A DNA stretch of 64,000 bases from Sphaerolaimus hirsutus (Eukaryota; Nematoda; Chromadorea; Monhysterida; Sphaerolaimidae): assembly GCA_964036195.1 (NCBI GenBank), contig OZ038453.1, forward strand, positions 17,831,206-17,895,205, given 5' to 3'. This document shows, piece after piece, positions 1 through 64,000 of this stretch (positions are counted from its first letter, which is position 1; each line of letters starts with the position of its first letter). The translations under genes were made by a program, and so were the position numbers. The notes under the pieces are model-generated. The model was not told where the DNA came from. It ran no database searches and saw nothing but the letters and a program-made list of their open reading frames with translations.

Positions 1-291
1 TCATTGAATTTTATGCTATTTATTATCATCTCCTCTGCAATGTTGTCATCAATTGCATAGGGGTCATCAGTGATTCCCACTGCTTCTAGACTGTGAAATT
101 GTCATAGTGTTTCCTTTCCTATGGCCACTATGGCTACTTTTTGATGATTTTTTGTTGGTTCAGTTAAGCTTGAACTACAAGTGAAGTTACAGGCATGATC
201 CATAGTTGCAGAATGTACAGCTACCACAACCAGCTGCATGCAGGTTTTCCTTCTGCAAATTTGTCTATTACCGTGCTAATTTCACTTTATT

Positions 292-540
292 TTTTTCCGT
301 TTCCATGAAAATTTTGCTTTCCGTTTTCTGTTTTCCGGCATTTCATTTTTCCGTTTTCCGTTTTCCAGCCGAAAATTTTTTTTTACCTTTCCGTTTTCCG
401 TTTTCCGCTGAGTGAAATTTTTTTACCTTTCCGTTTTCCGTTTTCTGGCAGAAATTTTTTTTTTACCTTTCCGTTTTCCGTTTTCCGTAAAGTGAAAAAA
501 TTTTACCTTTCCGTTTTCCGTTTTCAGTAAAAAAAATTTC
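292..540. repeat. TTTTCCG-rich tandem array
   Basis: Degenerate tandem array built on TTTTTACCTTTCCGTTTTCC and shorter CCGTTTTCCGTTTTC units. A relative in the opposite orientation lies at 51630-51865. Open frames across it are low-complexity and not taken as genes. Confidence 0.8.
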
Positions 541-667
541 GACTGAATTGAGAAATACATTTTTCATTTATCTTTACAAGCCGCTTGAACTTTACGTCCG
601 CGTGTTGCAAATATCAGTAAAACCTGAGGCCTACTGCCTGTTGAGTCCTCGTTTTGAGAGAGTTTAC

Positions 668-3600
668 TCATTGACTCACCGTTTTGTCTCCATTCCAATG
701 TTTTGACATGGATGTTTTTATAGCGCCGAAAATGTGCGGCAAAATGGCAATGATCAGAAACAGAATTCCAAGGACAATCAGAAGAGATTTAGCCAATAGT
801 GGGAGCTGAAATTTGTGTCTTTCACAATGTCTTCATTAAGTAAAATTGTCACACATCATAACTGACTATAACGACATTGGTTTTCATGAGTGAAGTTGAT
901 TTTTCATCAATTAAAACTTGCTCCTGGATCCATACAATAGGCTGATAAATTGTTGCATTAAGATTTTTCAGCATTCTGGAAATTTCAGTTTGTTTATTTT
1001 AAAAATGGTTCCTTCAAGAAAATATAAATACTTACAGGACATCGGTATTCTTCTCAAGAGGAATGCTCAGCTGTTGATTCAAAAGTACTTGGACAGGATA
1101 GCCGACTGTCTGAAACGTTTCAAATTTTTTGTTGTTTTGCATTTATTGTTTCAGAAAATAATTATCACTAACATCCTGCACATCCCAAAATCCAATTTTT
1201 CTAAATTCTGGATTATTTGCATCCATGCCAAGAGTGGAATGTTTCACAGAATTGTCAGCTGTTGCATAATGTGGTGCGGAAAATGCTGCATTGATGAACA
1301 TGTCTTCTCTTTTGCCTGAGTTTGGATAAAACATAAGGTCAATTAAATCCCATCTGAACAGTATATGACAAATCAAATTTTAAAATTTCAGTACTCAATG
1401 AAGGTCCTTTTATGTAAAAAAGTCATTTCGCGGACAAACTGCACTCATTCAACTGAACCTAATAATTGAGTATTTGACCAAGGAACTTTGTGAGAATGCA
1501 TTTCAATATTGCATGATCTTGAGCTGCAACTGGGAACTGATTTGGTTTGTGTAATGGGTCAGTTTTGGAAAATGGTGATCATCACAAGCATAAAAGTGGA
1601 AAGCTGCATGTGGTGTGCAATGAAATGCATTTCAATAGTCACTTTTATCAAAGTGCCCAGGTACCAAATCTAAAGTTTGCCTGAGCAAAATTTTAATGTT
1701 CATAAAAACAAAATAATTGGCAAGGCTATACTAATTTCTACAATTATTTTTGGGGGATTGAAAATTGATGTCCATAACAATCTCTGTAGTATTTATATGC
1801 ATGAAAATGTAGAATACTGTGAATCTGGCCCAAAGGGCCAGACAGGATTCTGCTAGTATACATAAAAATTATAATTCAAACCGGGCATGCATGGAATTGC
1901 TGTCAATCCATCTGGCAATTTGCCAAAGGTTGTGTTTCCCACTTTTCCTCTAATGAATCCAGTATTACCATCATATGAAGTATTGTAAACTTGCTCAGAA
2001 ACACTGTATCTGTACGCTGGTATGCCATTTATACTAGTCTCCTGTTCAAAATTCAGGGAAATTGATCTGAAAAAAAATCATAATTTTTACACCTAAAAAT
2101 GGTGGATGTGAAAATATTATTTATGTTACCTGCACCAATATGACAGAAAAACATATGGATGATATGTCTTTGAAATGAATGGCTGCTGCATTTGTCCAAC
2201 ATCTGAAAAATGTTTTTGTACACTTTTTATAAATACACCAGTGTTGTAAAAAGTACCAAACTGTTTCAAAGTATGTGGGTTCAAGAGGGGGGGGGGGTTC
2301 AGCGGATAGAAGCCAACGAATTTGGCACAGGATAGATAGCAGCTGAGCAGCATCCAGGCTAGATAGCTGGAGCATATGGGGGTAACGCCCCCCCCTCCCC
2401 CACCCCCACTCCCAACCCGTTTACTAAACCCCCGAGGAAAAGTAAAGCAAAAGTGAAAATATCTTTTTTTGTGATGGATTGACTACAGGGGGCAGTCCCA
2501 AGCCCTGTAAAGTGTAAAGCAAAGTGTCAAATGTAAAGTCAAATGCAAAGTAAAGTGTCAATCAAAACAAAAAAGAAAAGATTTTATAACTGAACTTTGC
2601 ATGACAATTGACAGTTTACTTTGCATTTGACTTTACATTTGACACTTTACTTTGCATTTGACTTTACATTTGACACTTTACTTTACACTTTACAGGGCTT
2701 GGGACTGCCACCAGGTACAGGCCCGAGTAAACACCTAAAGCAGCGTTTACACAGATGTGGCGACACCGATTCCTACACTGACTCACTTAAAAATTTATGG
2801 AACTTTTTCACTCCATTTTCTTTTCACTTCATTTTCAGGGAGGCCGTGTAAATGCTGCTAACGTTTAAGAGTTTTCAGGAAACGTTTTCAGTGCTGCAAT
2901 GATACAAAACAAGCACACACAAGTATATTGAAAATTTCACGCACCAACCAGAACCATTCAACATCCTGGCTTTTTCATCGACCCACCAATTTTCTGGCAG
3001 TGTGCCAAAATCTCGCCATTTTACAATCTCACCCAGTAAACTTGAATCATTTTGACCCGTTGCTATTTCGTAAGAACCATCGTCGCTATTGTTATACTGT
3101 GTGTAAAATAAAAGTTGACAACCTAAATTTGAAAAATTGACAAATAAAAAAATATCAACAACTAACACCATAAAAATATGCCATTTTGGGATAAAACTTG
3201 GGAAATTGTTTGCCAACAAGTTTCTTGACAATAGGAACATTGTACAAAGATAAAAGTGGGTCATCATAACCTGTGAACAGTATCTTGCCAACCTCCATTT
3301 GTCTGCATTTTTTCAAATGATAAGAGATAATATATTTTCATTCTGAAAGGTTGTCATTTATCAAATGGACCATACCTGAAAGGATATTCACCAAATAATG
3401 AAAAAGCAATATCCATGAAATTTACTTTCACATGTAGGGTCAAATTTCTGCCATATGGGTGGAATGAAATATTCTTGTCAAATGTGAACATAGCTGCAAG
3501 AAGTGGTGCCGCGCCCTAAAAAAGTGAAATTTTACAAAAATTAAACTAAAATACATAGTCGAAACAATAAAACAGCCTCACCAGAAAAACAGGATTTGGT

Positions 3601-4891
3601 CCAACAAGCACATCACCAGGTTTACATTTATCACACGATTTCTCTTCATCAAACACCCATTGTCTGTAATTCTGATAGCTGACAGTGGAATAATGTTCAC
3701 TAAATGTAATATTATGCTTTATGTCATATTGCCTGTGAAAAATTTGTAAAAATTTTGCAAAAATTCTTGTATTGACTAATACTAATTTCCATCTACCACA
3801 AATCCTCAATTTTTGTATCCCCTTGGGGGGTAATTGTTTCGCCAGACATTTTTGAGAGGGTACTATCCAAAGGGGCGGCGATTTTATTGTCAGAATTTTC
3901 AACATTATCTCTACACCTGTCATATTTACCTGTACACGTATGGCCCCACTTGCGACACAGCAGACTTTTCATATCCATCTCTAACATTTCTCCCACCAGT
4001 TTTGGGATAATTCAAAATAACTGCCCATGGATTAGTCCAGTGAAACATGTAAAATTTCATGTATTCAGTGTAAGTTGGTTTCTGCCATATTGATGCGGCC
4101 CAGTTCAATTTTCCAGTATCGTAATCAAGTCCAATTGATACTTTCTGCGATAGTTTGTGTTCATAACAGATATACTCAGTGAACATGACACTCTGCCCTC
4201 GCGCTGATTTATGTCTCATGTTGGAAGCGTGCCAATGATTATTAAAACATGCGGTTTCCGTGAAAAGATGAAAAAATACATCGGTGTGAATATGCTAATG
4301 AATAACATTTTCACAACAATCAATTTTGTCATCTCTTTATGAAACTCGCACGCGTCAACCATCGTTGGCACACTTCCAGCGGGAACCACGTGTGCAAGGT
4401 GTAAAGTAACCGGAGTATAACATAACATATTCAGGTGGTTCACGTTGGCACCGTGCCAAGGATGACTAACGCAGGCTATAATTGTTACATAGATAACGAT
4501 GGGAAACAAAAAATTCAAAAATTCGAAAACCACATTGAAATTTTTCGAATTCTTTCGCAGTTTTTTTATTTTTCACCAAATGATTTTAACACTTTTTGAA
4601 ATCGATTTTTTTCTTGAAAAGTTCGAAAATACAATTTATGAGACGGCGGGGGGGGGGGGGGGGTGACCTAATCTTTGGTGGGAGAAAAACAATTAAGGAA
4701 ACGGAAAGCATTACACCTTATAATGATAAAGATTTTCATAACAAGAAAGTATAAAAAACTCTTTAAGCAACTTTGCTAACCTCGATCACAATTGCACGGT
4801 ATATTGTTGGAAATGCAAAATAAGCGATCCCTGTAAACATGCAAACTATCAATGACAGCAAACTGCACGCAATCTGTCCAAATTTTTGCAT
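668..4891 (-). CDS. CD36 / SCARB-family scavenger receptor, 12 exons
   Basis: Complete gene rebuilt by splice sites and phase. Exons (minus strand): 4891-4781, 4144-3930, 3732-3582, 3515-3376, 3302-3169, 3122-2949, 2202-2130, 2066-1882, 1315-1173, 1109-1036, 975-867, 805-668. They total 1647 nt, 548 aa, with all phases compatible. Exon 1 encodes the N-terminal membrane anchor (aa about 8-30); exon 12 encodes the C-terminal anchor (aa about 507-526). Family signatures are clear: GPYVYR near aa 104-109 followed by NITF, VGPNP, a GYDDPLL block, MLNGSD, CRSI, GIPAYRY, C-x-PGK and a final LKNLNATIY-like segment. The large loop has several N-glycosylation sequons and Cys residues. The family binds lipids and lipoproteins at the plasma or lysosomal membrane; the ligand cannot be inferred here. 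The stop is at 670-668, but a strong GTGAGT donor just upstream (679-674) could add a further exon. Introns carry transposons, including one within 30 bp of the exon 2 acceptor. Confidence 0.93.
2490..2711. mobile_element. Introner-like inverted-repeat element in a CD36 intron
   Basis: Begins GGGCAGTCCCAAGCCCTGTA and ends in the inverted counterpart TACAGGGCTTGGGACTGCCA, with CAGG duplicated on both sides (2486-2489, 2712-2715). The interior is made of TGTAAAGTGTCAAATG-type words. Here it lies inside the larger intron 6 rather than forming the whole intron. Confidence 0.75.
4170..4439 (-). mobile_element. ATACTC-ended MITE
   Basis: About 270 bp, related to copies at 46343-46603 and 52061-52310. 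Shared blocks include GCACGCGT..., GGAAGCGTGCCAATGATTATT and ATTTATGTCTCA. It ends only 25 bp upstream of CD36 exon 2, so a long open frame here (4216-4533) is element sequence, not an exon. Confidence 0.75.
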
Positions 4892-5589
4892 TATTTGTAT
4901 CTTTTGAAGTTTTATTGTTGAAAGATAATGTTTCAGAAGAAATGAACAATAAAAATTACAGAAGGCAAGGTAAACAAAGTTCCAAAGTGACTGATAATTA
5001 TTGCAGTGATAAAACAGATAAAACCTGAATGTGACAAAATACCTGGTTGGTATATTATCAAATTTGTTTGTGGCTTTTTTATTCCAATAAGGTAATCTTT
5101 TATGTATCTGTTGCTAGGGTCTTGTAAATGAGGTATTCAATTCTAAAAGTTGAAAAGTCCAAAATATGAAAATTTCGAGTTAGGCCTGGATATGTCATCT
5201 GGATCTACTTCCACACATTTTTCATCGTCTTCCATAAATTTTATGACCTCACATGCCCATATGGCAAAGTGCCAAATTTGACATTTTTTGGGGAAAAATG
5301 CAAAAAATTTAGGCAAGAAGTTGACAAGTCCATTTAATTTCGGGCTAAAACTTGACAAGTCCACCCTTTGTCTTCGTTTTTGTTGGGGAAAAACGCAAGA
5401 AATGTAATAAGTCCACTGCTGCGGACACCGATTTCTAAAAGTCCATTATTTTCGCATAAGGCAGCTTCGTCATCGCCAGGAACAAAAATGTTCTCGCGTG
5501 CAAGAAGTCGACAAGTCCATATCCCTCCCCGAAACAATTTTGCTCTGACCAAATTGGGTCTGAAACTTAAAATGCGATTCATTCAAAAG

Positions 5590-6355
5590 GGCCAGGCCTC
5601 CTACGCACAAACGCCCGGCGCGCACAAACGCCCGGCACGCACAAAATTGAGCCCGCCACGCACAAACGCCCGGCGCGCACAAATCTGATGCTCTGTGCGT
5701 ACCGGGCATTTGTGCGTGCCAGTCGTTTGTGCGCGCCGGTCATTTGTGCGTACCGGCCATGGGACTTTCACACGCCCCCCCACTTTGTGTTTGCCCCCCC
5801 CCATACATGAGCACCCCCCCATACATGAGCACCTGGATTACAAGAGTACACGTATATATGGGCAAGAGTACACCTGCGTGTCTTGACTGCGTTGAGTGGT
5901 ATTGGATCATGAGTCGCGAGCTTTTGATAATCGCGATTTGAATGTAGAAAACAGATTTCGCTGTTGACGAAATTTTGATTGTCAACTAATTTGTCTAAGT
6001 TAATTATGTCTTACACGCCCCGACACGTGTATGTGCACCGCACTTACACGTGAATGCACCCAACATGCACTCAAAAACTCAGTGAGATTGGCGGCAATGT
6101 TATTTATACTCGGCGGATATGATACTCTGCCCTCGCACTCATTTATGTCTCACGTTGGTCTCACTCATTTATGTCTCACTACAAGCCCCGCCCGCACATA
6201 TGACCGGCGCGCACAAACGACTGGCACGCACATTGTGCGGCACGCACAAAGCTACAGTTTTGTGCATACCAGGCGTTTGTGCGTACCGGACTTTCATTTT
6301 GTGCGTGCCAGGCGTTTGTGCGCACCAGGCGTTTGTGCGTACAGGTGCGGGGCCA
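5590..6355. repeat. GCACAAACGCC foldback arrays
   Basis: Two clusters of CGCACAAACGCCCGGC-like units (about 5598-5760 and 6185-6350), each containing both orientations (GTGCGTACCGGGC), separated by AT-richer spacer. Many overlapping open frames arise from the repeat and are not convincing genes. Confidence 0.7.
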
Positions 6356-6427
6356 TTCAAAATTGCATTTTGTGGACTTGTCGACTTTGAGAATTATACG
6401 CCCAAATGTGTTGCCGATTGTAAATAA

Positions 6428-6795
6428 GTAACGTATTTCCTCGAAATACCCCCCTCAAAATGGATACATTGAATTTATAACCCCCCCCCCCCCCTCGAAA
6501 TACCCCCAAATTTAGTGTATAGTGAACGAAAATGACAAAAGCTGCGGATTTACGATACGGGAAACGGGAAAAACGCAGAACACACGATAAAAACAATCAC
6601 TGTGTTATGTTAGAACAGGGTTTATTTTTACTGTCTACGTAGTTTTTAAGTCTAGAGTCCTATACATGACGGTTTTTGTTGCATTTTTCGACGTCTGTGT
6701 ACGTTACAAACAACAATTTAGTACTGGGATTTCAAAAAAATTTCTGGCGAAATAACAAACCGCTCTCGAAATACCCCCCCCCCCCTGCACCACGG
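6428..6795. mobile_element. TCGAAATACCCCC-family MITE copy
   Basis: Starts CGTATTTCCTCGAAATACCC and shares its interior (GAACAGGGTTTA..., GACGTCTGTGTACGTTACAA, TTTCTGGCGAAATAA) with the fuller copy at 42624-43050. The right end is truncated. Just downstream (about 6810-6885) is a fragment of the CTCCGGAGG hAT-like family. Confidence 0.75.
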
Positions 6796-7080
6796 GTCTT
6801 TAGATTTCGACCCTCCGGGGTGTTGGATTCATAGGAAATCGCTCCTCCGGAGGGAAGGTAGCTGAAAAATTTTTTTGGGGGCATCACAAAGTACTGTCAC
6901 TTGTCTGATATAGATGCAGGTATATAGGTAGCTATACTCCACAGAACTCACGCTTAGTACAGAAACCTACCATAACCTATCTGAATAATAAGCGGAAAAT
7001 TATACAGTCTTTCATCATAATATTTCGTTTTTACTGTGGAATAATTAATTTATCACAGCATTTTCTTCATTGATTTATGG

Positions 7081-7304
7081 CAGAGTTGTTAAAATACCGG
7101 TATTTTTGGAAAGTGTAAGTGTAAGTGTAAATACACTTTCCAAATTTTGAGTATGGATACCAAAAGTGTAAGGTATTTTAAAAATACCTAGGAAAGTGTA
7201 AAAAAGTGTATGGGTATTTTATGAAAGTGTAAGTGTAAGTGTAAATATAAATACCCATTTACCCGAGTATTTTTGGTAAGTGTAAATACACTTTCGCAAC
7301 TCTG
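7081..7304. mobile_element. CAGAGTTG hAT-like MITE, 8-bp TSD
   Basis: Ends CAGAGTTG...CAACTCTG with an exact 8-bp duplication ATTTATGG on both sides. The interior consists of AAGTGTAAGTGTAAATACAC-type words. CAGRG ends with 8-bp duplications are characteristic of hAT elements. Confidence 0.9.
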
Positions 7305-7348
7305 ATTTATGGTAGGATCCTGCACATACTTTGCAGTCCGCGGAGTAT

Positions 7349-7985
7349 ACCGCATTTAATCGAAATACCCCCCCCCCCCCCCCCGAGGGTGATTGTTTCA
7401 GAGTGAGAATTTTGAGGGGGTTTAACGAGGGGGGGTATTTCGAGGGGGGCTTATTATTTCACCAGAATTTTTTTTGCAATTCCAGTACTAAATTGTCATC
7501 AGTAACGTACGCATACGTAGAAAAATGCAACAATAACCGCTATATATGAGTCTATGGACCTATATAAGTATGTAACACTATTCTAACGTAACAATTCATT
7601 GTTTTTAACGTGTGTTTTGCATTGCCCGAATCACAAACCGCAGTTTTGTCATGTACGTTCTTGGTACACTCAATCTGGGGAGGGTATTTCGAGGGGGTGG
7701 CTAATTAATTCATAGTGGCCATTTTGAGGGGGGGGGGGGTTATTTCGAGGAGGGTATTTCGAGGAAATACGGTATATTGAAAAAATGTGAATTCTGCGCG
7801 TCTTTCAGTGTCGCTTTTTATAAAACGCCAGCACCAATCGCCACCGATGGAAAGCGCCACGCGCCAGCGCCCTGGCGGATTTCCATCACTACCCACTTGT
7901 CTCGCGAATCGTTGTTGCCCATTTCAGTTGCCCCGATGCGAGCCAAAAGGGGGTGTATTTCGAGAAAATACGGTATACATGTATA
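7349..7985. mobile_element. TCGAAATACCCCC-family MITEs, two tandem pieces
   Basis: Copy from TACCGCATTTAATCGAAATA to GAGGAAATACGGTA near 7773, followed by a second ending in GAGAAAATACGGTA near 7974. The inner ACGTAGAAAAATGCAACAATA block is shared with the copies at 8703-9027 and 43062-43463. Confidence 0.7.
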
Positions 7986-8477
7986 TGTGACAGCGTCGGG
8001 GAGTGTTGGCAACGGCGTGAAGACACTTCACGACGCTTCACTGCGCATCCACACCCCATTTGTTGCTGTGTATACTTTTCGAGGGGGGGGGGTATTTCTG
8101 TCTGATTGAGAAAATTGTCTTTGGCCAAAATGCCTCAATTGAGTGCATTGGCGCTTGAGACCCTTTTTTCTATTGTTCCGTTGTCGCTCGGCGACAATTT
8201 TTCCGACGTTTCACAATCATCAAAAACGTGAACATGAATGATTCGACCCAACTCATAAGAACCACGATGATGTATATATTCAGTAACTTTTTCGCCAAAT
8301 TGCATAACGCAAATAAAATATCATGTTCCTGACCAAACAAAGAGGGAAGGGAACTATATCCCATCATGCAAAATCATTGGCAAATTTTAGTCATCAGTTA
8401 GATTACCTATTTTAGTTATGATGCATTGTGGTCATTTTGTAAAGTGGGCAGGATTATCGACCGTGTGATCCAATCTG

Positions 8478-8692
8478 CCTGCGCACACTAGTTTTCACTA
8501 TACCTCAAATTCACGCACAATTTTGAAATCTCACAAATCGGCTTAGGACGCATTTGAGTTTTCTACAATGAAGTGGCCGTCAACTACAGTTGACGGAGAT
8601 TAAAAATGACTCATTGTGGAAAACTCAAACACGTTCAAAGCTCATTTACGAGTTTTCGAAATTTCGTGTGAAAACAAGTGTGCGCAGGGCCA
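8478..8692. mobile_element. GCACACTAGTTTTCAC inverted-repeat MITE
   Basis: Ends GCGCACACTAGTTTTCAC and GTGAAAACAAGTGTGCGC, with a further inner palindrome around the GTCAACTACAGTTGAC centre. It is related to the ACACACTAGTTGACA family at 23531, 27447 and 34564. Confidence 0.65.
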
Positions 8693-8702
8693 ATGCGAGA
8701 AT

Positions 8703-9027
8703 ACCGTATTTCCTCGAAATACCCCCCGGGAGTGATTGTTTCAGAGTGCAAAGTTTAAGGGGATTTCGAGGGGCTTCGAGGGGGGGGGGGGGATTTCGAG
8801 GTGTGGGCTTATTTTTTCGCCAAATGTTTTTTGAACTACCAGTAATAATATTGTTCGTAACATACGCAGAAAGATAAGAAACGTAGAAAGATGCTACAAT
8901 AACTGCCATGCATTATACACTTAAGACTTAGGTATATCATTTGGGGGATGGTGTTTCGAGGGGGGGGTGTATTTCGAGGGGGGGTGTATTTCGAGGGGTG
9001 GGGGGTATTTCGAGGAAAAACGGTATA
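8703..9027. mobile_element. TCGAAATACCCCC-family MITE copy
   Basis: Runs from CCGTATTTCCTCGAAATACC to GAGGAAAAACGGTA with long G runs near both ends. Confidence 0.7.
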
Positions 9028-9249
9028 CAGCGCAAATTGAGCACTATTTGTTATAAGTTTGATCTAGCAGTGAACCCTAACAATTAGAAAGGTGCCTTGT
9101 GAATTATGAAATCCGTGCTATTGGGCAATGGCGCCGCGCCTGACGCGTTTGTGTTCAAAGTCGCTGTGCAAGAACGCATGCTCAAGATTGAGCCGTGTGT
9201 AATGAAACAACTGCTTGAGAAAGGTTAAAAAAAGGAATTACTTTGTATT

Positions 9250-10660
9250 TACCCTAAATCCTCGAATAAGACCCCATGGGCAGGGTTGGTTTTATAAAAA
9301 TCATTTGTATACAAATTGTATAAAAATTGTATAAACATGTATTTTATTTTTATTTTATTCTTATTTCATTTTATTTTATTTTATTCCAAAATGTTAATAA
9401 AAATATAAAATGAACCATTTTACAAAAATTTTAGAAAAATTTTACAGAAATTTTACAAAAAATCATAATCTTGCATGCAAGGCCAGAAAAATGTGATAAT
9501 TGGACCTAAAAATGAAAAATGTGTGAGAAAGTTTTCCATTACTTTGCAAAAGTTGCATGCAGTAGGTATTGTTAGCTGGTTGCAAGTGTAAAGTTACAAT
9601 TATTGATAATACTGGTTTGCATTTTCAGTAGAAGGATTACTGGAGTGTGCTGGGTGCGTTTGTAAAATGTCATGCAAAGTGTCAATTGTCATGACAAATG
9701 TAAAGTAAGGAGTCAATTGACATCTCAAATCTCAAGCTAAGTATAATTGTCATGACAAATGTCATGCAAAGTGTAAATTGTCTATCTGAATCTTATGTTT
9801 TTGTATCCAAACCTTATGTTTAGGTATCCAAATCAAATTCTTTTGTTTCCAAATGTTAATATTTTCAGATTTGGATACAAAGGATAAGATACAGATACAA
9901 TTTGCTATACAGTTTCCACTTTCATTTATATTTGTCATGACAATTGACACTTTACTTACCACTTGTCATGACAATTGACACTCTGTATTTCATTTCATAT
10001 GACATTTTGATACTTTACAGGGTCTGGGACTGCGCCAGCTCTGCGAATGAACATGTTGAACAATAAACAACAAGATAAAAATTTTACAAAAAATATGAAT
10101 TTTAATACAATTTTTACAAAAATATGAATTTGTATACAATTTTACAAAAAGTTTACAAAAATTCAAATTTTTATACTATTTTTTTTTTTTTTTGAAATTT
10201 TCCATTTTATTTTAGATTATTTTATTCTTAAATTTTCCATTTTATTTTTATTTTTTTCTGAGATTTTGCCAACCCTGCCCATGGGAGTTATTTTTTCGTC
10301 AGATGTTTGCGAGGAGGGAGTTGTTCAAGGAAGGTGGAGTTATTTTGAAGGGGGGGGGGGGCTTATTTTTTCCTCAGAACTTACTAGACTTACTTCATTG
10401 TATGGATGTAGTCTGTCAACTCATGTAATTCAGGTATTTAACTGTCCAACGCTGAAAAGATGTGTATACACTGCATACACATCATGTAATTATCTGCTGT
10501 CACTGTGGTAGGCTAATATTGTTTTGTATTGTATCCTTTTCACCAAGAGGGGGAGTTATTCAAGAGGGGTGAGTTATTCGAGGGGGAAGTAATTTTTTCT
10601 TACCTCGTAAACAGGGGGGAGTTATTCAAGGGGGGTCTTATTCGAGAATTTGCGGTAGAT
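9250..10660. mobile_element. Composite: CTCGAATAAG MITE with nested AT-rich element and introner-like copy
   Basis: Outer ends are CCTCGAATAAGACC (about 9262) and TATTCGAGAATTTGCGGTAG (about 10640). Inside, between GGGCAGGGTTGG and CCAACCCTGCCC, is a TTTATTTTATTTTA-rich foldback (about 9286-10281). That in turn holds an introner-like copy (about 9650-10040) ending GGGTCTGGGACTGCGCCAG. No gene is seen from 8.1 kb to 11.9 kb. Confidence 0.55.
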
Positions 10661-11532
10661 ACTTATATATTCAAGTTACTTTCCCTTGAACAGTTCCCTC
10701 TACCAGCTAAATGAGGAAAAATAATTCTCCCTTAAATAACCCCCCCCCCCCTTTGATAACTGGAATCACAGTGGGAATATTCCATTAAATACCATAGACC
10801 CCATCAAAAATTTGGATGAAAAAATAATTTACCAGGGTATTTAATCAAAGATATGGTTTATTCATCAATATTCTTGAAATAGAACTAAAATCTAAAACTA
10901 AAAATAAAAATAGAACTAAAAATCTGCCAAATACAGGTACATTGAAGCAGCAGGCAGCTTGCCTGTGGCTGGGCCCTTCACTAGAGAAAATTTCACTCCT
11001 ATCTAGGGGACTCCCATGGATATTCAAACTATTGATTTTTGATCAGCAAATAAAGTTTGGGTAAGCTGTCAAATGTGTTGACAAGTTAACTTTTGGTAAT
11101 AAATGACTGTTTATGACTCATTAAACATGTCCAAATGTCATATTTGTCTGAAATGGTCACAATTCGACCCATTTTTCACTAGAAAGTAGTGAAAAATGTT
11201 AACAGTAATGAGAATTTCCACGCCTTTGTGAGTGCTAGCAAGTAGCCAAAGGCCACCTGAACTGACACACACTCCTGGTGTCCTGGTAGATCTGACCACA
11301 CCTACGTGCACTGAAAATGTCATCAGTTTACACCAGAGTTGTTAAAATACCCGTATTTTTGGAAAGCGTAAGTGTAAGCGTAAATACACTTTCCAGATTT
11401 TGAGTATGGATACTAAAAGCGTAAGGTATTTTTAAAATACCTAGGAAAGCGTAAAAAAAAGCGTAAGCGTAAATTTTTTTTTTGAAAGTGCTCTTGCTTG
11501 TTGAGCATGGGAAAAACGCGTGCTTTTACATT

Positions 11533-11925
11533 TACCGTATTACCTCAAATTACCCCCCCCCCTTGAATTAACCCCCCCTCGAAATACCCCCTCAAAATGA
11601 TGTACGTCATGTACATAATAAATATGTCATGTATGTAATGTACATGATGTATTTTACTGTTAATTTGCATTGCAACTACACATAGACTAGTTTGTGTAGC
11701 TATCAACGTTTTATTGTACAAATGTCTCATGTTTGGACACATTTTTGGGTATGCAAATGCCTACTTTTTACCACAAAACTTACGAAAATTTCCGGCGAAA
11801 TAATAAAACCCCCCTCGAATAAACCCCCCTCGAATAAACCCCCTCGAATTAACCCCCCCCCCCTCAAATTTTGCTGGCGAAATAATAAACCCCCATGGGG
11901 GTATTTCGAGGTAATATGGTAGATG
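11533..11925. mobile_element. TCGAAATACCCCC-family MITE nested in hAT-like element
   Basis: Ends CCGTATTACCTCAAATTACC and GTATTTCGAGGTAATATGG. The interior has ACACATAGACTAGTTTGTGTAG, also present at 54632-55053 and in part at 15808-16202. Confidence 0.8.
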
Positions 11926-11945
11926 TATTTATTTATCATATCCAT

Positions 11946-12116
11946 TCATAATTTCAAATTTTTCTCATCAACACAAGCTTTCAGCAAGATTTTTCCGATG
12001 CCCACTTGGTAGTCTGCTCTTGGATGTCGATGCAATTCATCGACAGTGACACTTAATCCATCTTCTAACTCGGAGTTAGCGATGTCGACGGCGATAACAT
12101 TGTCGTCAGAATCCAT
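11946..12116 (-). CDS. Small acidic ORF inside hAT-like element (possible captured exon)
   Basis: ATG at 12116, stop at 11948-11946, 56 aa, beginning MDSDDNVIAVDIAN. The residue mix is ordinary and soluble (DELHRHPRADYQVGIGKILL) with balanced codons, unlike the AT-rich transposon sequence around it. I do not recognise the family. It lies between the nested MITE and the right end of the 11334-12483 element. It could be a host fragment carried by the element, the first exon of an interrupted gene, or chance. Confidence 0.4.
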   Translation of the reverse strand: MDSDDNVIAVDIANSELEDGLSVTVDELHRHPRADYQVGIGKILLKACVDEKNLKL

Positions 12117-12483
12117 TGTTGGTCAAAAAAATTTTTAATCTAAACCTTTGCTAGACAACACAATTTAGGCCTGACGTTCGTATTTCGACACCTTTGTATT
12201 TACATGTGCCACTATGTACAGTATGCTACTGCACACATGCAGTCATTTATTTTTGGTACACCTCATTCTCTTCTCGTTCACTTTTTTGTGGTTTTACGCT
12301 TTTTCAAAAGCGTACAACTGGACCGTATGAAAAGTTTTTTACGCTTTTAGTACCCGGGTATTTCAGCCAGGAAAGCGTAATAAAGCGTACGGGTATTTTA
12401 CGAAAGCGTAAGCGTAAGCGTAAATATAAATACCCATTTACCCGGGTATTTCGGGTAAGCGTAAATACGCTTTCGCAACTCTG

Positions 12484-13275
12484 GTTTACACACATTAAGT
12501 TCACAACCACAATCAATTCACCCACTTGGTGGAACTTGGAATAGTATTTTATTAGGTGGGGAGTATTTTCAGAGGCATGAGAAGGTGCCCAGGGGCTTTA
12601 CACATTCTGCATTCCTTATTGGCACTTTGCCAAAGATCCCTCAAAAATGCATCCCCCAACTTTCCAATTATTCTGTTGGGTTCTTATTCTGATGAAAATT
12701 CATTGCACACAAACACAACAAAGTTTTCTTGTGCAGTAGTGTTATAAAGTTGTTACTGCCAAAGCGTGATGGTGCTTTCGGCACTTCATCACACTATATG
12801 CTCTGGTGCCATTGGTGCTTGGCGCAGTACTTCCAAAATGGCACTTTTGGCACTTGGCGCTACTTTCCGGTGACACCATTGGCTTTATCTCTCAAAGTGC
12901 ATTAAACTCAACCCAATTTATCTCTCCACTTGTTTGCTAAATGTGTGCCAAAAGACTCAACTTGTGTGATATGGTAAATATAAGAATATATGGCTGAGAC
13001 TCAAGACTTTTGCCTGACTCAACTCACACTTTTTGCACAGTCTGATTCAGGGAGCCTCGATGAGTCATGATCAAAATTTGATTTTTCATATTTTCTTCAA
13101 AATTTCTGCAAGGCATCAAACCCCACACTTGAACCTTTGTTTGACTCAAAACTCAATTTTCACTCACTGACTCACCCTGATCTTAACTCACACATTGACT
13201 CACCAAGCCAGTTTTGGAGCTGTGACTGTCACAAGAGTTTCAAAAAATGCACTACAAACCCTACTCCAGGCCCAG
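12484..13275. other. Intergenic, nothing recognised
   Basis: AT-rich sequence with short CACTTTGGCACTT-type words near 12760-12880. No convincing exon, RNA gene or complete transposon was seen. Confidence 0.5.
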
Positions 13276-16200
13276 GTTTGGAAATGACAACACTTCTCTG
13301 TGGCTGGGTGAGCTGATGGGCAATGGAACAATAGACATGTGGCCTGGTGGCTGGCATTTAATTTGGGTTGAAGCTTTTGCTTCTTTATGTATTAGGTACA
13401 GCTAGAATGTGCATGTAAAACAATTTTTGCATTTCATTTCTTTGCATTTGACCTGGCTTTGATCTCATTGATCAATCAAAAAATTTGCTAAATATTTAGA
13501 TACATATTTAATTTGGACGTAGGCTCGCTTGGCATGTAAACCCGTTTCACATGTAGACCCGTTGCTGGGGCCTCATGGGGGAGGGCTGCTCAGCTATTTA
13601 TCTTTCTATCCCGAGGCTACTATGCCCTGAGCCCTCCACAAATCGCTCAACTATCTAGGAATCTATGTGGAGAAAACTTAGAGCAATTTTAGCCCCAATT
13701 TTTACTAAAGATCACTCAATTTTGTTCCATTTTGCAATATATATCCCAATATTTTGCTCCAGCGAGCCATTGGAATAATTTTCAGCCATTTATCTCTCTG
13801 GGGGAGGGATTTGCTATGTATCAAGCCCGCGGGCGTCAAAACCTAAGAAACCCCTGAGCCGTTGTCTACATGCTAAATGGGATTCCATGCCAACAGGCAC
13901 ACAGAGTCTTAAATCTATATAACCAATGTTTTTTCAATTGTTACACTAAAACACTGGTAAATTGACACTGTTTTCAATTATTCTTATTTATTTTGATATT
14001 ACAGTCAAACTTTTACATGATCTTACCAAATGCATTGAGACAAAAGATTTTGTACAAAATAAAATGTCAACCATGACTGGTGATATGTACATCACAGACA
14101 GAAGGAAGTCCGATGAGCAAATGCAGTTCTCAGAGCAAAAAACTGAATGGGGCCAACTGGTAGCCCTCACAACCACACAGCCCACACAAATAGCGACATC
14201 CTCTGTGAGTTCCTTTGTTCGTGGAGTTCACTGAAAAGCAGAGTTGTTAAAATACTAATACATATTGAATAAATGCAAATGCAGGCAATTAGCTTCAGTA
14301 TGCTATGGACAGATGCAACAGGCACATTTGATAACACTATTTGGCTGATGGGCATGATACTTGCAATTCTGGTCTTTGTGACCATGACAAACAAAAATTC
14401 AAAAATTCGAAAACGTTTTCGAATTTTTGAATTTTTCTGGAGTTAAATTTTTTTCCAATTTTTATTTCTGGAAAAAAACACACTTAAAGATCGTTTTTTC
14501 ATCTATTGTTGGCTGAGATTGAGTATCAAATGTGAAAACACTGTTTAAAACATCAATTTCATATGGATCTATTCATGCCGGTAGAACAAAAATTGTGGAA
14601 ATGTGTTTGTGGTAAAAGTTTGGATGGCTGTAAAACATCAATATGTATTTTCAATTTCCACAGAAAAAAATCGAAAATGAAACATTTTGATGCAAAAACT
14701 TCAAAAATCAATAAAAATGATCAGAAAATTGGAAAAGTTTTCAAAAATTCGGAAATTTGAAAACTCAATTTGTAAATTCAAAAGCTGTTTTCAGAAAAAA
14801 AATCAAAATTTGAAAAAACACTTAAAAACTAAATCATTTTTCTCCAGGGGGTTTGTCATTGCTATGTCTTTGTAGCAGCAAAGCTACTGAAAGCTGGTAA
14901 TTCTACATGCATACATACCATCTGTAATACTGTATTTCTTCTAATAGAAGGGCACCCTTCTATTTTTTTCATCAACTTTTTTACGCGCCCTTCTATTGGA
15001 GACAGCTCTTTTATTTTTCGTCAACTATTCAACCATTTTTTTCAAGTTCTGCTTTGGTTTTTCAAAGTGCAACCTCACAGACAGTGCATATAATGATGAT
15101 ACATGAAGTTCATTCAACATTGGATGCTAAAATAGCACAGAATCAATTAACCAAAGCCACTAAATCACAGCATTTGCTGATATTTGTTTATTTTGTATGC
15201 ATTTGGCACAATTCCAGCACTTTGTGTACCTTCCATTGGAGACTGCCATTCTATTTATTTTGTGGCCCAAATTAAGTCGAAAAAGTGTACCTTCTATTGG
15301 AGACCTGCCCTTCTATAAGAAGAAATATGGTAATTCATTTTTGTGCAGCGTAAGACTGGGCCATGTGAAGAAAACATTCATAGTTAGTAAAATACCAAGG
15401 TATTTAGGCCAGGAAATCATAATAAAGCATGACAGCATTTTACTAGCATAAGAGTAAGTATCAAGACCCAGGTATTTTGGTTACGCTTTCACAACTCTGA
15501 TACTAAGTACTTACAGTAGTGATGGAGTGGCGCCATGGCGCTGGCACCCTTTAATGGCGCCAAAGGGCGCCAGCGCCATGGCGCATTGGCGCTTGGCGCC
15601 ATTTTCTCTGGCGCCTGGTGCCATTATTTCGAATGGTGCCATGGCGCCCTTGGCGCTTGGCGCCATTTGCGTTGGCGCCAGTTTGGCGCCCGGCGCCATT
15701 GTTTTGGATGGCGCCAGAAATGGCGCCAAAATTCCAAATAAACGTGACCACATAGGACATTTTTGGACATCTTATCGTAGACCGTTACACAAAGCAGTCA
15801 GTGCACCATATTTCCTAGAAATACCCGCTCAAATTAACTCCCCCCCGCCCTCGAAATACCCCCAGGTTTTTTTGAGTTCAGTAAAAAATTACCCCCCTCC
15901 CTTGAAATACCCCCATCCTGAATAACGTACATCATGTACACAATGTAGTCGATGCCTCTATGCATCACAGCCACACAAGACCAGTTTGTGTAGCCATCTA
16001 CGTTGATACATCTAAAAATATCCTGTTTTGTCACTTTTATTATTATACCAGTTTTGGGTATGTAAAAGCCCATCTTTACTACGATACGATTTGTCTCAAA
16101 AATTTTTGGGGAAATAATACAACCACCCCTCGAATAACCGCCCCCTCGAAATTGCACTCCGAAAAATAAACCCCCTATGGGTATTTCGAGGTAATACGGT

Positions 16201-19200
16201 ATAGCTGCGATGTAAATTGGCAGCCATAAAACATCATGTTCATTGCAAACATGATGTATGTACCTTATTACAGATGGGGGGGGGGTGTTGAGTGGGGGTA
16301 ATTTTTTCCCCAGATCACTCAGACCTGGGAGTATTTCGAAGGGGGGTTAGTTCAAGGGGTATTTGGCGGAAGTACGGTAACATATAGCTCCTCTAAAAAA
16401 GCTCTGTTATGATATACGTGCTTAAATCGTGACTTTTATCATTGGCGCCATTTTGGCGCCCGGTGACATTTTTTATGGTGCCCTTTGGCCCCCTGGCGCC
16501 ATTTTTTCATGTTGGCGCCGTGGCGCCATTGGCGCCGTTTTTTTTGGCGCCCTTTGGCGCCCGGCGCCATTATTTTGAATGGCGCCATGGCGCCATTGGC
16601 GCCTGGCGCCATTTTTCCTGGCGCTTTTCCATCACTAACTTACAGACAATCACTAATTACAGATATTCAAGCATGGGAATTCTGCAGGATGTTGCTGCCA
16701 GGTGCCAGATTTTACTTTCCCTAAAGATTTTGTAGGGTAGGGCATGCACCCAAAATGTTTTCATGTTGCCCCAGGTCCACACACACGCACTGAGAGCATG
16801 GCAGTTTGTGAAATACATGAGTCTGCCTGGACGTCGCTGATATTGCAATATGACATGTTTTACTATGATTTTGGCCTGGAAATCATGATTTCGTTATTTT
16901 TTTGCCTGTTGGCCAACTTTCTTCTTTCGATTTTGTCAGGCAGATTAGGTACTCGCATGGTGGGCTCAGGTGGTGACCAATAAATGACGAAATTGTGATT
17001 TCTGGGCCAAAATCTAAGTAAATTAGTATATTGCAATATCGGAGACATCGAGGCATACTTTAATGTATTTTACGAATGGAACGTTGAAAATTTATCAGGT
17101 GCACACCATCCTCTACCCTACAAAATATGTAGGGTGAATTATATCTAATCCCAGGTCAATCCTGGAACAGCCAGCAGAAAATCACTAGAAGATTGGTTGC
17201 ACCGCTCTCATTCCTGTGCGTTTTGCTGTACACAATGTTTTCCAACATCATATTGGTGGATATGATCACTGTTGTAAGTCATTTTTTTGCTTCCTGTTTG
17301 CCAAAGTGGTCAGAAACATTAGAACTTATTAGAATATCCAGCTATTTAAATAAAGGATGCTAAAAACTTCTAACAGCAAACTGCAACACTTCATTTGATG
17401 TTCCACTAAGGTCAGAAAAGATACAACCATTTAAACTGAATACAGGTGCACAGGCAACCATTCACTGACATCAAATCACTGACAAATCTGATCCAGAATG
17501 GTGAAATCATTGTGGCAGACGGAACCTGGCCAGGCTCATTTTATGACAGTCTACAACATGCCAAAAGTGCTGATGAATTACTTCTCAAGGAAGCAATTGA
17601 ATCAAAAGAAGGGATTGGGATGGACTGGCATAATGATAGCCTCACCGACAACCTGAGACAAGGCACATTGACCTATGTGGATACAGCGTGAGTGTTGCAC
17701 AGGCCCTGTGCCTGTTGGCATGTAAACCATTTGGCATGTAGACAACAGACCAGGGGTTTCCAAGGTTTTAACGCTCGCGGGAGCTTTATAGATAGCTAAT
17801 CCCTCCCCAGGATGGATAGATAGCTGAAAAGTATTTTAAACAAATACAATTTTATTAAAAATAATTTTTATTCTCAGAAAAATATTCGTTAAGCGTTTAC
17901 TCACGCGATCTACATCAATACGGACGGGGGTATTTCCACAGGGGTGTTATTAATTCGCCAGCCCATTTTGAGGGAGGGGGGGGGGGTAATTCGAGGGGGG
18001 TAACTCGAGGTAATACGGTAGAAATTGTCCGACATCTTTTGAACGCTCGCCACAGCAGTGCTATTGATTTGATTCGCAGTGAGCCTGTGATTAGACATCA
18101 ATTTGCAATTGACACATGCAAACATTGAAATCTCAAAATCCATCACAAACATCAGGAGGGCCGTGGAAGCGCTGAAGAAGTGCCTGTGCGACCCCGTCAC
18201 AGTGAAATTGCCCATTGGAGGGAACCATAGCTACAAGGGTGCTTTTATGATCAGGTGCCAGTCCCAGACCCTGTAAAATGTCAAGTGTCATGCAAAGTGT
18301 CAAATGTCATGGGAAAAAAACCCTGCCCTGCAAAGTGTCAAAAGTCATGGAAAATGCCCTGCTGAAAAAACCCGAGATGCCATTTTGCAAGGCATTTTCC
18401 GTGACTTTAGACACTTTGCATGACATTTGACACTTTGCATGGTCTGGGACTGCCCCCAGTAGAAGCATGGACAAAGCCAGGACCTAAATTCACCACATTT
18501 TCGAGTGACAAGACAAATGTCAAGAAGCAAGGGAAGTTGTGTATATTGCAGTTGAAGTAAATATCAAAGTTGAACAAGTTGATTTTTGATTTACACTGGG
18601 AAAAAATATCTGTAGTTTTGGTTAGGGATGACACATTATTTTTTATAATCACTGGGGTCAAATTGACTTTTGAAATCAAAAGGCGGAACTTTTGCTAGCG
18701 TGGTATTTAAAAAAATCATGTAAAGAAATGATTCTTAGAGTCAAGCAGAGAAAAAATCGTTTTTTTCTTTCTTCAAAATTCCCAGGTATAAGCAGTAACC
18801 TGTTTCTAAATCTAGAAACCTGGTCTGGTCACTCAGCCGTGTGTGTGTACTTAGTCCACCAGGGTGGATGAACTGAACAAAGCACTAAAAGCACTGCAAC
18901 AGTTGATCGTCGCTATCGATGTGCACTACTTTGACATGGCTCCCGATAAACGCTGCAAGCCAGTTCGTTGGGGGGGGGGGGATTGGGCAGATTTACAAAG
19001 TTATGGGAACTCACTCAGAATCATCAATCAAACTTTATGGCGAATGAAGGTAGATTATACATGCAGGGACGTATCCAGGATTTTTGAGCGGGGGGGGGGC
19101 TGTTTGTTTACGGAGGCCAGCGAGAGGGGGGGGGCTCAGCCCCCCCCCACCCCTAAAATTTAAGCTACATAGTGGCTGAATGGCGCCATTAGTAGGCGCC

Positions 19201-20380
19201 ACGCCGTGGCGCCATTGGTGTTGGCGTCAGCGCAATGGAACGCTGTATATGTATGTAAATATACATCAAAACAGCGAAAAGCAAAAAATTGTGTTTATTA
19301 ATAACTATTTGCGGCCACATGGAGCAAATCTAATGATAATACCTTATGTCTGGGGAAGAATGCGCGGTAGCGCGCAAAATTTTTTACGCTGACGTTTAAA
19401 AAGTCGCATTTTTCGGTCACTTTCTGGTCTCGCCGCGGGAGGGGGGGAGGGGTCCCGCCCCCCCTGGATACGGCCCTGTATACATGACACTTTACATAAT
19501 ATATGACCTTTTACTAGTGATGGAAAAGCGCCATGGCACTTGGCGCCATTTTGCTGTGAGGCCGTTGGCACTCGGCGCCACACCCATGAAAAGTGCCATA
19601 GCGCTTTTGACACTCGGTGCTAGTTTCGCGCGGCGCCAGGAACAAAACGCCTGGCGCTTGGTGCTAGCGCCAAAGCAAAGCACCATGGTGCCTCTGGCGC
19701 GGGAGTTGGTAAAAGCGCCATGGCGCCAGGGGTATCTTGAATTTCGACCCTCTGAGTGGTTGGATAGATAGGCTTTTTCGGGGCATAGAAGGAAGAAAAG
19801 GGAGAAAAATCGCTAAAAGTAGGTGTAAAATAGCTCAAAAATGGTATACAAGAGCATTTAGCACTAAACATAGCTGAAAATAGGCAAATAGGAACCAGAA
19901 CTATGATTTTGGACATGAAAATCTATAAAAATGTATGAAAAATAGCGATTTTGAGTGAAACCGCTACAGATAGGTAAATAGATAGCTGGGCGATTTGGCG
20001 GGGGGGGGGGGGGGTTACGGGGTAATAGCCCAAAATTTTGCCTCCGGGATACGTAGATAGCTGAGGGTCCTCCGGGATAGATAGATAGCTGGGCGGTTTG
20101 GGGGGGGGCATTCGAGACCCCTGCATGGCGCTTTTTCCATCACTACCTTTCACACATTTTTCGATGTGCGCGTCAGATCACCGTTCAATTTAACGCACAG
20201 GTCAGCTGCAAGCAGTACAATGGCCGCAGGGCACTGCGGCTGGACAAATTGCTGCCACTTTTTGCAGCACTGCTGTGTGCATTCAGCATTGCAGCAATGT
20301 TGTCGCTGCTGCATTTTGTGTACGACTTTTGCAGCAGGCGGCAATGGTACACACTGTGCTGGAAATCAAACCAAAATTGA
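13276..20380 (+). CDS. Divergent ionotropic glutamate-type receptor (partial)
   Basis: Exons by splice phase: 13276-13346 (tentative S1 piece, LGELMGNGTIDMWP), 14005-14204 (S1, TGDMYITDRR then MQFSEQ), 14285 to about 14377 (M1, IWLMGMILAILVF), 17155-17273 (M3), 17446-17687 (start of S2, RQPFTDIKSL), 18156-18254, 18863-19049 and 20201-20380 (M4 and stop). The last five are phase-compatible. Order and motifs fit the family: S1, M1, M3, S2 with VDELNKALKAL, a Cys pair (DKRC and VSC), M4 (LPLFAALLCAFSIAAML) and a short cytoplasmic tail. The normally conserved SYTANLAAF in M3 reads LYTMFSNIILV, so gating or ion selectivity may differ; it resembles divergent ionotropic receptors. The M1-M3 (pore) exon and the N-terminal exons were not found. 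Exon 18863-19049 contains a run of 12 G in frame. Confidence 0.8.
14925..15335. mobile_element. TTCTAATAGAA-family MITE
   Basis: Ends TGTATTTCTTCTAATAGAAG and CTTCTATAAGAAGAAATATG, with inner TTCTATTGGAGAC copies in both orientations. Related copies are at 32698-33108 and 48689-49088. It lies in the receptor intron between M1 and M3. Confidence 0.65.
15517..16637. mobile_element. TAGTGATGG/GGCGCC hAT-like element, 8-bp TSD, with nested MITE
   Basis: Ends TAGTGATGGAGTGGCGCC and GGCGCTTTTCCATCACTA with an exact 8-bp duplication ACTTACAG. The arms are dense in GGCGCCATGGCGCC. The middle is interrupted by TCGAAATACCCCC-family MITE sequence (15808-16202) plus a shorter piece to about 16380. Confidence 0.88.
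16724..17130. mobile_element. Nested inverted-repeat elements in receptor intron
   Basis: The outer pair is ATTTTGTAGGGTAGGGCATG versus CCTACAAAAT preceded by GGTGCACACC. The inner pair (about 16839-17043) is GATATTGCAATAT...GATTTTGGCC...GAAATCATGATTTCG against its reverse complement. It looks like one foldback inserted in another. Confidence 0.65.
17920..18022. mobile_element. TCGAAATACCCCC-family MITE fragment
   Basis: A short G-rich piece ending GTAACTCGAGGTAATACGGTA, in the intron before exon 18156-18254. Confidence 0.6.
18255..18459 (+). mobile_element. Introner-like element supplying a receptor splice donor
   Basis: Starts exactly at the donor of exon 18156-18254 (ATCAG|GTGCCAGTCCC) and ends GGTCTGGGACTGCCCCCAG. 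Flanking 4-mers are CAGG and CAGT. The next usable exon is at 18863, so the element forms the 5' part of a longer intron. A GTAGAA immediately after it suggests it landed in a pre-existing donor. Confidence 0.75.
19064..19478. mobile_element. CAGGGACGTATCCAGG hAT-like element, 8-bp TSD
   Basis: Ends CAGGGACGTATCCAGG and CCTGGATACGGCCCTG with an exact 8-bp duplication TATACATG. It lies 15 bp after a receptor exon. The interior has GGCGCC words and a conserved TATATGTATGTAAATATACAT hairpin. Other copies: 24344, 36019 and 39935. Confidence 0.92.
19515..20145. mobile_element. TAGTGATGG/GGCGCC hAT-like element hosting a second hAT-like element
   Basis: Ends TAGTGATGGAAAAGCGCC and GGCGCTTTTTCCATCACTA, flanked by CCTTTTAC and CCTTTCAC (7 of 8). 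Nested at 19727-20123 is a CAGGGGTATC...GAGACCCCTG element with its own exact duplication CATGGCGC. Confidence 0.87.
19727..20123 (-). mobile_element. CAGGGGTNTC (CCTCCGGGATAGATAG) hAT-like element, 8-bp TSD
   Basis: Exact CATGGCGC duplication. The family is defined by CTATCTATCTATCCCGGAGG-type tetranucleotide blocks and long G or C runs near one end. Other copies: 20702-22204, 30075-30594 and 62848-63357. Confidence 0.9.
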
Positions 20381-20580
20381 CCTGTCGGCAATACCACAAA
20401 GTACAGCACTAGAAATCAAACCAAAATTGACCTGTCAGCAATACCACAAAGTACAGCACTAGAAATCAAGCCAAAATTGACCTGTCAGCAATACAACAAA
20501 AATGCCTGTCAGCAATACCACAAAATATTGCACTAGAAATCAAGCCAAAATTGACCTGTCAGCAATACCACATGGCCTGT
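20358..20580 (+). repeat. About 50-bp tandem repeat overlapping the receptor stop codon
   Basis: Four units of AGAAATCAAACCAAAATTGA followed by CCTGTCAGCAATACCACAAA, the third shortened. The first unit contains the last codons and the TGA (20378-20380) of the ionotropic receptor; the rest are 3' to it. Confidence 0.85.
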
Positions 20581-21009
20581 TTTTGGTAAAAATGGAAAAT
20601 TTCTAAAGATGTTATTTTTTTTAATAGAATATTTTGAGTTTTGACAATTTATGTAGATCGAAGGATTTTGTGATTTTCCAGTTTTGAGTATGGGTTCGAA
20701 TCTGGGGTCTCGAATGGGGGGGGGGGGGGTTGGGGGGGGGTTACCCCCCTCAAACCGCCCAGCTATCTATCTATCCCGGAGGCTGCTCAGCTATCTATCT
20801 ATCCCGGAGGCAAAATTTTGGGCTACTACCCCGTAACCCCCCCCCCCCAATAGCCCAGCTATCTACCTATCTGGAGCGATTTTTCAGAAACTATACCCCA
20901 ATTTTCGCTCAAAATCGCTATTTTTCATACCTATATATAGATTTTCACCTCCAAAATCACTAGTTCATGCATCTAACTGCATATTTTTAGCTATTTGAAG
21001 TACTATATG

Positions 21010-21689
21010 AAGGGTGTGCTTCTAAAAGTACCGATCTACAAATTTTTTAAATTTGAGTTAGGACCATTTTTGGGGTCCCCATAAAAATGCGCTTCAAAAA
21101 TATATATAATATGTGGGGGGTGCGAAATTCAATTTTGAGATATGGGGGGTCGAAAAAAGCAAAAAAATCGCAAAATACAGTTTTTGAAATTTTAAAAGTA
21201 CCGATCCACAAGCTTTTTCAGCTTTTGTGTCTTTAAAAGTACCGATCTACACACTTTTTTCAAAATTGTTCTTTTAAATGTACCGATCTACACATTATTT
21301 TTTGTGCTTCTAAAAGTACCGATGTCAGATCGGTGTCCGGTTGCGCAAAAACTCATTTTGTGCTTTTTTATTATGGGTAAAAGTACCGATCTACAGCTTT
21401 CTGATTTTGTGCTTTAAAAAATACCGATCTACATGTTATTACCAACTTGTTCCTTTAAAATGTACTGTACTACAAAAATACAATTCACTAAATTTTTTAT
21501 AGCTAGTGTTATGTGTATAATCAATGATTATACCCATGCATGTGGATACCCAACAATATGGCCGAAATACCCATACCCAAAATTCCCTTACCCAATACCC
21601 ATGTATGGGTATTGCATACTCCAAACTTTCAATCGCGATTATCTCAAAATCGATTTTTTGTAGATCGGTACTTTTAGAAGCACACCCTT
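21010..21689. mobile_element. AAGGGTGTGCTTCTAAAAG inverted-repeat element
   Basis: Terminal repeats of about 30 bp (AAGGGTGTGCTTCTAAAAGT and its complement) around ATATG flanks. The interior repeats AAAGTACCGATCTACA several times. A solo right end is at 28567-28640. Confidence 0.8.
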
Positions 21690-21703
21690 CATATGCTCTT
21701 GTA

Positions 21704-22010
21704 AAGAGCCGGCAAATATAAATGGGTTTTTGATTTTGAATTTTTTTTATCAATTTTCATTCAAACCCAAATAAAAGTTGGGGCGAGCCACCCAGCTCAG
21801 TTTGTAGCCCCAACATTTCTCTACAGGAACCCCTGGGATGACCCCTGTAGCTGCTCAGGTGCAGCTGCAGGGGTCATCCCGGGGGTTCCTGTAGAGAAAT
21901 GATGGGGCTACAAACTGAGCTGGGTGGCTCGCCCCAACTTTTATTTGGGGTCGGATGAAAATTGATTGAATTTTTCAAAATCAAAAACCCATTTATATTT
22001 GCCGGCTCTT
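21704..22010. mobile_element. 307-bp near-perfect palindrome with TA duplication
   Basis: Begins AAGAGCCGGCAAATATAAAT and ends with its reverse complement, flanked by TA on both sides. The two arms of about 150 bp are almost identical and pair through most of the element, with a GCAGCTGCA-type centre. The TA duplication suggests Tc1/mariner-type mobilisation. Confidence 0.88.
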
Positions 22011-22513
22011 TATACCCATATTGAGCTATTTTACACCTACTTTTAGCGATTTTTCTCCCTTTTCTTCCTTCTATGCCCCGAAAAAGCCTATATATCGAAC
22101 CACCACAACCCCCCCCCAGAAAATTTTTCAGCTATCTATCCCTCCGGAGGAGCGATTTGCTATCTATCCAACCACTCGGAGGGTCAAAATTCAAGATACC
22201 CCTGGATCGAATGTGTTTTTCTTTGTATACTGTTGTAGCATAGAGAAAAATTCTGCGAAAATGGCCAGAAAGTATCTATGAAACGACAACTTCCGAGTGT
22301 AGGAAACGTAACGATATGTTCCTTTGGTGGTAGAATTCATTCGTTCTATTCATGTTACAGGATATCACAGCGGAAAAAGCAAAACATGGAAGAAACGTAT
22401 AAAAATGGAGAAAACGTACTTACTCTTCCCTTTACAATTTTCCGTAAAATACATGCGTCCAGCTGTGCAGACGACACAAAGCATAATTCAAAAGCACACA
22501 ACCCATCAAAATC

Positions 22514-23540
22514 ATTCTACACAATCAAACAATGCAAATTTCTGTGAAAATTGCACCAGCATCTCCCTGAGAGGATCACCTTTGGGTACAAACCATTGAT
22601 CCAAATCTGAATTAGGAAAAGGCTCCACGGAAATACTTTTAAATGTGTAGCGTCTCAAAATACATTGAATGCCTATAAATCTACTAGCTGGGTTCCCTAT
22701 GGACCTTCGTTTATGTTTATACACTTTCTAGACACAATAAAGCACATCAATTATCAATACACTCGAGAAATCATTGTGAAGCGATTGGGACTCGGTTTGC
22801 ACAATTAATTTATTCTTATTGAACATTAAAATTTTACCAAACATATACTGAAATTTGGATACACCTGGATTGGATACAGTTTGCCAAGTGACGATGAAAT
22901 TCTTCTAACTTTTTTTTGACACCTGTTATCACCACTTACCCACACTGAGCCTCTGCACCAACCAAATTGGTCCCCGGAAAGAACTCAAGCAGCACAGTTT
23001 CGCAAATGACCCCCTTGCCCCGAATATACCTATTCAATATTAGGATTAGGATCAAAAATACAAACAATAAAACAAACCAGTTTCCAATATCTTCAGCCGT
23101 TTCTCTCTGTTTGATGATTGATTATTGTCATTTTTCTGCCCATTCTCACCATTCAAACCGAGAAATTGTAAAATTTCATTCGTCTTTGTCCAGTTGAATT
23201 TTACCAAACTGCCGTAATCTTGACAAAACGAAGCGACGAAAGTGCACTGAAATTGTGCGAGAAAGGTTCGGTGATGCAGAAATTTACAACAGAACATCAT
23301 TTTTGAATAATTTTTTTAACGGTTCAAAAAATGATATATACTCGGCGGAAATCACACTTAGTATGACAACCTACCATAACACATCTGAATAATAAACCAA
23401 AAATATTTTTTTTCATACCGCCGCCAAATTGTCCGCCGAGTATACCGATTCTGTACAAATTGAAATACATATTTACCTCCAATAAAAGATACCCTCTGAT
23501 TTAAGGTGCAGTTTTTGGCCGGCCTCCATTGGGCCCACAC
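22514..23540 (-). CDS. Possible minus-strand gene, unrecognised (weak exons)
   Basis: Coding-like pieces: a possible first exon near 23527-23475 (ATG, MEAGQKLHLKSEG, donor GTAAAT), a piece near 23250-23150 (FNWTKTNEILQFLGLN), one near 22997-22940 (ETVLLEFFPGTNLVGAEA, donor GTAAGT) and a terminal exon from about 22730 to a stop near 22514 (SRFIGIQCILRRYTF, then WFVPKGDPLREMLVQF). I could not join all pieces with consistent phases, and I recognise no domain. A degraded gene or a wrong exon choice is possible. A TATACTCGGCGGA MITE lies at 23337-23446. Confidence 0.3.
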
Positions 23541-23694
23541 ACGCTAGTTGACATCGACATCAAATGTCAACTGGTACCGATCCCGATTCAAAGCTTGCTG
23601 ACGAGCCGACGATCGACGCTCAAACGCAAGCTTTGAATTGGGAACGGAACCAGTTGACATTTGGTGCCGATGTCAACTAGCGTGTGTGGGGCCA
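23531..23694. mobile_element. ACACACTAGTTGACA-family MITE
   Basis: Ends GGCCCACACACGCTAGTTGA and TCAACTAGCGTGTGTGGGGCC, with long inner arms (ATCAAATGTCAACTGGT). Related copies are at 24258 (half), 27447, 34564 and 57665. Confidence 0.8.
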
Positions 23695-24257
23695 TTGAAG
23701 GAAGGTAGAAATCAATAAATGGCACTGCTGGCAGCGTGCCAAAACGCGTAAAATCTTAAAACCAGTTGCCAAACATGATGAATAATGATGGAAATGGTGC
23801 CGAGACAACTATGTGTCATGTTTTGTTAGAAGCTAGAAGAGCCACCATGTAAAACATTGTTGTTGTTTTTTGTCTCGATAAATCATTTCCGACGCCATCT
23901 TTCCCACGATGCCTACCTCCATTTTTGGCACCCTAAAAGCCCCCGGATCCAAAAAAGACAAATAAATCAAACCAATGCGTCGAAATAATCAGGCGATTGT
24001 ATCTGCTGTCTCAGATTGTCGTAGCGCGACCGTAGATCGACCATTGCGCGGATCTGAAAAAATTGCTTAAAATTGAAAAACTTGAATTCAACTTGATGTG
24101 GTGAAAATTAAGACTGTTCTAGGTGGGATGGATTTTGAAAAGTTGCGTTAAAGAAACGCGTGTATGTGAATAATACGTCAGGTTTCGAACGACATTGTGT
24201 ACGTAACATACAGTACCGATCGCTGTTGTCTCAAAACGAATGCCAGCGTATAGGCCC
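23695..24257. other. Intergenic, nothing recognised
   Basis: No convincing exon or complete element. A half copy of the ACACACTAGTTGACA MITE begins at 24258 and is cut by the hAT-like element at 24344. Confidence 0.5.
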
Positions 24258-24343
24258 TACACACACGAGTTGACAATGACACCAAATGTCAACTGGTTCT
24301 GATCCCAATTCGAAGCTTGCTGACCATTAACATTATGCACAGA

Positions 24344-24684
24344 CAGGAACGTATCCATGATTTTTGAGACAGAATGGCGGAATCTGGCCATGGCGCTGGC
24401 GCCACGCCATGGCGCCATTGGCGTTGGCGCCAGCGCCATGGAACGATTTATATGTATGTAAATATACATACAAAAACAGCAAAAAGCACACCATTGAGTG
24501 TATTTATAACGATTTGAGGCCACATGGAGCAAATCCGATAATAATACATTATGTGTGGAGTAAAATGCGCGCTTGCGCGCAAATTTTTTTACGCTGACGT
24601 TGAAAAAGTCGCATTTCCGTCACTTTCTGGTCTCGCCCCGGGAGGGGGGGGGGGGGGGTTGCAGCCCCCCCACATAGGGACCTG
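24344..24684. mobile_element. CAGGGACGTATCCAGG hAT-like element
   Basis: Ends CAGGAACGTATCCATG and AGGGACCTG, flanked by TGCACAGA and TGCACAGG (7 of 8). Confidence 0.82.
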
Positions 24685-24748
24685 TGCACAGGTAAGTGCA
24701 TTTGATAACTGTTCATTCCACCCCTAGTTACAAGTTTACAACAACGTT

Positions 24749-26585
24749 TCAGAAATCAAGTGAAAAACGAACAAATTCTGGCTGACGGTCTCTTTTTGCA
24801 AAATCAGCATACGCCAACCGAAGCTCCTCAAATGAGATGTCTGGCAGATCTGCAAAAATATTTTCACACTTTTTAAGCTAGAATTTTGCCAATGAGAGTT
24901 ATGTGAGCGACAATAGCATTTGGTGTATGGGAGCATGGGAAAAATAGAATAAATGTACGATGGAATCCACCCTGTGTTCAGGTTTTCGAAATTTTTCTCA
25001 AGACAAGCGTTTCTGTTCAGTTTTTCTAGAAAAAATAAAGAAAAAATTTTCCGCACAAAATCATACCCACCAAAGCATGAACAGTCGCCGCCATTGATGC
25101 CATAACAGGAAAATTCATGCTGATTGGACATTTGCCAAATCTGCAAATCTTTCTGCACAGCGCTAGCCACTTCGCGCGTGATTTTACTGTGTTTGTGGAA
25201 CGATTCGGAATTTTCGATTTTCTTTGAGTGCTGGCTCTGAAAAATGGATGGAAACGTAAATCACGTGTTGGCAGACAATGGGCCAACACACACTAGTTGA
25301 CATAAAAATTGTCAAATAATTTCAATTTAATTTGGTTAATTATGTGATTTCAACTTTCCAATGTGATTTGATTTCATCGTGACACCAAATTTTCATTCTT
25401 CTGTTAAGTGTGATGCTTTGGATTTTTTTAGTGTTTCTAGTTGACATTCACTTGACGCGAAGTTGCGAAGTGGGCACATTTTCTAATGCCGATTTATCAC
25501 CTTCCGAAATTTCGGTAGAAAACTGGTCTTTGCTAACGAACCCCATTCACTTTCCCACCCCTAGTCCAAGTATAAACGGGACTTATTGCCCTGTCCAAAT
25601 TTGGTGACATTTTGCCGCCACTGTTTCTATACGTAAACACCGAATCTTGACTGGCTCTCCCAGCTGCACTAGTGCTGGACATTCGACCCGACGAAACACC
25701 TGCGTATGCGTTTTATTCATAAATGCGACGATTTTAATGAGTTTTGCACATGGTGGGGTAATCAAAGACGCTGTGAAATATCATGTCATGTAAAATGAAA
25801 AGTGAATGTGAAAAGTCATGTAAAATGTGAAAAAAATCCACCGGACATCCAACATGGCATTTTATAATGTCTGGAAATGCCAACTGAGTGGCTAGATATC
25901 TAGAATGAATGTAAATATATGGACAGACACTATGGATGTTTGTCTGGATAAATTTCACATTGTTTTGCATCGAATGTGAATACATTACCAGTGATGGTTC
26001 ACACTTCAAAAACATGGAATTAGGAAATTGCCTGCGGAAATCATACACGCAGCATTAGGGTTGGGACGATATGACTTTTCGATATCGATATTCGATATTT
26101 TTTTCTGAAAGTCGACATTCGATACGATATATCGTGCCAACCCTACGCAGCATCACCAAAAACAAACTCGAAACTCGGGCAAACTAATGGCCCTACACAC
26201 ACTAGTTTTCACCGTGACTGATGTGAAAACTGAAATGGCCACATGGCGACATCCAGCCTACTCTTATTGTATGCTGTACATGTTCTAGTTTTCAAATTTT
26301 CAAAGTTTAATTTTGATTAATTTATATTCAAATTTCAATTTTATTAAATAATTCAACCGTGTTCATTAATTTCCACTTTAAAAATTTTCAGTTTTCACAC
26401 GAAGTCACGTGAAAACTAGTGTGTAGGCACAATAAACCAAAACAAAAAATCCACAAACCTGCCGGTATGTAGGAACTACTCGACAATCTCGGATCAACTA
26501 TTTCGATTTGATGGGAATACATGCAGTTTTCCCCAAACTTGCAGTAGCCTCTTTGATAAAAGTGGCACATTTTTTTCGGACCCAT
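24749..26585 (-). CDS. NUP42: NUP42 (NUPL2/CG1)-like nucleoporin with CCCH zinc finger
   Basis: Four phase-compatible exons: 26585-26459, 25699-25551, 25236-25071, 24849-24749; 543 nt, 180 aa. The N-terminus carries a CCCH finger spaced C-x7-C-x5-C-x3-H (C7, C15, C21, H25), the same spacing as NUP42. Exon 2 is a Ser/Gly-rich linker (SSGRMSSTSAAGRAS). Exons 3-4 carry the Gle1-binding type region: EVASAVQKDLQIW followed by PDISFEELRLAYADF, matching the family's DISPEELRLEY motif. NUP42 acts at the cytoplasmic face of the nuclear pore with Gle1 in mRNA export. The protein is shorter than the vertebrate one (about 420 aa) and has few FG repeats. The exon 2 end is ambiguous by 9 nt (25551 or 25542). 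A plus-strand open frame with a signal-like start overlaps exon 2 and is judged a shadow. Confidence 0.85.
26190..26434. mobile_element. CACACTAGTTTTCAC-ended MITE in NUP42 region
   Basis: Ends CCCTACACACACTAGTTTTC and GAAAACTAGTGTGTAGGC, in NUP42 intron 1 next to exon 1. Confidence 0.65.
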
Positions 26586-26779
26586 TTTCGATATGCGTTG
26601 AGATCTGCGGAAAAAATTGAAGTGGGAAATAAAAAAATTTCTGAAAAACTGCGCGCAACATTATACAGCCCCCGACTTTTTATACAGTAACACATTTTAT
26701 CAGTGAAATATCACATGCAGAGCCATGACAGTTTGATTGAATGTCGGTTAGAGTGCGCATCAAAAAGTACATCAATACA

Positions 26780-27446
26780 TACCGTATTTCCAGTAATAGA
26801 CATACGTCTGAAAAAAGGCGCCTCATAAGAGTAACAAACAGAAATTTTGGAGCCCCCCCCCACAAAGAAAAGTTCCCAAAATAAATTGTTTAAAGCATTT
26901 AATAAAATGTAGGTATACTGATATTGTGTTGTTTGAGTAATTTACCCGAAAAATTGTCAGAAATCACATCGCAACCACTAGTTTAAATTGTCTGTAAATT
27001 TGACCTTGGATACAAAATTTATTTTATTTGACAGACGCTCTAAATACGAGTGCAGAATGAAACCCCCACCCCCATCCGATATACTTAAGATACATTGGGC
27101 AACCCCCCCCCCCAAAAAAACAAAAACGTAGAAAAAAGTACTAGTGAAAGAACCAAGGCTTTCTATTAGATGAAACGCGGTAACAAGTGCTTCCTTACTT
27201 TGGGAACCTGCAATTTTCATGCACGTTTTATGGCTACAAGAATGTTTTATGGGGCTTTTGCGGTTGAGTAATTGCATTAGATTTATGGCAGCACACACGC
27301 ACTAGTTGACAGAATCTCCAACAGTCAACTAAAACGCATTTTTAATGGGTTTTTTTAATTAGCGTGGGCGTGACTGGTGACAGAAGCCAAAAAATCATGC
27401 GTCTCTGTAATTAAAAACAACAACAACAGATTTTTCAGTTGACAAT
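26780..27446. other. Intergenic with MITE fragments
   Basis: Pieces with CCCCCCCC runs and ACCGTATTTCCAGTAATAG-like ends (26780-27125), and a half ACACGCACTAGTTGACAG end at about 27292. No gene recognised. Confidence 0.5.
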
Positions 27447-27608
27447 GGGCCCACACATTAGTTGACATCGACACCAAATGTCAACTGGTTCCGATACCAA
27501 TTGAAACCTCGTTGACGAGCCAACGATCGACGTTCAAATGCAAGCTTGCGATTGTGATCGGAACCAGTTGACATTTGGTGTCGATGTCAACTAGTGTGTG
27601 TGGGACCA
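27447..27608. mobile_element. ACACACTAGTTGACA-family MITE
   Basis: Runs from GGGCCCACACATTAGTTGAC to GTCAACTAGTGTGTGTGGGA, with CAATG on both sides. Confidence 0.8.
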
Positions 27609-27915
27609 ATGCTGTGACGACGGTCAACTAGTGTGCGTGAACGCTAACTCAGTGAAAATGTATATGAATTTTAGGCAACCGCTTTAATGGAACGCCATCT
27701 AGAAAGAGGAGCCCAGTTATAAAATGCAAAAAAATCATAACATTTTTTTAAATAAGAAAGCCCCGCTTCGCATAAAAGCACTTCCACAAGTTTTGCATAA
27801 TTCCCTTCTGACGCAAGCGACTGTTCAGTGGGGAAAAAGTAACAGAACGTTTAATAAAAAGTTCTCAGTCTAGCAAACTCCAGACAGTGAAGTTTTTCTC
27901 TTTTCTAGATTTCGT

Positions 27916-28115
27916 NNNNNNNNNNNNNNNNNNNNNNNNNNNNNNNNNNNNNNNNNNNNNNNNNNNNNNNNNNNNNNNNNNNNNNNNNNNNNNNNNNNNN
28001 NNNNNNNNNNNNNNNNNNNNNNNNNNNNNNNNNNNNNNNNNNNNNNNNNNNNNNNNNNNNNNNNNNNNNNNNNNNNNNNNNNNNNNNNNNNNNNNNNNNN
28101 NNNNNNNNNNNNNNN
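27916..28115. other. Assembly gap (200 N)
   Basis: Exactly 200 N, with AATCCCGATCCCG repeat on the right flank, which probably caused the break. Confidence 0.98.
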
Positions 28116-28119
28116 CGAA

Positions 28120-28566
28120 ATCCAAAAATTACCAATCCCGATCCCGAAAACTTTCAAATCCCGATCCCAATCCCGAGAATCTCCCAAGTCCGGGATCCCG
28201 ATCCCGGAAAAAAATAGTGGAAAATTATGAAAAGTGAAAAAAAATGACATTTTTGCATGCAAAAATGTGAACGCAAAACCCCCAGCGTCCATTTTATGTC
28301 ACTTTTTCTGGCATCCAACAGTGTTTTGAGACCTTTATGAACAACTGTGAATGCCAGAACAGTGACGAAAATCTCTATCCCCTAGACCCAAATCCTGATC
28401 CCGAAAAAAATGCCAATCCCGATCCCGATCCCGTGACCCCAATCCCGATCCCGATCCAGAAATCTCAAAATACCAATCCCGATCCCGATCCCGAAACCCC
28501 AATCCCGATCCCGATCCCGAAATCTCAAAAAGTGAATCCCGATCCCGAAAAGTCAATCCCGTTTTG
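28120..28566. repeat. AATCCCGATCCCG short tandem repeat blocks
   Basis: Clusters of CCCGATCCCGATCCCGAAA at 28130-28210 and 28375-28565, with 44340-44500 as a diverged relative. Long open frames here are repeat artefacts. Confidence 0.85.
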
Positions 28567-29117
28567 AACCCTAATTGCGATTATCTCAAAATCGATTTTT
28601 TTGTAGATCGGTACTTTTAGAAGCACACCCTTCATATGTACGTATACGAAAATGCGCCAGCCACAGAGCGGCATCGCGCCTGAACACACACACACACACA
28701 CATAAAAAAAAACAGATGCGCTATGATTGACAACTTGATCCCATCGCACTCGCACGCAAAACAACAGACACAAAATGAGCGACGCGAGCGACACTTAATC
28801 CCATCGAACAACACTTTGGTCTGTGCCGCCACTGACCCCTACATTGGTTCATCATTAAGGCGGGGTCATCGTCTAGAGAACCTACCCAAGCGCAAGATGG
28901 CACCGTGCCAAACGGGACGGAAAGTGTTATTTGCTTTTTGATGCTGCAATGAGGGATGGAAGGAGCGCTTTAAAAACGCACTTCAGTCGTTTTTTGAGAA
29001 AATGTCAAAACATTTTCTAATCATCTCCCAAATATGGTTCTGAGTCAATATATTCGGGTATATCATAAAAAGTGGCAGTTAGGCATGGAATAGTGCTGAA
29101 ATATGTAAGTTTAGCAT
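28567..29117. other. Repeat fragments, no gene
   Basis: Contains the right end of the AAGGGTGTGCTTCT element (to 28640), a (CA)n tract at 28684-28703 and unclassified sequence. Confidence 0.55.
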
Positions 29118-30028
29118 ATTTCCTCGAAATACCCCCCCCCCCCCCCCCGGGGTGATTGTTTCATAGTGGTCCCGAGAGGGGGAGGGGAGGGGGGGTTAAA
29201 CGAAGGGGGGGTATTATTTCGCCAGAAATTTTTTCAAATCTTAGTACAAAATCGTCATTTGTGATGTACACTGGGGTAGAAAAATGCATCAATAACTGAC
29301 ATGTATAAGACTCCTGTAGACTAATAGTAGTACAGTCGTCCCCGGGTTAACGGTTCCCCAGTTATAGGGTTCCCCGGGTTAATGGGTGGAATTTTGAAAA
29401 ACCGGGGACACGTGTGAAGAAAATTCCCCGGATTGAAGGTTTCCCGTATTCCCGGGTTATCGGGTGCGATTTGGGAATTTTTTAGCATTTTTGATTGATA
29501 AAATTCCTTCAGTTATCGGGTATTGAAGTATAATATAAAACGGGGAATGACATTGGGAATAAAACTGTGCTGTCCGCAGAGTATAAATTTACATATGAAC
29601 ATCATAAATGCACATTTTGAACGTTTGCACGATTATTGCATTTAAAAAGCCTCATGTTCATTATTAGTGATTGATGTCCATAAATGCTGGTAACGCCATG
29701 CACCAGCACATCACCACTATAGTACATCCCCCGGTTATAGGGTTCCCGGCATTATAGGGTGAGATTTCAAAAATTTTACATCACCCGATAACCCGGGGAT
29801 GACTGTATGTAGATGGTATGAACACTGTTCTAACGTGATTACAACATTGTTTTAACGTGTGTTCTGCGTTTCTGCACTACGCAGAACACAAACTGCAGTA
29901 TTTGTCATCTCTTTGCACTCAATCTGGGGGGGGGTATTTCGAGGGGGGGGGGGGTGATTGTTTCATAGTGGTCTCGAGAGGGGGGGGGGGGTTCAAACGA
30001 GGGTTTTTTTTTCGAGGAAATACGGTAT
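29118..30028. mobile_element. TCGAAATACCCCC-family MITE with nested pogo-like element
   Basis: Left end TATTTCCTCGAAATACCCCC, right end TCGAGGAAATACGGTA. Interrupted at 29333-29805. Confidence 0.75.
29333..29805. mobile_element. CAGTCGTCCCCGG pogo/Tigger-like MITE, TA TSD
   Basis: Ends CAGTCGTCCCCGGGTTA and TAACCCGGGGATGACTG, flanked by TA. The interior repeats GTTATAGGGTTCCC. TA duplication with a CAGTCGTCCC terminus is typical of pogo/Tigger elements. Confidence 0.85.
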
Positions 30029-30074
30029 AACAAAAGTGTAATACATTGAAACTGATGTTTCCCACTGTAGAAGT

Positions 30075-30594
30075 CAGGGGTATCTTGAATTTTGACCCTC
30101 TGAGTGGTTGGATAGATAGCAAATCGCTCCTCCGGAGGGATAGATAGCTGAAAAATTTTCTGGGGGGGTTGTGGTGGTTCGATATATAGGCTATTTCGGG
30201 GCATAGAAGGAAGAAAAGGGAGAAAAATCGCTAAAAGTAGGTGTAAAATAGCTCAAAATGGGTATACAGAAGCATATAGTACTTAAAATAGCTGAAAATA
30301 GGCAGTTAGATGCATGAACCAGTGATTTTGGAGGTGAAAATCTATATATATATATAGGTATGAAAAATAGTGAATTTTGAGCGAAAATTGGGGTATAGTT
30401 TCTGACAAATTGCTCCAGATAGGTAGATAGCTGGGCAATTTGGGGGGTGGGGGGTTTAGGGGGGTAGTAGCCCAAAAATTTTGATTCCGGGATAGATAGA
30501 TAGCTGAGCGGCCTCCGGGATAGATAGATAGCTGGGCGGTTTGGGGGGGTAACCCCCCCCCCCCCAACCCCCCCCCCCCCATTTGAGACCCCTG
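30075..30594 (-). mobile_element. CAGGGGTNTC hAT-like element, 8-bp TSD
   Basis: Ends CAGGGGTATCTTGAATTT and ATTTGAGACCCCTG, with an exact GTAGAAGT duplication. An intact-length copy (520 bp) without nested insertions. Confidence 0.92.
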
Positions 30595-31600
30595 GTAGAA
30601 GTATGTGGAAGCACATTGGCTGGATAATTCATACTACTCTAACATATGACATTTTATCATATGATAGCATTTGGGAATATAAGCAATTAGGGATGGAAAA
30701 AAGCACTTTTTTTTAACGACCCCCGCTTTTTTTAAAAAAAGCGCTTTTTTAAAAAAAATGCACTTTTTTCGCTTTTTTTCAAAAAATGTCAAGAAGGTAC
30801 CTAAAAAGTTCCCAAATAGGGTTCTGAGTCAATATATACAGGTATATCAGACAAGTGGTAGTACTTGTGATGATATATAGCCATAGAATGGCTGTGTAAT
30901 CATGAGATAGCATTATAAGTCCTTATAAGCAAAATCCAATTTTATGTTGACTCGTTATGTATATTGCTGTTTGTGTATGTTTCATGACTTCTAGTGAAGT
31001 TAGGCATGGAATAGTGCTTAAACAACGTTGTAAGAGAAGGCTAATGCATGACAGTGATGTTACACTCTGTAGAAGTATGTGGGAGCACATTGGCTGGATA
31101 TTATATACTAGACTGACATATCACTAGGGTTGGAAAAAAACCGTTTTTTTAACTCGATGTTTTTTTTTATAAAAAAACGTTTGTTTTTTTTTAAACGTTT
31201 TTTATAATTATAAACGTTTTTTTTTAAAAGCTCCCAGATATGACCTTGTGTCAACATATATAGGTATATCAGACAGTGGCAATACTCTGTGATGTTATAT
31301 ATGACCATATAATGTCTGTGGAGCCAGTGTATAGCATTATAAGTGGTGATTTGTGTCAAAAAAATTTGCCAATGGCAATTTGCATGTGAAATTGCGCACT
31401 CGCGTGTGAAAAAATTGCAAAATACCTAGTGCACAAGTACAAAATTTTTTGCCAGCGGCAATTTTTTGCAGGACCCTTGCGCTTTTTTTATAAAAAAGTG
31501 GCGTTTTTTCAAAAAAAAAGCGCTTGAAAAAAAGTGCTGGCCATCCCTATAAGGAATAACACAAAAAATGCCACAAAACCAATAAAAACAACCAGCAGGG
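30595..31600. repeat. AAAAAAGCGCTTTTTT-type repeat fragments
   Basis: Blocks of GCTTTTTTTAAAAAAAGCGC and TTTTTTATAAAAAAACG, with GTCAATATATACAGGTATAT spacers, at 30690-30790, 31130-31230 and 31480-31550. No gene. Confidence 0.6.
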
Positions 31601-32150
31601 TATACTCGGCAGATACTTTGTGTCCAGTTATGGGACTTTCACCATATTGGATTTTTGTGGGGGTCAATGGCGTGTGCGGAAAAATAGGTCCGCTGCCTGA
31701 ATTATGTAATTCGCATGCAGACATATTTATAATTCGGAATAAGAGAAAGAAACAGATCAGCTGAAATATTTAACTTAAAAAATTAGCATTTTTGGTATAA
31801 AATTGTGGCTGGTACAGGTTTCAGGGTCTACCAGCTGACCTGAAACCAGCAGGACAACAGACATTTTAGGCACTTATGTAGCATTGGAGATTACTATGAA
31901 AAAAATAATGATCAATGGCATGATAAAGTAAATAGTTACTAATATATAGTAAAAGCAAAAAATAATAGTAAAAATAAATATACAAAAATTGTGGTGAAGT
32001 TGGGATATTTTTTAAATATATGTCTACAGTCTGCACACGTATTACATCATTCAGGTGGCGGCCCTATTTTTCCGCACACGCCATTGACCCCTGCAAAAAT
32101 CCAATATGGTGAAAGTCCCATAACTGGACTTATTCGGCAGATATGTGATA
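31600..32150. repeat. Foldback with about 100-bp inverted arms
   Basis: Left arm 31604-31707 and right arm 32046-32150 are reverse complements (TGGGACTTTCACCATATTGG against CCAATATGGTGAAAGTCCCA), with an AT-rich 340-bp centre. Confidence 0.75.
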
Positions 32151-32697
32151 CTCTACAAACAGATAGGAGTTATGTCTTCGGCTGGCAGACGGCCAGCCAA
32201 GAACTTATGAAAGACGTGATGATGATGATGAAGTGATGACAAGAGATGATGAAGATGACGGAAGTGATGACGTCATGATGGAGTGTTTCCTCCGAAAAAA
32301 TGTAGGCTGTAATGTCACCCGAGTATAATGTGCATGTGATATCGCATGTTTGCATGCAAAAAAATTGCAAAATATTTACATAGTGCATAACTACTACAAA
32401 ATTATGCCAGCTCTGTTTTTTTTAAACGCTGAGACCTTGCGCTCTTTTTTTAAAAAAGCAGTTGAAAAAAGTGCTGGCCATCCCTAGCTGCAATTGATAT
32501 TCAATGTACCTAAGCTACATACACATCTATAACATTCTCATGTAAACACCATGTGTTGATGCTACATGTTTATGCCGCATATGCCTGTCTAACACATCTG
32601 GACATTGACCGTTGATTTTGCCTATTTTATACTATTGCCTATTTTTGCCTATACTAGTAATTTGATCTAGCTAAATCGACAAATAAATGTGTGATGT

Positions 32698-33108
32698 TAC
32701 CGTATTCCTTCTAATAGAACGACACACATTCAATAGAAGGAGACTTCTAATAAAAAGAACGGCAGTCTATACTTGAGCGGTAGTCTCCAATAGAATTCCC
32801 GGTAGAAATTACGTTGGGAGATAGCCAAAACACAAAAATGTAAGAGAAATAAATGGCGGCAACATTTTAAGCATTCATATTCAGCATATTAAACGTCAAA
32901 TTGATGCTTTGATGTAAAACACTTCTCAAGTTTCATAAAAACACTATAGTCAAATGAAAAAAAAAATGTGTGGTGAAAAAATTAGAAAGGCAGCCAATAG
33001 AACCAATAGAATTGGCTCCAATAGAATGGCACTTTCAACAAAACGGCAGGTAAAAAGTCGACAAAAAAATAGAACGGCGCTCTACTATTAGAAGAAATAC
33101 GGTAATGA
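32698..33108. mobile_element. TTCTAATAGAA-family MITE
   Basis: Ends TACCGTATTCCTTCTAATAG and TATTAGAAGAAATACGGTA, with inner CAATAGAATGGC-type words. Confidence 0.8.
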
Positions 33109-33199
33109 TCAGATTTTTGACTATTCGGTACTTGCTTGTACACAAAACAGATTGTGAATCTGGCCACCATTTTACAATGCAATTCTCACGAGCCCAGAC

Positions 33200-33585
33200 C
33201 ACTTCAAATGCTAGTCACTTCAAATGCTGCCAAAAAAGCTCACTTCAAATGCTGTAGTGCATCATTTCAAATTCTGTAAGGCGACAACTACCTACAGTTA
33301 GTGATTATGCCACCATTCAATCATCTCATGCTTGCTCACCTGCGGCACTAAAATGGACTTCATGAGCATTAGAAATGAATAGAGTAGTGAAATGAGAAGT
33401 GAATAGAATTTTTTAAATTTTTTAGCATTTTCTTGTCACTTACCATTTGTTTTTCGTTTTTCTACTTCCCAATTCTTTTCTCATACCACTTCTAGCACAG
33501 TAGCATTTGAAATGATGCACTACAGCATTTGAAGTGAGCTTTTTGGCAGCATTTGAAGTGACTAGCATTTGAAATGATGCACCCC
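33200..33585. repeat. CACTTCAAATGCT foldback
   Basis: Arms 33203-33285 and 33495-33585 are inverted copies carrying TCACTTCAAATGCTG repeats. Confidence 0.7.
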
Positions 33586-35178
33586 CAATTCTCACCCCAT
33601 AAAATAAAAGGGACCACCAAGCAGTTTTTACTCTGCAGTATTCGACTCCAGTGTGTGCGTGCACACAGAACATAAATTTAGTTTTTCAAAAATTTCACAG
33701 CCTTTTCGGAAATATTTGTTTTGCATATAATATCTGTTATCGTTCTGAACCTGTTTTATCAGTTTAAGCATTTTATCGTCACATGAAAATACAGAACATA
33801 TTTAGGTTGGCACGAATTCAGTGCCTAAACACATGTGGCTTCATTGATAAGGATTTCATGCGTCTTTAAATAACAATTCGCTGAGTTTCGCAGCGACCTC
33901 TCTTCCGTCAGCAGAAAGTAAACAAAAGCGCCATGGCGTTTTATAGGTGTTTAATGCCATGCTCTAATTTATCGCGTCTTCAAGAAATAGGGATTTACCG
34001 TATTGTGGGATTTGAGAGCCATAACCACCGAATGCAGAGTTGTTAAAAGTACTGAAACTTTTTAAGTATACGAAAACGTATTTATTTATTTTATATTTTA
34101 TTTTAAGTATTTATTATTTACTCATCCCCTGAGTACAGAAAACGTCACGTAAAATGTTTACTTTTACTCATGAGTAAACGTGAGTAAACGCACTTTCCCC
34201 ATAACACGTAAACGTGAGTTTTTTGGAGAAATTTCGCCCAATTCGCGGTCAAAATTACTGATTTTCTTAACTTTTTGCCTATTTTTCAGCAATTTTTGTC
34301 TAAATGTGCTAACATACAGATTTCGACGATTTTCACTTTTTCTTGCCTATTTGTTACCTTTTTTCATTCTATGCCTTTAAAAAGTATGTAAAAAGAAATG
34401 ATCTCAATTACGTTTTCTATATCTCAAGCGATTACTAGTACTTTTTGCAGACGAAACGTAAACATATTTACTCTGTAATGTATTTTGAGAATAGAAGTAA
34501 ATACGTTTTAACAACTACGGTTGAATGCAGACAGATTCAGCGTTTTTTTTTCATTTAGCGTTTTGGCCCACACACACTAGTTGACATCGCAAATACGTGT
34601 CAACTGAATGTAAAATAAAAAATAAAAAACCAAAATTAAAATCATCACACTTACAGAAACAGTGAAAATTAAGTGTCATGATATAAAATTAGCTATGCTA
34701 TAAATATCACACATGAAAGTTGAAATAACATATTTGGCCAAAATTTAGTTAACAGGAATTTAAGTGTCAACTGATGTACCTAGTGTGTGTGGGTGTGGGC
34801 TCTTTGCTTCAGTTAGACGTGTCCAGGGTTGGCAAAATCTCATGAAAAAAAATGAAAATTGAACAATAAAATAAAATGCAAACATAAAATATAAAAAATA
34901 AATAAAAACAATTTTTATACAATTTTACTACAATTTTAGTAAAAAAAGTATTTTACCAAAACCAACCCTGGACGTGTCTATTGAAATCGTCTGAATATCG
35001 CTGCTCTGCATTGTTCTCGGCGTGCGTTTTATTCCAGGCACAAATATACACTGTATGAAATGTCATGGGAATATGTGTCTGTCACAGAAAATTTGCCGGT
35101 CCCGAAAATTGCATAATCTTATTTCACCTTTCCTTTTCCCGGAACCCACAAATTTTCTCTGACATTTTACACTGTTCA
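33586..35178. other. Intergenic, mostly MITE remnants
   Basis: Holds a CAGAGTTG hAT-like copy (34035-34519), an ACACACTAGTTGACA MITE (34564-34800) and an AT-rich foldback between CCAGGGTTGG (34828) and CCAACCCTGG (34960). No gene recognised. Confidence 0.55.
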
Positions 35179-35378
35179 TGATATTTCACAGTGGACGAAA
35201 CCAGCCACTGGAATTATGCAGCGGAAATGAACCGCACGCGTGCAGTTTATTTTATCTGATAAAAATCGATTTTAAACCTGTCCGGCGCTGCCCAAGCCAA
35301 GCCATTGTATTGTATTGCATTGATTTATTACAACGGAGTCGTCAGGAACCTTTTTTCGACAAATTTCTTAATTTTTAG

Positions 35379-35685
35379 ATGCCCAACCGATAATCTTTTA
35401 CTAAAGGGTTTCGCTTCTATCCTATTAACAGAAAAAATGGCCGCAATTACCTCCGAAATACTACAAATGGATGAAAACACAAAGTACGCAACAATAGCCC
35501 TGCATTATGATCTCATTCTAGAGGATTTTCTAAGGCCCACATTGGCGCCGATCGCTACTCATATGAGTACTTTGGTGCCGCACCCGGCTGCGGACCAGGG
35601 ACGGGATTTAATTTGCCCGATATGTTTTTTCGGGCAGCCCGATTTATTGTGTCGGCAACTGTGCCGCCAGTCCCCCCAACTCGAT
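35379..35685 (+). CDS. Candidate exon with CxxC pair, possibly part of the 37-40 kb gene
   Basis: Acceptor TTTTTAG at 35378, open for 102 codons, possible donor GTGTTT at 35686 (phase 0). Contains MAAITSEILQMDENTKYAT and a Cys cluster CPICFFGQPDLLCRQLC resembling a zinc-binding knuckle. A further tiny candidate exon at 36602-36673 (HRGCMELQQEVGQLI) would link it in phase to 37111. I do not recognise the family. The weak donor and the transposon immediately downstream lower confidence. Confidence 0.35.
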
Positions 35686-35746
35686 GTGTTTTCGATTCAG
35701 AACTGATATGCGCAATGTTTCATGTTGAGTTGACGTGGGCAGCCTA

Positions 35747-36535
35747 TACCGTATTTACTCGGATAGTTTCCTCTTCTTGAATACTTCCCCCCTCGAATAA
35801 TCCCCCCTGTTAGACGAGTGAGAAAAACTAATCCCCCCCTTGAATAATCTCTCCCTTAAGACATACGTTACAATTTGTTATGTCCAATTTAAACAAAAAT
35901 GGCATGTTATTGTGTTATTAAGCCATCATTTGCGGAATGAGTTGAAAGAACTTGCTTAAAATTTTTGATGAAATAACAATTCCCCCTCTTGAATAATTAT
36001 CCCTCAAATAGTAACCCCCAGGGACGTATCCAGGATTTTTTAGCAGGGGGGGGGGGCTGCTTGTTTACGGAGGCCGGTGAGGGGGGGGGGGGGCTCAGCC
36101 CCCCCCCCCTAAAATTTTAGCTACATAGTGGCGGAATGGCACCATGGCGCTGGCGCCATTAGTAGGCGCCACGCCATGGCGCAATTGGCGTTGGCGTCAG
36201 CGCCATGGAATGCTGTATATGTATGTAAATATACATACAAAACAGTAACAAACACAACATTGAGTGTATTTATAACGATTTGTGGCCACATGGAGCAAAT
36301 CTGATGTTAATACCATATGTCTGGTGAAGAATGCGCGCTCGCGCGCAAAATTTTTTACGCTGACGTTCTAAAAGTCGCATTTTCCGGCCACTTTTTGGTC
36401 TCGCCCCGGGAGGGGGGGGGGCTGCAGCCCCCCCCCCCCGCCCCCCCCCCCTGGATACGGCCCTGGTAACCCCATCAAAAAGTCTGACGAAAAATATCAT
36501 TTCTCAGGGGAATTATTCGTGTAAATACTGTAAAA
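35747..36535. mobile_element. CCTCGAATAATCCCCC MITE hosting a hAT-like element
   Basis: Ends ACCGTATTTACTCGGATAG and TTATTCGTGTAAATACTG. Interrupted at 36019-36465. Confidence 0.7.
36019..36465. mobile_element. CAGGGACGTATCCAGG hAT-like element, 8-bp TSD
   Basis: Exact GTAACCCC duplication. Same hairpin core (TATATGTATGTAAATATACA) as the copies at 19064 and 39935. Confidence 0.92.
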
Positions 36536-37110
36536 TTATCCGGAACAATTTGTCGGGCTGCCCAAAAACTCACTTTTCGGGTAAATCGAATACCTTACCA
36601 GACGCAATTGCTGCCACTTGCTCAGCTGCATCGCGGCTGCATGGAATTACAGCAAGAAGTTGGCCAATTAATAGTACACGGGCTGTTCTAAAAGTACCGC
36701 GCATGTGCCAGAAAATGTTTATTAGAAATACTCCAGTGCGTACAGGCTGCCAAATAATAAGTACAGTGAAAAGTAAATACAGTAGATTAACTATTAAAAC
36801 TCCCTTATGTCTCATCTACCTTGACCCTGTAATGCTCCCTGTAAAATGTTAAATGTCACAAAATTCCAATTTTCTTTGCATGAAATTTTACATTTGACAG
36901 GGCATTTCACATGAGCTGGGAGAGGCACCCACTGTCAAATCTGTCACGACCTTCATTAATTTTGGTGATTTTAGGTACACCAATGTCAATTGCAAATGCA
37001 CTTAGCAGACTGAGGTTGATATGTGCATCGACAGCATCTGGAAAATAACTGTTTCCATATGTGTGCACCAACAATTTCTTGTTTCTTAATTCAAAACTTT
37101 ATAGAGATAG

Positions 37111-39817
37111 CAAGACCATTTCAAAATAGCATTTCAATGGTTTGACGGCGGAACTTTCAGAACAGACCAAACACTCATCACTCGGAATAGGAGAAACGTT
37201 ATTGGAGCCATGTCAGTTCAAAATGGAGTTATGCAGCTCAAACAGAAGCTTAAGGATGATCTGTGTATGAATGTGTTAGTTTCATTTGGGTCTTTGAGTT
37301 ATTGATATCTTGTTCTCCACAAATAACAATAATTTTTTTCAGATTTCAGCAAAAAATCATATTTCAATGAAAAAATTATGTATTTGTGTGAAAAAAGCAG
37401 TGAAGTTTACATACTACATGAGTGCATAGTTGGTCAAACGTTATTACATTTATACTCGGCGGACAGCACACCTAATATAAAAACCTACCATAATTTAATG
37501 AATAAAATCTTGTGATAAATTTCGTAATTAATTATTCCGAAGTAAAAAAACGAAATATTATGATGAAAAACTGTAAAAATATTTGGTTCATTATTCAGAT
37601 GGGTTAGGGTAGGTTTTCATACTAAGTGTGATGTCCGCCGCGTATACTAAAAAATTGTATACTTTACTGACCCGCCATTTTCAAATAATTTGAATTCTGA
37701 AAAAAACATTTCATAATGTGTTTTCTCTGAATGCAGAATGCTGTTGTACCGAACCAGCGACAAAATGAGAATAATGGGCAGACATCCAAGAAACAATTTC
37801 AATGATTTGATGATTTATACCGGCGAAAGCATTGATAAGCACGCAAAAATACTCTGGGATATGATGGTGCTGAACTTCAAGGAGTCGTAAGTTGAACTTG
37901 TAGTTTTGAGGATGTCTGTACACATAACAATGGAGACAGCTAGGATACATTGCACCCTAGAAATACCACATACACCTACTTGTGTTGTTTTTCTGGACTG
38001 CTGGCCGGGGGAACGAAGGCCAAAACTTTTAAGTTTAACTTAAAAGTCTTAATTAGTGATGTGAAAAGCGCCACTATTGACGGAATGGCGCTGACGCCGT
38101 TGAAGGGCGCCAACGGGCGCCGCACCATGGCGCCATTGGCGCCCTTTTCCTTTGGCGCCGCTGGTGCCTGGCGCCCTGTTTCTGAATGGCGCTTGGCGCC
38201 CTATTTTCTGGCGCTTTTTCATCACTAGCGCCAAAGCAAACAGCGCTTTTGATACTTCACACCATTTTACCGTAGCGCTATTGGCGCTGGGGTTTTAAAA
38301 AGTGCTATGGCTAGTGGTGTAAAAGCGCTTTTAGCGCTAGGCGCCATTTTTATCTCCCGCCATTGGCGCTTGGCACCAAACTCGTTCACACCACCAATAG
38401 TCCTAATAGATCAGTCATTGACCCAAAAGCATTGACGCGATATTTACAAAACAGACTGTAAAAATACCAATGTATCCTCAATTACACTGCCCCAGTCTTT
38501 TTCAACACCCGACTAGTGATGTAAAAGCGCCATGGCGCTGGCGCCTGGCGCTAGCGCCAAAGCAAAAAGCGCCATGGCGCTTTTGGCGCTTAAGTCCTGG
38601 CGCTTTTTACAGCACTACACCCGACCATAACCCACCCAAATTTAACCCATTCAATTCAGCGCTGCGACAATGGGTACATCGAGCTCAGGTGCCAATCCCA
38701 GATCCTGTAAAGTGTCGTGTAAAATGTCAAATGTCATGTCAAGTGTCTAAAATCGTGGAAAATGCCCTGCAAAATGGCAAATGTACGTTTGCGATTTTCC
38801 AGTGCATTTTCCATAACTTTGCAAAACACTTGACATTTCACAGGACACTTTACAGGTTCTGTGACTGCCACCAGGATCGAGTTCAAGCGTGTCTACAGCA
38901 CAATCGTGCAAAACACAGAATGTGACAATTGCAGAAACACAGGAGAGTGAAACACAGATGCCAATGGGGTCACAGCCGCCAATGTTGGCTGAAAACGTGG
39001 AGGTTACTGTGGGCGGAAATGGGGAGAAGGGACATCTTGATAGATATGGAAATCAGATGGGTGCAGGTTATTATTCAGGTTTTTTCAGTTCTTAGGAAGG
39101 GGGGGGCGGAAATTGCGCCCCCCCCCTTTCCCGGGTGATAGTAGGAAAGTGCACCGAATCGTGATTTCGGGGTCGATTTTTAGGGTCTTTTCAAAAATTA
39201 TGCGTTAAGCGTTAAAATTAAGCGCTCATTTTTGCTTCACGCGACCGGATTTTTTTCGTCTTACCGGTCGCGCGACAGCCCTAAACTTGTTCATGTCCGC
39301 GTCTCAGACGTGTATATGTAAATATGTAAAATACATACATATACAGCGGTCTGGTGCTTATGCTAACCCCAATGGCGCTAGCGCCATGGCGCCTTTCCCT
39401 GCCGCATGGGTTAAATTTTAGGGGGGGGGGGCGCCGCATATTTTATCAAGGTTTGAATCATCAATTACGCAAAGTTTTATCACATCTCGTTTTTTTAATC
39501 AAAACAAAGTCAGAATTTTTTAATGTAAAAATAAAGTATGCATTCATTTGCATATTTACATACCCCCAACCCCAATTTCAGGCTGCAGCAAGCAAATGCT
39601 CCTGCAGGCTATCATTAACCCAGACAAGTTTGTCAATCGCTGTCCACTGTGCAATTTTACAATAAAAAATTCAGATTCTAGTCAGAGCGGTGGTGCAAAA
39701 TATTTGGAAAAATGTGTGAAGAGAAAATGTGAGTGTGATTTGGCAATGTTGTGTCATTTTTTGAAGGAACACCCTGTTGATTATATTAATGCTGTTAGAG
39801 TTCAGAAAGGTTTCTGA
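37111..39817 (+). CDS. Unrecognised gene, C-terminal exons with Cys-rich end
   Basis: Phase-compatible exons: 37111-37262, 37737-37886, 38660-38688 joined to 38875-39060, and 39582-39817 (stop TGA); 753 nt, 250 aa, N-terminus missing. Visible content: WFDGGTFRTDQTLITRN, then RTSDKMRIMGRHPRNN, a Ser/Thr-rich low-complexity segment (GTSSSGSSSSVSTA) and a terminal Cys block (CPLC, then C-x3-C-x-C and another Cys) that could bind metal. No family is assigned. The third exon is split by an introner-like element (38689-38874), with canonical AG|GT...CAG|G borders. A second frame through exon 3 is also open (RCDNGYIELRIEFKR), but its phase does not fit the neighbouring exons. Intron 1 carries a TATACTCGGCGGA MITE (37451-37648). 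Confidence 0.6.
38054..38227. mobile_element. TAGTGATG/GGCGCC hAT-like MITE
   Basis: Ends TAGTGATGTGAAAAGCGCC and GGCGCTTTTTCATCACTA. No clear duplication. Related GCGCC-rich debris continues to about 38390. Confidence 0.7.
38514..38617. mobile_element. TAGTGATG/GGCGCC hAT-like MITE, 8-bp TSD
   Basis: 104 bp, with an exact CACCCGAC duplication. It ends 42 bp upstream of exon 38660. Confidence 0.88.
38689..38874 (+). mobile_element. Introner-like element forming a complete GT-AG intron
   Basis: 186 bp. Sequence reads GAGCTCAG|GTGCCAATCCCAG...GTGACTGCCACCAG|GATCG, with CAGG duplicated at both ends. Precise removal joins a frame open on both sides. The interior is TGTAAAATGTCAAATG-type words arranged as an inverted repeat. 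Confidence 0.8.
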
Positions 39818-39834
39818 TTATTGTGGGATTATGT

Positions 39835-40567
39835 TATCCCTCGAATAAACCCCCTTGAAAAACCCCCCGTTGGCTGGGTGAGGAATAAATACACCCGCCC
39901 CTCTAAAAACTCCCCACTCTCTTATGGGAAAGACCAGGGACGTATCCAGGATTTTTGAGCGGGGGGGCTGCTTGTTTACGGAGGCCGGCGAGGGGGGGGG
40001 GGCTCAGCCCCCCCCCCTAAAATTTTAGCTACAGTGGCGGAATGGCGCCATGGCGCTGGCGCCATTAGTAGTTGGCGTCAGCGCCATGGAACGCTGTATA
40101 TGTATGTAAATATACATACAAAACAGCAAAAAAACACAACATTGAGTGTATTTATAATGATTTGTGGGCACATGGAGCAAATCCGATGATAATAACTTGT
40201 GTCTGGTGAAGAATGCGCGCTTGCGCGCAAATTTTTTTACGCTGACGTTGAAAAAGTCGCATTTTCCGGTCACTTTTTGGTCTCGCCCCGGGAGGGGGGG
40301 GGCTGCAGCCCCCCCGCCCCCCCCCCTGGATACGGCCCTGGGAAAGACATAACATGTATAATAACGTGTTTGTGAATATTTACCTATATGTAACCTTTGT
40401 ATTCTTTTGCAACTGATGTTGTTCACTAGCACTGATTTCATTGCTTCAATTATGACATTTTTATTATTGATGAATTTTACTAAATATTCAGAGGAAAAAA
40501 TAAATCATCCCCTGCTTCAATAACTCCCCTCAAAAACTCCCATGGTCTTATTCGAGGATATACGGTA
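39835..40567. mobile_element. CCTCGAATAAACCCCC MITE hosting a hAT-like element
   Basis: Outer ends TTATCCCTCGAATAAACCCC and TTATTCGAGGATATACGGTA. Interrupted at 39935-40340. Confidence 0.7.
39935..40340. mobile_element. CAGGGACGTATCCAGG hAT-like element, 8-bp TSD
   Basis: Exact GGAAAGAC duplication. Confidence 0.92.
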
Positions 40568-40989
40568 ATCATAATTGATAGATTGCTTGTTCTAATAATG
40601 TTGTGATTTCTTCATGGATACACATTTTCAACATTTCATGTGGTAGGTATATAAACATTTTTAACTACATACAATATTCATTAAATTCAAACAACAGCTT
40701 CTTTTAGTTTCCCACAGAGAAAATAATGTTTTGAACATTCATTTCAATGTGCCTGCTTTTTTGTGCAATTAAATAAGTACTATTGTTTCGCAAATCTCAA
40801 CTGGATATAAAAATCTCGTTTTTAAGCTGTCTTCATCCACTTTTTACAATTTCTTCAATCGAAATCATCATTAAAAATGGACAAAGTTCAGCATTGTTCT
40901 GCAGATCAAAAATCCAGAATATTTATATTATAATAATCATGCAAACTTAATTTGTTGGGCATGTGAGGCCGAGGCGGCTAGCTTTCCCA

Positions 40990-42075
40990 GTTCAATGTGG
41001 CTAGCATTGAAAAAATCTGTGCGAGATTTATATTAAAAAAATATCAGAAAATCTCAGAAAATATTAGAGAGAAAATTTTTCCAGAGAGATTTTATTATAT
41101 TTTCTTTTTGAGAGATTTTTAAAAATGTCAGAAAATCTCTCAAATTCTGATATTTTTATTTATTTATATTTTTCCAGGTTTTTGAGAGAGATTTAATTAT
41201 ATTTTATCCTTGAGAGATTTTCTGGGATTATATTTAATTATATTTTCCAAAAATTGATGATTTTTTCAATGCTAAATGTGGCTCCATATGGGGACTTCCG
41301 TTCCAAAAGTTCACAAGCGCCAAATCCAGAAAAATCGAGTTAAGCGTGGATTTGACCTCCACGTATAGTTTTTCACATTTTAGAAAAAAATCAGCATTAT
41401 AGTCCATTTCGTTCCTGAGATACAGTGGTACCGATTTTCAGAAAAATCACAATTTTCATATCGAAAGTTCACATATCCATCTCAAATTCCCTATGAAAAA
41501 CAGAAGTTTCACGTCGAAAGTTCACATATCCATCCCAGACCACAGGAGTTTCATTTCATAAGTTCACAAGTCCAAAAAAATAGTATCATTTCCAAAAGTT
41601 CACGCGTGCTCCGGATCGCTCGCGAAGAGCCGGCTGGAATTCCCATACAAAATAAAGTTTCATTTCCAAAAGTTCATACGTGAATTTCCAAAAATATTTT
41701 GCTCTATAAATCGAGTACTGGTATAAATATAGATCTAAAAATTTAGGTTTGGGTACTTTTCAAATAGGGCTTTTCAGTAGTGTAATTGGTTTTGCCCTGC
41801 GATACACCGTTAGGAAGTTATTTACATTTCAAGTTCAAATTTTCAAATTTACTCCTTATTTTGGGTGGTTTACAAAATATGACATGACTCCCAAAATATT
41901 TGCCAGCCGACAAAATTTAGGGACACAAAAATTGTAGACAAATGTCCGAGATATCTGAAAAGTGCAGGGCAAGCTTTGTCGCCCAAACATGGCGCTGTCG
42001 GGCCAGCGCCAAACTTTAAAATGCGATTTTGAAAAATCTGGATATGTGAACTTTTAGAATGAAAGTCCCCATATA
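40990..42075. repeat. Two adjacent foldback elements
   Basis: First: CTAGCATTGAAAAAATC (about 41001) against GATTTTTTCAATGCTA (about 41260), with AGAAAATCTCAGAAAATAT interior. Second: ATATGGGGACTTCCGTTCCA (41287) against TGAAAGTCCCCATATA (to about 42073), with AAAAGTTCACATATCCATC words inside. No gene from 40.6 to 42.6 kb. Confidence 0.65.
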
Positions 42076-42517
42076 CTTCATTTGGAATGTATTCTGGGAC
42101 TGAGTGATGTGAAAGCGCCTTGAGTTTGGTGGTCTATGAAGATACAAATATTAACCCAATGTTGTTGCACAGTTATAATAATAGCACCATGTGAAAACAT
42201 CATGTTTTTTAAAGATTTACTTATCATTATTTGCCTTACCTTCCTCTCTTTTTCTACCCTTTTTTATGCAGCACACGTCTCTGATCAAACCAGCTGCATC
42301 AAATTACAATTTTTGTTTTATGAACGGAAACAGGTAAAAGTAACGTCAAAATGCAAACAATGACCTCTAAGCGATGTTTTTTAAAATAAATATTGTCTGC
42401 TGCATTGTGAGCTTTGTGATAAAATAGTATGTAGCTATACATATCGTTTAAAAGCTGTCTTGAACTGTCCATGGAGTTATTAAGTACGTTAATCATATTT
42501 TATTACATACCGTTTTT

Positions 42518-44192
42518 TCTCGGAATACCCCCAGGGGGTTTATTTTTTCTAGGTGCAAATTTTGAGGATTAATTCCAGGGGGTATCATTTCGCCAGAAAT
42601 TTTCGCCTTAGGTAAATATAAATACCGTATTCCCCCGAAATTCCCCCCCCCCTCGAAATACCCCCCTCAAAATGGCAACTATGAAATAATTACCCCCCCC
42701 TCGAAATACCCCCCAAATTGCGTGTACAGAGAATGTACCTGCCAAAACTGCGGTTTGTTATCTGGCAATGCGGAATATATGTTAAAAACAATAACTGTGG
42801 CATGTCAGAACAGGGTTTACACCAGCTACATACTAAAATAAGTGTATTGACCCTTATACATGGTGCTTATTGTCGCATTTTTGACGTCTGTGTACGTTAC
42901 AACCAACATTTTAGTACTGGGGGTTCAAGAAATTTCTGGCGAAATAATAAGCCCCCCCCCCCTCGAAATACCCCCCGCTCGTTTAACCCCCCTCAAAATT
43001 CTCACTCTGAAACAATCACCCCCCGGGGGGTATTTCGAGGAAATACTGTTTATAAAGTACCGTATTTCCTCGAATTACCCCCCGGGGGGTTTATTTTTTC
43101 AGAGTGAAAATTTTGAGGGGGGGGGGTTATTATTTCGCCAGAATTTTTTTGAAATCCCATTACTAAATTGTCGCTTCAAACGTACCCAGACGTCGAAAAA
43201 TGCAACAAAAACCGCCATGTATTCTATAGACTCTATAGACTCTATAGACGTATTCTATAGACTATAATTATGTAGACTTTATATACACTGTTCTTACATA
43301 ATACTATCATTGTTTTCACGTGTGTTCTGCATTGCCCGGATGACACACCGCAGCTTTTGTCATTTACGCTCCCTATACACTCAATTGGGGGGGGGGTTAT
43401 TCGAGGGGGGGGTTATAAATCCATAGTGTCCGTTTTGAGGGGGTATTTCGAGGAAATACGGTATCTAGATGTTATGAGTGGTGTCCTGGCATACCCCAGT
43501 CATTGTTTTTTAACGTGTGTTCTGCATTATACAGATCACAAACCGCAGTTTTTGGCAATTCCATTATCTTTACACTCAATTCGGGTGGGGGTATTTCGAG
43601 GGGTGTTTATTTATTCGGTCGCTCAGGACCTGGGGGTATTTCGGGGAAATACGCTGCGTGGATTTGTGGATAAAGTTTCAAGCACCACTAGCAGACCGTT
43701 GCGTGAATTGATCATTTTGAGAGGTTTATTGTATATTTCAAGTGCTTGTACAAGAATAAAGCATGTTTGAGTGGGCTAGCGAAACATTTAGGTAGTGCGT
43801 GCTTTTTGAGCTCTCGACTAGTTTTCAGTAGTTGTTTCACTCCCGTACTATAGCAATATACCGTATTTCCCCGAAATACCCCCAGGGGGTTTATTTTCTC
43901 ATAATGAGTATTTTGAGGGGGGTTAAACGAGAGGGGTATTTCGAGGGGGTTTATTATTTCGCCAGAAATTTTTTTAAATCCTAGTACTAAGTATGTAGAC
44001 GGTATAAACATTGTTCTCACATAACACAGTCATTGTTTTTAACGTTTGTTCTGCATTGCCTGGATGACAAACCGCAACTTTTGTCATTTACGTTCTCTAT
44101 ACACTAAATTTGGGGGGTATTTCGAGGGGGGGGGGGTTATAAGTTCATAGTGTCCATTTTGAGGGGGGGGGGGTATTTTGAGGAAATACGGT
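42518..44192. mobile_element. Cluster of TCGAAATACCCCC-family MITEs
   Basis: At least four copies head to tail: about 42518-42622, 42624-43050, 43062-43463 and 43859-44192, plus a fragment near 43562-43650. Each has ACCGTATT(T)CC...TCGA and GAGGAAATACGGTA ends. They share a CAGTATTGTT-, TTTTCACGTGTGTTCTGCATT-type core in both orientations. Confidence 0.75.
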
Positions 44193-45280
44193 ACCTATAG
44201 CGAGTGAGTATTTAGTGATGTAATTGTGCTAGTGCCGAACCACAAATGTACTTGACGCTAAAGTTCCGTTGCCCTATCGGTTCTTGGCGTCACAGTAACA
44301 GAAAGCGGCATGGCACTTTTGCTCGAATTTCATAATTTTTGGCAAAAAATGCCGATCACGAGACCCTATTCCCGATCCGAAAAAATGCCAATCCTGATCC
44401 CATGACCCCAATCCCAATCCCGAAATCTCGAAAAAACAACAAATCCTGATCCCGAAATATTAAAAAACAAATCCCGATCCCAAAAAGTTAATTCCGTTGG
44501 AACCCTAGTAAAGTCGGCGACCTTCGTCGGAGTCGGTAAAATTTCACCCTACAAAATCGGAGAGTTAGAATTCGCTCGTGAATAGAGCGAACAACGAAAC
44601 TTGTGTCCCACGCGGACGCTAGAAATTGAAAAAGAAAATCATATTAAAAGAAAAATGGACGTTTCGCTGCGTCCGTGCGTGCCACGCCCTAGTTATCTAC
44701 ATTTTCAACGTTGCTCGCAAAGAATTTGACCGTTCAAACTACCGTTTTACTGTTCAAACTACCGTTTTTGTTTTTATTTAATTGTTCATTCGTTGGCTCC
44801 GTTCCAACAGAAGAAAACTTGGCAGCCGGCCAAAATTTAGAAATCCGCTATTAATATAAATAAAATAGGCTCACAACAGCTATATAACCATGTATATAAA
44901 CAAAAATAGCGATTATGAAGGTGGAAATTGGCAAAGGGAAGCAAATTCTAACGATTTTTAGCTAACTTTTAGTTTTCACTCTCATTTGTATAATACGCAA
45001 CTGGTAACTGGGATAAGGGCCAAGTTTTCATACGTGACCCGATATATCCCAATGGTTAAAATATTGCGTCACAATACCTAATGCCGTCATGCACTCTCCA
45101 CTGGAGAGATTGACGCAAATGTTTGTAGGGCGATACGTCTGCCGACTTTATGATCGTATCTCTGACTGCTACAGCCTTCAGTTCCACATGCTATTTTATA
45201 AGAACATTCAATCATCTTTGTTATACCTAGTTCTGTAAAATAGCTGTGTTCGTAGACATTGTCTCAAGCATGAATTGTAA
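44193..45280. other. Intergenic, nothing recognised
   Basis: Contains the CCCGATCCC relative (44340-44500); otherwise plain sequence without convincing exons. Confidence 0.5.
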
Positions 45281-45845
45281 TCAGTCATGTCTCTTTGATG
45301 AATGCATAAGTGTTCCATTTGGAAAGCTCTGTAGTGTAGACCGGCTGCATGTTTTGTACGTTTTGGGAGAAACATTCAAAAAGAAACGTTCGAAACGTTC
45401 AAAAGTGTAACAGACTCTGTAAAGTGTAAAGACCCTGTAAAGTGTGAAACACCCTGTTAAGTGTAAAACACCCTGTAAAGTGTAAAAGACCCTGTAAATG
45501 TCATGTGTCATGTAAAAGACCCTGTAGAATATCATGTGTCATGTAAAAGACCCTGAAAAATGTTATGTGTATTCTAATATTATGTTTTTATCCAAATATA
45601 ATGTCAAAAGATAAGATTAGGATACAAAAACATAAGATTTGGATACGATAAAATAAGATTGGGTACACATGACACTTTACTTATTCTACATCACATTTGA
45701 CACTTTGCAGGGTTTTTCACATGACACGTAATTTTAAAGGGTCTTTTACAATTTACAGGGTCTGGGAGTGGCACCTGGTGTGGCCAATTCATTGTCAGAA
45801 AAGCATCAGAAGCCCTGTTCAATTGCATCGTTTAGTGTGCTGATA
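45270..45845 (+). CDS. Possible Cys-rich small gene around an introner-like element
   Basis: ATG at 45270 opens MNCNQSCLFDECISVPFGKL, with a possible donor GTACGT near 45357. After the repeat, frames open again at about 45779 (SEKHQKPCSIASF). Between them is an introner-like repeat (about 45425-45775) ending GGGTCTGGGAGTGGCACCTGG; its left terminus is diverged. The pattern parallels the better gene at 55339-56013, but no homology is recognised and the splice borders are uncertain. Confidence 0.3.
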
Positions 45846-45887
45846 ATATTTTACTGACACCAGAGGAAGTGGGGTCGGAATAAGTTT

Positions 45888-46165
45888 TTGCGCGACACAA
45901 CTTTGTCGCACAGGTAGAAATGGAATGGCGCCGTGGCCCTGGCGCCATTTAAGGGCGCAGGGTGTTGTGCGATGGCACCACTTTTGCACGACACATTTTG
46001 TCGCGCAGATTTTTGCGCAACAAAAGTTTTATGTGCAGGAGACAACGCTGGTGATGACGCAATGCCGCAATAGCCTCAATGGTGCCAGCACTATGGCGCC
46101 ATTCCATCACTACCTGCGCGACAAACTAGTGTCGCGCAAAAACTGTGCGACACAATTTTGTTGTG
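45888..46165. repeat. GCGCGACACAA foldback with GGCGCC arms
   Basis: Arms TTTTTGCGCGACACAACTTTG and CACAATTTTG (reverse sense TGTCGCGCAAAAA), with GGCGCCATTCC inner ends. Confidence 0.65.
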
Positions 46166-46342
46166 CGTTGGAAATTCCCGTGAGCCGCGGAAGTGGTGCT
46201 TCTTTTGAACAAGGCATTTTAAAAAATTTAGCTGGTTCATTTGATGTTGTGCACTACTGACAGATACCTAAATATTGTGCCGTATTACCTTATATTCATT
46301 TCATCAGCTTTTTCACTGTTTTCATATACCTTATATTAGAGG

Positions 46343-46603
46343 GTATACTCCAGTCACTTTACAGCCTGCACGCGTGGTTACCGCTGGAAGCGTGCCAATG
46401 ATTATTTACGCATGCAATTTTCATAAAAATTTTAAAACAAGTCATCTCTGTACAGCGCTACGCTAACGCTATACGTCAACGTATTCACCACAATGATTTC
46501 TCATCTTTTATACAAAAATCGCATGCTTTATCATAATTGGCACGCTTCCAACGTGAGACATAAATGAGTGCGAGGGTATGGTATCATGTCGGCCGAGTAT
46601 ACC
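46343..46603 (+). mobile_element. ATACTC-ended MITE
   Basis: From GTATACTCCAGTCACTTTAC to GGCCGAGTATACC, the same family as 4170-4439. Confidence 0.75.
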
Positions 46604-46879
46604 TTATATTGCAGGTTTACCTCATATTGGAGGTAATACGGTACTTAAGATAAAATTTATTATCGTGTGAAATATAATTCTTCACATCAAAATAAAATGT
46701 TATCCAAAAACTGTGAACGGCATGTTAAAAATCCAAATCAAAGTATCTTTTCACCAGAAAGGTTTCCACATTCTATCCCATCCCGCCAAGTGTTTCACCA
46801 TTATGAGGTGTCTGTAAACTACAGTTGACAATGATTTAAAACAACTCATTTTGGTTAACTCAAATATGTTCAAAGTACC

Positions 46880-47065
46880 TAGTGATGGAAAAGCACCAGG
46901 GCACCGGCCGAGGGAACCAGCACCGGCGCTGGTGCGGTACGGTGCCCTTTTTTGACGGTGCCCTGCCCGTGCTGGTGGGGTGCCTTTATTTTGCCGGTGC
47001 CCATGGTGCTGGGTGCCCTTTTCTGAAGTGATGGTGCCGGTGGCTAATTTCCCGGTGGCTTTTCC
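46880..47065. mobile_element. TAGTGATGGAAAAGC GC-rich MITE variant
   Basis: Ends TAGTGATGGAAAAGCACC and GGTGGCTTTTCCAT, filled with GGTGCC and CACCGG words in place of GGCGCC. Confidence 0.6.
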
Positions 47066-47626
47066 ATAAGTTCAAAGCTGATTTATGAGCACCAAATTTT
47101 AGTTTACTTCTGTTAGTGAACTAGGTCTATATAGTGTGGCAAAATTAGTGCCTCGCAGACCGCGGCGGGAGGATTCCATGAAACATACAAGTGCATGAAA
47201 CATACAAGTCCATGTACACTTGCGCAGTGTTATAGCAATGTATGTATTTACACGCTTCATATAACTTCTCACTTTTTAATATTTAATTCCCATTGAAAAG
47301 CAAGTAAAAAGTGATTAATAATAATAATGGAAATATTACTCCCGGGGTGTTAATTCGGGTAACAAAGTACTGTATTTGATTGATTTGTTCCCCCTGTTAG
47401 ACACGTGGTGAAAAATAACCCCCTTGAATAATTCCCCCTTAATGCATATGATCAATTTATACCGTCGAATTTGAACAAAAATGGCAGTTATTTGGTGAAA
47501 AAAGCATATTCCGTGTATGACTTATAGTAATTATCACTACTCTTATTATCAAATTATCAGTACACACATTGCATCACTCATGCATTGCTATAACACTGCG
47601 TGCGTGTATGTTTCATGAGTGTGGTC

Positions 47627-48330
47627 ATTCTGACATGTTGTGTACTTAAACATGTTGTGGAACGTAACATGTCGTCATGGGAATCTGACATGTTGTGGAA
47701 ACTGACATGCCAAAAGGTGAATGTAACATGTCCAGAGTGAATTTAACATGCCCAGCACAAAGGTGAATCTAACATGAGAAGCGTAAAACTGACATGCCCT
47801 ACATATTTGTTATGAGGCATGTCTCATGTGCATGAAATAATGATCAGTGATCAATCATTATCACCATGTTTGTCAATTTCTCAAATTTTGAACTCAAAAT
47901 TTTTTTTTGAGTTTGAATTCAAAAATTTGAATATCCAAAAATTTTTTGGACTTTTCAAATTTTTATTTCACCCCTAGAAAACCCCCCAATTTTTTTCTAG
48001 AAAATTGGAAAATGCAAAAATTTAGTGGAAAAATTTTTGTAAAGTAATCAAAAAGATAAAAAAAATCAAAAAGTACTAAAAAGTATTCAAAAATGTGAAA
48101 ACTATTGTTTGGAAAAATTGAATGCATTGCGACCACATGTGCAGGGCTTGTCAGTTTCACGCTTCTCATGTTAGATTCACCTTTGAGCTTGGCATGTTAC
48201 ATTCACGCTAGACATGTTACATTCACCTTTTGGCATGTCAGTTTCCACAACATGTCAGATTCCCATGGCGGCATGTTACATTCCACAACATGTTAAAGTA
48301 CACAACATGTTAAATGGATTCACCCATGTT
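47627..48330. repeat. AACATGTTGTGG foldback with long arms
   Basis: Arms of about 170 bp (47627-47800 and 48140-48330) are reverse complements with tandem TGACATGTTGTGGAA and GGTGAATGTAACATG words. The 340-bp centre is AT-rich. Confidence 0.75.
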
Positions 48331-48439
48331 TCATGGGCTTGTATGTACGTATGTTTCATGTAGCACTTTCGTCCGCGCCTCCCATGCTTCCATTTTATGC
48401 ATGAGAAGTTTGCAGCAAATTATCAAATTTTGTTATTCT

Positions 48440-49330
48440 ACTGGTAGCATGCATAGTTGGTAAAATGTATTTTTGTTTACTTGAAAAATATGTGTACTCA
48501 AGTACAGAGTAAATACGTTTACGTTTCCTCCATAAAAAGCACCTGTACTCAACTTTACACACAGATTGACACCTTTTGAAAGTACAAATGTAATTCAGAA
48601 AAATTAATGGGGTGTATAAAAAGCAAAAACGACTGAAACAAATCAAAATGGCAGCAGGAATTATTGTGATCAGTTGTGAAAGCGATGATTACCGTATTTC
48701 TTCTAATCGAACGGCATGTTTTTGCACTTTTTGCATTCTCGAAATTAATAGAATGGCAGCCTCCAATAGAACCGCAGGTAGAAATTACGTTGGAAGAGTG
48801 CCAGAACACAAATATTCAAAAAAATGGGTGGTGAGAACATCCAAAGGAGTTCGGACGTTTGATTTAGGGTTATTTTCACATTTGGTTTTGTTTGAATTGA
48901 TGCTCTTATAGTAAAATATTGTTCATTTTTCATTAAAAACACTATGTTCAAATGAAAGATGTCAGAAAAATATTGGTGGAAAAAGAGAACGTCAGCTTCC
49001 AATAGAACGGCACCTCTAAAAGTACGGCAGGTAAAAAATTTGACAAAAAAAATAGAACGGCGCTCTTCTATTAGAAGAAATACGGTATCACTGTTACATT
49101 TACTCACTTTTATGTTTTCCTGGGTACAAAATCGAAAAATATTTGATTTTTCGTTTTACCTGAGTAAAAATACTCGATTTCACCTTTACTCACCTTTTAT
49201 GCAGTGTAAAAGTAAAAAAAAGCACTTTACGTTTTCTATACTCAGGGCCCCTGAGTCGGGGGTGTATAAAAACGTAATACTTATGCGTTGAAGTTTACTT
49301 TGAAAAAGTTCAGTTCTTTTAACTCTGGTT
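48440..49330. mobile_element. Acgtttac-type hAT-like remnant with nested TTCTAATAGAA MITE
   Basis: Outer sequence resembles the AGTTGTTAAAAGTAC family (GTAAATACGTTTACG; TTCTTTTAACTCTGG at right). The nested MITE spans 48689-49088, with ends TTACCGTATTTCTTCTAAT and TTAGAAGAAATACGGTA. Confidence 0.6.
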
Positions 49331-49393
49331 GCAATTCAACTTCATGGAACACATACGAAAATTTTTATTAGAATATACCTAGTGGTCCCTCAG

Positions 49394-50198
49394 GTGCCGG
49401 TTCCGCAAGTGGACAAGTTAAGAGTTAAAAGTTAAGAGTTGAGTAAAAAGACAAATGGCGGGTTAAGAGTAAAGTTAAAGTTTAAGAGAAAAGTTAAAGT
49501 TTAAGAGAAAAGTTAAAATTTAAGAGAAAAGTTAAAAGTTGAGTTAAAGGTTAAGAGTTGAGTTAAAGGTTAAAAGTTGAGTTAAGAGTTAAAAGTTGAG
49601 TTAAGAGTTGAGTTAAGAGTTAAGAGACAAGTGGAAAATGAAGGTAAAAAAATATAAAAAAATAAAAATATGAAATTGGTATCGATACGGCTGTTCGCTG
49701 GCATGGTGCCAATGTTGTATGCACGTCATTTGAAAATAACGTATCCAAAAAAATTATCGCTAAAAAAAGAAAAATCGCCGAACGTTGTTTCGAAATGGCC
49801 GTGCGGGGACAAAATATTATTGAAGATCAGCGTATCGCGCTTCTGCAACGAATGACCCATTTGTCTTTTAAATCAACTTTTAACTCATCTTTTAACCTTT
49901 AACTCAACTCTTAACATTTAACTCAACTTTTGACTCAACTTTTAACCTTTAACTCAACTTTTAACTCAACTTTTGACTCAACTTTTAACCTTTAACTCAA
50001 CTCTTAACTTTTAACTCAACTTTTGACTCAACTTTTAACCTTTAACTCAACTCTTAACTTTTAACTCAACTTTTGACTCAACTTTTAACCTTTAACTCAA
50101 CTCTTAACTTTTAACTCAACTTTTGACTCAACTTTTAACCTTTAACTCAACTCTTAACTTTTAACTCTTAACTTGTCTACTTGCGGAACTGGCCCCAG
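49394..50198. mobile_element. Large introner-like foldback with TTAAGAG/AACTCAAC minisatellite arms
   Basis: 805 bp. Borders CTCAG|GTGCCGGTTCCGC and GCGGAACTGGCCCCAG|GAC, with CAGG duplicated. The left arm is (GTTAAGAGTTAAAAGTTGA)n, the right arm its complement, and the centre holds a 61-codon frame (49670-49855) judged non-genic. The ends match the smaller introner-like family though the interior is unrelated. Confidence 0.7.
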
Positions 50199-50423
50199 GA
50201 CGTATGGTGAAATTAACGTTTTTGGTGACATATCATCTAATTACCTATACAATTTTCCACAATGTTTATCACTTTAATAGCTTTAATTAGCAAGTGATGA
50301 CAGAGATATATTGACGTGTTTTTTCTACTTTTTTCCAATGAAAATTGGTTTAAACGTCATTCCAAACATGCGCTTAGTCGAACCAGAAGAAGGCAGTCTA
50401 TTTGCATAGTGGGAGGTATAAAA

Positions 50424-52508
50424 ATGTACCACACATGTGATTTATATCTGGTGCCACTCCTAGTCCCAGACCCTGTAAAATGTGATGTAAAATTCCAAAT
50501 GTCATGCAAAGTGTCAAAAGTCAAGTAAAATATCATGTAAACTGTCTAAAAAATTACTGGCTGTTTGACATTTTTTATTACATTTTACATGGTGCATAAC
50601 ATTTGACATTTATGGGGCATTTTACATGGTCTGGAATTGGTCCCCGGAGACCAGTTATGTTCTCACAAGAAAGAACAGGAATAATCAATACCAATTGTAA
50701 GTGACACGTACATCAAGTATGTTAGGTAACTTCAAAGTAAGTATTCTATCTAGCACGAATTTTGAGTGGAAGAGGAGCACCTTGAGACTAGATATTTTCA
50801 ATCAGAAACTATTAAATATCATCATTTTAAATAAAAACAAAAATTTGCTTAACTCCAAAGATTAGGGTACTCGGTATTGAACATACCTAATATCTATATC
50901 TGCACTTACTTATAAAAGATTTTATTTGTTACTTTTCTGACACTTAAATATTTATGAAACATAACTTTTGTGTCGCATCTATTTACATTGCTGCAGGCAG
51001 CTAATTATAAAAAACAACGGAATACCAGCGGAAAGAATGATTGAGTCAAAATTTCTAGCTATTTTTATAGTTGTACTAATGATATTCACTCTCAGCATGA
51101 CAGAGGATTATTATAATTGGGATGAAATACTGAGTAACAAACACTTGGAAAAAAGTTTTCATGGTGGCCATGACTTAACCCCCTCTTGAATTGACCCCCC
51201 CCCCCCCCCCCTCGTCGAAATACCCCCATCTGGAATGATGTACATAATATATGCAATATAGGTGAGGTATTAATCGCTGCCAAAGTGCATCGCAGATACA
51301 CTGGCGAAATAAAAAAAAACACTCGAAATACCCCCACCCCTCCTCGTTTAACCCCCCGCAAAATTTGAAAAAAAAACCCCAGGGGTAATTCGCGGAAATA
51401 CTACACGTGAGCTGTAGCTTTAGATCCTACGGCACAGATACAAGTGTGGCTATAACCCATCCCTGGGCAAAAGGGCTCTTATAGGCGGCCGTCTGCGTGC
51501 AACGAAATGGAATCGTAACCGTAACCGTTACCCATATGGTAGAGATCGGGGCAGGGGGCCGTATGGTGGCAGGTTGGTGCGGAAAAGGGTTATGTTTTAG
51601 TCGAGTGAGCGTTGGCACTAGGGTGTCAACAAAAATTTTTTTACGGAAAACCGCAACGGAAACGGAAAAAAATGTGCACATGCCGGATAACAGCAACGGA
51701 AACAGAAAAAAATTTGCCTGCGGAAAGCAGAAATGGAAAACGGAAACGGACAAAAATTTGCCTGCGGGATGCGGAAACTGTAAATTTTTTGCACTTGCTG
51801 GAAAACGGAACGGAAACGAAAAATATTTTGCCTGCGGAAAGCGGAAACGGAAAATGGAAAGTTGACACCTTAATTGGCACATAGATTTTTGGATGCGAGT
51901 TTACAGCTTTGGATGTTGTTGAGGTATTTTATTAGGCTAGATTTTTGAGTCTTGCTGAGTATCGGTGGAGAATTTTTGTCTATAGTTTGGTCCAATTATT
52001 ACCATTGTAAAATACAATTTTTAAATTTATGGGAAAACTGATGGAAAATATCATCTAAATATACTCCGGTTACTTTACACCCTGCACGCGTGGTTCCCGC
52101 TGGAAGTGTGCCAACGATGGTTAACGCGTCCGAGTTTCATAAAAAGATGACAAAATTGATTGTTGTTATAATGTTATTCATTAACATATTCACATCGATG
52201 AATTTTTTTCATATTTTTAGGGAAATCGCATGATTTAATAATCATTGGCACGCTTCCAACACGAGACATAAATCAGCGCGGGGGCAGAGTATCACGTACG
52301 CCGAGTATACCAGCTGACACTTATCTCTGGTTTCTGTCTGTAAAAAACCAACTTCCCATTGACGACGTAACGTCACTGTGGACATGTCAACACTCACTAG
52401 CGCCACATAAAGAACCTTCTTAATAAAAAACTTTCGTTTTCAGGTTTACAAATGGAAACACCTTTCCTGGAGGATGATGAGTACAGAGTTTGCAGCACAA
52501 ATTTGTGA
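50424..52508 (+). CDS. Small single-pass membrane protein, 4 exons, introner in intron 1
   Basis: Exons: 50424-50450, 50650-50696, 50997-51163, 52444-52508; 306 nt, 101 aa, all phases compatible. The ATG at 50424 is the first in frame; coding could extend upstream (frame open to about 50316). Topology: short N-terminus (MYHTCDLYL), hydrophobic segment FLAIFIVVLMIFTLS (aa about 50-64), then an acidic tail (DDEYRVCSTNL). No family recognised. Intron 1 is an introner-like element (50451-50649) with borders CTG|GTGCC and CCCCGGAG|ACC. Removing it by its duplication (CTGG/CCGG) would instead keep one extra Glu. The last intron holds three repeats: a TCGAAATACCCCC MITE (51176-51402), the CGGAAAACGGAAA array (51630-51865) and an ATACTC MITE (52061-52310). 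Confidence 0.6.
50451..50649 (+). mobile_element. Introner-like element
   Basis: 199 bp. Starts GTGCCACTCCTAGTCCCAGA, ends GGTCTGGAATTGGTCCCCGG(AG). Near-duplicated 4-mers CTGG and CCGG. Confidence 0.75.
51630..51865. repeat. CGGAAAACGGAAACGG array
   Basis: Opposite-strand relative of the 292-540 array; units of ACGGAAAACGGAAACGGA with TTTGCCTGCGGAAAGC spacers. Confidence 0.75.
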
Positions 52509-53672
52509 ATGTAAATGAGTCGGTTGTTTATTTTGATCTATCAAATGGTGTCGCTTGGGGATTTTTTTACAACCACAGCAATACGAAATTGTATCACTTG
52601 TATTTATAATGTTAAATCATCTCACATATTTATATTTATACAACATTATTTACAATTTACAAAATCCTCATGAAAACGATATGTAATTGCAGTTTTACCA
52701 GCTACTGTTGCATTTTTATTCAATCATCTTCTTAGATCAAAACAACTTCAATTAAATAGTAACTCAAAATGTATCGGAAATTGACTTGAATAAAATTATG
52801 AGTCTAACGATGTGTTTTGGTCCAAAGAAACGAACAAATGGTGCTGAAAAGGCGCCACGCCACCACTAGGTCCTCTTAATTGCTCAAATAAGTTCACATA
52901 AAAGATAAAATGTTACTGCCTATCCCCATGTATTCTCCCCCACACTGTCGCTATTGGTTTTTAATCAAAGCTATTGACATTTTCATTTGTAGTAGTTGCT
53001 TGAACTTACTACAAAAATACTACACATTGATAATGTATTTACACTAAATGAAGTGGTGAATCAAAAATGCTAATTTTGTACTAAAATCAAATGTAAATAC
53101 CTAGGTAAAAATCTTTGAAATTGTAATCAATATTGAAACGTTTCACGTTTGATCCATGTGGGCTACATTTTACATAACAGAAAGCACAATAAATAGTGTT
53201 GATAAAAAGCGGCATTCGTGTTTGAGTCGATAGTGAATCGTTCGACTTTGTAAACAAACCCAAAAACTCTGCTTATAAAATCGGTAAAAAAACGTATATG
53301 TGATGATAATTTTTCGGTTAGCCTGACTCATATTTAGATCATGTTGGAAACTAGCAAACGTAATGCGTTTTACGTTATGGTAGACGAAAAGTGATGGAAA
53401 CAGTGCCTGAAAATATGACAACGCACTGCAAACTGCAATGCAACGACACCAGTAGTCATGTAAAAAGCGCCAGGACTTCAGCGCCGAGCGCCAATGGCGC
53501 CACACCAAAATAGCGCCAAGCGCCATGGCGCTTTTACCTTTGGCTCTAGCGCCAGGCGCCATGAAGCGTCTAGCCGCCATGAAAACAATGGCCCAGCAAC
53601 GGGACACCCGTACTTTCAATAGCTAAAAACACCCAATAAAAATTGCATTGAATCAAGCCAACTTGCAATGAT
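52509..53672. other. Intergenic, little recognised
   Basis: Mostly plain AT-rich sequence. A GGCGCC-type MITE fragment with GTCATGTAAAAAGCGCC at about 53456-53577. No convincing exon. Confidence 0.5.
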
Positions 53673-53872
53673 NNNNNNNNNNNNNNNNNNNNNNNNNNNN
53701 NNNNNNNNNNNNNNNNNNNNNNNNNNNNNNNNNNNNNNNNNNNNNNNNNNNNNNNNNNNNNNNNNNNNNNNNNNNNNNNNNNNNNNNNNNNNNNNNNNNN
53801 NNNNNNNNNNNNNNNNNNNNNNNNNNNNNNNNNNNNNNNNNNNNNNNNNNNNNNNNNNNNNNNNNNNNNNNN
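53673..53872. other. Assembly gap (200 N)
   Basis: Exactly 200 N. Flanks are unrelated to the first gap. Confidence 0.98.
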
Positions 53873-54256
53873 TTAGCGAAATTTTCGTTTTTCATTGATA
53901 TCTCAAGAACCACTGGAGCTTTTTGGATAATTTTTGGACACGATGTAGATATCGGGTAGTGCTTTCAATTCAACATGTCAATTTACGGGTGGATACCTCC
54001 AACCAAGCGTTCTTGAGTAATCGAATTTGCGGCGACATGCATTTGTCGCTTCACCTTTTATTTATCGTTATGCCGTAACTCCGGCTTATGGTCAGAGACA
54101 GTAGAGATAGTGTCCGTAAAAATTGACTTTTTTACATTTTATCAAAAATGCAGATGACCTTGCGCACCAAACTCAAATTTTGAATGAATGTCTTTACTTT
54201 TTAAATGTGCAGTACACAACAAACGCACTTGTTCCTGTGTCAAGGACTAGTGTGCG

Positions 54257-55243
54257 GCAGTTCTTAAAAGTACTGAACTTTTTCAAAAGTAAACATAAAC
54301 GTAAAGTGTTATCATTTTACTCACTCCTGAGTACAGAAAACGTAAATTATTTTATTTTTACTTTTACACTACATAAAAGGTGAGTAAAATACTTCTTTTC
54401 CAGAGAACACGTAAAAATGATTATTTTTTCCAGAGAAAACGTAAAAATGGGTATTTTATTCTCATAGAAAACATAAAGGTAAGTATTTTTTACACAAAAA
54501 TAATGTTAAAATTTGTGTTTTTTCAATTTTCACCTGAAATACATCAAATATATGTTTTTTCAATCTTCACCCTGAAATACATCAAAGATGTGTTTTTCTC
54601 TCCTGATAAGTATTTCTTAGGAAAATGTCTTATTGCCTCGAATTATCCCCCTTGAATTAACTCTCCCTCTATATAACCCCCTCAAAATGGGATGGGGAAA
54701 TAATAACCCCCCCTCGAAATACCCCCCACCCGGAATGATGTACATCATGTATGCAATGTATATGATGTATTTTATACTGCTAATTTGCATTGCAGCTACA
54801 CATAGACTAGTTTGTGTAGCTACATACGCAAATAGCTATCTACGTTTTTATGTCCAAATATATACTGTTTGGACACATTTATCACATGTTTTGGGTACGC
54901 AAATGCCTACTTTTTACTATGATCCTTATGAAAATTTCCTTATGAAATATTAACCCCCCTCGAATAACCCCGCCCCTTGAATTAATGCCCCCCCTCAAAT
55001 TTTGCTGGCGAAATAATAAATCCCCATGGGGGTATTTTGAGGTAATACGGTATGTCACTTTCTGTCTGGCAAAATTTTCTGTCCCCTTAAAATACGTTTT
55101 CTGTACTTGCGTGCTTTTTAAAAGTACACGAGTATGTGAGTACCGGTATTTTTTCGGGAGGAAACGTAAACGTATTTACGCAGTACGCGAGTAGACGTAT
55201 TTATCGAGTAAACGTAAATACGTTTAAACAACTATGGTGTGCG
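54257..55243. mobile_element. AAAGTAC/acgtttac hAT-like remnant with nested TCGAAATACCCCC MITE
   Basis: Left GTGCGGCAGTTCTTAAAAGT, right AATACGTTTAAACAACTATGG. The nested MITE (54632-55053) shares ACACATAGACTAGTTTGTGTAG with 11533-11925. Confidence 0.6.
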
Positions 55244-55338
55244 GGCCACTGTAGCGGCAAACCAGTGAACATTTCTACGAAACGCAGCATTCACTTCTCC
55301 TGGTTCCTGTCATGCATCGCAAATTTGCAACTTTACAG

Positions 55339-56013
55339 GCCAGAAAAATATTGTCCAAACTTCACCAACACCTGCCGCGAAGGGGCGCGTCTATCCGCAG
55401 GAGTGATGTGCTGCGTGCTGCATGCAACAAATGACCCCACCCTTGGTGCCACTCCCAGACCCTGTAAACGACCCTGTAAAGTGTAAAAGACCCTGTAAAG
55501 TGTAAAAGACCTTGTACAGTGTAAAGCACCCTGTAAAGTGTAAAAGACCCTGTTAAATGTCATGTGTCATGTAAGAAACCCTGTAAAATGTCATGTGTTA
55601 TGTAAAAGACCCTGAAAAAGTGTCATGTGTATCCAAATCATATTTTATCGTGTTTTTGACATAAGATTAGGATGCAGAAACATAAGAATTGAATATGATA
55701 AAATAACATTTGGATACACATGACACTTTACAGGGTCTGTTACATGGCACATGACTGACATTTTACAGGGTCTTTTACATGACACATGACGTTTTACAGG
55801 GTCTTTTACACTTTACAGGTTCTTTTACAGGGTCTGGGAGTGCCCCTTGGTGTTGTCATGCCGGTTTACCCAGCTAGCTTTGAACTGTGCAAGAAGTATA
55901 AAGCGCATACTTGTGATCCTTCAGTTAATTGTAATCATGAGCAAAATTGTATACAATGTGAAAAGGGTAGGAAATGTTGCGATGTTTCATTCAATGTTGG
56001 TGTATGTATTTAG
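55339..56013 (+). CDS. Cys-rich protein gene fragment with introner
   Basis: Exon A 55339-55445 (C-x6-C, then CC: KYCPNFTNTCREGARL, VMCCV) and exon B 55874-56013 (LCKKYKAHTCDPSVNC, then C, C and CC) ending in TAG; phases 1 to 1 match. The repeated C...C...CC pattern suggests a disulphide-rich extracellular domain, but no family is named. The N-terminus and signal peptide were not found. The two exons flank an introner-like element. A canonical acceptor exists at 55873 (TTTACCCAG|CT). Alternatively, excision by the TTGG duplication would add nine residues (GVVMPVYP-like) in frame. Opposite-strand frames here are judged shadows. Confidence 0.5.
55446..55849 (+). mobile_element. Introner-like element, long subfamily
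   Basis: Starts GTGCCACTCCCAGACCCTGT, ends ACAGGGTCTGGGAGTGCCCC, with TTGG duplicated. The interior includes a GATAAGATTAGGATAC-like core, also in the copies near 45600 and 9800. Confidence 0.78.
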
Positions 56014-56394
56014 TGTGATTTTTCGTTTTGATCAAACAAAGAATGTACTTAGTGCTTTGGTGAATGTAAACCGGTAACTTGACGCTTTGTGCATGCGTGT
56101 GCATGTGAAATAATTACCGACATTAAATTGCAATTACAATTATATAGTTGAAAAAAATCAAATTACAAATCAACGATGGCAAACAATATTTGTAAATGTA
56201 AGATTTTATCTGAACGTTGGGTAGAATAAAATGTGAAAATGTGTCTGCAAAATGGCTGAAAACCATTCAAAAACAGAGCGACACTTTCGATGTATTTACG
56301 GTAAAAAAAGTTCAAATATTCCGGTATAAATATAGGTAAAATAAATATAGTCTTTAAATTCAAAAACTGACTCAGCAAGAAATAGAAATTCAAA

Positions 56395-56587
56395 TATACT
56401 CGGCGGACCGCAAAGTATGCGCAGAATCCTAACATAATTTTATGAATAAAATCCTGTCATGAATTTCGTAATCAATTATTCCATAGTAAAAACGGAATAT
56501 GATGATTAAAAACTGTGTAATTTTTGGTTCATTTTTCAGATGGGTTATGGTAGGTTTCCATACTAAGTGTGATGTCCGCCGAATATA
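56395..56587. mobile_element. TATACTCGGCGGA-family MITE
   Basis: Ends TATACTCGGCGGAC and GTCCGCCGAATATA; copies at 23337-23446 and 37451-37648. Confidence 0.75.
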
Positions 56588-56692
56588 CCCGAAAATGTAC
56601 CTAAAGATTTTTCTCCAGGTAAGTATTAACCTACTCGTTTGCAACCGTATCCAAGTGTCCTACATAAATTTTAATATTTTATCACAAGGAAA

Positions 56693-59600
56693 TCACGGCC
56701 GCAAAATACCGCTCGCAAAAGTCACGAGATCCACGGGCACTATCAAATGCAATATCCACCATTTTGAACCTCCGAAAGCCTTTCTATAGTTCCCAAATTC
56801 CAGCTGATAAAACTGTCTCAGTCTATGGTACTCAAATGAAGTTGTGTCAGTCAAAATGAAAAAATTAGCCATGAAGAATTGATGTGTTGCCATGCAGAAT
56901 GCCAGGGGGCAGTTCCAGACCCTGTAAAATGTCCTGTAAAATGTCAAATGTCATGCAAAGTGTCAAAAGTCATGTAAAATGCTCTGCAAACTGAGAAACG
57001 TGATGGCAAACGCAATTTTGCCATTTTCCAGATCATTTTGCATGACTTAAGACACTTGGCATGTCATTCTACATTTTACATGATGTTTGGCACTTTGCTT
57101 GACTTTTTACATTTTACACGGCATTTTACAGGGTCTAGGACTGGCACCAGAGATGCGCAGTGCAGCAAGACAACTTGGCACATTTGCACAAATGTCGCAT
57201 AGCCGAGAATGACGTAAACTTGGGTGGCTGGAATCATGAATATAGTCCAACAGAATGTGCCGAGCTGCGAAAATTGTTTTGGTGTGTAGGAGATTTTGGT
57301 TAGGCGCCTAAGATCCTGCTAAACGGTTGAAAGATTTTGAATGTGCTGTGCTTACATGCAAAGTACATTCAACAGTTGAACAAGTAGTAAATAAGTACCC
57401 TCGTATAAATATACCCATCAAACTTCTGGGAACCCTGCAGAGTTGTTAAAATACCGGTATTTTTGGAAAGCGTAAATACACTTTTCGAATTTTGAGTATG
57501 GATACTAAAAGCGTAAGGTTTTTTTGAAAATACCGAGGAAAGCGTAAAAAAAGCGTAAGCGTAAAAATTTGTTTTCACAAGTGCTCGCGCTGTTGAGCAT
57601 TGGAAAACACCATTGTTTTCACTTTTAGATGATTGAAAAACTTTGTACTGACGATTGTGTTGATTTTGACCCTATAAACACTAGGTAATTGACAATGCCA
57701 CCAAATGTCAACTAGTTCTGATCCCAATCCAAAGATTGCTCACAAGTAGCAATATGCATTTTGGTATACACATATACATAGCTCATGCCAGCCTTTAACA
57801 TGGCACATATGTATAATACCACAATATTTTTTAAAGGCTGCAGGTCATTTGCAACATGATCAAAACTTTTGCATTTGAAAACCATTTATACGCTTGTCAG
57901 GAAGTTTTGATTTGAGATTGGAACCAATTGACATTTAGTGTCATTGTCAAGTATGTGTCTACGGAATTTGTCGTCGGATCCATTTCACCAGCCCCAAAAT
58001 ATCACACGATCAAGTACGCATTGAATACACTTTCATGTATTGACACATTTCATACATGTATCCCTATTTCCAGTGCAAAACTGCATGTTTAGAGCTTCGG
58101 CTGAAAAATTTACGCTTTCTGTACCCGGGTATTTAAGCCAGGAAAGCGTAATAAAGCGTAAGGGTATTTTTTGAAAGCATAAGCATAACCGTAAGTATAA
58201 ATACCCATTTACCCGGGTATTTCGGGTAAGCGTAAATACGCTTTCGCAACTCTGGAACCCTGGGACATGGCTCTGTTTTACGCTTTTGGGAAAGTATAAA
58301 ACAGAGTCATTTACACAAAAAACCATACACATGTATGCACTGAAAATCTGTCTCTTATGAAATTTGTGAATACAGTCAATTTGTATATGATTGTCGTGAA
58401 GTTTTTGGGCTTTTGAAATGGATTCCAATGTCACCACCGTCGACAATGCAAGTTAAAATATTAATTAATTCATCCAAAAGTGAAAATGATAGTATTCCAG
58501 TGCTTAAAGCCGGAATTACAGCTCAGCGGCGTTTGACGTGAAATGATGACGTCGTAAAATTGATTACATCAAAATAGACATAGGTACAGCGTTGAAATTT
58601 CAAAATTTAATAGTTCTAGTAATTGTGTGTAATGTCCTAAAAAAATAAAGAAAATAATTATTATTTAATAAGTTATTAATTTTACATCAAAATTTACACA
58701 TTCTACGTCAACATTTCACGTCAAACATTTTACGTCACCAAAAAATTTTGACGATCAAGTAATAACTACTTGAATAATGATTATTTGGTAAAATTTTTTT
58801 GGGACATTACACACAATTCCTAGAACTATCTAATTCTGAAATTTCAATGCTGTACCATTGTGTATTTTGATGTAATCAATTTTACGATGTCATCATTTCA
58901 CGTCAAACGCCACTGAGCTGTAATTCCGGCTTAACAGTGAGAGCACTCTCTAAGAAAACTTTTACGCTTACGTTTTTTTATGCTTTCCTTGGTATTTTAA
59001 GAATACCTCATGCTTTATTATAAATACTCATCATTGGGAAAGTGTATTTACGCACAACACTGCTAAACACTACTCACCTCATATCCTGACAGAAAAACCA
59101 CATAATAGAGTAAACAAAGGCCGCCATAAGTCACTCCGATCCACAACCACAGTGTAAATGCAACAAAATATTTCTGATTTCTCAAACCGATACATTTCCC
59201 AACGAAGAAACAATGGTGGTCCCTTTTTAGTATGCAAGTGCCGCAGATTTTGCAGTGATGCGAACGGGGCACTTTGAGTAATTTGCACTTTTTGCAGCAT
59301 TCGGTACAAGTGTCGCCCGAGGCGGCATTGGTTTCTGTCTGGAAAATGTTAAATGGTGTGCTTCTGAGTCCTGATCAAAAAGGCGACATTTGGCAAAAAT
59401 TTTGAAACACCGTGCGGCGCCAACAGAAACAGAGAGTGAAATTACACCTATGCAAACTTACATAAGATACGTTACAGCAGAGTTGTTGAAAGTACCAAAC
59501 GTTTCTCAAAGTAATTTATTTTTACGCACCCCTGAGTACCGAAAACGTAAAGTAAAAGTTTTGACTTTTACACTGCGTAAAAGATGAGTACCGTATTACC

Positions 59601-60846
59601 TCGAAATACCCCCAGGGGGTTTATTATTTCGCCAGCAAAATTTGAGGGGGGGATAATTCGAGGGGGGGTTTATTCGAGGGGGGTATATTATTTCGCCAGA
59701 AATCTTCGGAAATTCCCCATACGCAGACGTAGAAAAATCGAACAATCACATAGATTTATGTGTTTATAGGCATATATTACTGTATATACACAAAAACCCT
59801 TCCCTAACGTCACTTAATCATCAGTGTTAACGTGTGTTCTGCATAGTACAGATCACAAACTGCGGTATTTGTCATGTACGTTCACGTTACACTCAATTTT
59901 AGGGGGGGGGGTATTTCGAGGGGGGGTTATTATTTTCTCAGCCAAAATTTAGGGGGGGGGGTATTTCGAGGGGGGTTAATTCAAGGGGGGGGATAATTCG
60001 AGGTAATACGGTGAACGTAAAACACCGTATTTTGACTCGGGGAAAACATAAAGCGAGTATTTTTTCGAAGAAGAAATGCGGCATGATGTAAATGCAGGAC
60101 ATACAATGAACAAGTAACCTTGGGCGGATCTGGGGAATTCTTCGCATATCTTGTCAATATCCAATTCGAAATCAAGTTCACCATGCAAATCAACACCAGA
60201 AAGTCATTGAAATTCTTAACGCCAGGATAATCTTCAAATATCACAGGATTCAAGTAGATAGCTGCACCAAAATGATTAATAATTTTCAAAAGTTTCTTCT
60301 TGGAAATTAGAAAGTACCAAAGAAAAAAACAGACCGGTGAAAAGGCTGAAGGTAACACAGGAAATCATCCAAGTTTGTGCCAACAAATCAAGTTTGACAT
60401 ACATCGCCCTTGATTCAAAATCATCCTTCTCATTTTCCATGTCATTCACCATTCTTAAACAATTGAGAATCTTTTCACCAACCTCACCAATTTTGTCAAA
60501 TTTTTGCAGTAACATATTTATTTTATCATTAATATTAGTATTACACTTATTTTTATGTCAATTTGCCTGGAAATTGGTTTGACAGAAAGTGAATGCTAAG
60601 TATTTTAATGCTTCACATAGTGAAAAATTTGTGATTTCAAAAGAATTAAAAATACCTACCTAGATCTTAAATCTATCAAAAAAGAAAATGATTGTATTAC
60701 AGTATTTACCCTAGATTATTTTCAGCCAGCTCACTAATTTTTGACACAGTAAAGCACACATTCTCAATGCCAAAATATGTCTTAAACACACCGCGCAAAA
60801 TTCCGCGCTGTGCGGAATTGTGCCCTTGATTGTGCTTTGTTGCCAT
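56693..60846 (-). CDS. DHHC-type palmitoyltransferase, 6 exons
   Basis: Exons (minus): 60846-60710, 60453-60335, 60261-60119, 59338-59078, 57264-57148, 56902-56693; 987 nt, 328 aa. It transfers palmitate to protein Cys at endomembranes. Exons 2-3 give TM1-TM2 (MISCVTFSLFT; FLVLICMVNLISNWILT). Exon 4 carries the zinc-binding Cys-rich domain: CKKC, PRSHHCKICGTC, DHHC at aa 173-176 followed by FF (not the usual PW), and KCIGLRN, then TM3. Exon 5 is TM4 (PATQVYVILGYATF). Exon 6 holds DTTSFE, a TTxE-like motif with one extra residue. The exon 2 acceptor (60454) is the least certain. Exons 5 and 6 abut an introner-like element (56903-57147), and joining them needs a non-AG 3' border. The gene lies head-to-head with the 60942 gene, 95 bp apart. 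Confidence 0.92.
56903..57147 (-). mobile_element. Introner-like element forming a DHHC intron without AG acceptor
   Basis: 245 bp. In gene sense: TCTCTG|GTGCCAGTCCTAGACC...GGTCTGGAACTGCCCCCTG|GCATTC, with CTGG duplicated at both ends. Frame on both sides is phase 0. Confidence 0.82.
57438..58254. mobile_element. CAGAGTTG hAT-like element, 8-bp TSD, in DHHC intron
   Basis: Exact GAACCCTG duplication. Contains a nested ACTAGTTCTG/TGTCAACTAG MITE (about 57665-57965). Confidence 0.92.
58508..58931. mobile_element. AGCCGGAATTACAGC Harbinger-like palindrome, TAA TSD
   Basis: Inverted arms of about 110 bp (AGCCGGAATTACAGCTCAG and complement; GGCGTTTGACGTGAAATGAT), flanked by TAA on both sides. 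A 3-bp TAA duplication is typical of PIF/Harbinger. In DHHC intron 4. Confidence 0.82.
59590..60012. mobile_element. TCGAAATACCCCC-family MITE in DHHC intron 3
   Basis: Ends ACCGTATTACCTCGAAATAC and TTCGAGGTAATACGGTG. Confidence 0.78.
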
Positions 60847-60941
60847 GGTGCCAAGTCTGCTTTTGGTGTCACATAATAGCTTCAGACAAAGTTATCTTCC
60901 AAAACTGATATTTTAATCTAAATAAATCCACTAAAGAGACT
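60847..60941. promoter_or_regulatory. 95-bp shared upstream region of two divergent genes
   Basis: The DHHC start codon (60846, minus) and the four-TM protein start (60942, plus) are separated by 95 bp, so both 5' regions must overlap here unless upstream non-coding exons exist. No TATA box in good position is evident. Confidence 0.5.
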
Positions 60942-62205
60942 ATGAATGAAAGATCCCTACCTCCAAGTGATTTCAGACAGAAAACACTTATCCCGAGCTC
61001 AAAATTTTTCTCACTATTGTTATTTGCAATGAATTTGGCAGCCTGCTGTGTGATTGTGAAGAATTTGCCGAAACACCTGTATCACCCATATTATTTGGAA
61101 GACGGAACCTACAAGAAGCCTGCCTATTTCTACAGAGGTATTTTTGCCGATTGAACAGATTTCTTACATTATACAACTAGTGTATGCCCTCGAGATAACT
61201 TAATTATGCCTCAGATCTGAGTAAGCTATGGAGTAAGCTTTTATGATTATTCTCCACTATATAAATGCAAAAAAATACGCCATGGATTTTTATTGACACT
61301 TTTGATGGAGGATAATAATCATCTCCCTTTCAAATAATCTCTTGGGGGGGGGGGCAAGAAACAACAGAACCTGTAAACAGACCTGTAAAATGTCAAATGT
61401 CATGTAGTGTCATAAGTAATGTAAAATGCCCTGTAAAATGTCAAAGAACCAGTAAAAAATGAATTAAAATTTGACATTTTAAATGATTTTTGACACTTTG
61501 CATGACATTTGATATTCTACAGGGAATTTTTACAAGGTCTGGATTTGATACCTTAATTAATCACCCCCAAATTCTGCTAAATAGCAAAAGCTGCTGCATT
61601 GTTCAAAAGCCAGTTCCAAATAAATATTTCAAGATTAGATGATAAATACATGTTTATCCTTTTTCCCTCAGGGAACACAAAAGGTGCTGCAAAACATGAA
61701 GCAACACTGACAAAATGGTCAGAAGTGTCCTATGCTCGCACTGTGTTCAAAAGTGATATTATCATAACCATACTTATCATACTTATACTGATTACTGAAA
61801 AGTGGCTTTGTTCCATAATGGTGACATGTGTGACTGCTATGACCTTTCTGAAATTGGTGAGAAATCGGGTTATTCAGATTTGGTACTATCACCTTTTAAA
61901 AAAAAGATTATTCCAGACTAAATAAACAGCAATGGTCAAATACACCCTTGCACGGTTTACAGGCAGTCAGTTCAGCCCTATTCATTGAAATGACAAAATA
62001 TGGATGGTATTTTGAGTCACCACTGGGCGAGAATGCAACATTTGGCATTTGGCTGTGCACTTGGGCAAAGATTGGTGCATTGGCATTGTGCCCAAGTATC
62101 GGTGACAACATTTGCAGGGCTGGTTATCCACTGACACCATGTGAAAGTAGGGATGAGATTGTAAGGAAGGCTAGAAAAAGTGATAGTGATAATGGTTCCG
62201 GGTGA
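60942..62205 (+). CDS. Four-TM membrane protein, 3 exons, unrecognised
   Basis: Exons 60942-61137, 61672-61856, 61963-62205; 624 nt, 207 aa, phases 1 and 0 match. Hydrophobic segments at aa about 23-41 (FFSLLLFAMNLAACCVIV), 94-108 (DIIITILIILILIT), 112-136 and 154-172. A loop after TM1 has HPYYLEDGTYKKPAYFY; the C-terminus is charged and Ser-rich (SRDEIVRKARKSDSD). Family not recognised. The start is the first in-frame ATG. Intron 1 contains a degenerate introner-like repeat (about 61365-61545). Confidence 0.75.
61365..61545. mobile_element. Degenerate introner-like repeat in four-TM gene intron
   Basis: CCTGTAAAATGTCAAATGTC words with an inverted counterpart, ending ACAAGGTCTGGATTTGATAC. 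Terminal GTGCC and CACCAG are not preserved. Confidence 0.5.
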
Positions 62206-62845
62206 TAGTAGAATATAGTGTAGAATATGTTTGTCACATTCACTGTATATTTCATGCACCATTCCATCTCCATACACACATTTCATACACCATTCCATCT
62301 CTTTTTAGATGAAAAGTGTATTTTCGCTTTTTTTCTTTTTAAGTGTTTGCCTTAATCTGATATTTTATTTCATTTTTATGTAAATACATACCCTGTGCCT
62401 TCAAGTGTCTTTTTCACTGTGCTTGTAAATATGAAACTTTTATGCATGGAAGCTAAGAATCCTAGTTAAAGAATGCATGGTATCTAAAAACAATTCAATA
62501 AGTGTTTTGGCTTTTGGTTTGTCTTCAGAGACTCATAGCCCGAAGTCATTTATTCGAACACTCATCTTTCAAACTATTGGAGTAATGGGGCCAGTTCAGA
62601 TATCATAACTGGCTTCTATTAATATTCATAGCATGTTCACATAGGATGCAAGCAGTAACTCACAAATAGGAAGTAGAAATGCTAAAGCAAAAACTGTAGA
62701 ACAGGGAAGAGTAAAGTGAATATCAAAAATGCGTTTTTATCCATCTTCTATTCATGTAGATTTTTGTTCACATGAATTATGGTTCTCTTCTCTCCATAAA
62801 AAAATAGGAAATGTTTGGGAAAATGGTTGCTACACTACAGTACAT
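62206..62845. other. Intergenic, nothing recognised
   Basis: Downstream of the four-TM gene. No exon or complete transposon. Confidence 0.5.
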
Positions 62846-62847
62846 GG

Positions 62848-63357
62848 GTCTCGAATGGGGGGGGGGGGTTGGGGGGGCGGGGTAACCCCCCCCCCCCAAA
62901 CCGCCCAGCTATCTATCTATCCCGGAGGCCGCTCAGCTATCTATCTATTCCAGAGGCAAAAATTTGGGCTACTACCCCCTAACCCCCCCCCCCCAAATCG
63001 CCCAGCTATCTACCTATCTGGAGCAAATTTTTGCAAAACTATACCCCAATTTTTTCTCAAAATCGCTATTTTTCATACCTTTTTATACATTTTCACTTAC
63101 AAAATCATGGTTCTGGTTCCTATTTGCCTATTTTCAGATATATTTAGTACTATATGCTCTTGTATACCCTTTTTGAGCCATTTTACACCTACTTTTTGCG
63201 ATTTTTCTCCATTTTCTTCCTTCTATGCCCCAAAAAAGCCTACATATCGGACCACCACAACCCCCGCCCCCAGAAAATTTTTCAGCTATCTATCCCCCCA
63301 GAGAAGCGATTTGCTATCTATCCAACCACTCGGAGGGTCAGAATTCAAGATACCCCT
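62848..63357 (+). mobile_element. CAGGGGTNTC hAT-like element
   Basis: From GGGTCTCGAATGGGG to CAAGATACCCCTG, full length, but the flanking duplication is not clear. Confidence 0.8.
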
Positions 63358-63507
63358 GTTACAGTATAGCTTTAGTACTTGAGACACAGTGGAAATGAAG
63401 TTAAATACAATATAAAAAAGGCCATCAATATCATCACAGTCATGGATACAGTATTTCAGAAGTATATAAATAGTATTTCTGCAAACCTGGTTGTAATTTT
63501 CATGTTT

Positions 63508-63933
63508 TCACTGAGGATTTACTAAAAAGTTTGTATCTATCTGTATCTCAAAATTATCACTTTTACCACCAGAGATCAAGGGTTGAAAATCACCTCCCAA
63601 ACAATTTTTAGCAAAAAACTTTTCGATCAGACCATAAAGCCGCTGGCTGTCAACAGATGGAAGTGTCTCAACACTATTTTTGCCATTTTGTAAAACTATG
63701 AAGGTTAGCGTGGAGTTGTTCCCAATCTCTTGTAGTTCATTGAACAAGATTTCTGTAAAATAATTCAGTAATGCTTTTTTTGAAGAAACATGAAGTATGA
63801 AGTTCAGAAGCCAAAATGATACCTGACTGTGAGATATTCACAATAGAATCTTTTTCCCCATGAATAATCAGCAAGGGTGCAGATATATTCTGTGCAGCAT
63901 ACAGAGGTGACACAGATTGGTAGAAGATTTTGC
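63508..63933 (-). CDS. S9-type (prolyl oligopeptidase-like) serine hydrolase, last two exons
   Basis: Exons 63933-63823 and 63752-63508 (TGA), phase 1 matched, about 118 aa of the C-terminus; the rest lies beyond the right edge. SPLYAAQNISAPLLIIHGEK with the following D is the typical strand before the catalytic Asp of the alpha/beta-hydrolase fold in peptidase family S9. LYGLIEKFFAKN matches the final helix. The position where S9 enzymes have the catalytic His (usually Gly-His) reads QNGKNSVE, with no His before the final helix. The catalytic Ser lies outside the window. It may be an inactive relative (as some DPP-like proteins are), or a different subfamily. Confidence 0.8.
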
Positions 63934-64000
63934 CTGAAAACAATTTACATATTTATTGTCACATTTATGTGTACATAAAATTGAAATTAAATGAGGATCC

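Follow-up and report, generated by a model that had tools for sequence, protein, structure and literature searches.

The origin of new introns is a long-standing question, and introners have seldom been reported from animals. The question is raised again by a stretch of 64,000 nucleotides from the nematode Sphaerolaimus hirsutus (G000:C4:17831206-17895205, part of a 348-Mb genome; the whole stretch is called the window here), in which short inverted-repeat elements recur with similar ends, GTGCCAGTCCC and GGGGCAGTCCC. The original prediction read these elements as a family of introners, four window copies of which would be whole or nearly whole introns. Are they introns, and how could an insertion become one? 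The elements form a family of non-autonomous DNA transposons (MITEs) that duplicate a 3-bp CWG target. This short, near-perfect palindromic transposon appears to produce a new intron on landing in a protein-coding exon, presumably through splicing.

Copies in the window

The 16-base end GTGCCAGTCCCAGACC was found 13 times in the window at up to 3 mismatches, against a mean of 0.14 and a maximum of 2 in 100 shuffles, so the repeated ends are real. The predicted elements were borne out, at 2489, ~9653, 18255, 38689, 50451, 55446 and 56906, as were one-ended or degenerate ones near 36815, 45405 and 61350. They are arranged as follows, beginning with the element under study.

38689..38871, + strand: studied element, GTGCCAATCCC...GACTGCCAC, with CAG flanks on both sides and an open frame on removal
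38686..38688, + strand: 5' copy of the CAG target duplication (from the sequence)
38872..38874, + strand: 3' copy of the CAG duplication, predicted 3' splice site (from the sequence)
2489..2711, - strand: copy with its GTG end and CTG duplication read on the - strand, adjoining - strand CD36-family exons
9653..10036, - strand: copy with a degenerate left end (left end by eye, start approximate)
18255..18456, + strand: copy with exact GTGCC and CCCC ends and a CAG/CAG duplication
~36815..36928, no strand assigned: degenerate copy (by eye)
~45405..45774, - strand: copy with an intact GTGCCACTCCC end on the - strand and the other end degenerate
50451..~50644, + strand: copy with 5' flank CTG and a degenerate 3' border, without a clean 3' duplication (right end by eye)
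55446..55846, + strand: 401-bp copy with a TTG/TTG duplication; its flanks resemble a cysteine-rich coding exon, by eye only
56906..57147, - strand: copy with a CAG duplication on the + strand; a coding-looking frame on the + strand, by eye, puts it in the minority orientation
~61350..61551, no strand assigned: degenerate copy (left end by eye)

At 38689, the frame is open after removal of the element, as had been proposed, and the CAG at 38872-38874 would complete a GT-AG intron spanning 38689-38874. The intron status proposed for four window copies was not confirmed: the joined flanks of the copies at 18255, 38689, 55446 and 56906 (two frames each) gave no Pfam match near the cut-off, in a scan of ten proteins of which two came from L033 and L079, outside the window. 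A codon model applied to the window called four weak segments, all of them more than 150 bases away from any element; it also missed the CD36 exons, and the window therefore cannot test the intron idea by that model. Each window copy may be an intron, part of an intron or intergenic, and the support for copies being introns comes from elsewhere in the genome. An Rfam scan of the 64-kb window returned no match.

Other features of the window include the exons of a CD36-family gene at 2875-4294 on the - strand, with the element at 2489-2711 lying just downstream, and an array of 12- and 19-bp units beside its own inverted copy at 49393-50209. A second repeat family with a TACCGTATTTCCTCGAAATACCCCC-like end occurs at 8702, 42508, 43058, 43859 and 59589. 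There is a run of N at about 27900-28200, and the window holds 400 N in total.

Family size and sampling

Genome-wide, a 19-base inner end gave 6,613 + 6,561 matches (13,174 at up to 1 mismatch), and its reversed control gave 0. As these matches are ends, two per copy, they suggest a family of several thousand copies. The copies sampled were the places listed first on contig C1 (0.97 to 10.34 Mb) plus the window, which is not a random draw. Both flanks were available for 95 copies, and 79 were left after non-GT starts and repeated flanks had been dropped, nearly all of them located below 10.4 Mb on a single contig. Near flanks were identical or near-identical among L042, L043 and L044, between L058 and L060, between L059 and L061, and between L046 and L047; these elements lie about 33-66 kb apart on C1 and point to segmental or tandem duplications.

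Element anatomy and target duplication

The consensus is 189 bp long, with one GTGC end, one CCCC end and an 88-bp perfect inverted repeat. The TGTAAAATGTCA interior mentioned in the original prediction corresponds to one half of a palindrome covering the whole element. With the GTG end set to the left, 74 of the 95 copies start with GTGCC and 51 finish with TGCCCC. The two ends are thus unlike, end A being GTGCC and end B, read inward, GGGGC; because they differ, an insertion reads CWG-GTGCC...GCCCC-CWG along one strand.

In the 95 copies, whose flanks were unselected, the flanking triplets were CAG/CAG in 24, CTG/CTG in 21, CTG/CAG in 9 and CAG/CTG in 1, the others being mixed or decayed. 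Pairing of exact ends on C1, restricted to CAG or CTG ends and reaching 32.06 Mb of 33.97 Mb for end B plus CAG, gave 21 CAG/CAG, 16 CTG/CTG, 3 CTG/CAG and 0 CAG/CTG among the matches listed; 37 of these 40 two-ended exact copies therefore carry concordant duplications. Across the genome, exact end A follows CAG 850 times and CTG 722 times, and exact end B precedes CAG 989 times and CTG 732 times. The concordance of the triplets, both in the sampled copies and on C1, establishes a CWG duplication 3 bp long. The 4-bp CAGG duplication originally claimed is ruled out by CTG, TTG and CAG-without-G cases: the real duplication has 3 bp (CAG, CTG or TTG), and the next G reflects a target preference.

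Orientation in coding flanks

Flanks were scored with a codon model that was seeded blind to strand, cross-validated in five parts and applied to the 79 non-redundant copies. Coding flanks were found in the sense orientation (GT...CCCC) and in the antisense orientation at ratios of 23:0 with 60 nt of flank, 29:3 with 90 nt and 27:4 with 120 nt. L046 and L047, which have near-identical flanks, account for two of the three antisense calls made with 90 nt. All 29 sense-coding copies have GT, as follows from a set chosen to start with GT, and 16 of the 29 have a 3' CAG. At 90 nt, 10 of the CTG/CTG copies were called sense, none antisense, and 10 went uncalled. An earlier codon model, which had been seeded with eight sense examples and trained on the same copies as it tested, called 22-30 of the 79 copies sense-coding and 0-5 antisense over 12 settings; CCWGG control sites from the same loci were coding on either strand in 22-49 of 355 cases (6-14%).

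At 90 nt, the flanks of 47 of the 79 sampled copies were not called coding. Since most sampled copies lack coding-called flanks, the element is to be regarded as a MITE whose exonic insertions give rise to introns, and not as an intron-only element. Exonic copies are alike from one border to the other.

Proteins restored by removal

Joined sequences were made from the flanks by leaving out the element and one copy of the duplication. For ten copies, Pfam or PDB matches cross the resulting junction. Pfam families run through it in Oscp1 at two sites of one gene (L022 at 3997 and 4820), in the cation-ATPase C-terminus (L084), E1 dehydrogenase (L069), xanthine/uracil permease (L070) and ETF-QO (L089), and in a C2H2 protein whose join has one extra residue, which disappears if the border is TTGCAG. 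Searches with phmmer against PDB chains were gapless at the junction for Na/K-ATPase (L085), BCKDHA (L069), AMPK-gamma (L036), STAG (L024) and ETF-QO (L089). An eleventh copy, L015, has leucine-rich repeats on both sides with normal spacing by eye.

The eleven copies comprise four with CTG/CTG borders (L022 at 3997, L036, L069 and L070), two with CTG/CAG (L024 and L085), four with CAG/CAG (L022 at 4820, L015, L084 and L089), and L023. The GT end lies upstream in all of them. L084 and L085 are about 5 kb apart, in an order unfit for a single gene. No family was found in 5 of the 10 joined frames of the first Pfam batch, nor in 5 of the 10 of the second, where L085, later matched in PDB, was among the five and one more frame fell below the cut-off.

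A less selected Pfam test, limited to longer joins (61 of 78 sense and 53 of 78 antisense) and with copies matched by family name, yielded 12 families from the 61 sense frames, corresponding to about 10 copies, and 5 families from the 53 antisense frames, corresponding to about 4 copies. Judged by sequence, those antisense copies are L046 and L047 (both PI3/PI4-kinase, and the pair whose flanks are nearly identical), L065 (UBM) and L051 (a zinc finger). By eye, the PI3/PI4-kinase and UBM matches stop near the junction, and that of L051 spans it, making this copy a genuine exception to the orientation rule. In L065, the element lies beside a UBM-motif exon on the opposite strand, and its end may sit at the acceptor of that exon (by eye).

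On the strength of the orientation of coding flanks and of the conserved proteins rebuilt by removal, the introner reading is supported for the family as a whole, with splicing as the presumed means. That part of the original prediction has gained its support from copies outside the window, through the orientation bias, the enrichment of coding flanks over CCWGG sites and the protein matches that cross junctions.

CTG borders

At 732 of the 1,721 exact 3' borders genome-wide the triplet is CTG and not CAG. A CTG target leaves no AG at the 3' border, so that exact removal would need GT-TG splicing. An AG is available in TTTTACAG, 19 nt upstream of the border, and its use would shift the frame. 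Rare GT-TG introns are described in man (PMC4176328).

Stop-free, frame-keeping GT-AG pairs were sought in the ten CTG/CTG copies taken as coding, with donors from -15 to +60, acceptors from -60 to +33 and the first eight pairs listed per copy. Nine of the ten had such pairs, with smallest net changes of 0 nt (L036), -3 (L086), +6 (L014, where the option has a good exonic donor), +9 (L005) and +18 to +51 in the other five; L069 (BCKDHA) had none within the searched range. A shared GT-AG solution was rejected, as among the pairs listed none is common to all ten and a +63-nt one recurs in four. Removal at the borders is the only solution that all ten have in common.

Mixed borders are asymmetric, CTG/CAG exceeding CAG/CTG by 9:1 in the 95 copies, 10:1 after border refinement and 3:0 on C1. 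This excess fits selection for a T to A change that creates an AG, with a small difference between the ends genome-wide: CAG makes up 57.5% of exact 3' borders and 54.1% of exact 5' borders, a weak difference (p = 0.050). The median divergence of coding copies from the consensus is 0.085 for CTG/CTG (n = 9) and 0.091 for CAG/CAG (n = 8), and from this similarity it follows that the coding CTG/CTG copies are not simply new.

Predicted hairpin structure

The consensus is predicted to fold into an 88-bp stem with a 5-nt loop (-164.6 kcal/mol), the only other unpaired bases being the first four and the last four. In 22 coding copies, the predicted mean chance of being unpaired is 0.25 for the donor, 0.47 for the 3' border, 0.05 for the internal ACAG and 0.10 for the internal GTAA; 33 other copies fold like them.

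Pairing was also examined in 44 aligned copies of 160-200 bp. Stem positions are paired in 90.0% of cases, compared with 87.9% after shuffling and 28-42% when the arms are slid, and cells with double changes number 70 against 23.6 in shuffles. The same 12-nt deletion is found in both arms of 7 copies, in one arm only in 4 and 5, and in neither arm in 28. Selection on RNA pairing after insertion was considered and rejected, since single transitions that keep a GU pair (89) are not in excess of those that break pairing (95), nor are they in coding copies (29 and 33). In the absence of such an excess, the hairpin is taken as inherited from source copies.

Proposed mechanism

The proposed course of events starts from the oriented insertion. 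On the coding strand, end A would place a GT donor precisely at its border, and the 3' border would be formed by the second copy of CWG, so that a CAG target would give a seamless GT-AG intron and a CTG target a CTG border. Loss of the element with one copy of the duplication would return the exon without any base change, and the spliceosome is the presumed agent of this removal. Copies ending in CTG would be cut at the same borders (GT-TG), or would be made efficient by the T to A change. Taken as a whole, with the family, its duplication, the sense bias, the restored proteins and a presumed spliceosomal removal, the explanation by an introner-making CWG MITE is considered highly probable.

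In RNA, the element would form a long hairpin whose stem would hide the internal GTAAA and ACAG, with nothing exposed but its two ends, GUGC and CCCC-C(A/U)G, and we infer that this hairpin may steer splicing. A more far-reaching version, in which the transposon would be pre-adapted as an intron, its hairpin hiding the internal splice signals and the host precisely removing both GT-AG and GT-TG versions, is put forward only tentatively; if true, the host would use hundreds of GT-TG introns of known origin.

The family would be informative in several ways. Insertions into CAG and CTG, made by the same element in the same orientation, are natural replicates with which to gauge the weight of the 3' AG. 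The family also suggests, in testable form, how mis-splicing of a palindromic transposon might be avoided. Finally, the CWG duplication would link the birth of introns to one defined group of transposons, in which the target by itself can provide the 3' splice site.

Alternative explanations

The copies could belong to an ordinary MITE with an insertion preference for genes or GC-rich DNA, with the exonic ones being recent, harmful or heterozygous, and unspliced. The 47 of 79 copies without coding-called flanks, the GC-rich target preference and the missing AG at CTG-bordered copies agree with this. However, such a preference does not account for an upstream GT end in 23 of the 23 copies called coding, or in 29 of 32; coding-flank CTG/CTG copies, at a median divergence of 8.5%, are much like CAG/CAG copies and not obviously new; and a single Oscp1 gene (L022) carries two copies. 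We consider this account very improbable. A spread of the elements as RNA by reverse splicing, each carrying its own 3' CAG along, is less credible still: it would suit the observation that a 3' CAG is combined with other 5' flanks (CTG, CCG, AAG) more often than the other way round, but the concordance of 37 of the 40 exact-ended C1 copies among the matches listed, 16 of them CTG/CTG, is what a DNA transposon would give.

Within the preferred explanation, by an introner-making MITE, two steps have competitors of their own. Exonic copies with CTG borders might be cut at internal or nearby GT-AG sites, changing the protein slightly, as the frame-keeping combinations in nine of the ten tested copies would allow and as the codon-adding introners described in Aureococcus (PMC9860276) exemplify. 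This appears rather unlikely: no combination among the pairs listed serves all ten copies, L069 has none in the searched range, the net-0 option of L036 swaps six exon-coded residues, and the predicted fold leaves the internal ACAG unpaired for only about 5% of the time. The palindrome, in turn, might be a property of the transposon at the DNA level, a fold-back kept perfect by template switching, with no role in splicing. The twin 12-nt deletions and double compatible changes, which look inherited from source copies, together with the missing excess of GU-keeping changes after insertion and the like folding of coding and other copies, speak for it. Against it, the consensus stem stops exactly where the splice-site ends start, and the two ends differ at bases 2 and 4 in a way that both makes the GT and opens the stem. 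The chances of this reading seem evenly balanced.

Relation to known systems

Introners with terminal inverted repeats (TIRs) and target site duplications are reported from Micromonas, Aureococcus, Symbiodinium and others, and only two animal groups with introners are given in the survey concerned (PMC9860276). The present family shares with them the repeated elements, the terminal inverted repeats, the short target duplications and the restored exon, as well as an arrangement in which the element may bring one splice site and the duplication the other. It differs in its 3-bp CWG duplication, its whole-element hairpin, its many CTG ends and its animal host.

The hairpin introner elements of Amoebophrya have 3-5 nt direct border repeats, 8-20 nt inverted repeats and very diverse splice sites (PMC7789003). 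Short direct border repeats, hairpin-forming inverted repeats that could bring the exon boundaries together and varied splice sites are common to both, whereas the present elements form one family with an 88-bp consensus stem, a GT donor and a CAG or CTG 3' border. In the nonconventional introns of euglenids and diplonemids (PMC11170887, PMC12621601), pairing likewise joins the ends and a MITE origin has been suggested. In those introns GT-AG is described as missing from one end or from both, and their removal may be independent of the spliceosome, in contrast to the GT donor of the copies counted as coding here. The non-canonical introns of the tunicate Fritillaria (PMC13326754) also belong to an animal lineage with relaxed splice sites, and introner transposons are named as their possible source; unlike there, the three complete ordinary introns read here, all in the AMPK-gamma gene, are GT-AG by eye. 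A search of the freely accessible literature on introners (with Harbinger, with hairpin, and since 2023) and on NuwaI, in which most papers were judged by title, retrieved no description of the present family.

Judged by its CWG duplication and GGG end, the family would most closely resemble NuwaI, a group within the PIF/Harbinger-related PHIS superfamily. NuwaI is characterized by a CWG duplication and by TIRs that usually start with GGG, and was confined to animals in the survey that described it (PMC4482050). The CWG duplication is shared, and so is the GGG start at end B (GGGGC); end A (GTGCC) departs from it, starting with the GTG that would be the donor. The likeness derives from the duplication and the GGG of end B, not from a transposase, and intron making is not mentioned for NuwaI in the sections of that source considered here.

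At least 163 matches to the DDE_Tnp_4 (PIF/Harbinger-type) transposase occur in the genome. Many of those listed, such as C1:20514088-20514720, cover the same 633-bp span with four in-frame TGA, which points to a family that spread recently and has an intron or insert. That the transposase carries an element-sized insert, an idea prompted by the 633-bp span, is not claimed: read by hand, the consensus contains TAA stops in two of its frames and only one TGA in the remaining frame. Separately, the sequence G000:C762 (14,754 bases), which holds L096, is small and very AT-rich and has the look of a mitochondrial genome by eye.
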